Below are positions 1 through 52,454 of a DNA stretch of 52,454 nucleotides, piece by piece. Positions within the stretch are counted from its first letter, which is position 1. Each line of letters begins with the position of its first letter. The notes below the pieces were generated by a model. It had not been told where the DNA came from and did not search any database. It saw only the letters and a list, made by a program, of their open reading frames with translations. The position numbers were made by a program, and so were the translations under genes. Origin of the DNA: Chromera velia (Eukaryota; Sar; Chromeraceae); NCBI GenBank assembly GCA_018398765.1, contig JAHBMJ010000257.1, positions 1 through 52,454 on the forward strand. The letters are read 5' to 3'.

Positions 1-21
1 CTCCCTCCCTCCCTCCCTCTC

Positions 22-88
<67 letters not shown>

Positions 89-90
89 CT
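1..90. repeat. Pyrimidine microsatellite (CCCT, CT, TTTC)
   Basis: The window opens with runs of CCCT, then CT, then about twelve TTTC units. This is simple-sequence DNA of the kind that fills introns in this window. It may be part of an intron of the minus-strand gene whose exon lies at 327-503, but nothing here proves that. Confidence 0.9.
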
Positions 91-326
91 CTTTCGTTCG
101 TGTTCAGTTCCGTCCCTTCTGTCTGCCTCCTGCCTTGACTTTTTTTTTTTGCTCTTGAGTGATGGTGCAGACTGTAATGTTCTTTTTCTTTTCGGCCTGA
201 CAGTCCTTTTGTACATCGTTCGTTCTGGCATCTGTACGCCTCACACCCACCCAACTGTTCCTACCCTGCTTTCGTTATCTCCGTGCCATTATTTTTTACC
301 CCCCCTTTTCTCTGACCCCACCTGAC

Positions 327-503
327 CTCATCGTAAAGCCGCTCGATGACGTCCTTCTGCCGTTCCGGGGAGACGGAGTACAGCCCTCGTATCAGGGAGT
401 CAACGTCAGCTGCGTTCATCACTGCTGCAGATATCGAGGTGTCTGATGGCCGTTGGTCATGGAACACGCGGTACCGCAGCCCCGGGTAACCCAGGGCCAA
501 CAT
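327..503 (-). CDS. Probable first exon of an unrecognised minus-strand gene (partial)
   Basis: An ATG at 503 on the minus strand opens 59 codons (MLALGYPGLR... ending ...RLYDE) and reaches a donor GTCAGG at 326-321 that fits the donor pattern used elsewhere here (G at +5). The residue mix is that of a folded protein, with an acidic helical end (SPERQKDVIERLYDE). I do not recognise the family; a faint resemblance to the C-terminal helices of the Arp2/3 subunit ARPC5 was considered but is too weak to use. The next exon would lie below position 320 or outside the window. A TATA-like box on the same strand lies about 320 bases upstream. An in-frame AG at the end of a TGCAG inside this stretch means the exon could instead begin near 420. 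Confidence 0.4.
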
Positions 504-822
504 GCCTCTTCCCTTTGATGTGCAATCGTGCTGGTGACTTTGATGGATCGTCAATCTAAACCTCAAAGTGTGCGCCACAAAAGATTGGAATTTTTGCAGC
601 CGGCGTGAATGCCTTTTCCGACCAGCGAACCCGGTTTTGCCGCTCAGCGCAGAACGATCAGCTAGCTACTCGCGTCCGTCTCCGTCTCCTTCCAGCCCAC
701 CTTCGCTCAGTGTATATCGTCTCACCGCCAAACGCGGATCTTCAACCACAGCGAGGCGGACACAGAAGTTAGCTCGCAACTATTGAGCAGTATAGATCTG
801 AGCGGTTGATGGCGGTTAGATG

Positions 823-830
823 TTTATATA
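823..830 (-). promoter_or_regulatory. TATA-like box, minus strand
   Basis: The minus strand reads TATATAAA here. It lies upstream of the probable exon at 327-503, with no ATG between about 800 and 503 on that strand, so it could serve that gene. The same bases read TTTATATAG on the plus strand and could equally serve the cullin gene, whose ATG is at 1301. The position is suggestive only. Confidence 0.3.
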
Positions 831-1300
831 GTGCACCGGGGCCACCAAAAAGGATGCCATGCTGTCAGAAAGAAAGATCTGCGGCGACGGGCACGCGCCG
901 GGGCCGCCGCGTGCGCCGCCGCGCGCGGTCAGAAAACTGCTGCCGCGGTTCGGAACCGAGGCAGAGTTTGACTTTGCAAACTTCACATGATCTTGACAAG
1001 AAGATTTCAACGTATTTCAACTTGAGACTGTCACCGCGACGGACGGGCCATCTACATACACGAACTTTGGGGCTGTTTGGAGGTTGTGACAGTGGCCTCC
1101 CCAGTTTTGGAACGGTAGGAGGGATTCGGGCATGGCTTGACGTGCAGATCGATAGATCGGTTTGCAGTCGCGTCTCCACTGAAGAGAAGAAACAATTTGT
1201 GGAGTGCTGCAGTGTCGATACTGCGGGCATTGTTTCCACTGGAGTTCTGTGTCTGAGGTCTTTTGGAAGTAGAATTTTGTGGTAGAAGTGTACAGCCAGT

Positions 1301-4300
1301 ATGCCTCCCATCGTACCACTAGAGGAAGGATGGGAGAAGCTGCGGACGCAGGGCATAGAGGTCCTGGAGGCTTTTCTTGACACGGGGAAGGCGAGGGAGA
1401 TCGGTGAGGGGGACAAAAAGAAGTTGGTGGTCTTCTCGGTATCAGAATACTCAGCGCTCTACACGTCAGTTGAGCGAGGAGAGGTTGAGGTGTTCATGCG
1501 CATCCCTTTGGGTTTGTGAAGAGATTGTTGAAAAAGCGCATTTGGAGACGGATTCTTTCATTAGCTCGATTTCTGATGAATCTCCTCGTTCTCCATTCTT
1601 TTGAATCCCCCTTGGCCTCTCTGCTTTCCTGCAGGACTGTCTACAATATGTGCACACAGAGGGCCCCGAACAACTGGTCGGAGAAACTTTACGAGAGATA
1701 CAGCTCGTCCATCGCCAAATACGTGAAAGAGAAGGTGGGTAGGTTGGCGTAGAGCAGCACTCGTTGGGGGGGGGAAGAGGGAGAATGTGACGGTGGGTGA
1801 GGGGAACGGCCCACGGCAGTTGTGAATGAGGACGACTGTGGAGATCGGACAAGGAGCTGGGTGGAAGCTCTCATCGATTGCAGGTTTTCTTTTCTTTCTT
1901 TGTTCCTTGATTCCCTTTTTCTTCCTCCCCCCCTTCCGTCTCTTCTCTCCACCCAATCTCCATAGGGTTGGGAGAAAAGAGCCTGCCTGCATGAGTGATT
2001 TCCGTCTTTCTTGCAGGTCCTGCCGGCCCTTCGCTCTCGCAGTGGGCTTCCCCTCTTGCAAGAGCTGGTGAAGCGATGGGAGAACCACAAGATTTACATC
2101 AAGTGGCTCGAAAAGTTCTTCTCATACCTGGTGCGTCCGTCAGTCTGTCTGTGCATGGGTTTATTTCTGTGTCTGTAGTACAAAAGAATCATCTGAATAG
2201 ACAAACTATGAGGCAGAGGTTCAGAGCCCTTTCGTCTGTCTCTTTTGTTGTGCACGGTGGAGTTTTCGCTTACCGTTTGTCCTTCTGGTTGCGCGATTTA
2301 TCGGTTCTGTCTGCATCCCCTATCCCTGCTGTCCATCTCGCTTGGAGTCCGCCGGTGCACAGTCTTTAAGACTGAAATTAAATTTGCGCCTCTTGTTTGC
2401 AGGATCGTTACTACGTGAAGCTGCAGTCCGTGGAGACCCTCAAACAGAAGGGAATCTCAATCTTTCATAATTTGGTCCGTCCGTAAAGGGAACTGAGTCG
2501 GTTTCCCGATGGATTGGTGCATTGGATATTTTGCGCTGTTGCTTCACGTACACTTTTGTCGAGAGGTGGAGAGGCTGGGCAACAAGCGAAAACGTGAAGC
2601 GTTAGTCATCTGAACATGATATACTGGCTGGGCCGAACAACAATGATCAATCAGCTTTAATTCATGGGTGTTCTTTCTACATGCATGAATGCATGCACAC
2701 TTTCTTTCATGCAGGTGTTTGAAGAGGTTAAGAAGGACGCAAAGAATGCGATGTTGGAAGCGATCGACCGTGAGAGATGTGGTCAGTCAGTAATTTGGTC
2801 TTTCGCTTCTCCGCTGGTGTCCCTCCCGTTCTCTTGCCTCAGTACAGTTTGGCTGGCACACCCCTCTCCTCTTCCTTCTGCCTTCCTCTGAGACCTTTTT
2901 ACGCACGCCAGAGTCGTAAAAAGAAAGCAGTCACGCACGGGAGGGCAAAGGGAGTCGGTCGGGGGACTCCTGCATGCTGTTTGTGCGTCTTTCTGGGTTG
3001 GCAGCTCGCCTGCCTGTCTAATTATCTGCACCCCACCCATGCAGGCTGTCTCTCTCAGGCATCGTTACAGTCTCCTATGCGTTTTGTTCTTTCCTTGCCC
3101 TTTGCGCCCGTGAATCACACCCTGGGCCCGCCTCTCTCTGTGTGTGTGTGTGTATGTGTGTGTGTATGCGTGCGTGCAGGAGAGAAACTTGACCAGGACC
3201 TCTTCCAAGGTCAGACGCGCACCCTGCACGCGGACCAGAGGGGCACTCTCCCTCTTTCTCTCTCTCTTCGTCTTTCTCGCACAGTCGGGAGGAGGGAGGG
3301 ATAGAGGGAGGGAGGGAGGGAGGGAGGGAAAGAGCGAGGCGAACCGAGAGACGCCCTGGCAAGACATACCGATGGGTAAAGCTATCGACAGACGAAGCTC
3401 GCAGACAGACAGACAGACAGGCAGGCAGAGAGAGAGGGGGGGTTCTTTTAAGATCATGCGTACCTCTAATCCAATCTGTGTGTTTGTTTGATTATTTGTG
3501 CAGGAGCCCTGGACCTGTACATTGGGCTGGGTTCTGGCTCTCTGGACGTTTACGTGCGGGAGTTCGAGGAGTTCCTTCTGCCTGCCACCAGCGATTTCTA
3601 CGTCAAGCAGGCGAGCGGGTGGTTGCAGATGGACTCGTTCCCCGAATATCTTCGCAAGGCAGAGGTCAGTGAAGGAGAGCGGTATGAGGGATGTAGGGAG
3701 GGCATGGGGGAAACGTCCAGGTAAAAAAATGTGGACGTTTGAACAACTGCCTTTCTTTCTTTGTCCATCCGTATACGCTTGCCTGTCTGTCCACCTACCT
3801 GTCTGTTTCTTTGTTTGCAGGAGTGCCTGCGAGAGGAGGATCTCCGTGTGGAGAGAATTCTGCATAGAACGACAGGATCCAAAGTTAGGGCTGTGGTCAT
3901 CAACGCGTTGCTCGCACAGCCCCAGAGGCAGCTCCTCGAGAAGGAAACTGCCCTCTTTTACCTCCTGGAGAACGAGAAGAGAGTGGTCAGTCACTGAGTT
4001 ACGTCTTTCTTCGTCCAGTTACTGCATACATACCCTTTCTTCTGTTTGTCGGACCGTCTGGCAATCTGTCAGAAAAAAAAAAAGTCGCACTGTCTCCATG
4101 TGCAGGCTGCAATGGTTTCAGCGTCGTGCTAATTTTTTCGCTTTCGGGTTGGTCCGATAGGAAGGCAAGGGAGTGTATTCAAGAACACACAACACACACG
4201 TCCAAAACAAGTGAGGAAGCCTTACCTCTGGTTTGTTTTTGGGTGCGATTCATTGTTCCTTTCCATTGTCGAGACCATTCCGAAACACTTTCCATTCCCT

Positions 4301-7300
4301 TCCATTTTGTGCAAAACCCTCCACTTCCTTCTCTCTCTCGGATTGTTAACTTCTTTCTTCGTCTTCCTTCCTTCCCTCCTTTCTCCATCCAGGATCTGAC
4401 GAGGACCCATCGTCTCTTCTCTCTCGTTGAGGACGGAAACCTCCCTGTTGCGTCCCATTTCCGGCAATTTGTGACGGACAAGGGAAACGCACAGGTGGGT
4501 CACGTCATTTTGGGTGTTTTTTTCCTGCTGTTACGCAAGCGTTGTTGGATGCCGTTGCGTTCTGCATGTCTTTCGGATTTTGTACTTCTCTTCGCTCCTG
4601 AACAGAATAAGGTTTTGCGCCTTTCCTCTTTACCTTCTTCGAGGCATATCGGCACACTTCTCTCTCTCAGAAAAACAAAAACTCGTCCTCATTTGGCTCT
4701 CTTGATCTCCGAGCCCGTCTTTGCAGGTCGATGCGCGGGTTGAAATTATGAAGTCGCAGCCCAAGGTGGACCTCTCGGTGGGTAGGCAGGGGTGTTTTTC
4801 TTTTATATGTGTGAGGAAAGATGAGCTCTTATTCTCTTTCACTTGATATACGGAAAACTGTAAACCCTTACAGACAAATTCCCTCCTTCCCTGTCCTTTT
4901 CCCTCTCTTCGTTCCCGCCTTGACAGACCCACTTGCTGTTTCCGGATGCCTGCCTTTCTCTGTATTTCTGTCTCTCTGCCTGGCTGCCAAAAGAAGTCAT
5001 ATGGTCTATCTGGCTGGCTGAAGAAAGAAAAAAGATAAAAAGAAGTCATGTAGTCCGTCTGTCTGATTGTGTCTGCTTGCTGCCTCTCTGCCTGCCTGCC
5101 TTCGTGCCTGCAGGACCCCACGTTCATGCAGAGCATGGTGGACCTCCACGTGAACTTCAAGGGTCGGAGGGGGGGGGGGCAGATGGACAAGGAAGGAAGG
5201 AAGGAGAGAGAGGGAATCAAGAGGAAAAGAGGAATGCGGAAACATCGGCTCATTGAAAAAGAAGACTGCAGCTGGGAAAAGAAAGGCAGAGAGAAGGGGT
5301 GGAGAGATGCCGGCGAACGGTGGGAGAGACTCGTGTATGTTGACTGGGCCAAGCAGGCTGCCCTCTGTATGTCTCCCCCATATGCTTTCCCCGAAAAGGT
5401 GATCGCGCAGAACGATTGGACAGCTAGGTCTGGGTGTGGGGTTTTTCAAGGTTAGAAGAGCACGACCTCATGTTCCTTCGGCATATCCCTTCCTTCTCCG
5501 CTCCCCTTTTCTTCCTTCTCTCTCCATTTCGCTTGTGCGTTCTTCGCAGGAATCGTCGAGGAGTGCTTCGGAGACGATGCCCTGTTCCAGAAAGCATTGA
5601 AGGAAGGTGAGTGCCGACTGCTTGTGCCATGCTTGTTCCTTGGTCAAAGGGTCCTCCCTAAAGCGGTCGAGGGAAGTCACCCTTGTGTGTGGTCATTGAA
5701 GAAAGTATTCATTATTGGTCTTCTAGCTTTTCATCTCTTTGATTCATCCGTTTCTATTCTCTCCTGAACACGGCGTCACCAAGCCGGTCTGTCCATCTGC
5801 CTGCTCCCGTGCCTCTTCTTTCTGCCTTTCTTGCGTCTGCCTCTTCCCTCGGACCGTTTCTCGAGCAGAACAAAATGCATACATAAAAGGGTTCATTGTG
5901 TCATCCATGAACGGTTGCAGCGTTTGAGAATTTCATCAACAGAGATGTCGGCAAGGTGGGTCTCTCTCTGCCTCTCCCCCTGAGGGAAAGAACTTCTTTG
6001 TCCGGCCTCTTGTCTCTTCTGTGGTTTTCGTATGCTGTCCGTAGGCAGAGAAAAAGAAAGAGAGGCCCGTTTTTGCGTGTTGTTTCGTGGTGGGGTGGAA
6101 ATTGTGGCGGAGTCTGTAGATCTTTTTGACTCGCGGTGCAGTCTTTTTTTAAATTTGTTTTTGCTTTGCGCATGTTCTTCGATGCCCCTCTACAGATTCG
6201 GTGATTTGTCCGTCAATCAATCAATCCGTTCATCTGGAGGACCCCTTTTTTCTTTCTCTCCTTCTTTCTGTCTCTCTTCCTTCCTTCCTTCCTTCCTAAC
6301 TTTCTTCCTTCCTTCCTTGCCTTCTTTGTGCATGCAGTTCTCCTTCGCAGCTTTGATGTCCTCCTTCTGCGATCGGATCTTGAAGAAGTCCGGAGAGAAG
6401 TGGTCGGATGAACAGGTCAGTCAGCAGCCAGGCAGGCAATCAGCGTCGGAGGCCTGGCTGGCCTTGTCTCCAAGTATTTGTTTGTTCCCCTTTTCCTCTT
6501 TTTGTCCGTCTAGCCCAGAGTTTTCTTTGCGACTTTTTACGAAGAAAAAAGGGGAGACAGAGCGATGGGGGGGGGGAGGGAAGGGGTCATTCATGGAAAG
6601 TTTCCCTCCCAAGAACGCTGCCCGGTCGGGAATGTCTCTCTTCCTTCCTCCCTTCCTTCCTTCCTGCCTTCCTTCCTTCCTTGCCTCCTGATCTCTTGTT
6701 TTTCAGGTCGAGCTTGCTCTCTCTCGGGTCGTCGAGTTGTTCGCTTTCTTGACCGACAAGGATTTCTTCGCGGAGATTTACAGAGGGCAGCTGGCAAAGA
6801 GAATGCTGTACGAGATGAGCGCCTCAGACGATGCGGAAAAGTCCATGATCGCCAAACTAAAGCTGAAGTGCGGTGCGCAGTTCACATCGAAACTTGAGGG
6901 CATGGTCAACGATCTGCAACTTGCAGGGGTCGGTCAGTGCGTGTGATTTTTTTTTTCCTCAAGGAAAGGCGTGTGAGGGCTTTTTGTGGAGTTTTGGAGT
7001 GGCAGACCTTTGCGTGTTCTCGCGTGGGCTCCAGAATTTCGGCGCAGCTTCTGCGGGATTTTGCATTCACTGACTTGTGTGGCCTGCTTGACTGCCTGCA
7101 GGACCTCCAAAAAGAATTCGACGAGCACACGCAGAAGATGGAGAACCCGAAGGCCTCTCTTGGAGGGATGGAGGTCTCCGTACAGGTCCTCACGACGGGG
7201 TTCTGGCCGTCGTATCAAAGTCAGTCAGCAAGGAAGCAGTTTGGTCCACTCTGCATTTCACCAGCATTTGAGAGAAGAACAACTCCGTTTGTCTGTCCGC

Positions 7301-7745
7301 ATACCCTGCGGCAATCATTCGATGTCGCGCAGAAAGGAAAGGAGATCATGGCTCAAATGCGCGCGCAGTCGATGTACAGGGTCTGTCTGTCTGTCTGTCT
7401 GTCGAAATTTCTACTCCTGTGTGTGTGTGTGTGTACAGATTTGTCCTTCCCCTTCTCTACGCTCCGCACCTTCTCATTTCTCCCTCCCTCCCTTCCTCCC
7501 TCCCTCTGCAGCCCACGAGATCAACCTGGCGCCTGAGATGCAGAAGGCTCTCGCGACCTTCCAGACCTTCTACGGCCAGAAGACCTCCCACAGGAGGCTC
7601 ACGTGGGTGCACACACTTGGCAGCGCCGTGTTGAGGGCCCAGATGAGCTCGGCCTCCAAGGTGCACGACCTGATCGTCAACACCTACCAGGTCTGCTCCC
7701 AGTGCCCTTCTGTTCTCTTCTGCTGTTGTGGTCTGTTTTGTTGTT

Positions 7746-7796
<51 letters not shown>

Positions 7797-7914
7797 CAGA
7801 GAGACAGTTTGTGTATGTGTGGGCCTCCGCTCTTTGTTGTTCTCGCGGGGGAAAGTGAGAGAGACGCTGAACGGAAAGTGTGGATGGAGTTCCGTTCGGG
7901 TGGTAAAGAGAACG

Positions 7915-7952
<38 letters not shown>

Positions 7953-10809
7953 GGGAGGGGCCGGGGGGGGGGAGAGACTCTACAGGGTGTTTCGCAGCTC
8001 CATGTGTTCTTGTTTCGCGTTGAAGTCAAATAAGTCGCTGGAACTTTTCTTGTCTTAGTTGTCTTCTCGTGTATTGCCTTCGTTTTCTTTTCGTCCATTC
8101 CTTTTTTTTTCTTGGTGCCCGCTCAATCACTCTTGACATCAAGGGGAGTTCTTTGTCATTTCTTCTCTCCCACTGTTTTTTCTACTCGTGAAATTCGCTG
8201 GATTGACTTGCATCATGCACTCTTTGTGTTGAGGGCATGCAGACCTGCATCTTGTTGCTGTACAACCGAGAGACAGAGTTGAGCTTCCAGGCCATTGCCT
8301 CTTCACTCAATGTGGAGGAATTGTTCGTGAAGAAGCAGCTGGCCACTCTCACGTTCGGAAAGTTCCGTCTCCTCAAGAAAGTCAGGAAGGAGCCGGCACC
8401 GGGGGCAGAGGGAGGAGATGGGTCCACAACGGCCGCAGCAGCTTCATCCAAGGAGAAGGAGGAGGGCGGAGCGGCAGCCGAGGGCGCAGGAGGAAAGGAA
8501 AAGCAAACGGTGAGTTACGGTAAACAAAGAAAACTTATCTGAAAAGAATATCAGAACTGAAGCGACAACTGGGAGTGTTGAGGGAATCGCCCGAAGTTAT
8601 TTTTTCGTTAATGTGGGTAGCGCATTGATCATTTCTTTGGTCGGTCTTGTACGACGACGTTGACCAACCATCCGCCTGTTTTTGTGAGCTTGAGAGGAAA
8701 ACATATGAACGGTCCAGTTATCGATCGATCGATCGATCGATAATGTTGTGAGTTCTCTTTTCAGCGCATCCCTTAATTCATTGATTCGTTCGTTCGTTCG
8801 TTCGTGCAGATTTCCTCCAGCGATTCGTTCGAATTGAACACGGCATTCTCGTGTCCAAACCGGAAAATCAAAATTCCGTCTCCGGCAACAGAAGAGTCGC
8901 ATGCGAGAGGTTCGTGTGGTATGGTTTGACTGACGGGTCGCGGGGACACTCGTGGATGGGCTTGGATTAGGGGGTCTTTTGTTTTTGAGCTGGACTCTTT
9001 TTTCCTTCTTTTTGTCGCTTGCGGAGTCTGCTTCTTCCCGCCTCCCCGCCTCCAAGATGGCGAGATGGATTCCGTAGGCTCATCCTGAATACCGTCCATC
9101 ACAAGAATGAGCCTAGTTCCCTTCCCCCCCCCCCCCNCCCCCCCTCTCTTGTGTGAGTGTGCGCGAAGCCTTCATTTACTTTCTTGTGCTGGGACAGTCG
9201 TTTCTCTGTTCATCCGCGCAAACTCCTTTCAGTTTTCTCCTCTCTGTTCCTTTTCATTTTTGTCTTCTCCATCTTCTTCTCTGTGGTGCAAATGGTTTAA
9301 CCTCCTGTCCTTCCTTCCCCCTTTCCTCCTTCCTGCCTGTGCACAAAACAAAACAGAACGGGTGGAAGAAGATCGTTCCATCGCCATCGAGGCGGCTGTG
9401 GTGAGAATAATGAAGGCTAGAAAGGTTCGTTCGTTGATTCCTTTGCCTGTGAGAGGTTCTTCTTACACCAAAAGATACCTTCTTCTTCTCTCTGACTGTT
9501 TCTGTCTTTTCTTCTGTCTGACTGGTTGAACGGAGGTCGTGTGGTCTTTCCGGACTTTTTGTTCCTTTATGGCTCTGTGATTCCTTCCGTACAGTCCTCT
9601 TTCTTTGTCGAAAGCCTTCTTTCTTTCTCTTCCCATTGTTGGAGAGGGTCTGGTGCTCCTCTGGGGTTCCAGAGAGAGATTGCCCTTCTCGACTGACGAA
9701 AAGCTTTGCGGCTTTTTTCAGCTTGGCCTCTGCTGCGTGTGAACGGAACGGAAATGCACGGCCCTAGAGAGCAACCAAAGTCATCTGTTTGGGTGCAGAT
9801 GAACGCAGAAAGAAGAAAACGGACGATGCATCCCTCTGTGATTCCCTGTGAGACTGTCTGCATTGCTTTGCTCGTTTATTCATTGTTCTCTTCCGTTCGA
9901 GTGAGTGCAGACGCTGAGCCACCAGCAACTTGTAACGGAAACTCTGCAGCAGTTGTCCTTCTTTAAACCCAATCCTAGGGTCAGTCAGTCAGTCAGTCAG
10001 TCAATCAGTCAGTAAGTCAGGCAGTCAGTCAGTCAGGCAGTCAATCAATCAGTCAGTCAGTCAGTCCGTCAGTCCAGTCAGACAGTCAGTCAGTCAGTGA
10101 AGGCATCCGATAGGGTCGAGGTGGCCTCTTTAAGTGAAGGGTCGTTTTGCTGCCTGCTGGCTCTGCGTCTCTGTAGGACAGACGGACCCGTCAATTCGAA
10201 GGGGCCTTCTCCTTGTTTTTCTTTCCTTTCTTTGCGTCTTCCTTCCTTCCCCCGCTTTCCTCCGGTTATTTGTTGTATTCTATTCTGTTGCTTTACATGC
10301 GGTGAGCAACGCTGGGCGGGGGACAGAGTGAGCATTCACAATTCTGCAAACCTTCTGGAAGGGAAATCGCCTCCCTGCACCCGCCTCTGCCTCTTGTATT
10401 TCCTGCAAAGAAAGAAACGAATTTCTCAAAAAAATAAAGGCATATCCAATCTACTTTGTGCAGGCCATCAAGACTCGAATCGAACATCTGATTGAGAGAG
10501 AGTACCTTGAGAGACAGCCCGGACAGGTTGGTTTGTAGTTTTGTTCCTTCGTGAAGCTTTGGCTGACTGCTTCTCGCAGTTCCACAGGCTTTCTCGATTC
10601 TATTAGTATATGGTCCGTTGGCCTGTCTTGTCCTTTCTTCTCTTTTCTTCTCTTCGTTATCATTTGGGTTTTCTGCGATTTCTTCTCCACCGCTTATCGA
10701 TGCACTGTTCATGAACCAGCCACACCAGGTATTTTTTTGTTTTTTACATGTTCGCGTCATGTGTGTTTCCCTGTGTCTGCAGACGAATACGTACCGCTAC
10801 CTAGCCTGA
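1301..10809 (+). CDS. CUL1: Cullin, CUL1 type (SCF ubiquitin ligase scaffold), 23 exons
   Basis: Exons: 1301-1464, 1635-1734, 2017-2130, 2403-2474, 2715-2781, 3180-3209, 3504-3664, 3821-3985, 4393-4494, 4727-4777, 5114-5162, 5550-5606, 5921-5955, 6338-6415, 6707-6928, 7102-7219, 7512-7690, 8243-8509, 8810-8909, 9357-9424, 9911-9979, 10464-10526, 10783-10809. All phases agree and give 785 residues, close to animal CUL1 (about 776). Cullins are the rigid scaffold of RING E3 ligases: the N-terminal repeats bind the substrate adaptor (Skp1 for CUL1) and the C-terminal half binds the RING protein. The N-terminal repeats span about residues 1-400. The cullin homology domain starts near 416 (LAKRMLYEMSASDDAEKSMI, 445 region). 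The C-terminal winged helix carries the neddylation motif VVRIMKARK, Lys730. The end TYRYLA matches CUL1 rather than CUL3 or CUL4. An Ala/Gly/Lys/Glu-rich insertion lies at about 638-677. Introns are repeat-rich. The start is the first ATG of the open first exon and gives the expected N-terminus. Confidence 0.95.
3131..3170 (+). repeat. (TG)n microsatellite in cullin intron 5
   Basis: A TG repeat with a few substitutions runs up to the TGCAG acceptor of exon 6. A (GGGA)n run follows in the next intron at about 3285-3328. Confidence 0.85.
7744..7950 (+). repeat. CT, GT and GA microsatellites in cullin intron 17
   Basis: The intron holds a CT run, a GT run and a GA run (about 7920-7950) in close succession. 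Both strands open into short spurious reading frames of Ser/Leu/Cys/Val or Arg/Glu repeats, which should not be taken as genes. Confidence 0.85.
9413..9415 (+). other. CUL1: Cullin neddylation lysine codon (Lys730)
   Basis: The AAG codon lies in the motif VVRIMKARK encoded by exon 20. In cullins the Lys after I-V-R-I-M is the conserved site joined to NEDD8, which activates the ligase. The motif is intact here, so the protein should be subject to neddylation; that is family knowledge, not something the DNA shows. Confidence 0.9.
9980..10100 (+). repeat. (GTCA)n microsatellite starting at a splice donor
   Basis: Intron 21 of the cullin gene begins with GTCAGT, and that donor is the first unit of about 120 bases of GTCA repeat with scattered changes. 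The array therefore holds more than twenty tandem copies of a donor-like hexamer directly after the exon. Confidence 0.9.
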
Positions 10810-12998
10810 GTGTTTCGTCTTCTCTGCGGGGGGCGTCGGTGCCGAGGTGGCGATTTTGCGGTTTCGGAGTCACAAAACTCCAAAAGAAAGACGGAAAAGG
10901 CGTTCTCCTCGTTCTCTTCTCGGCAAGCAGGGGACTGGGGGTCATCAGAAACAGCACGTCATTTGCGATCAATGAGGTGGCAACGGGCACAGGGGAAAGG
11001 AAAGGCAAAGAAGGGAAACCGGTGTACTGAATACGAAGAAAGTGAAGGAGGGAAGATCGATCGATTGGTGTCGGGAAGTTTCATTCCTATTGGAGCAGTC
11101 AATATTTCTACTCTGCCTGATGTTCTCTCTAGCTCTCATTCTCTCTCTCTTCTTCTCTTCATCTCTTCCTTTCCCCATCCCTCGGAGTCTAGTTCCAAGA
11201 GGGTTGGACACGCATGGTTTCTTTTTTTCTTTCGGGGAAGCGACGGGGGACTGAAAAGGACAGGGCAGCTTTCTGGGCGCCGCTGCGTGTATGCAGTACG
11301 TCGGAGATGCGATGCCTACAGGCAGTGCTCTGTTTGAAAGAAACGCCCTAGTAGACGCCGCGATAGCGAGAGGTCGCCCCTCCTGGCGGCCCTCGTGCAC
11401 AATTGTATCAATACAACAACAACTATCAATACAAACAACAACTTTCGCAATAATTCGAAACTTGCATCTATAAGCATATTTTAAACTTTTAATGTTAAAG
11501 TTTACTTAATTTAGCCTGAGTATTTGGTTTCATTACTTTTTAGTCTAGTTTTTATTGTAAACATATTTGATATAGAATTAAAAGTTCTAGCTGGTAATAT
11601 TGGTAGCAAGGGACATTGACGGTAGCTTATGACCACTGGAAGTAAAGAGAACCTAACTTCTGACACTGAGTCGAATGCATATTAAATCTAGTATTAAATC
11701 TAGTATCAGTTTAGTATCATATGATGTAGTGTCCTAGTAGTACCTCCTGGTGCTGTTCTGCCGCCGCCGTTCGGTCCTTCTCGCATGCGTACCGCCTTTA
11801 CTTCGATCGCCCGCCGCCGCGTTCTGTCTGGCTAGCCCTGGAAAGCTTGTTTTTGCGTTTACGCAGGGACCGGTCATATTTAATTCACCCTCAGCTATCT
11901 TGCTGAGATTGTTCGTTCCGTTTGTCCGGTCGTGAGTCTGTCCTTTCTTAGCAAGCTAGCAGAAGCCAAGTCCAAGTTTAACTGTGAATCTCTCGACTCT
12001 ACGAACGGCTAAGGATCTTCTCATATCATATCCCTTAGCTGACTGAGATTTTTAGACTGAGCTGGAGTTTGAAGAGTCTATAAATCTGCCTCTCCGTCTA
12101 GGCCTCGTCTCTGGTCTAGCTCTCCGTCTATCCTGCCGCTACCTCTAAAGCGGTAGGAAGTTACTACAATGATTAAAAGAAAATAAAGTAAAAACACGTA
12201 TTCCATAAAATTTAAAAAAGTAGATGCCCCACGGGCTCGTTGTGACTCCGTTTCTATGAAAAAAAAATAAAATTCGGACGGATCCTGCGAGTACTCGCAA
12301 GATCAATTTGAAAAACTTGATATCCCGAATGAGCTTATTGCGACTCGATCCGCTTGCATGAAAAATGAACGATTGAAATTCCGGCTTATCCCGCAAAATT
12401 GAAAAAACTTGCTGTCCCATACGCACGTGGACTTGATCATTACATACAACTCCATGTAACTCCGTTTACAGGAAAATACAGGAAAAAAGACTGAAATTTA
12501 GGCTGATCCCACGAGATTTGAAGAATATTGAAGAATTAACTGGCTGCATGTTACTGTATGCTCCGTGAGCTCGTGGCTACTCGTGGCGACTCCGTTTCCA
12601 TAGGGGGAAAAAAATGAAACCTCGATCATCAAATTCGGGCTGATCCCGCGAGATTTGAAAAACTGGCTGTCCCGCGGGCTTGTTGTTTCAATGAAAAGAG
12701 AATGAAATTGGGCTGGGCTAGCTGCATGATCTTAAAAACTGGAATCGTTACTGGATGCCCCGCGCGCGCAGAGCGCGCGAAGAACTGACTTCTAACATGC
12801 ACTTTAAATAAATAATTAAAAAACTGTATCGGTCAATTTCTATGTAGTCTATATCTTGTTATCGGTCGATCTTGCTTTGAATATAATTGTTGCAACCAAC
12901 GTACATTCATCCTGCTTGCGACTTCTTATTCTGGTACATTGTGCCTCAGCTGGAGTCTGACAGAAACACTAATTGAGTGCGTGGAGAATGGACGCAGC
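10810..12998. other. Intergenic region between cullin and the QT-array gene
   Basis: The cullin stop at 10809 is followed by about 590 bases of 3' flank with CT runs. One stretch from 11297 (after a TGCAG) reads open for about 35 residues of ordinary composition up to a sudden switch to AT-rich DNA near 11400. From 11400 to about 12930 the DNA is AT-rich with no coding reading frame of note. It contains the degenerate tandem repeat listed separately. Composition returns to normal just before the next gene. Confidence 0.7.
12222..12755. repeat. Degenerate tandem repeat, about five units of 85-130 bp
   Basis: A unit built from GACTCCGTTTC, an A-rich run with ATGAAA, GGCTGATCCCGCGAG and TTTGAAAAACTGGCT recurs about five times (near 12222, 12320, 12413, 12545 and 12669) with many substitutions and indels. 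The best preserved copies are the fourth and fifth. The array is followed by a GC palindrome at about 12758-12782 (GCGCGC and its inverted copy). No coding potential is visible. It could be an old satellite or the remains of a mobile element. Confidence 0.65.
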
Positions 12999-15900
12999 AT
13001 GGACGCAAGACGGCAGAGACTGGCGGAGAGGCGTTCGAGGAACACCTCGTTTCTGCCTTCTGCGAAAGCACAGTCTCAGCAGGTAAATATACGATCAAGT
13101 GAAAAGGTAGCGGAGCAGCACGCAGCACGCAGACAGAGCCAGAACAGTAGTGATCAAGGCGACCACCCGAAGGCCCTGGCCCCTCCACCAGTAAGAACGA
13201 GCGCCTTCCCAAACTTTGAAGACGATTCGACAGCCGGGAAGCCAAAAGACGCGTTCCCCGGTTTTCAAGAACAAGGTGCTTCGGCTTCCTCTTCGTCAGC
13301 TGATGACGATGACGATGATGATAACGAAGAAGAGCAAAGTACAGAGCAAGGAAAGACTGCACCAGCGACAGGACAAGGGGTAAAACCCAGGTCGGTCAGT
13401 TTGTCTCACTGATTCAAGGAAACCGAATGCCTGCATGTAGACGGAGACGGATCTGAATTCAACAACTTTCCGCAAGCACCTTCAGCATTTTCCATGGAGA
13501 CAATGTGTTTCAGTTCTTTTGCTGATAAAGTGTGCCTGACCCACTGGGTGGTGGCATGCCTGAAACACGACATAAATGCAAGAGGTAAATTAGAAGTGTT
13601 TTGTGCGTGCATACATGCATGAATGCAGGCAAACCGAAGCGGAGTCGAGCTCATCTGACGAGTCGGAAGAGAGCAGCAGCGCTTCTGCACCCACACAGAC
13701 AGTGCAAGATAAGGGACAAAGGGGGAGCGCGGCAAGTGGAGGCAGTGCAGGAGACAGAAAAACAGGTGCTCCGGTGTCTTCACCTGCAGATCAGAGCAGC
13801 AGCGGCAGCAGCAGTAGTGGCGAAGGAGAAGAAAGTTCGAGTGAAACGAGTGAGAGCAAGAGCTCTCCCGTTGCTGCAGAGGTCAAGCCCAAAGAGGATC
13901 AAGGCGTCACAGGGCAACAGGGCAGGAGGGCAAGTGGGAACAGTCAAAAGGAGCCTGATACACAGGCAGCTTCGCCAGCAGTAGCTGCAGGCGGTACTAG
14001 CAGCAGCAGCAGCAATAGTAGCAGCAGTGGAAGTGGGGAAAGGGTCTCCTCCCCTGAGGACCCTCCAGTGGCACAACCCAATTCTTCCTCTTCTCCGCGT
14101 GCGCGTCGCTCTTCACAGCGATCGAACAGCAACGGTTCGAATTCATCCAACCCGAGGCCTGGGTTGAACGAGGAAGGGGTGGTAGCTCGGAAGGACTCCG
14201 AAACCGCGGGGGTGAATACTCTTATGCAAGGACAAGAGCAAAATGGGAGGAGAGGATCGGTGCAGAGCAGTGCAAGCAGCACCTTCTCTGTGCCAGTAGC
14301 CACACGGGGAGAAAGGGGCGGGGCTTGGGACGGGAGAGATTCGGCAGACGGCAAAGTGGAGGGAAAAGGAAGGCGAGGTAATGGAGAGAGGCGACTGAGC
14401 GGCGGTTCTGTTGGTGAGCCGTCTCGCGGAGCTGACCATTTTCGTGGGTGGGTGGCAGAGACGGAAGAGAAGGAAAAAGAGGAAGCCCAATTGAGGAGAA
14501 CGACAGACGACTTCAGTCCCCCTGTGTTCTCTGCGCGTTTAGAGGACGAGGCCACCCTCAATTCTGCTCTGAAGAATGAGAGACAGCCTGAACAGTCCCC
14601 ACCAGTCATGGAAGCAGACAGCAGTCTCAAAAGGATCAGCGCAGAGTCTTTGGAGGTCAAAGAGGTCACGGAGACGAAAAAGCCGACGCTTGCCGCAATG
14701 GCTCGTCGTGTAAAAGAAGATGAAAAGGAAAAAACAGCGGAGATGGCAGCAGAGAAGGAGAAGCCAACACTTGCTGCTATGGCTCAACGAGCTAGTCAAG
14801 AGAGCAAGGCAGCAGCAAAGGACGCAAAGGGGAAGGGTGGCGTGAGGGGTGTAGGCCGTCTCATGGCTGCTTTTTTTCCGGGACGGAAGCAGGCAGCGGC
14901 GACTGAGGGAGGGGAAGAGAACGCGAAAGAGACTGTCGCAGAGACCGCGGAAAAATCAGATGCAGAGGAGAGGTACGAAAGCGAACAGAAATCCGCCCAA
15001 AAGTCGGGAGAGGCCTCTGCAGAAGAAGCAAAAGAGTCCTCTAAGCGAAACCCCCCAAAGCAGATGAGTCCAAAAGGATTTGCAAGAGCAGCGAACTTGA
15101 TGAACCTTTTCAGACGTTCCGACGACACCGAGCGTCCCCCTGCTGGCACAGACACGGCAGATGTCATCGCACTAGGAGAGAAAAAGGGAACAGACACAGC
15201 CGCAGAGGAAGCGACAGAAAACCCCACTGTGACAGCTGCAGCCCTCCCCGATGGCCTGGGTCTCGCCCCCTCTGCCCCCAATCTGGACCCCGCACAGGCC
15301 CAGCAGGAACTTATGCCCTTGTCCCAACCCCCCACAGTCGAAGAATCGGAGGGGCGAAGAAAGAGGGAAGACCGGATGGCAAAAATCAGAGCCGCCAAGG
15401 CTTTTTCCCAAGCCCGACCTCCCTCTGCTTCTGCGTTGAAATCCGCAGAAGCATCCAAAGAGGGGGGGGGGATTCAGATTCCCACAGCGACTGAATTTGT
15501 AGGGCAGCTGACGAAGGCCGTTTCCGGAATTTTGCATTCTGAAGATCTGTCCGAAGGTCAAAAGACGAAGAGTGAAAAGGGTATAAAAGAGAAGAAGATG
15601 GAGAAAGACCTCCACTCTGCCTCTGTTGAGGTGGGCCCTGACGACCCAACTAACCGTTCATTTTTCTCCACAGGTACCTTCTACCCCCTCTCGCATTCAC
15701 GCTTCCAGTCCGCAATGCTGGAAATTAAAATGCACGAAAGGTTGCAACAACGGGATCTGCCCCTCCCAAGAGGGGCCTGTGCATCCCTCAATGAACTCCT
15801 TGCAGACTTTGAGGGGGTCGGCAGGCGATCAGGGCTGTCGAAACCAATCGAAAGGGCAGATAGCGCCAACGCACGCTTCAGATCTGCAGGGAAGGAACAT

Positions 15901-17046
15901 TCAACCCTCGCTGCACGCCAAGACGCTTTTGAAAGAGGTGGGGCGAAGTCTTCTTTAGGCTGTAACGGCGAGGCGCCCCTCCTCGTTACTGATTCTTTCT
16001 GGGGTCCGTTGTGTCTCGACAGAGAGCGAGAGCCGAGAAGAACTGACAGATCTCAACCCCACACAGCGAATGCATTGATGAGACAGGCAAAGTGCAGACA
16101 GGACGGTGGATTGATTCTTTATCCGTCAGGTGCGACTCGAGCAGAGGACTTTGAAGAGATGGATCTGGGAGGATTCGCACCCCTGTCTGTTATACAGAAA
16201 AGAGACCGACAGAACGAGTTGACAGAGACTCAGAGAGAAGCCGAGTTACTTCGGCTTATGGAGAATATGCAGAGAAATGCAGACATGAGAAGGGAGGCGG
16301 ACAGGAGCCTCCAGTCAGCAACGGTTTTGGGAGAATCTTTCCGAACAGCAGAGGCAGAGGCAGAGGGAAGGATTGCGACTTCTCGGGCTCTCGTCGCCGA
16401 GAAGCAGAGAGAGAGCCCCCCACGCCGCCCTTTGAATGTTCGTGTGGAGGCCGATGGGGTTCTTTCACCTGTCAGAATGTCGCCCACTTCCCTTCCCAAA
16501 TCCACTGTAGCAGCGGAAGGGAGAGAGAAGGTCAGTCCCGTGTCTGTCCGAAGCCGGCGGTTCCCGACAAAAGAGGCAATGACCGAGTTGGATGGCTCCT
16601 CGAGACGGTATACGAAGGGAAGTTCTGTAGAGACACTAGAGCTGCCGTACTTTGGACCGATTCCCCCATCGTCTCTGCCTCGGCCGGGGGCTCTGGGTAG
16701 CGACACGCTCACGACAGAGCCCCGCCGTATGGCTCGTGAGTTTGCTCAGATGCCCGCACGCTTGTTTCCCTTCTCAAGCAGGCAAGGAGGGCAGGGGCTG
16801 CCTGGAGGGCGTCCGGGAGAGAGGGCGACTAAACAAGAAGAGGCAGCCAGAGTGTGGAAAGCAAAACTGGAAAACGCACAAATGCGTCCTGATGAGACAT
16901 TAGCCGAGGTGGGCCGGACAGAAAGGGTGCATCCAAATGGTTGCTTACCCACCTGCTTGCTTGAAACCCAAGAAAAATTGAGGGGATGGACAGGAATTCT
17001 TCTCTGTATTCCTTGGTTTCCTTCTCTTCTTTCTTTCTTTTTTTTT

Positions 17047-17085
<39 letters not shown>

Positions 17086-20000
17086 GCTATGTCTTTCACC
17101 CGCGCTTTGCACTTTCCTTTTTCGTTGTCGTGTTCGTCCTTTCCCTTTTTGTATATTTCCAAGGTCCACTCATGTCCTCACATACCTTCGCCTTGTGACT
17201 TCATTTTTCATGGACTTCCTTTCTTTGCTTTCGTTTACTTTTTCGCATCTTTGTTGTCTCCCGTGTCCACTTCTTCCTTTGAAGATCAACCTTTGCCCCT
17301 TGTCTTTCGCCTTTCCTGTATTGTTAGTGTCAAGTGCCATTCAATCAGTAAGGAAATCGACCTACCTATTGACCCACCAGCTGTATGAGTCGAAAATCGA
17401 TGCTCTTTTCCTTCCTTACCTGCCTGCCTTGACTGAAATTGACTTCCTCTCTGACTCGGTAGGTCTCTGATCTGCACGTCTTACCACTTCCACATAGCTT
17501 CTTTGCATGCGTGCTCTCGTGATCTTTTCTCTTGATCACTCTCATGCTTCTCTCATGCACGCAGAGCGTAGATGAAAATTCAGTTGTCGAGACTTTCCTT
17601 CGGAGGGCTGCCTCACCCTCAAGGTCACTGAACAGGAGGGAAGAAGTGGGAGCGAATAAAAGCAGTGCATGTTTGTGTGGAGGCGGCGCCATGTTTTCGG
17701 GATTCGTTCCCTTCCCCACGCCGTTGGCTCTTTCCGGACCCTGGCAGCATGATCATGTGAGTGGCGTGGGAAGGGTAAACACTCCAGAGGATAGTAACGG
17801 TGCGGGGGGGTTCGGAAGCAGGGAGAACCGTAGCAGCACGCCCCAGGCCTCAAGAAGCGTCCAGACCGTGACTGAGGGGGGCACTCAGACCTGTGCAGGG
17901 GAATTGGCGAGAGCCCAGGCAGGAGCTTCGCAGGGCCTGCAGGTGAATACGGCGGTACAGACGCCCAACGATGCGGATGTGCAGACAGACGCTGATCCTT
18001 CTTCGTTTCCCTCCTGTCTCCCGGGAGCGTTACGGATGGCAGACGCACAGATGCAGACACTTGCAGAAACGCATGTACAGACCGACCCAGATGAACAGAG
18101 GGGGGTGTCTGTGCAGACTGTGACGACTTCCGGAGTGCAAACGGTCGAGGGAGGCATAGCGACTTTAAGTGATTTGTCCCCCGAGGCACAGGAATTAGCT
18201 CGGCAGGGAATGAATATGAAGTTCTTAACCCCACAGAAGAAGCGTGGAGAAGAAGAGTATCCGCCGATGGACACGAGGATCACCCCTGATGATGCAAGAA
18301 AGAAGAAGAAGAATGCGAAAGCGGTGTTCCAAGCGAATCGATGGATCAGTAGGATGTTCAAGTCCAAGTCTCAACTGGGGGAGCAGACTGATGAAGAGAC
18401 CGCAGGAGACACCGAGGTAGAAGAAGAAGGGGAGCATGCAGACAGAGCGATGTCCCTTCTTGAAGCAGAAAAAAGCGTCAGATTCCGACAGAAAGCGCTA
18501 CCACGCGCTGCCCATGCATCTGTGTTCATGTCTGTGGCCCCCTCTCCCTTAGTTGAGCCGGCACAAGCACAGGAGAACCCCCCCCTCCCTCTGCTGAAGG
18601 GAGGCATGTCTGCTGCTTCCATGTTCATGGCACCACAGGTTCCCAGAGCCCCCCAGACAGACGAATACTTTGGGTCTAACAACGTGACTCCTCGAGAGGA
18701 CCCTCTCGCAACGACACAAAAAGATCCGCTTCAAGGGGCAGGAGGATTCCTAGACGCTCTGGGAACTGAGCATGAGAAACATTCATGGAAGGAGGAGGGG
18801 GGTGTCGGAGGGACAGAGAAGGACCCGAATGTTCAAAATCTTCACCTCACACGCTCTCCGAGGGAAGGGGAAGGGGAAGGGGAAAGAGGGATGGAGACAG
18901 ACAAGAGATCTTCCACAAATCGGATGCATGTCTACGCAAAGGCTTCGACTCTTGGTGCCCCCCGCAAGAGAGGTTCCTCAACCGCTACCGCCGGCCCAAG
19001 CCCAGAATATTCACGACCCGAAATTGCCTCACTGCCCAATGAAAAGCACCCTTCAAAAGAAGCAGAAAGAAGGGCGTCTGTTGAGAAAGCAGCAGACGTG
19101 ACACAGAGCCCTTCTTTGCTTCCCCAAACTTCAGCTTTCTCATTCAAACCCTCGCAAAGCACCAGCAGCGAAGGAGGTGTAGAGACTGCCAACGGGAAAG
19201 ATGAGCAGCAGAGGGGCGGACTTAGAAGGAGAGAATCAAGAGAACAAGAGGAACCGCAAAACCGTCGACGATCCAGCAATCAGAGCATTGTCGTCAATCC
19301 TCCTTTCGTCGATGCCGACTCCCAAAACAGACCCTCCATTTCGCAGAATTCCGATCGGGTGGCACCCCCATTGGGGCAGAGGTCCGACGAGCTGCCCACT
19401 TCAGACTCTTTCCTGAAAAAAGAAGAAAAGAAGAAAGGTTTTCAGGACGATGACGGGTCTGTAGAGGAAATGCCGCTTGTGGAGGCCATGCGTGAGGCCG
19501 CAGACCAACAGGCGAGAGGGTCCAAGCTCCGGGAGTGGGAGACTCCGGGTGATGAGGAGGGCGGCGACGGCCAGCCGTCTCCTCGGTTCCCCTCTTTTCC
19601 CCATGAGGGCGATGAGGCAGGAGCAGAAGAAGAGGAAGAAAGGGAGAATGATGCTGTGCAGGGGGCGAACAGTAAGTCTGAAAAGCGCCTGTCTGACTCG
19701 ATAAAAGAAGATCGGAGACGGCGTATTGCAGCTGCACGTGCGGGCATCGGATTGAGTCGGGGCAGCAGGAGAGAGTCACAGGGAAGTGTCTATCAAATTC
19801 CTTCAAAGGAGGGGACCCAGGAGGATTTGCAGGCAGCTTTGGACCGCGAAGAAGAAAACGGAGAGGATAGGGTTGAAGTGGGAAGGCTTTCCGAATTTGT
19901 GAAGCTGCCTGAGCCTCATGAAAACGTACAAATAGAATCAGGCGCTCTCAGAAGTCACCCAGAAGGTTCTGATGCCAGTGCAGAGGAAGACGAGGAGGAG

Positions 20001-20510
20001 GACGAAGATGGGGAGGAAGAGGAGGAAGAAGAAACAGACTCCGAGGAAAGAGAAGGGAAAAAAGCCTTTGAACAGACGTCGAACCCTGCCATATCCGCTG
20101 AGAGTCTGCAAGAGCCGGTAGAAAAGCGATTGAAGGGGCCGCGGCGTCAATCCTCCGCTGAAGGGTTCCCGCCCCACGAGGCCCCACCCAGTCTTCGTCA
20201 AGGCACTCGTATCAGCGTCACTCTCCCTTCAAAGACAAAATACCGCCGGCGTGTTTCAGAAATAGATGGGGCAGCTGAATCTGTACAGAGCTTGAACGCA
20301 GCAGCAGAAGAAGAGGTGTTAAAGAAACGACCGTCTTCCCTTCGATTTCAGACTCTTAATCTTGTTGGGGCGGATGTGGACGACACACCCAAAGCGGCAA
20401 TGGTGGACTTGAACTACCGCCAAATCGATATGCAAAAATCAGGGAGCGATCGTGGTCACTCAAACTTTGTTCCGTTAGACAACTTTTTAGACGATGAAGA
20501 CAGCGATTAA
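12999..20510 (+). CDS. Large low-complexity protein with eight regularly spaced QT motifs, 3 exons
   Basis: Exons 12999-13390, 13629-16908 and 17565-20510 join in frame (phases 2 and 0) to give 2205 residues. The start is the first ATG in an open frame that has no earlier in-frame ATG; it begins MDARRQRLAERRSR. I recognise no enzyme domain. In order: an acidic run near 102-112; Ser-rich tracts from about 135 to 330; two copies of KPTLAAMA at 482 and 509; basic-hydrophobic stretches RLMAAFFPGRK (about 546), NLMNLFRRSDD (about 621) and WISRMFKSK (about 1483); the motif EDRxxxIxAAxA near 712 and 1940; a QT array at about 1324-1417; and acidic runs near the C-terminus, which ends NFLDDEDSD. Most of it should be disordered. 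The QT array suggests a hub that binds dynein light chain LC8, perhaps cytoskeletal, but that is inference. Intron 2 carries a TTTC repeat. The exon 1 end and exon 2 start are set by a GTCGGT donor and a TGCAG acceptor. Confidence 0.85.
17031..17085 (+). repeat. (TTTC)n microsatellite in intron 2 of the QT-array gene
   Basis: The tract runs in the intron 16909-17564. The second exon's frame stays open across it by chance, giving Phe/Leu/Ser repeats, but the GTGGGC donor at 16909 and the TGCAC-GCAG acceptor before 17565 fit a normal intron. Confidence 0.85.
17859..18143 (+). other. Array of eight x-Q-T motifs (candidate LC8-binding segment)
   Basis: The encoded motifs are VQT, TQT, VQT, VQT, MQT, VQT, VQT and VQT, with Gln codons at 17862, 17886, 17958, 17982, 18054, 18078, 18114 and 18138. 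The spacings are 8, 24, 8, 24, 8, 12 and 8 residues, all multiples of four. Several have flanking acidic residues (DVQTD, HVQTD, GVQTVE), as in known LC8 ligands. The codons differ between copies (GTC CAG ACC, GTA CAG ACG, GTG CAA ACG and others), so the pattern is kept at protein level rather than being a recent DNA duplication. Confidence 0.8.
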
Positions 20511-21880
20511 TAAACGTACCAAACATAATATAGTATTTATGATCTTCATCCTACATCATCATGAGGATTACCATTGGCCCACTGGTAGGATTAAGCATAT
20601 ATAATGCATGTTTGACAAACTAGGCGTGGTTTTTGGCATAGTCGCTAAATAAATGAAATATTTTAAATCTTTGACTTTGTAAATTATAATTCAACTAATT
20701 TGTAAAATAAAAAAAGCCTAGAAAAATTAATTAAAACAGCCTTTAAACAGGCCGTATGCATAAAAACCTTAATTCAAAAAATCTAGCGAAAAATTGACTG
20801 TAAAAACCTTTTTGCTAAAAGTTTTGATAATTTGTTTTTCAAAAATATATATGCTTCAAAGATTTTATAGCTTTTTAGATTATCTAGCTGATTTATGATT
20901 TATTACAGTTTAATTGTTTATCGATCGATCCTTCTTATAGCTTTAAGTGGTGACGTGTAATCGGATACAGTAATCCGCCAGCCCGGCTAAGCCTCCGCGG
21001 GCCCGAAGTTGAACCTAGAGTTGAACGTAACTAAACCTAGAACTAAACGTAACTCAGAACGTTCACATTATGAATAACTACTGTAGACTATAGACATCTA
21101 TAGACTATATAGTATTTGATCACTGTACGTATAGTATACTAATACTATACGTGTCAATTGGTTGAAGCTAGGAAATTCGATCAGTTTTGTTACTTTTTTT
21201 TTGTTTCGTAACTTTCGTTATAATCCATAAAACCAATAAAAAAAATTTATTAAAAAAAATTCAGTTTAAAACTCTTCAATCCTATACTAAGCTTCGATCT
21301 CTTATTTTTTAATGCATTTACAGTATATGCAGAGCCCTGGGCAGAGCCCACCTTAAAATTGCACCTTTGTACTATTGTAAACAAACAATGATGAAAAGAC
21401 TTTTGAAGTTTGAACCAGCTCGGAATTCGATCTTTGCATTAAGTTAATTGAACACGGTTAGAACACCGCGACAAAAGGTCACAAATCGATCGGGTGCGTT
21501 TAAACGATCGCTGCTTGGTGTTTGGCCTGTTTGGACCGATTTTGAATTCATCATTGTTGATGCCGGCATGGACCTTGATATTTGAACACGGACAAATAAC
21601 TGAATTCTCAAACGATGAATGAATGGATGAATGGAACATGAATGAATTGAATTTTTTTAATTATTCGATCGACTTCAAACCACTTTCACCCACAAAGGGA
21701 TCAAACAAAAGAGATTGATCGAGATTAAACCAGAGCACGATCAAGTGAAACCGACGCATCTCATGCAACAATCTGAGACGCATTCAGCCCCCCCCAGTAC
21801 ATGAGTGTCATGACAAACGAAGGATAAGAAAGATCGGGTGGGACACGTGAGGAACGTTCGGTCGGTCCGTCGAATCGGAT
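20511..21880. other. AT-rich intergenic block
   Basis: Composition drops sharply to AT-rich immediately after the QT-array gene stop codon. I see no coding frame. It contains several short palindromes, the clearest at 21127-21152. Confidence 0.75.
21127..21152. repeat. Perfect 11-bp inverted repeat (hairpin)
   Basis: ACGTATAGTAT is followed after four bases (ACTA) by its exact reverse complement ATACTATACGT. A smaller palindrome, CTATAG-ACAT-CTATAG, lies about 45 bases before it. Such structures occur in mobile element ends and in AT-rich spacer; the function is unknown. Confidence 0.8.
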
Positions 21881-24800
21881 CTCGTCTTACTTGCGTCTTC
21901 ATGAATGCACGTACATTCGCTTACTGACTCATTCATCGATTCATTTACTCAATCACACTGTCATGCAGCTAGATAGACGGGAACCTGCAGCGCCCATGCC
22001 TTTGCAGGCAGGCTGCACAGGCCCATCTCCACGCACACAAATCGCATTGAAACGGACACGTTTGCACTCACTCACTCACTCGTTCCAAGCGCAACCACCC
22101 CCTTCTCAACATCCAAAAAACATGTGCTTGATGAAAGTTTTGGGAGGCAATCGATCAACCAAAACCCGGCAGGCAGGCAGGATGAGAGGCTACACACGCA
22201 CTTTCGTTTGAACTTCCTTTCAGATGGATGCACATGCAACGAAGAAAGGAATCATGCCACGGACTTGTCAAGCACACAGCACGCACACACGTGGTCCCCT
22301 CCAACCAACCCAACACACCCACCCGGAACGTTATCTTTAAATTCGTCCCCTTCCTTACTTCCCCCCCATGTATCTATCCCACCCCCCAAATGAACACGTA
22401 CGTACATGAAGGCAGCCATGCATCAAATCGACTCCCGACGAGCCCATGATTTGATCACTGACTGACACAAGAAGCTGTCCACTGGGTCAATCGACGCCAA
22501 AAAAAAGGATTTAATTCATTTTCATTAAAGAATTCGATCTGGTCTCTCGGGGATCGAAGGAAAGAAGAAATGACAACTCAATGTTGGGGGTACTTGATTG
22601 ACCTCTTCCCTTCCCTTCCCCTCCTTTTTGTGCAAGTCGATCGATCCATCCGTTTAACAAAATAAGTCAAAACCGTTTTTCAAAATGAAGAAATCAAAGA
22701 CAGTGTCTGACAAGGGTAGCTGCCCTTTCAGCTTGACCATGCAGACACCTACAGCAAGAGAGAAACAAACGAAACACATGTGCACCTACGTTTACAAACT
22801 TTCAAGGAAGGCCGGACATGGATGCATCAGTCGCGATGCCCCAATTGATCTGATTGATCCGCCTCGCTTGCATGTGCGTCCGTTTGAACGACCAAGAAGG
22901 AAACAAGCAAACAAACAAACAAAAAAAGAAATAAAAAGGGAAAGAGACAAACGAAGATTCTGGACACAGCCGGACAGACAAAAAATATGTCGGAGCTCCT
23001 AGTGTTCATGGCGGGGTGAGGCAGCAACGGAGGTCCACACCAAAATGAAATGGAGGCAGGCAACAAATAAGTGCGTGCCAACCCATTCCAGCCGCATGGA
23101 GGCAATTCAATCCCATCCACATGCGCGCATTCATGCGTACATGCACGGCACGATACGTTTCGCAAGCGGGTTGACAGTTCCAAGCTGTTCTCTCCTTTCG
23201 ACTCCTGCGTATTCTTTTCTGTTCTTCCTTTTCAAGAGGAGCGAATGTCTGCAAGGCCAGGTACGTGTTCTGTCTGAGTCTTCTCCGTTTTCATACCCGT
23301 CTCCTGACCAGTTGTTGTCTCTTTCGAGAGAATTCTTCAGGGCCCCTCTCTCTCTCTCCCTCCCCCTTTCTCTCTGTGCAAAGCCATTCTCTAATTTCTT
23401 CTTCTTCTTCCTGTTTTGATTCTTCTCCTCTTGGCCCCCCCGTGTCCCGTCTCTCTTCTCTTCTCTTTGTGCGTGGGAGTGCATGATAATTGTGCGTGTC
23501 CCCTCTTGTTAGATCCATCCATGCACTTCGACGTTTCAATGAAGTCGCGGCGGCATGTTCTGTACCTGCTGTGTTGGAATGCCTGAGTGGCCTTTTTTTT
23601 AGAACATCTTTCCCGTTTTCTTTTCGTACAGGGTGTTGAGATCGACACATGCCTTCCTGTCTTGGGACGGGGGCCTGCAGTCGCCATGCAGTCTGCAGAG
23701 ATTTTTCCCCTGAGAGAGAGACTGACTCCTCTTTTTTTTTCCGTCGGTCAGTCGTAATTGTTTCTCTCTCTCTCCGACGTTCACTCTGGATGGAGATTGA
23801 GGAAGGAAGGAAGGACGATGGAAGTCGAGGGGTCGTCTTTCGTATCACAAAAAGTGAGAACACAGACACAGACAGGCAAAGCGACATTCAGAAAAAAACA
23901 GAGACATGAATTCCCAATTCATGAACCTTTATTCAATTGAATTCTGTCGACAGTCAACAACCAATAAATGAAGAAACAAATGAACAAAAAAAGGAAGACG
24001 AACGCACGCAAGCACGAATCAAAGACGGACAGCAAAACTTTGTTTAACTGAACGATGAAGAGAAGGAATCTTTGAATGAATGCAAATTCTTCCTCCACAG
24101 TAGGCCCATACGAAATAATAATTTCAACCCTCCAACGCAACCCCATCCCGTCCAAACTTTGCCCTGCTCCTTGCCTTCTGGTCTCTTTCCCTCGTTTTTC
24201 ATTCTCTCTCTCCTCTTCTCTCCCCTCCCCCCCCTGGAGTGGAGGAAGACTAGTCGAGGAGGGAAGCGAATTCCTTCGTTGCCTGATCGACACCGAGACA
24301 GACCGCCGGAGCGTTTTCTCTTCCTTTTCTCCTTTTGAAACAAGCACGCACAGAGATGAAAGATTAAGAACCACGTGCCAAGTAGAGAGGACAAAGTCAT
24401 TGACACAAAGAACCAAGGGCAGACAGATGGTGAAACAGAGACGGGAAGGAGAGAGAGAAAGAGAAAGAGAGATAAAAGGAATCTAGTGGACTGCTGACTG
24501 CCCTCCGTGCCCCCCCTCTTGCACGGCAAACTCGCACTCCGACTCTAATTAGCCAGTAGATGTGTTTTCATTCGCTTGAAGAATCCTCCTACCTCATTTC
24601 GTTTCTGGTTTTGTCTTCGTCTTCGAAAAGGCGACACCTGGCAGAAAGTAAGAGAGAGAAGCAGGACCCATCAACTGAAGAAAGGGTGAGAATGAGAAGG
24701 GCGAGGGAGGCCTGACCGTGCCCATTTATTTCCCTCCTCCCCTTTGCTGTTGCCCGTCATACATTTACAGACAGCAGAACAGGTGGATAGAAAAATGGAT

Positions 24801-27800
24801 CAACGAATCACTCTAGCCACATGTTTCGACTGTCTCATTCCTTTCCTGATTGATTCAATTGGAGCTTTCCCCCTCTTCTCGTTCCACCCCTACCATTTTA
24901 TCCTTCTTGTTGTTGACCAGATTACAGACTGACTTGCTGACTCACTCTACAACACACGTACAGGACGGTGGAGACTCGGTGCTGTCCTTGCTTTCCTTCC
25001 CTGCTTTCTGGCAGTGCAGTCTTTTCAAGGAAACCAATTTAGTTCACTCGTTTCATTCTCTCTCTTTTTATCCTGCATGCCTTCCTTCCCCCCNCCCCCA
25101 ATGGCTTGCTTGTTTGGTCCTCGCTTCCTTCCTTCCATTATTTTCTTTCTTTTCGAGATTCGTCCGCCTTGCTTTCCTTCGTTTTCCCGCTCTTCAATCT
25201 CTCTACTCACCGTTCGCCTGCATTTCTGGTGCCCATGAACTTCGCACACACCGGACAGACTGACACGAGAGAGAGAGAGAGGGAGAGTCCAGCTAGGCCA
25301 CGATAAACACGGAACGACAGAAGAAAAAAAGGGGAGACGGGGTACTAGCGGAGAGACACAGACAGGAAGCGTCGCTGCTAGAAAGACTTTTATCTAAGGC
25401 AACGAAGACAGACGGGGAAGCGAAGAAACGAAGGAAAGGAAAAGGTAGAAGGAAAAAGAGACAGCAAGGAACGGAAGACGGAAGAAAGAGAGAAACAATC
25501 CTGAACGCCTCCCGTCCTAACTCCTCTTTTGTGTTTTTCTACAAGACGAAGAAGATTTGAATTTGAGAACAAATGGAGTTGAATTACGTTTGCGTTTCGA
25601 ACAAAGACGCTGTTTGTCTGCCTGCTATATGGCGACATGCTGTAGAAGAGACAAAAGAATGCACATCGACAAAACAAAAGCATGAACCTGAATACTGCAG
25701 TGAATCAGTAACATGAGCAACACAAAGTCCTCATTCACTGAAAGAATCGCGTGCACGCAAAAAAGACGAATGAATTCTTCTTTCAACCATTGGACAAAAG
25801 AGTGCATGTGCATGAGCGCATGAGTTGAGGGGAAAATCCACGGGTGTAACATACATGCAAGCACACATGCAAGCAAGCAAGCAAGCAAGATCGAATCAAT
25901 CCTGCTGACCTCGGCCTCTTCGACCGCATCTGTATTCTCTTTTCCTTGGAGAAAGACAAATCAAAGTCTTCCTTCTTTCATTCTACCTGCCCTGCTTCAG
26001 GAAGGAGGAAGAGAGGGAAACGGGGGAGAAGAGGGGCGGTTGGGTTTTTGTTAGGGAATTTGATTAGTTGATGTTCGAGAAGAAGATCAAGGCTTTTACC
26101 ACAGCGACAACAAACACAGATTGAGAGCCAGACGAGAAACGAAGACGCAAAGCCCATTTTTTTCGATTTGGAAGTCTTCCTCGTGTTTCCTCAATTGTTT
26201 CTCGGGCTGATTCGATTCATGAGGGTCAACAGTGATGTCAGAAGAAGGAGACCAAGAAGAAAAAGAAGAAAAAGGTTGGTGTGGGAGGGAGGGAGGGAAG
26301 GGAGGGGAGATCCAAAGACACGCACACCCCTTTCGGTTCTCCGTTCGTACCTCTTTCCCTCACCCTGCATCATCCCCCTTTCTCTATTCGGAGTGAGGAG
26401 ACAAAAAAGAGAAGAGAACAGACGGGGGGGGAGAATGAAAGGAATTGACAAAGAAGAAGGAATGCATAACCCTTTGTGAAGAGCAAGGAGAAGGAGCACA
26501 TGGAGTCGAGAGAAAGCCATAGCAGTGTACGGTCGGTCATGTGATGCTCCTTCTTTTTAGTTGCTCTTGATTAGGTCTTTTCACGCGTTTTCTTTGATTT
26601 TGTTCTCTTGTTTGGCCGCCTTCATTTTTTTCTTTCTCGCATTCTTATTCATTCTTCCTTTCCGATCTCCTTTTTGTACGAGGCCAGAGGGATAGAGAGA
26701 AGGGAGGGAGGGAGGGAGGGAGGGAGCGGGATTGGGATGGAAAGGAAAAGTTGTCGTTCGTTTCTGAATGCGAAGAGTGGAAGAAAACAATCATTTGCCC
26801 CCGTCGCCCCCCCGTCGCGTGGACCTTTGCACGTCCGGTGGGGGGGTTCGAGGGAGGGAAGGAAGGATAGAGGGGCGGTGGGTGGGTGGGTCGGGGAGAG
26901 AAGAGGTCCAGATGAAAGGGGGACAAAGAAAGTAGAGACAGGGAGGGAAGGGGGGGAGGACGCGAGGAAGACGTTCATCATCAAATACATTGAGAGAGAG
27001 AGAGAGAGAAGACGGATGCTGTCAGTGCATGAATGGATAAGTGGAAACGTACCTGCTCACACAAAAAACAGAAATGTCCGGGGTGTTGGCGAAATGGGCC
27101 GTTGCTCGAAACTCGGACGGAATCGATTGCTTCCTTAAACTTGTTTGAGGGTCGGGAAGTGGAAAAGAGCAACAGAGAGAGGCAGATGGTGGGAAGAGCA
27201 ATAGAAAGAGGTACAAGGAGAACGTGATGATCGATCAAGTCTCCTCCCACGTTTCTTTTTTCATTTTTTTTTTCGTTGGTTCTGGCGATCACAATAGTCA
27301 GCCACAGCTACAGCCATAGCCAATCGCCAGGCAGATAGACAGACCTTCTGACCCACTTCCTCCCTCCTGCACAGACAAGGCAGCCCAGTCCAGTGTTATG
27401 TTGTGTTGTGTGACATGTTTTTTCTTTTTTCTCTCATCTTAAGTCTGTTGGATGGAAAGAAATGTGCATCTGCTTCTCTTTCGATGAAATGGGTCCCTCT
27501 CTTCATCAGCGATTCTTCCCTGCAGGATTTGCGATCCTTTGCCGCAAAAAAAAAGAATTAAGTCCGACGTGTCGATTCTGCTTGTCTGCTTGCCTCTCTC
27601 TTTTCTGACCAGAGAGGGAGCTAGATTGCTTCGTTTCAATCCGACCCATCTGTTTCCCTTCCGTGCCTCTTTTTCCGTCGACCCCATCGCTTCCCCGTTT
27701 CGTTTTGCTTTCCATCTTTTATTTCTTTTCCCTCCTTCCGATCCTTCTGACTCTTTGCACAGAAAAAGAAATAAAGTCCTGCTCGCTCCATCTCCGTCCG

Positions 27801-29222
27801 TCGTCTCCCTCCCACTTTCTCTCTCTGCCTCAAGAAAGTTGCATGGGTGGTGTGGTCACAGTGACTACATTCGACGGAACAAAGATTGAAGCAAACAGGG
27901 AAGGAAGCAAGAAGGAAAGAAGAAAGGAGCAAAAGATGCAAGACGCAAAAAGAGTGCGACGAAAGACAAGACAACGCTCCCGTGGAGGCCCTTGCCTCTT
28001 CTTTCCATCTCAAGACGACCCCAATCCAACCCCATTCAGCCCCCCACACCGACAAAGGATAGACAGAAAAACAGATTGAAAGAGGGGGGGGGAGACAGTT
28101 TGTAGTGAGAAAGAAGGACGGCCTTGATGGCTGAATAGGTGCATGGGTCCGAGGTCTTTCTTTACGAAGGCAACCCCAACGACATCTACGTGCTGTCAAA
28201 CTCGTGCTATGCCTAGCTCTTTTTGTATGCCTCTCTTCAGAAGAAAACAACTTCCTTCCATCTTTCATACCCACCCGGCGTTTGTTCCTACGTCACTAGA
28301 CCCGCATGCATGGCAGTGCCAATGCTTGCGCGGACTGATCGATTCAATTTGATTGATACCTTCAATGCCTGCCAGGCAATTAACTAACCGCGCAAAACGA
28401 GAATTTGGCAGACAAACAGACGAAACAAAAGGAATTTTCAACTCATTTGCACACACCGTGTTGCAGGTCGTGCCGCGCCGACATATACAAACACACACAG
28501 ACAGACAAAATAACGTGCCATATTTTGAAACAAAAGACAGAAGGACAGTATTTGAAATTGAAACATTGATGCCTTGTCAAACGACGAACCGGACAGGCGA
28601 AGACAAACAGCCAGAGTCAGAAAGACGCATACACACATACACACACACACAGTCACACACACACATGGGGGAGTCATGGAAGCTCTCTTTCCTTTGTCGC
28701 ACTCAAATGCCAGACAAGCCACGCTGTTCCCCTTCTCCCCCCCCTCCTTCTCAATTCTCGTCTCACCTGCCCATCCCACACAAACGAGAAGACGAGAGAG
28801 ACGAATGAATCCACACGCGGATTCATTGCGGTCTCAATTCAGGGCAGGCCAAATCGATCAGATCGGTTAGGGGGGTTGGGAGGGGGGGATGCACAGCCAT
28901 GACCGGCCCCTCCTTTCATCTCTGGAGGAACACACGCACACGCACACACACACACAGGCATTGTAGAGGTCTAGGGTTCGTGTGGGGGCTTTTGTTTCTT
29001 CGTTCAAGAAAGACCTCAGAGATCACGCAGGCAGCCAGACACACAGACTGCATAAGCAAGCTAATTGACAGACAAAAATAGAGATAAAAACAAATCAAGA
29101 ATTACTAGAGAGAGAGACAGTCTCTCTTTCTACTTCAACCGACTTTCGATTGGTCTGATCAAACATGCATCTCTTTTCCTTTACTGTATAGAAGGAGTCT
29201 TTCTCACTTCATTTGTGTGTGT

Positions 29223-29273
<51 letters not shown>

Positions 29274-30356
29274 CATCCAAGAGAACAAAAGGAGAAGATG
29301 AGTCAAAAAGCGTATTCACGAAAATGACTGCTGCTGCTCAAGGCTTGTCGTTGTTCGAGCAGGCGTAGAAAGAATACAACAAAGAGAAAACAAGAGGGGG
29401 GAGAGTTGCCGATTCCCCAGCACCAAGTGACGCCTCTGGCTTCTCTCCCTTGGTCCTACCCCGTTTGTGACAAGAAAGAAAGAGCAAAAGAAACGAAGAC
29501 GGACGGACAGACGGAGAACACGAAAAAAACAAAGAAACCAATCAACAAGTGTTGCAACGGCAGCAGCTGTATCATTCGCTCCCGCATTTACCTTTGCCTT
29601 CTCCCTCCGTAGTTTTTCATTTCTTTTCCTTCTTCCGCTGCATGCATGCAACAGAACGCGGCTCTGCATGCATGGGTCATCGTTTTTCTCTCTTTCTTCT
29701 TGGTTGCCCGAGCTTGAGCAATAGGTTGATGCGAATAATTCATTAATGTGTTCCAGAATCCTTGCACACACACGGCCAGTACTTTTCTCAGTCAGTCAGT
29801 CAGGTAGGTTGGCAGGCAGGCAGGACGACCATCTTTTCACTCATTCCACTACATTGGCTGGCAGATTCGAACGACCGGACAGCCTTACAACCAACAAAAG
29901 AAAAAGCGAAACCACGGGCATTTTTTGCAAGCAGCTTTTGTTGTGTTCACAGATATACACGACAAACAAAAGCACAAAAACAACGAAAGACTTTGACAAC
30001 ACGTGCCCCCTTCTTCCCAGACCTGAATGCCCCCTGACTCTTTTTGCCTGTATGTGTGCTCGAGGCCATCTTGACTTGTGACTATCCTCGTGTCGGGGCA
30101 TTCCTACTACGACCCAGGGCAAACAAGACGGACGGAAAGGAAGAAAGAAAAGAAAAAGGAAAAAAAAAAATCAAATCAAGGGACTGTCGGAATCAAGGAG
30201 GGTTGGGCAAGCGCTCTTTCCCCCCAGTCCCTCGGTCGCCTCTTAATAAGATGACCGGTCCACTACATCATTTCTTCCCTCCATCCCTCCTTCCTTCCTA
30301 TGTGTGCATCTGTCCTCGCTACTCCATCCATCCATCCATTTATGAGTCCACTCTCT
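21881..30356. other. Gene-poor region rich in simple repeats
   Basis: About 8.5 kb with no gene that I can support. It mixes CT-rich, GA-rich and CA/GT tracts (for example GAGG near 26700, GT near 29216-29270). Short open frames exist on all strands but none has a recognisable domain. Two possible terminal exons on the plus strand (28139-28216 and 29273-29368) are described as findings only. One undetermined base (N) lies at about 25094 within a C run. Confidence 0.6.
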
Positions 30357-30889
30357 CTACACCCCCCCTCTTCGCCAGAGGACTGCTGTTCCCGTCGTGT
30401 CCGTAGAGACCAACAGAGACTCCGTATCGCTCACCGCCACCGCAAGCACGGGGGATCTGTGGTGGACCAGGGAAGCCCGGCGCGGCCCTCGCGTGTCTTC
30501 CGACGTCTTCACCACCCCTGGAGTGAGGCCGAACACTTGCACCCGGGAGTCCTCGCTGCCCGAGACCACAAAACCCGAAGGCTGACCGCTGTGCCATGAG
30601 CTGACGAAGCAACTACGCAGTGAGTGCACAGCGTGATGGATCTGCAAGGAAGCACACCGGCAAATCAAGCAGTTCGTTGATTCAAAAACACTCAGACAGA
30701 GTCAAACAGATGGACAGGCAGGCAGCCACGCTTCTTATCTTCCTTTCGCCCAACAGAGGAACCAAAAAAGGAAGATACGAGCCTGAAGTCCTTCCTTCCT
30801 CATGTCTTTCAGCGAAGCTTTCACACCCTGAACCCATTGCTGAAAACCACGCGAGGTCCCGTCAGGTCGAAGGGAACAACCATGGAGAA

Positions 30890-30928
<39 letters not shown>

Positions 30929-31589
30929 CACACACACAAGCACACACACACACACACACACAAGCTCGCACACACACAAGCACGCACAAAATGGAACAGC
31001 CAAGGAAGGACCGATGCATCGACAGAAGGAAAGAAAGACCGACCGACCTGGAGTTTCTGCAGCGGCTGCAGTTGGACGTTCATGAGCACCTGTTGCTGAA
31101 GGTTGCCCGTCTCCTCTACCGCCCCCCCGCTTACACGCGGGTCGACAAGTACAGAGAGGATCGTCAGGCAGTGATCGTTCGAACTCACCAGCAAAAGAGG
31201 GGAAAGCGAACGCGCCCCAGGGGGCCCTCCCGTGCTTCTCTTCTGAGAAGAAACGAAACAGACATCACTCACGGGGGCTGAGCTGACAGAAATCTCTGCT
31301 GACGTTAACCTTGTCATGGTGTAATCCCCCCCCGCCTGAAGTCCTCCCTCAAACGCAACCACCTGCTTCCATCCCCCATTTCGCACAACCGCAACGACAT
31401 CGATAGCCCCCTGACGGGTGCCTGTAAAAACAAGACCGGGAAGCTCAACACCGAAGCGCATCCCTGTGCACATCTCGGGTGTCAATTCTGCACAGGGGGT
31501 CTGCTGCATGCTGGACGAAAAACATGTTGGAAGAGGACCGTGCCGCTCCCCCGTCGCCACTGCGAGAGCTGAGGGGGTCCCGCCAAGCT

Positions 31590-31642
<53 letters not shown>

Positions 31643-34600
31643 CGCATGCTTCACACAATTTTGCCGACTTCTTTTCCCTTTTTTGCCACATCTTTTCCAC
31701 AATCGACTTTGAACACAGACACAGACACACACAAGTACGCGCGCTCAGTATTTTTTTCTCTGGACATGCACACAGACATACAAGAGGAGGGGCACGATTC
31801 TAATTGAAACTTCCTGGACTTAATTTTCCTATCCTCTGCCTCACAATCTGATCCCATGAGTACATCGATGGAGCACACTCTCAGCAATACACAGATGATT
31901 TCTTACCGGATGAAACTACCCTACGATCGTCACTGTGCTGATTGAGTTTCAAAAAATTTGATGAGAAAGCTGCTTGGAGACTACTCTCTGCCCACCTTCA
32001 GCTTGAGGACCACCGCACCGAAGCTAGAGTTTACCTCCAACAGTCTCATCTTGTCCTTTTTCGTCCCAATCGCAAACACGACACGGTCATCAGTCGGTCG
32101 TTTTGGGGGGTTGTGGTTTGGGTATGTCGACGGGAGCATCGAGAAGCAGAGAACATGATCACGGCAGTTGACTGTCTGCAGCAACGTTCCGTTATCCACC
32201 CGCCAGATCTTCATGGTCGAATCTATCGAACCACTCGCAAGCCGATCCTCTCGACCTGGGGGGAAGAACACAAGCCCTGTCACGCAACGCGCGTGCCCGG
32301 TCAGACGGGCGTGCGACACCACGGGGGAGGACTCAGCCGAGTTACGGGCAACGTCCCATACCCATGCATCGTCCCTCTGACCCCCCTGCGTGTCTATCGG
32401 ATAGGAATCGTCCCCCCTACTCACCCGCGCCTTCTCTGCTGCCATTTCCACTTCCGCGGGGGTCCGATAGATGCGGTGGAGTGTCACCTGCCCATTGCGC
32501 GTACCGCACGCCAGCATGATGAAGTGCCGTCTGATGCGCTCTTGGCCGAAAGCAAGAACGTACACTGCAGCCCTATCGACATCCCCTCCTACCGCAGGCA
32601 CAAATTCTGTCGCTACTCGGACATCGCACCAGGACGGTGTGGGTGTGATTGTCGTCTTGCCATTGGGTCTCTTTTCTTTGGGGTCTGCTGACAGAATTGC
32701 TGCTGGGGGGGCTTGAAGAGAGTCGGCAGACAAGGAAGCCTTCAGAAAAAGAGCACCCGACTCAGCTGAGGGTGGCGTTCCGGTTCGGCTTTCTCTGCTG
32801 CTGCTGCTGCTGTCCTTGTCCTTGTCTGATGATCGGTGGGATGAGATTGGAGGAGGAAGAGGCAACACAGGCGTCGCGGTTGCAGGTGCCACACCCAAAA
32901 GCGACGGCTTCGGACCCACCGGCGGAACGGGGGCAGAAGGTGCCGATGGGGGGGCGGAGAGTACCTGCACGTGCACGTGTGCGTTTGGGTGCACTTGGGA
33001 GAGGGGGGGTTTGTGTGGCAGGAGGGGGGGTGGAGACGGCTGCAGACCTTTCGGAGAAGCCATCACCTTCACTCCATTCACACAGAGCGCTTCCCCCACA
33101 GACCTCTCTCTCGGCAGAGTGCCAGAAGCAAAGCTGCCGGAGTCGGATGCCGCAGACCCTACAGACCTCCCCCCTCCCCCGGCTGAAAACGGCAGAGGGA
33201 CCTGGGTCGCGTGAGACTCGGAGGCTCCGGAGGCAGATGCCCCGCGCTCGGGGTCCTCCTGACTGCCCCCCGACCCTGGTCCCCCTTGAGCTTGAGGATC
33301 GAACAGGGGAAGAAGCAACGCCCCCCCTCCGCCTCCTGTGCGAGCGGAAGAGCTACCGGAAAGGGATATGGGGGTTGGATCGCCAGACTGAGGGGGGGGC
33401 ACACCGAGAGGAGGGTAAGGGATCCTGCCGTTGAGGGAATGTCGCGGCATGGGTTGGGGGACAGAGTGGGATCGTGGAACAGCACATGCCTGTTGTGTCT
33501 GTCCATTCACTGTCACCGGGTTGGAGGGCGAGAAGGCGAATGCAGCAAAGTCGGGGGAGGAGGAAGGAGACGGTGTTGCAGCAGGAGTCGTGGCAGAAAC
33601 ATCTCCCGAGACAGGAGAGGGGAGAGTCCCCCCCCGCACGTTAAACTTCCTTTGAGAAGGAGGTCCCCCCCCTCCCATAGCAGCGGTCGGACAAACCGGT
33701 TCATCCACTGTCCTGGAAAAGGAGCCCCCCGGAAGAACAAGGGGGTTCGGTCGGGAGCAAGCTCCGTCGCCTCTTCCCTGTTTCATCGGGGGGGGTCCTG
33801 GAGGAGGGGGTGGTTGTGATTGTGGAGCTGGTGTCTTTGCTTGCTGCTGTGTCGGAGCTTCAGCTGCAGAACCGGAGAGGTGAGCTTTGGCGGATGCAGC
33901 AGCGGGAAATGGACTCACGGCTCCTTGATATGCTGACAGGGATGCCAGATAGGACTTCGCTATGTTTTCCGTCAGCTGTGCAACAGCTCTAGCAGCTTCG
34001 GCAGCAACTCCCGGATCGTTTTTCTGCTGCTGTTGAAGAAAGAGGGCAGGTCCGTTGGGGGTGGGGGAGGCGGTATCTGAACGGGCAGACGGGGCGGTAG
34101 GAAGCGGACTGTGAGACTGCATCACTGCAGCAGACACTGACACTGCAGATGCCGGAACCGATGGCAAGAAAGGAGGGTAACTTTGACCCCTCATGGCAGC
34201 ATGCGGAGGGGGAGACTGACACGGAGACTCGAGAGGACAATCTATTGGTCCTCCGTCCAGCAAAGTCTCGATTTGCTGTTCCCCTGTCTGCTGTCTCTGT
34301 GACCTCTCCGTCTCCTTCTTCTCCCCCCTCATCGTTGGAGAATTCGAGAGAGCCTCCGAAAGGAGAAAAACCTTTCGGTTGCTGTTGCTGCACCCACTAC
34401 TGTTGTTCGGCTGCTGCTGCTGGGACGAACTCAGATTACTCGGTCCTTGCGACTGCTGTTGCAGCTCCAACAGAGACGTCAGCTTCCCGGGGTGGGGGGG
34501 ACCGACAGGAACTAGAACAGGTTGGGGAGGGGGTGGGGAGACCATCGGAACTGGACTCTGTTGCTGCTGGTGGGACGGGGTGTAAACCTCGGGGGTAGGC

Positions 34601-37251
34601 TTCTCACAGCCGCTGTAGACATGCTTTCCGTCCCGGAGGTGGGGGGGGTGGTCCCCCTCTTGTCTGCCTGGTCCCGGAGCGGGTGTCACAGGGTGTGGGG
34701 GGGATGTCTGGTGATTCCACTGGACAATATGGGGGGGCTGGGGGGGTGCAATGCGCTGCTGTAGCTCTCGCGATGTGTGGAGGGAGGAGGAGGGATGGGA
34801 TAGAGGCATGGGTGCACTACCATTTCCAGTCCCCCCATTCATTCCGTTCGACCCGACAGGTACAGGCACCGCTGCCGGATGGGGAGGAAGGAGCAGATGG
34901 AGGTCCCGCTCTCGCTGCGACTGTCCGTGAAGAACACGCATTAAGTTGGCCGGAGGAGACGGAGAGGGAGAGGGGGAGGACGCTGAGGCACTGGAGTCAT
35001 TTAAGTTCTCTCTCTCCCTCTGCAGTGGACTGGGGGTTGGTGAGTCGAGAGAACAGGCTTCCACTAGAGACAAGGGCTGCTTTTGAACTTTATTCGGGGG
35101 TCTCGTCAGTAGCTGTAGCTGCTGCGGCTGTTGCTGCGGCCTTTGACTTGAGGTCGGCATCGGCACAGATGGAGGAAGAGGGCAAGGACCCGTGCCCCCC
35201 GTTGGGTTTTGGAGGGAGGGTCCGAAGGGTGCGGGTGTCCATGACTGAGTGTGAGGGGCAGAGGGCGGAAGAGACGGTGATCCTTCTGGGAGGGGTCGAG
35301 ACGATTCTTTTCCTCCAGAGAAGGAAGGGGGAGACGGAAGATGTTCTTTTCCGATGGGGGGGCCATTTGGTGCTGCTATTGATCCTGAACGACCACCCAG
35401 CAGAACCCCCTCAGGCTCCTTCTGCTTCTCCAATCGGAGCCGGAGGATTTGCACCTCCTCCTCCAGACGTAGGCGGTCCTGCTTGAATTCTTCTAGAGAC
35501 AACTCAGCAGCCTCGGCACGTGCTTGAAGCTCGCGTTGTTTGGTCACACCCTGACTGGCTTGCTCAGTCAAGGCACTCACCTCTTTCCGTGACATCAGCA
35601 GGGCCTTTTTCATGAACTCTGTGCTCGCGTCCCACCCTGACACAGGAGCACCCGGGGGGACCGCTGGAGAGGAGGATAGCTGAAGGGATCGATAGTTAGA
35701 AAAACCGAAGCTCTCCGATTTGCTCTCCTGACCCGACGGTACATCCACCCCCCCCTCCCAGGGGGTGGCAGTGCCTGGGGAAGGTCTCAGTCGGTCCTGC
35801 TTTTGGAGCGGAAAGCTGGTGACCGCCTGTGTGAGGACATCGGATGCCTTCTGCAGGCGTGTGGCGACGCTGAAGAAAAGGGCGTTTTGACTATCGATTT
35901 TCTTTCGGAGGAGTTCGGCGGTGCTTTGCGGGGTCGGGGGCTTGTCTGTGGATCCTTTGCGAGCGGCTTTCTGGAGGAGCTTGAGATCTTCCAAACAACT
36001 TGAGAGCTTTGCCTTCAAGGCCTCTTCTTCGGCACTCAGAACGAGAGGGGGGACATAGGCGGAAGTGGAGAGGGGATCACTCGACGGTGCAGGGGAGACG
36101 GAGTGGGTGTGGGGGGAAGGGGAAGGGGAAGAGAACGGAAGGGCAGCTGTCTTTGGCTCCCCTGCCCATGCGTGTCCTTTTTTGTCACTCAGACTGTCGG
36201 GGCAAGGGGGGGGAGGGGGGACAACCGAAGGAGAAGAAGAAGGGGGAAGGTGAAGTTTCTGGAGGGTCCCGTTGCCTCTGTCGGTGGGGAAGGGAAATGG
36301 AAGGAAATACTCTGGAGACTGGGGGGTAGAGGGACTTGCTTCCCCTTCCCCCTCGTGATCCCACAAGGGCACCTCGGGCTCGAGAGATAGAGCGCCCATG
36401 CTGACAGACGAAGCCTTCTCGTGCTTTTGGTGGTTGTTATTGTTGGGGGCAGAGTGGCGGTGTTGCATGCCGTTTACCCCGACACCCACTCCTCCATTCA
36501 CGGGAGTGTGGGATGGAACGGGAATCGGAGAAGGGACCTGCAGGCGGAGAACGCGAACATTCCTGCCGCAGGTTTCCTTTCCTTTTTCTACAGCAGGGAG
36601 GGAAGAGGTGGAAGGGCGAGAAGAGGAGAAGGAGGGGGCAAAAACGCCTCCTGAAGGCTTTCCGTCTCCTTTCCTGCTCCCCTCTGGTGGGAGGGGATCG
36701 TGCGGGTGAAGGAAGAAATCGTTGGGGGTCAGGGGAAGGGGGTTCTTTGTTTGGAGGAGCGGCGAGGGGTTTCGACCCAGCCTCATTGTGTCAACTGATT
36801 TGGGGGTGTCAGAAGGGGGCGTTGAGCTGCCCGAAGAGGAAGAGGAGGAGGCGCCCGCCCCCCCTGCAATCTTTTGGGGCAGGGCCTCGCTCCTCCCCTC
36901 CCCTTCTCCCTGTTTGTCCTGCGGAGTCTGCGACAGATGGTTGTCATCTTGGGACGCGTGCCCAAAGAAAATGTGCGTCTGTCGCTGTTCTGAGGACGCC
37001 ACAGAGCCCCCAGTGGTGGTAGTAGGGGTGCCAGCAAGGTCGTTCTGCTGCTGATTTTGTTTGTTTCGATTGAATAGATCTGCCAGCTGGATCCGGCCAT
37101 CTGCCACTAGGGAAGTGGCAGCCTGCTCATCCAGAAAATCACTGCTTAGGTCTGCGGGGAGAAAGGCATACAGCTCCTGCCCACCCCAAGACGCACAAGA
37201 GTCGTCATGCGCATCTTCTTCTGCCGGAGAGGGAACGTCTGCTTTCTTCAT
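30357..37251 (-). CDS. WDR13-like WD40 protein with a giant disordered N-terminal extension, 3 exons
   Basis: Minus-strand exons 37251-31996, 31587-31048 and 30641-30357 join in phase 0 and give 2026 residues. The C-terminal part, from about 1574, is a WD40 propeller matching WDR13 blade by blade: MLACGTRNGQVTLHRI, a TGH before RLASGSIDSTMKIWRV, then FAIGTKKDKMRLLEV, GLVFTGTRQGAIDVV, LLVSSNDHCLTILSV, FVVSGSEDSRVQVF and a final VLAVAVSDTESLLVS ending in VLWRRGGV. Animal WDR13 is about 485 residues, so roughly 1570 residues are added in front. That extension is Pro/Ser/Gln/Gly-rich with two predicted coiled coils (about 405-485 and 535-615). WDR13 is a nuclear WD protein in animals whose exact role is not settled. 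The start is the first ATG after an in-frame TAG about 18 bases upstream. Introns contain CA repeats. The family call is firm for the C-terminus; the extension is not recognised. Confidence 0.88.
30891..30980 (-). repeat. (CA)n microsatellite in last intron of the WDR13-like gene
   Basis: A CA tract with a few interruptions lies in the intron between the second and third exons. A further CA/GA run (about 31592-31640) directly precedes the TTGCAG acceptor of exon 2 on the minus strand. Confidence 0.85.
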
Positions 37252-37343
37252 GATCGGTGTCGAATAGGACTAGCTGGGAGTACTGCAGCCTCTCTTACTC
37301 TTGTGGTGGTGTGAGGATGCCAAACCGACTCCAGTGACCCCTC

Positions 37344-37434
37344 CTGCAAAGTGAAAGCAGAGAAGGAATAAAGTAAAATAAAAGTTCATTGTGCACTGAG
37401 AAGCAGAATGAAAATGGTGTATTCGGAGACTTAC
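37344..37434 (-). other. Probable 5' UTR intron of the WDR13-like gene
   Basis: On the minus strand a GTAAGT donor at 37434 and a CTTTGCAG acceptor at 37344 bound a 91-base intron that lies about 90 bases upstream of the start codon. Both sites match the consensus seen in this window. If it is spliced, a short signal-peptide-like upstream frame (ATG at 37389) is removed from the mRNA. Confidence 0.55.
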
Positions 37435-38326
37435 CACTTCACGTTCAATTTTCCATACGATAGGTTGACTGCCCTGCTGGATTTTCGAAAGGAATGTTGG
37501 GAGTTTCGTAGTGGTCTGGAGATAGGACGCTCCCGTGATCCTCCCACTGTGATCGAAAAGTGGCAACTTCCCTATGCTGCCCTTTTCTCCTGATACAACA
37601 ACGGCTGCAGAACTGACATACAGAATTCACAGACTTCGGTTCACAGATAGAGAAGACGGAACTTCACAGTGCAAGCCAAATCCCAAGGTTGAGAAAGACC
37701 TGCACGTACGGCAGTGACTGCCACTGACTCTCTCGCGTACACTGCCTGCCGGAAGGCGTACACCTGACCATACCTGACCAACTGAACGGGACAAAGGGGA
37801 GAGAGAGAAGTAAAACGGAGAAAGTTATTTCGTTTCGGCTTCGGGGAATGATCGCGCGGATTCGCGCGGAGAGGCACGCGTACGTATGGCACGCGTACAC
37901 TCAGGCGTGGCTGACGCACTGAAATAAAATCACGTCGACGCACGCAGCCGTGCGAGCACCATGCATGCACCCGCGGCAAAGCGAAACTTAATTGAAATCT
38001 TGTGGGAAAGCTGAATTGTGTGGAAGTGCCCCCCTAGCAATCAATGCCATTTCCGGAATTTAAAGGTCCGCGATCAGTGTTGTGCGGTTTTCCTGTCAGG
38101 AAGTCTCTGCGAGTCTGCAGAACTGAGTCGTCTACTGCGCTCTTCCGGAACAGTGTCGCAGTCTCTCGATCAGATCTTGTGTCGTAGTCTCTCGATCACA
38201 TAGTAGAAAGTCTGTAAGAAAATGCACCTGCTTCTGTGCAACCCTGTGCAAATCTGCAAGGAATTCTCTCTTTTTCTGTTCGAGTTTTCGCCGTTCTCTT
38301 CCGCATCTTTCTGATTTTTTTCAAAG
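37435..38326. promoter_or_regulatory. Divergent upstream region between the WDR13-like and ankyrin genes
   Basis: The two genes face away from each other across this stretch, so it should hold both promoters and 5' UTRs. I see no clear TATA box. A short direct repeat, GTCTCTCGATCA, occurs twice near 38160-38200, and an ACGCGTACG-rich patch lies near 37877-37895. No coding exon is supported here. Confidence 0.5.
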
Positions 38327-39646
38327 ATGGAGAGGGACGCGAAAACTCTTTCTATCGTACAGGAGGAGCTCGAGACCCTTGCTGGGGGTCTTCTCGAAGT
38401 TGTCGAGATGATTCGCGGCGTGGGACAAGTTTTAAAAAGCTGCAACTGGAGTGACGGAGACGACAGTCCGTCCCCCTCTGTCCCTCAACAACCGCAACAG
38501 CTTCGGGGCATGCCTCAGCAGCTGCCGCATCCAGAAGCTTCTGCACTTGCAAAGGTGAAAGAGGCAGTCAATACGATGAGGAATGGGGTTAGGTTGGAGT
38601 TGAACAAGGTGGTGAACTTGTACTACAAAATGGATCTGTCGCCACTGTTTGAGTGCGACATTGCCCACAAGATCCGGTCTTTCCAAGTCGTCACACCTGA
38701 GGCGCTGAATGAAGCCCTTGAGGCGTTCCTGGTGACAGGAGATGAAGCAAAAAGAGATGATTTCATGCTTCTTCTTCGTGTAGGAGCGCAGATAGATGGA
38801 CTGATAGAAGATCAAACAGCCCTTTTGCGGGCAGTCGAATTTGACAATCTTGAGGTGGTGAAGATTCTGGTAGGGGAGGGGGCAGGGCTGCAGGTGGTGG
38901 GGTCTGATGGTTTCTCACCGCTCCACTTCGCGTGCGCTAGTCCTCCGTCGCCTCAAATCGTCCGATTCCTTGTGTCAGAGGGTGCCGATGTGGATGCGAA
39001 GGACAACGACGGGGAAACGCCTCTCCATTGGTTGGCCACGACGGATCAGACGGACCTCATGGAGCTGATTCTCTCAAAGGGTGCGGACATTGACGCCAAG
39101 GATAACAAAGGGGATACAGCTCTCCACCATGCTACCATGGCCGGGGTGAGAGAAGCCGCAGAGTGCCTTCTTGATCATGGTGCCAAAGTCAATGAAGAAA
39201 ACAGCCGGCGCTTCACACCCCTCCTCACCACTATAATTTTGCACAATGACGAGCCGACTGACCACCGAGATGTGGCCCAGCTGCTTATTTCTCGTGGGGC
39301 GAACATCAATCATACATCCCGGAGAGAGGGGTTGGGACTCTTGCACTATGCAGCTGTTCAGGGGTCTGCAGATGTTCTTGAGCTTCTGCTCGAAAACGGA
39401 GCGGATGTGCACGTGACAGACACGCAAGGACGGACTGCTTTGCACCATGTTGCATCAGTTCCGTTTGATGCACTTGAGGATGAGTTAGAGGCGAAGAAAC
39501 TTCGCATTGCCAAGCTTCTCGTTGCCAGGGGCATCAACGTGAATGCTTTGACCAACGACGGTCAGACAGCACGTGCAATCGCATTCAGAAAAAGACCTCC
39601 CCACTCAGCAGTTCGCGCTTACCTTTCTGGATTGCCTTCATTTTAG
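38327..39646 (+). CDS. Ankyrin-repeat protein, intronless
   Basis: A single uninterrupted frame of 439 residues starts at the ATG at 38327 and ends in TAG. Residues 1-40 and 75-100 are probably helical or coiled coil, separated by a Pro/Gln linker (about 47-68). From about 161 to the end there are about eight ankyrin repeats, several with the canonical TPLH/TALH and GADVD/GADID signatures (for example DGETPLHWLA at 228 and GADIDAKDNKGDTALHHA at 252). Two repeats have longer loops (about 300-320 and 377-392). Ankyrin repeats bind other proteins; no catalytic domain or membrane segment is visible, so the partner and role are unknown. It is one of two intronless genes here, in contrast to the 23-exon cullin. 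Confidence 0.93.
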   Translation: MERDAKTLSIVQEELETLAGGLLEVVEMIRGVGQVLKSCNWSDGDDSPSPSVPQQPQQLRGMPQQLPHPEASALAKVKEAVNTMRNGVRLELNKVVNLYYKMDLSPLFECDIAHKIRSFQVVTPEALNEALEAFLVTGDEAKRDDFMLLLRVGAQIDGLIEDQTALLRAVEFDNLEVVKILVGEGAGLQVVGSDGFSPLHFACASPPSPQIVRFLVSEGADVDAKDNDGETPLHWLATTDQTDLMELILSKGADIDAKDNKGDTALHHATMAGVREAAECLLDHGAKVNEENSRRFTPLLTTIILHNDEPTDHRDVAQLLISRGANINHTSRREGLGLLHYAAVQGSADVLELLLENGADVHVTDTQGRTALHHVASVPFDALEDELEAKKLRIAKLLVARGINVNALTNDGQTARAIAFRKRPPHSAVRAYLSGLPSF

Positions 39647-39919
39647 ATGGAGCAGCTAAAAGAGCAATACAAGTTAAAGATTCATGTTGAATACAAATAA
39701 TTAATACAATATGCAGGACACAGTCTAGGACACAGTATTTTTAATTGGTATTGTCTAGGCTATTATATCGTATCAATTCATTTGTTGGTGTTATCCTGGC
39801 TCTGATCCTATAGCTATATCATCTACGGTGTGCATGATGTGTAAACGTTTAAAGTGAAATAAAATTAAAAGTATAAATTGTATAATTTTAAGTATTTAAG
39901 ATTCAGATGAACCAATGGC

Positions 39920-40495
39920 TTGGGGAATGGGCTAGAAGGCAGGAAGACAGCAGGAATAAAGACAGAATCTTCCATCCCCGTGCTGCCTTCACTGATTTTC
40001 AAAGAGAGAACCCTTCCAGACAGAGGCTCTCCATGGATTTTCTATGCTCCTCCTAGCAGAAAGGAAATGACAGTCACGTCTGTCAGACACAGGACACGAT
40101 CTACAGTGATTCTACACATACGCACGCTGTCCCCTTGTCTTCTTAAATCCTCTGCGAACATCCGCCCTCTTCTGAGAGCGATGACGGGTAGTTATGTGCA
40201 GCGGTGGGAGCTAGAGAAGACCTGCTCGGCTTGCTCTGGCAGAAAAGTTTGTGATGAGATCCACTTGCTCACGGAATGTGCGGACACAGAGAGGGAAAGA
40301 CAGAAGCTTGACGAAATCATCAGCAGAATAAAGGAGTGTGCGCCCATTAAGAAACGGGTAAAAATTGCGCAATCGTATACGAGAGGTAAGTGGGGTGCTT
40401 TTTGCCCCCCTAAAGCGGTGCATTTCCGTAAAAAACTTATTATCATAATTGGTAAGGAGTTAGAAGCTGAAACTTTGTATAAGAAGACGTTGTAA
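39920..40495 (+). pseudogene. Remnant of a non-LTR retrotransposon 3' end
   Basis: The open frame has no ATG at its start and ends in TAA at 40495. Its C-terminal half carries a zinc-ribbon-like motif, CSACSGRKVCDEIHLLTEC, with the C-x2-C ... DE-x-H-x5-C spacing seen downstream of the reverse transcriptase in many LINE-type elements. No reverse transcriptase core (such as the YADD box) is present, so only the tail of an element survives. The 3' part is repeated in inverted orientation just downstream (40643-40823). The surroundings are AT-rich and gene-poor. The family is not identified. Confidence 0.6.
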
Positions 40496-40823
40496 CAATA
40501 GAAAAAGAACTATGAAACAGATTTTTTATATCATTTCTAGAAACCTACTACTAGTAGGCTATCATACATTTTTTTATTATTTTTGGGCCATTTTTTAACG
40601 GTTCCTAATAGTAAGAAAAACGGTATAAAACTCATAAAATTTGTATAGCAGCCTATGTTTCTAGAAATGATATAAGAAATCTGTTCCATGGTTCTTTTTC
40701 TATTGTTATAACGTTTCTAGATCTTATACAAAGTTTCAGCTTCTAACTCTTTACCAATTATGAGAACGAGTTTTTTACGGAAAAGCGCCGGTCTCCTATG
40801 CAAAGAGGGGGGCAAAAAGCACC
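40392..40823. repeat. Long inverted repeat, arms about 175 bp, loop about 75 bp
   Basis: The left arm (40392-40568) starts with GGGGTGCTTTTTGCCCCCC and ends near TTTCTAGAAAC and TAGGCT. The right arm (40643-40823) is its reverse complement with scattered substitutions, a changed stretch near 40785-40807 and a 10-base length difference near the loop. The left arm contains the coding end of the retroelement remnant, so the right arm is a second, decayed copy facing it tail to tail. Confidence 0.8.
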
Positions 40824-40993
40824 CTACTCGCCCCCGGTATGCGATGGGTGGCTGCCTCAGCTGGTAGAGGAGTGGGGGAGAATGAAAAGAAAGTCCAAGA
40901 GATGATCGCTCTTATTTCGTTGTTCCAGCCTCTGACGGGCATGAGGGCGGTTGAGGAGTGTATAGCCAAATTGGAGAGAGTTCGTGTTAACAT
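40643..40993 (-). mobile_element. Second decayed copy of the same retroelement 3' end, inverted
   Basis: Read on the minus strand, this copy retains the peptide GAFCPP and the following 3' sequence of the element at 39920-40495, but has stop codons and frame changes. Similarity can be followed from about 40643 to 40835; beyond that towards 40993 it is no longer obvious. Confidence 0.55.
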
Positions 40994-41090
40994 GTGTTAA
41001 TGGATCAATGCGCTAGGTCAACAAACCAACATTGCATGTCATGCCCCATGGTTGGTCAGAGCCTAAGTGGTAGCTCACCAACTTTAACCG

Positions 41091-41112
41091 CCTCAATTCA
41101 ATTCAATTCAGT
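41091..41112. repeat. (ATTCA)n tail-like microsatellite
   Basis: About four ATTCA units follow the sequence AGCCTAAGTGGTAGCTCACC. Short pentamer tails of this sort are common at the 3' ends of LINE and SINE elements, so this may mark another element end. No element body is recognisable upstream. Confidence 0.5.
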
Positions 41113-41758
41113 TTGACTTCTAGAATATATATATAAGAAGATACCAGGGAACTTAAAGATAACTGTAGGAAGACAAGTGATAAGATAGCTAGTAAGATAG
41201 TTAGTTACTAAATTAGTTAGTGAGAGGACACGGCTAAGGTAGGCTAAGGAGTCATGACGCAAAACCTCAGTTGGAGTACTAGGCTCCTAGATCATAGGGC
41301 CGTACATATATGTATGTTTGGTTAGATAGTTTTTACTAAAATTAATGAGCTAAAGAATGAATAAAAAGTTATTCACAGGATTACAGGATTACATTATGTT
41401 CAGGGCCGAAGCCCTAGACCTGTATGCCCTTTATCTGACGTTTGCCTTGCACCATACATTCATGCACATTACTTCACATCATGCACGCATACATGCAACA
41501 AGTACCAACAACACATCCTATCACGACATATGCATTTCTTGCCTTGCACTTTAAAACCATTCTAACTGCCGACAAACATGGATACATTTGAATTACAGTC
41601 CCGGGATAAGATCGATTAGATCATGTTTGATTTTCTCTGACGAAGTGCGAGTGAAAGACAGAGTGACAAAGGGCAGGGGTGGAGCGGTAGCATGCATCCT
41701 CCATTACTTTTGCAACTTTATGCCTACGTACAGAGCCTATCTTTTTTGCTCTTTTCAT

Positions 41759-42741
41759 TTAATAAAGCATACCGATCAGATCTTCTACCTTGGAACGTGG
41801 CTCTCTGTTTCCTTTCTTCTTTTCTTCTTTGTCGTGGACTTCTGCGAGCCGTTCAGCAGTCACATCTTGAAAAGCATGCTTAAGTTTCTCTTTGCATCTC
41901 CCCCACACTCTTCGTCTCATCAAGATTCTTTTTATAAGTATGTTCACATAGTAGTCTGCTTTGTTGACCAAGAAAGTGAACAGGGCTATTTTATCAATTT
42001 TTCCATCCCCTTCTGACTTTCTTACATGCTTTGCTCTCTTGTCTCTCTCGTCTGTCTAACCTTATACCAGATAGCCAATGCATTCCTCCTTTTCCCATTC
42101 ATATATTGAGCGACATTCTATAAGGACATGGACTTCATCTTTGAGGACTGAAAGGTTAAGCAAGTCGAAACAGAATGGACATATTTGTTTCTTAAGTGGC
42201 ACTCTGTGTTCACCTTTCTGCGGCACTCTTCCTTTTGTAACAGCAAAGCTTCTTTGTCTAAGTCTGAATGCAGCTGCTCTCCTTTTATATACTACTAACC
42301 AGGGCACCAGCTTAGTGTAGCAAGAGGAGGCTTTTCCAATTTCTTCTTCTCTGATGCACGCATGGAGTACACCGCTGTTTCTTTCTGCATTTTCTTCTTT
42401 CTCAAGGAAAGACCATAAATGAAGGCGATTTCCATTCTAACCCAAAAACCCCGTGCCAACCCGAAACCTCCTCGAACTGATCGAGTCAGTCTCACTTGCT
42501 CTTCTCTTTTTCTTTTCTTGATTGTTTGTTCTACCTGCCTCTTGAACACTTTCTTCTTTCTCTTTTCCATCTCATCTACATTTCTTTCTCTCAATAATCT
42601 AACTATTCTGTCTTTTGTTTCAAAAGAAGGCTGTTGGCCTGCCTGTGCTGGTGCTCTTCTTATCTCGAACAGGTATTCATCTCTATTATACAGCGCTCTT
42701 GCACTCTCCTCTAAGTGGGGAAATAACTCATACGGATGCAT
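41759..42741 (-). pseudogene. Decayed non-LTR retrotransposon C-terminal region
   Basis: Read from 42741 downward on the minus strand, a frame beginning MHPYELFPHLEESARAL is Lys/Arg-rich and runs to about 42295. Coding sense then continues in another frame through KKQICPFCFDL and KDEVHVLIECRSIYEWEKE, the zinc-ribbon-like C-x2-C ... H-x5-C motif that follows reverse transcriptase in LINE-type elements. Two stop codons at about 42057-42064 interrupt that frame, after which it is open again to 41759 (IDKIALFTFLVNKADYY...). So there is one frameshift and two stops. The sequence differs from the copy at 39920 and probably comes from another family. Confidence 0.55.
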
Positions 42742-43872
42742 TTCCTTTCCCTTCAGTCTGTTGTCTACTTCTCTTTAAAGTGCATCGATCAACGCATGGA
42801 AGACAGGGGATTCTCTTTTCTTTTTTAGAACAGTCATCGTCACTGTGGCCCCCCATGTCAGCGTCCGATCAGCTACCTCCAGCTCAATTGGAAGAAGACC
42901 ACCGTAAGGCACTGCCAGACATCACCACCGCAAGGCAGACATCGAACAGGTGGGCCGGATGCAAGAACAATATAGTAATCGAATAACATTACAAACGAAC
43001 CTAAGGATCGACAAAGAGATTGAATGCAAACGTAGCGGTGTCTGACGTACCAGATTGAGAGGAGGGCATTACAATCATTACGATAAGACAATTTCAATTG
43101 AGCCATCTAGGCCAATGTTGGCCCAATGAGCTGGCGCAAGATATTGTTTTGATCCCCGACCAAGTTATCATTGGTTAAGAATCAGAAACGGACCGTAAGG
43201 AGCCATTTTCTAATATAAATTAAGATCAGAACTATTGTTGATGTGCATGCATATGTTGTTTAAACAAATAAATGTTTTAGCAAATAGTATGTTTATTATC
43301 AGACGAAGGGGGAGAGATGGGGGGATTCACTGATTCAGCATTGCACTCATCCTTATGGACGACTGAACCGTAAAAGACTGATTGATCAAATAGAACTTAG
43401 CGTGTGGCAATGTAGCCAGGGGTGTTGTTTTGTTGTGTAGACGGATGGAAAGTTAAGAGTGAGGCAGATCGATGTGCTAGGAACTGATTTTAAATGCAGT
43501 TTCCCCCTGTTTAATGTTCTTAAAGTATTGTTTATAGTATGTGCTGCTTAGAGAGGTGTTGTCACTGTTGTTTTAGTAGTGTTTAGGATGGTGTTTACAT
43601 GGTTGTTTGTAAGTTGTTCAGATGTTTTTCAGTTTTGAATTAAATAAATGTAACGTTTTATTCAGCTCTATAGTTAGCTCTATAGATACAACTAGCTTAT
43701 TGATAGTTAAAGATGAGCAAAAATGTGTTAGTAGACTTTTGAATGCATATTTAGGGGGGTTTGCACATGCATTAAATAAGAAAAAATGGGGACTATTATG
43801 GGGTTAACAATACAAAAAGAAAGAGTCCGGTCTAGATTTCAATTCAATTTACCAAGTCGATCTGTTTGGCTA
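42742..43872. other. AT-rich intergenic stretch
   Basis: I see no gene in this stretch. A 61-codon frame on the plus strand (43622-43807) is AT-rich with no recognisable domain and is probably chance. Confidence 0.6.
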
Positions 43873-46800
43873 TCATAAAAACAGAGCAAGTGAGTCTTTA
43901 TCGTCGTGATTCACAATACTCTCCCTGCCACCGTCTGAGTATACGGGTTGTTCCCCACAGGTTTCAAAAGGCCTGGCCCAAGCCCATTCATCTGAAGTTT
44001 GATGATGGACAGTCTCCTTATCCAGGTCTATTTTCAAGAGGGCGTTTGATGAACTTCCAGAGAGGGATAGAAGAGACCGGGGGCCCAAAAGACGTGAAGC
44101 TGGACTGCCGTCCGATGAACGAGGCCCGCATCCATTGCCTTTCTGAGTATTTGCATAATTTAATTGGGAGGTTGGCACTCTGGACGGCAACGGTGCGTCT
44201 GGTCGGGATGTGTCTCTTTCACTTGGCGTTGTGAACTCGGCCTCTGCATTCCTCCCTCCTGGTGTCATTCCTTTTCCTCCTGAATTTGCTTCCAGAAGTT
44301 CTCCCTTTGAGCAGGCAGTTAACGAGGAGAAACACGTGCCCGCACCAGCACCCGCATTTTCATTCCTCAAAATTGAACCCCTTGCTTCTCGTCGTCTCTG
44401 ACGCACGGAAGAAGACACAGAGAGAGAGAGGGGGTCTTGACTGATGGAATCGGGGGGTGCAGCCCTTTGGGACAAGTGCGAGGAAGGGGACCCTTTAGGT
44501 TTACCGCTGTCGTGAGGCCCATTGGCAGCGTTCATAGAGGGGGAGGGAGGGAAAGAAGCTGTGCCTAGGTCTGGGGCCTCCGGCAGGTCCATTTCTCTTT
44601 CCTTTTCCCTTCCCCACTCATCTGACCGTGACGTTCTCCGTCCTCCTCTTCTTTGACGAGGAGTGCGGAGGGAAGCTGAAGAGCTTCCCGATCCAGATTC
44701 AGGGCCTGTTTGCATCTTCTCGTGTTTGCTTGGATGTTTTGCAGCCTCATTTTTCGACCACACAGAGCTTGAAGACAAACGAGACAGAGAGCGGGAAAAG
44801 TTGAAAGACTGGGAAGGGGGGGGTGGAGGTGGGGGAGGGGCCTCATGAGACAGTGTGTCGCTAGCACTGCTTCTGGTACCAGCTTTGGTACCTCGGACCA
44901 CAGCGTTGCTTGAGAAGTGGCGATACTGGGCAGCTGGGAGCGGAGTAGTATGCTCGTCGTCTCTTGCTCTTCTCTCCGTTCTTTTTCCAGTGGTTTCAGC
45001 CTGACTGTACACAGAGGATGAGAAGGGCCGAGCTAAACCTGGCTCAGATGCGGAGGGGGAGGGTATTCTTTTGCACCGACTCTGAGTTCGTGTTGGTGTT
45101 GCTGTGATGGTCCCGGGGGCAGAGACGATCGGCACATCTACAGCAGAGTGCTGAGGAGACAGCGAGGGAGAAGGGGGGAGAGGGGCACGGGGACTGGTGT
45201 GGTCTTCTTGGGCATCTGCAGGAAGATGGGGAAAGTCAGATGGCAGCTCAGAAATGCTCCGGGGAGAAATTGGGTCCTCGGGACCTGGACGAGGGCCCTG
45301 ACTGTCTTCGGAGCTTTGCGATCGACTCTGGCTGTCGGTTTCAAACCCACAGCTGTCTCTATCTCTGTGTCTCTCCCGGTGTGTATTTCTGTTTGTGTCA
45401 GTGGAATCTCTCATCCAACCGTCGAAGTCATGGAGAGTGAAAGGACGGCGCACGCGATCATAAATATGTTGTCTCTCTGCTTCGAGTGTGTTCACATTCC
45501 CTCTGTTTCGTCCATACCTCTCCTTCTCATGTTGCTCAGATGGCAGTGACCGTCTCTGCGTGTGAATCTCTTTGTTCATGCCCCTGCCGTCTCTGAGAAG
45601 ACCCCAGCGTGTCTTCAAATCGTCAAGAAAGGAAAACGAAAGGGTCCCGCTGCTGCCTAGTGAGGGTCCCGAGCCGCTTTGTCTGCTCTCTTCGTTTGTT
45701 TCAGTGGACGGGGGACGGGCTCTTTCTGCCAATTGCTCGAGAGAAGGTCGAGGAGATCTTTTCAATTCCCACTGGTCATCGCGAACTTTTTCTTTCAGTC
45801 TCCTGAAAGAGTGTGGGGGGCAGTTCAGACTGGAATTAGAGGCACGAGAGGAAAAGGGGGGCGGACTCCCAGGATGGTTCTCTTGGGGTAGACCTAAATA
45901 TTTCCCCATCGCCCCTGTCGTCCCACCCTCTCGAGCTGCCCCTGTCAACAAACTTGGACCGGACAGATACTGTACAGTAACAGGACCCGCAAGAACACCG
46001 GTGTCCATAAAGGGGCAAACAAGGGGTGCAGGTAACCTATTGAATGCTGAGGTCTCGACTCCGTTGCTGGACGGAGAAATGACCTGCCGTTTAGAGGCTT
46101 GGGGACGATCTTGTGCAGGCCTTGGTGGCCTGCTGACCAGCCAATCGGGTGGTTTGGGGTCTGGGGGACCTGGCGGAACCTGAGGGTTCTGTGGGGGGGC
46201 TGATGGGGGAGTTGTGGAGAGAAGACGGGGGTGGCGAGGGGGGGGTGGAGGGGGGGATGCTGCGATGGGCGAAAGGGAAGGGGGGCGGCCAGCTGCATGG
46301 AAGGCAGAGGGCATCGATGGAGCTGCATGGGTTGAAGGCGCCTGGAACCCGTTTAGACGTGTGCGGGAGTTGGGGATCCCATTACTTGGTGAAGGTCCCT
46401 CTGACGCTCTTCCCAAAGAGATATGATCTTGGGCAGACTCCTTGCTGCAGAATGATGAGATGAAGGGATCGAACACGAGGTTATTTTCAGTGAAGACTTT
46501 TTTTCCAATCGCATTTGTGCCAATGCCGACAGTGGTATTTGTAATGCTTGCTCGAGATCGTCACTTTCGCATGTTGATCTTCTCTTCCGTAATTCACCTT
46601 CCATGTGGAGTCATGATCTCCGCACAGACGTAGACAGAAAAGCAGCGTGGCGAAAGAAAGAGATTCAGCTGCAGAACATCAAAAGATATTCGTTTATCTC
46701 GAAGAAAAATGAAAGCTGTTCATACCGACAATCGACACAGAGACGAAACATAATTGAATGCTTATCCACCTACCTCTGCTGAACCTGCTGCCAGAAACCC

Positions 46801-49483
46801 CCACCGGTAGTCTGACGCCGGTGCCGGCCTGCTTCTGTATTGGTGCCAAGATTCCAAGGAGGCTTTGACTGCTTCTGAGAAACGATTTCTTCAGCACTAC
46901 CATCCCGCCACCCCTCTGGTTTTCTTTCTTTTTCCTCTGGCCCTGCCTGTTGCTGTTCTGGCACACTTCCAGAAAAGAAAGAGACGGGCTCTCTCGATCC
47001 ATTCAATTTGCCCCCCCCCCTGGTCCTTTGTGGAGTCTCTTCGCTTCGCTCCAGAATATCCAAAACACGGGAAATCTGCACACACACGGCCATACAAGGC
47101 CATCAATTCAAAAAGGGATTTGCCGGAGAGGACGAGCGAAGGCCAACCGACACGCAGAAAGGAAAGGGAAAAAAGATATCGTATGGGACGCAGGGCGGGT
47201 GGACCCAAAAGCTTCTCTCGATGACGGGGCTTCAGAAACGCACAAGAGAAAGGACCAGAGAGATGAATGAAGCTTGTGAAGACAGTATAAACTATAACAG
47301 TCAACAGGGTACACACAGCACAAAAAGTTTGGCTACCTACCGTCTTGTTTGCCCCAATTTTTCTCGGACTGGCTCTCTGACATATCGAGGGACTCAAAAA
47401 GGAAGCTTCTATTTGGGTGGCTGTCTCTCTCTCTCTGCCTGCCTGCATGTCTGTCCGTGTATGCACGTGTGTACGTATGTATGTGTGTCTGTATATGCCT
47501 GTCTGTCTGTCTGTATGTATGTATGTATGTATGCGTGTCGACCTTCCACTGACTCGTGCAGTTACTTCTTTTCTTCTTCCTCCGTTTGCGATCTTGGCCT
47601 GCAAGGGAGGGGCCTCGGCCTTCCTTCTGTCTCTAGAGGGGGACGCAGAGACCCATGGAGACCTCTCCACATCAGGAGCCGGAACCGGAATATGACAGCT
47701 GGGATTGGAGACGTGACTTTGCTGCGTTGGCTGTCGGGCTATTTGATGGAATGGCTCAGGGAGTGTGGGATGGGAGTGAGAGTCTGTTTCTCTTCGCTGT
47801 TGGGGGGGGAGATGGCGTTTGATGTCCCAAGGGCTTGCAGGGGAAAAATATGAAGGCTGGTGGAATGGAGAACCAGAACCTGGGGCTGCGGTGTTCCGTG
47901 TCTCCCCTTCCGGTGTTTGTCGCCTCATCCGGAGGAGCTCTGCAAAACTGGGAACTTGAAGGGACTCAAAGTCTTTTTTGCTGGACAAGGGAAATGTAGA
48001 CAGATGAGGGGACGCAAGAGGAGACAGCAGTGTGGGTCCAGCTATCGGTGGAGATTGTACTTCTTTCTGGGTGTGGGGTGGCAGAATTGGTGGTTGGGTC
48101 GACTTTTTGTGCGTCTCGCTGTGTGGGTGGAGGTGAAGAGGGGGGGAGAAGGGGGTCTCATGGGAGGGCTCCCAGTGAAGTGCGGCTGCATCTGGAGAAG
48201 AGTGCGCCTCTGTGTGGTGCTGCAAAAGGAGACTGAAGCCTTCGGTCGAGGGGCCGTTGAGATTACTGGACTGTCTCTGGGCTGACGAGAAAGTCGCTGT
48301 TCCTCCTCCTATGTGAGTGTGCTCTTGAACTTTTGTAGACAGGCCACTGGAGTTGTAGGCTGATGAGAGGGAATCAGCAGGGTCACTGGGAGGACCTGGC
48401 ATCTTCCTGTCGTTCCCTTGCCGTCCTGCTGCTCTCTTGGACTCTTCCCGTATTCTGTCGGCAATCAGGTTCAACTCCCTGTGCACGTCTGTGAGGCCTG
48501 AGGGAGATGCCCCAAGCCCTCCCCACGAGGTAGAGAGGGGGCCAGAGAACTTTACAGCAGCGTCTCGTAAAGAGCCCTGGAGAGACTGGAGGAGTCCGTC
48601 CAGATCGGACGAAATCCGCATAGCCGTCTCCTGGGCACCTCCACAGACAGGGAGAAGACCCCCTGCCTTCGCCTTCATGTTCCGGTTTTGGGGAGAGGCG
48701 GCTTGCTGGGGAGAGGACGGTATGGGAGAAGGGGAAGCGATAGCCTGTGAATGGGGGGATGGGGGGCTCGGGGAAACTCTAGTTGGGACTTTCGGACCTT
48801 TCCGGGGCCCTCTAAACGTTTGTGTGTTCTTGGCTGTAGGCGAGTTTTCTTCTTGCTTCACATGTTGGTTTTGGTTCTTTTGCAGCCTCAGCTCTTCCTC
48901 CAAACTTGTCAACTTATCGCACAACAATCGCATGGTCACCTCCATGGTCTCCACCTTCCCTCCCATCCCAGCAGGAGGGGGGACAGAAGGGGGGACGGGT
49001 TTCGCAAAAGACTCAGGAGAATCGCCACGGGGGTTCTGAGGAGGGGGCTCTAAATCTGCAGGCACACAAGTGGTCATGCACTGTTCAATGCCACAAAGAC
49101 ATGCGGAAAGAGGGGCAGATAAGTACAAATTGAACAGAATAGACGGCTACCGAGCTTACCTGTTGTCGTGGCAACAGTTGTCGAGGTAGAACAGCCCCAT
49201 GCCTCTCTCTCGACTTGCGCGCTGCCCCTCGGTTTCCCTTCCTTCTCACACTTCCCAGCGCTCGTCCCTCCATCAAGAGAAGCGGCGTCTTGGGGGACAC
49301 GACGCTTCTTCCATTCTCGGGCTCTGCACATGAAGGAAGCACAGCCTTGCGTTCAAAAGAGGTGTTTCACAGTGTTGAGCATGCACATGTTGCACGCTTC
49401 AAGAACCTACCAACCCACCTTTCCAGATACTCGTCTACCGAACCGCACAATCTGGTGTCCAACTCATAAATGTTTCTTGCCAT
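43873..49483 (-). CDS. Unrecognised Ser/Pro-rich protein, 6 exons, about 1568 residues
   Basis: Minus-strand exons 49483-49419, 49323-49160, 49055-47554, 47442-47341, 47075-46774 and 46444-43873 join in consistent phases (2, 1, 0, 0, 2). The start at 49483 reads MARNIYELDTRLCGSVDEYL. Donors GTGGGT, GTAAGC, GTCAGT, GTAGGT and GTAGGT all have G at +5, and acceptors are TGCAG. I recognise no domain. Visible features: a coiled coil at about 109-146 (METMEVTMRLL to HVKQEE region), a single NTQT at 153-156, a helical stretch with LDGLLQSLQGSLRDA and LTDVHRELNLIADRIREESK, then long Pro/Ser/His/Arg-rich disordered regions, a poly-Pro run and a DLKTRWGLLRDGRG helix-like patch. The small fourth exon (47341-47442) is the least certain; its intron is open in frame, so exons 3 and 4 could be one. 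A structural or adaptor role is possible but not shown. Confidence 0.75.
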
Positions 49484-50099
49484 TGTATCAAAAGACAAGG
49501 ACCTTCAGCACCGCATGTCCGGAGAAGCATTGCCATGCATGTTTCTTAAGATCACTGAGCTCGTGTTTCCATGCATGCAGACTGATCACTTCGAGGTACT
49601 GATGCAACGCCTGGCTCGGTCTTTTCATGGACAACTCTCAAAATCTTTGTCCAGTGGCTGTTTCCAGACACTGATTCTGTAACTGAATTGGAGACTCAAT
49701 GGAGAGCTACAGACAGCAACGCAGCCAACGCTCTCACACTGATCGAGTGATCGACGTTCTGCAATCTTCGATACAACCGTTGTCTGCATGCATGCGCATG
49801 ACCGAGCTAAACCGCGCGGATATCCCTGCATGCATTCACTGCATGCATGTCACGAATCATGCAGAAAGAGCTAGCTCCCGCTATCTCCCGGCGACTCCCG
49901 CTTCCAAGTGACTCAGGGAATCCGAAGTAATTAAAAAAGAGTATCAGATCGCGACTCCCCCACAACCACAGACTGCATGCCAGTGTGTGAGCCTGACGCG
50001 CATTTTAACTAACAGGCACGGGAAAACCGTGTTGATCCTCCCTACGCTGCTTTGAGCCTCTGCCGGCCTGAATCTCAGTGGCGCGTAGACGGACCGAAG
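49484..50099. promoter_or_regulatory. Divergent upstream region between the Ser/Pro-rich gene and the Aat-like gene
   Basis: The two genes are transcribed away from each other, so both promoters should lie here. Several TGCATGCA palindromes occur (near 49545, 49575, 49790, 49828 and 49840). I see no clear TATA box and no coding exon. Confidence 0.45.
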
Positions 50100-51620
50100 A
50101 TGCAAGCGTCTCTCCGGCAGCCGCGCCCGGTCGATCCCTCTGCTGCTCCCCCTTCTGCGAATGAGCAGAAGAGGAGACCTTTCAGCTCCCTTCCTCCAGA
50201 AATGCAGGAAGAAATCAGGCAAAAGCAGAAAGCAGCGAAAGAAAAGAAGAATGTGCAAGGAGACGGGGTCCGGTCAAAGTCTTCGGGCCGACAGGTTCCC
50301 TCTGCATCATTGCTTTCAGACAAAGCTGCAGACTCCAAACCGGAAGCCGCCCTTCCACTGGCATCAGCTTCTTCGTCTTCTTTCTCCCCCGGTTCCGATT
50401 CCTTCCCTTCGATGATCACAGAAGCCCAGTACTTCGCAGCATGCCCCTACAGCTTCTTTTCCCACCGCTCTCTCACCGCATCTGAAGAGTCAGTGGACAC
50501 TCTTATGACACAAGTCAAAGAGAAGAGAGTTGTGGGGTACGCAGGTGAGAACCCGGTCACCATGGCCGAGTTCCATTATTTTTCTTTTCAGGGGACAGAC
50601 GAAGAAAAGTGGAGCCCCCGTCTGTACGCCAAACTTGCTTGGGAAGGCTTCTTTACAATCACCCAGGGAGCCCGGTCGGGCAGACACCACACACCCCTCC
50701 CCGAGTTACAACCGTTTTACTCCGTAGTGGAGTGGCGCAACTTCCATTCCTGTAAGCACGTGAAGAAAGGGCTCCGGAGGTTGCGGTCCAGTTCGGGTGT
50801 GGGCAGGCTTGAGTTGCGGTGCACGACAGATGTGGACAGTGTGTGGAGAGGTGTGACGCAGTACCATGAGGACCTGCACGGCGTGAATTGGCTGTCGAAG
50901 CGGTATCTTGAGACAATGACGAAGGCATCTGCGGATCCAGAACTGAACTTTCGTGCGCATGCGATTGCGTTATATGTCCTCCCTCCTGAGACAGGAGGAG
51001 GAGACGGAAAAGGGGGGGAAGAGGGTTTGGGAGGGTCGGGGGGGGGGAGCGAGTCTGAAGTTGTAGACAGAGAGCCTAGGTTGATTGCGGGTGAAATTGG
51101 GTACAGCATTGGGCCTGTGTATACTAGCCTGAGCGGGTTTAGTGAGCGTCTAGAAAGAGAAGGTATGCATGGGGGGGAGGAGGATTGGGTTGACGAGGAC
51201 GAGGGGGGGACTGGAAAAGTCATGGAGGATGCTCGAGAAGTCACTGCAAAGACGGCAAGCAGTGTCGACTCGGACGTTCTTGATCTAGGGGGGGTAGGAG
51301 CGGGTACTGCTCAGCTTCTCCTCCTCGGTTTGTGGCTGGAAGAAAGGGGGTTTTCGTTTTGGAGCCTGGGGCATTGTTACTCACCCGCAATGGATTACAA
51401 GCGGAGGCTTGGACATCGGGTCCTCCCTCGTGAGGCTTTCCTCGAGAGGTTGCAGGAGGTCCGGGGGCCCTTCATCCGCCCTCCATCGGGTGATTTGGGC
51501 GGAAGGAGTCTTGAGGTAGGGGGAGGGGGGGAGAGTGGAGGTTCCAAGTCCAAAGGATTCCAGCCGTTTGCGGGAGATGATAGTGTGGCTGCAAAGAAGC
51601 TGCTTCGAATCCAAACATGA
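50100..51620 (+). CDS. Leucyl/phenylalanyl-tRNA-protein transferase (Aat) family protein, intronless
   Basis: The first ATG in an open frame, at 50100, gives 506 residues in one exon. Bacterial Aat moves Leu or Phe from tRNA to the N-terminus of proteins with basic N-termini, marking them for ClpAP. The match runs from about 180 to 455: EGFFTITQG (182), FYSVVEWRNFHSCKHVKKGL (206) where bacteria have the FHxSRSLRK block, LELRCTTDVDSVWRGVTQYH, a GVNWLSKRYLETM that replaces the GTWI block, RAHAIALYV (HSVEVW block), LIAGEIGYSIGPVYTSLSG (GGLYGV block), GTAQLLLLGLWLEERGF and LGHRVLPREAFL. Bacterial proteins are about 235 residues; here there is a 100-residue disordered N-terminus and a Gly/Glu-rich insertion at about 297-325 plus an acidic one at 352-395. 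The ESMFS and IDCQ catalytic-site motifs of bacteria are not preserved, so activity or specificity may differ. No clear targeting peptide. Family call moderate to good, reaction uncertain. Confidence 0.8.
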   Translation: MQASLRQPRPVDPSAAPPSANEQKRRPFSSLPPEMQEEIRQKQKAAKEKKNVQGDGVRSKSSGRQVPSASLLSDKAADSKPEAALPLASASSSSFSPGSDSFPSMITEAQYFAACPYSFFSHRSLTASEESVDTLMTQVKEKRVVGYAGENPVTMAEFHYFSFQGTDEEKWSPRLYAKLAWEGFFTITQGARSGRHHTPLPELQPFYSVVEWRNFHSCKHVKKGLRRLRSSSGVGRLELRCTTDVDSVWRGVTQYHEDLHGVNWLSKRYLETMTKASADPELNFRAHAIALYVLPPETGGGDGKGGEEGLGGSGGGSESEVVDREPRLIAGEIGYSIGPVYTSLSGFSERLEREGMHGGEEDWVDEDEGGTGKVMEDAREVTAKTASSVDSDVLDLGGVGAGTAQLLLLGLWLEERGFSFWSLGHCYSPAMDYKRRLGHRVLPREAFLERLQEVRGPFIRPPSGDLGGRSLEVGGGGESGGSKSKGFQPFAGDDSVAAKKLLRIQT

Positions 51621-52454
51621 AGAAAATAAAAAACAATAAGTGTTTGGAGGCCCCACAGGTCCCACACAGCCGCAGCAATTTGCCAGCTAGTTTGCCAGCA
51701 AACAGGGAAACCAATCAATGAATCAATCATCAATCAATAAGTACAACCCGTAAAAGCCTTTCTCTGTCTATGTCTATCATGATATCTGACTCTACTTCGG
51801 TCTGTCTGTCTGTCTGTTTGTCTGTCTGCCAGAAAAAGAAATTTAGTCATTGAGAAAGTCTGTTACTAGGCCTAAGATGAGGAGATTTCTAGTATAAGGA
51901 GATTTACTAGCGAATACATAGGGATACACTATCAAATTCTAAAAACTAAAAAAATGGTTACAATTAAGTGTTTTAAAAATATATATATATTATACATATA
52001 TAACTTGAACTAGAACTTGAAGGACTCTATATTAGGGCTATAGTATTAGGGAGTATGCAGAAATTATATGAAATTATTGTTTAAAGCAGCGCAAATTAAT
52101 TTGCTCAAAAATTTTTGCTGCGCAATCGATTTGACATCCCGTACCATAATTGCCCCCATTTGAGTGCTATAGGATTTAGATCGAGGGGTAATTTTCAAAA
52201 AAAAAAAAAATGTTTTTACTTTTTTTATTTTTTATTTTTTTCTTGATGTCAAACTAAAAGGTGTTATAATTATTAAAGTGTTATTGATGTGTTGCACGAA
52301 ATTCAATCAACAAGTGTTGTTTAAGTGGTGTTATACTATTTCTAGTACTATTGTAATCAGCCACTTATAGAGAGGCGGCGGCGGGCGTGCAGTGGTCGGC
52401 CCGAATCGGCCGGTCCCGAGCCGCGGCGTTGCTTATCGGGGCAGCGCGACTGGA
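51621..52454. other. AT-rich spacer with GC-rich right edge
   Basis: A (TCTG)n run lies near 51800-51830. From about 51860 to 52370 the DNA is AT-rich with A and T homopolymers and no coding frame. The last 85 bases switch abruptly to GC-rich sequence with GGCGGCGGCGGGCG; this may be the edge of another gene or element but too little is in the window to tell. Confidence 0.65.

Follow-up and report, generated by a model that had tools for sequence, protein, structure and literature searches.

The dynein light chain LC8 binds its clients bivalently and in parallel (PMC12017986), and eight residues are taken as the length of the core LC8 motif (PMC5746249). Few clients have more than two sites, a count from 2018 listing three besides ASCIZ (PMC5963919), and the multivalent clients in the published accounts compared here belong to yeast, animals, ciliates or green algae. 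In yeast Nup159, an array of motifs in a long protein provides five sites for LC8 (Dyn2) and forms a stiff beads-on-a-string rod (PMC12017986). ASCIZ (ATMIN) has 7 sites in the fly and 11 in human, and complete loss of LC8 binding by the human protein required that three SQT/VQT motifs be mutated as well (PMC5963919). RSP3 carries TQT-like motifs, and the base of Chlamydomonas RS1 holds four LC8 homodimers (PMC12399478); GKAP/DLGAP1 is a disordered scaffold with close non-TQT motifs (IQV, VQV), in which two chains are joined by two dimers (PMC12797016). The linkers between neighbouring eight-residue motifs are at least three residues long in the published clients compared; for the three-residue linker of ASCIZ QT2-3, the proposal is that adjacent dimers make contact and tumble together (PMC10046861, PMC12797016).

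Among apicomplexans and chromerids, no multivalent LC8 client appeared in the titles or abstract openings among the matches listed. In Toxoplasma, depleting DLC8a, an LC8 homologue located at the apical tip, lowers microneme exocytosis (PMC10294612).

Here we describe an array of QT motifs in a 52,454-nucleotide stretch of the Chromera velia contig JAHBMJ010000257.1 (hereafter the window), whose protein a first-pass annotation had proposed as an LC8-organised scaffold. As the best available explanation, and with moderate confidence, we regard the array region as a multivalent LC8 docking segment that would take one dimer per pair of motifs.

A paired QT array in a predicted 2205-residue protein

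Joining the three exons of the predicted gene model (Table 1) gave a translation of 2205 residues with one terminal stop, the length given in the first-pass annotation; use of the alternative donor at 16927 in place of 16909 adds six residues (2211-aa version). Eight xQT triplets span positions 17859-18143, ~100 residues into exon 3. Their Q codons lie at 17862, 17886, 17958, 17982, 18054, 18078, 18114 and 18138 (Q1324, 1332, 1356, 1364, 1388, 1396, 1408 and 1416), and the residues preceding QT are, in order, V, T, V, V, M, V, V and V, giving a [T/V/I/M]-Q-T anchor at 8/8 sites. The Q-to-Q spacings are 8, 24, 8, 24, 8, 12 and 8. The array thus consists of four copies of xQT-x5-xQT, of which pairs 1-3 start every 32 residues, while pair 4 starts 20 residues after the start of pair 3, with its first Q 12 residues after the last Q of that pair. 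The motifs as first annotated were exact by codon position, and the spacings and the 32-residue steps of the first six motifs were reproduced by residue count.

Table 1. Positions of the predicted exons, the motif pairs and other features in the window
Feature	Position	Strand	Description
Exon 1 of the 2205-aa protein	12999-13390	+	start ATG at 12999, open frame, donor GT at 13391
Exon 2, Ser/Glu-rich, domain-less	13629-16908	+	open frame, AG acceptor before 13629, donor GT at 16909
Exon 3, with QT array	17565-20510	+	995-aa open frame, AG acceptor ending at 17564
Motif pair 1	17859-17891	+	VQT (Q1324) and TQT (Q1332), 8 apart
Motif pair 2	17955-17987	+	VQT (Q1356) and VQT (Q1364), 8 apart
Motif pair 3	18051-18083	+	MQT (Q1388) and VQT (Q1396), 8 apart
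Motif pair 4	18111-18143	+	VQT (Q1408) and VQT (Q1416), 8 apart
Cullin-family fragment	6986-7858	+	E 5e-14
Pro/Ser-rich frame	31981-37251	-	1756 aa; WD40-like matches near C-terminus, best E 1.1e-8, all below curated cut-offs
Ankyrin-repeat protein	38327-39646	+	439 aa; Ank_2, E 2.2e-75
Open frame	50052-51620	+	522 aa; no Pfam match over cut-off

No Pfam match was found for exon 1, and neither of the other exons matched a Pfam family over the cut-off (best for exon 2, REX1-B, E 0.2, 12.7 of 24 bits) or a PDB sequence at E<=1. A search of viral contigs returned no relatives of the protein. In its own genome (177.8 Mb, 4040 contigs), exon 3 retrieved itself and one weak 80-residue match to its acidic C-terminal part (E 7.4e-4), and the array alone retrieved, apart from itself, eight matches, all weak (E 0.04 to 7.6); no second copy of the protein was found there. 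From its composition, the array-bearing protein appears to be mostly disordered. Within the array, "disordered" is a matter of composition, with one aromatic residue in 108, and the TOP-IDP mean is lower there (0.165) than over the whole protein (0.226). A crude heptad scan of the protein found no strong coiled coil: even in its best windows every second a/d position was unfilled on average, and one such window, 1471-1504, lies ~55 residues C-terminal of the array. Elsewhere in the window, the 522-residue frame bears a resemblance by eye to Leu/Phe-tRNA-protein transferase.

The count and spacing of the motifs are beyond chance. Shuffling of the whole protein (2211-aa version, n = 20,000) gave at most three [VTIM]QT per array span, against the eight observed, and when the 110-residue array region was shuffled with its own Q/T-rich composition, eight or more QT arose in 15 of 200,000 trials. 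Eight motifs were also placed at random in the array span (500,000 drawn; 261,015 kept after discarding those with adjacent motifs): at least four equal spacings occurred in 1179 placements, spacings that were all multiples of four in 10, and both together in 4, these properties having been picked post hoc, after the data had been seen. A background of 42 records (211,494 bases), which includes overlapping loci and some chosen for similarity to the array, was scanned after leaving out two records that repeat the array. In its 1909 open frames of at least 60 residues (211,211 residues), the four occurrences of the [VTIM]QT-x5-[VTIM]QT pair all fell within the array; the next densest [VTIM]QT cluster had four triplets and lay in microsatellite sequence of the TDRQT type (L031).

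We considered whether the array could be a decayed repeat with no present binding role, left either by an old tandem duplication of 32 residues or by a CAGA-type microsatellite. The 32-residue recurrence of three pairs would suit the former. As for the latter, three of the eight weak array matches (L031, L032, L035) are CAGA-type repeats with QT-rich open frames of TDRQT type, from which spurious QT arrays can arise in this genome, and frames in L031 and L035 read TDRQTDRQT; at the other five loci, three xQT were never found together in an open frame of 60 aa. The DNA surrounding the motifs, however, does not derive from a recent repeat. No tandem repeat was called (TRF) at 17859-18143; with the QT codons set aside, DNA identity is 27-44% among the pair units and 25% between the two 12-codon spacers. 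Motif copies share the third base of the T codon in 18% of pairs, which bears out the original remark that codons differ between copies. When the four units were aligned by their QT over 20 residues, the sole invariant columns were the Q and T of both motifs; this conservation arises by construction, because the motifs were aligned for containing QT, but the variation of the surroundings is not imposed by the alignment.

The codon frame of CARAC words points the same way. In the array they are distributed 8:2:0 among the frames, with eight in the Q-T frame and two, as a repeat relic would allow, out of it; elsewhere in exon 3 the ratio is 5:8:2, and exon 2 gives 2:7:2. Since the bias is confined to the array, it is the protein frame that is enriched. 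The divergence around the QT speaks for protein-level selection or else for a duplication long ago, and the earlier judgement that these are likelier than a recent DNA repeat is upheld. A neutral relic would be unlikely to retain QT and the eight-residue spacing yet lose nearly all else, and we consider a decayed repeat without a present role unlikely.

LC8 in the same genome and the quality of the motifs

The organism has, as judged by sequence, a canonical, near-invariant LC8. Among the five Dynein_light matches in the genome (L001, L002, L003, L004 and L005), L001 is the LC8 gene, an uninterrupted frame of 89 residues with 80 of 84 aligned residues identical to PDB chain 1pwj, dynein light chain 2. 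The identity includes the stretch NFGSYVTHE, which we take to be the partner-binding strand of LC8. An RSP3 homologue exon was located on the minus strand of another contig (C2198, L042), in a gene distinct from the window gene. It contains the TQT-like motifs IQTD, TQTD and TQI, at spacings of 20 and 25 residues as counted by eye, which score 9.7, 12.2 and 0.9 with the peptide-derived matrix described below and served as a control from within the genome. As RSP3, a family of LC8 clients, keeps TQT-like motifs here, such motifs are probably in use in this organism. The window protein itself was rejected as an RSP3 or radial spoke candidate, there being no Radial_spoke_3 Pfam match in exon 2 or 3 and the RSP3 homologue lying elsewhere.

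In the same genome, light-harvesting proteins accounted for 58 exon-level matches and the alveolin-type IMCp family, which also matched one bacterial control, for 11. A coccidian origin was considered and set aside in view of these matches and of the uL3 exon, whose score against 5xxb (Toxoplasma; 260 bits) does not exceed that against 9h3g (a plant; 264 bits). RuBisCO was not found in a profile search of the genome (PF00016). Chromerids have a form II RuBisCO, with which this absence does not fit.

To score the motifs, a matrix was derived from 28 binders: 11 of the 12 'Y' rows of Table 1 and all seven rows of Table 2 in PMC6607443, six of the seven fly ASCIZ peptides, gephyrin, two GKAP sites and a phage consensus. 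Excluded were four rows marked 'weak', a repeated MUC4 row and QT3 of ASCIZ, itself weak. For the nonbinders, 25 of 43 rows were taken and ANKIB1, whose last QT is at the peptide end, was dropped, giving 24; the 18 rows left out are mostly without a QT anchor, PLK1 and UBN2 having one. The matrix separated the two sets moderately (AUC 0.80), with a leave-one-out binder median of 13.6 and a nonbinder median of 9.0, the latter for peptides that had been preselected.

The array sites score, in order, 10.5, 12.8, 8.8, 12.1, 5.5, 11.2, 8.7 and 8.3. Seven of the eight thus reach 8 or more, as against one of the 2190 other octamers of the protein, and that one overlaps motif 1; five other open frames of the window (4327 residues) have four such octamers. 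Eight of the protein's 11 best-scoring octamers come from the array. The scan singles out the array, but every array site (5.5-12.8) lies below the binder median of a matrix with moderate separation.

The flanking residues give a similarly mixed picture. LC8 motifs are described as having no large hydrophobic residue at -4 and no internal proline (PMC6607443), and both hold at 8/8 array sites. Nearly all tight binders have a residue of at least Val size at -3 (PMC6607443); in the array this residue is smaller than Val at 6/8 sites and large at 2/8. At +2, where P or D is favoured and hydrophobic residues are disfavoured (PMC6607443), P or D stands at 3/8 sites and Val or Leu at 4/8. In the peptide tables of the same source, VQT peptides bound LC8 in 3/3 cases and IQT peptides in 0/3, and none of four peptides with Val at +2 bound (SH3RF2, QSER1, DAZL, EIF3C). 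With scores below the binder median and +2 and -3 often disfavoured, the affinity of a single array site is probably weak to moderate, so that binding would depend on avidity; a strong neighbour helps to fill a weak site in ASCIZ (PMC12797016).

The proposal of an LC8-organised scaffold accordingly stands in part: LC8 is present, the motifs resemble validated VQT binders and they dominate the top octamers, but half of them have a hydrophobic +2. We know of no other domain that reads xQT at an eight-residue period. A partner other than LC8 that docks on the VQT pairs through this period nonetheless deserves mention. The within-pair spacing of 8, kept in all four pairs, is tighter than in the LC8 clients compared (shortest linker 3), and hydrophobic +2 residues are disfavoured by LC8 (PMC6607443). 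The LC8-preferred P or D at three sites (PMC6607443) speaks against such a partner, which we consider improbable.

Spacing and predicted LC8 occupancy

Taking eight residues per motif, the array linkers are 0 within pairs and 16, 16 and 4 between pairs. Against the three residues of the shortest linker in the clients compared, the linkers within pairs are too short and those between pairs long enough, which bears on occupancy and not on whether the protein is a client. Motifs with Q residues 8 apart abut directly, and we expect no more than four LC8 dimers, one per pair. Enumeration gave the same limit: when the minimum Q-Q spacing was set to 9, 11, 12 or 13, no more than four sites were compatible with one another, in 16 ways for a minimum of up to 12 (one motif per pair) and in 12 ways at 13. 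That LC8 fills all eight motifs at once as a dense rod of eight dimers is highly improbable, for although an eight-residue core (PMC5746249) would let the motifs abut without overlap, dimers are proposed to touch already at a three-residue linker (PMC10046861, PMC12797016), a linker of zero leaves less room, and the minimum Q-Q spacings enumerated allow at most four sites.

Four sites with two registers each are therefore probably to be favoured over eight sites, the steric step being taken from published linkers. Eight separate sites filled at once are made unlikely by the zero-residue linkers; we prefer the caution given with the scaffold proposal, by which a pair may serve as a single site.

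We infer LC8 binding with one dimer per pair, duplex formation and a scaffold role for the window protein. Each VQT-x5-VQT pair would be a single LC8 dimer site with two alternative registers eight residues apart, and as many as four LC8 dimers would zip two parallel chains together. Such zipping would stiffen and dimerise the protein.

We also entertain, as a speculation that is probably wrong, that zero-linker pairs are a new kind of docking unit, in which the choice of register would let the duplex slip or stagger and off-register bridging would build longer assemblies, in a cytoskeletal or cortical scaffold of chromerids. If true, such bridging would contrast with the mainly in-register complexes described so far.

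Comparison with described LC8 clients

If LC8 docking with one dimer per pair is correct, a chromerid client with four tight pairs would extend the list of multivalent LC8 clients, and the array would be a natural test of the minimal distance between two LC8 motifs. Zero-residue linkers were not found in any LC8 client among the published accounts compared.

By our analysis, the nearest working analogues are Nup159, ASCIZ and RSP3. Like Nup159, the window protein is long and bears a motif array, but its motifs are paired eight residues apart and it is without a Pfam match over the cut-off. ASCIZ shares the mixture of short and long linkers; its anchors, however, are mostly TQT (six of seven fly peptides) where those of the array are mostly VQT, and its shortest linker is three residues where that of the array is zero. 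RSP3 differs in its Radial_spoke_3 domain, which the window protein does not match, and in the wider motif spacings of 20 and 25 in the homologue from this genome. GKAP/DLGAP1 has two sites with a 17-residue linker (PMC12797016), as compared with the four pairs of the window protein.
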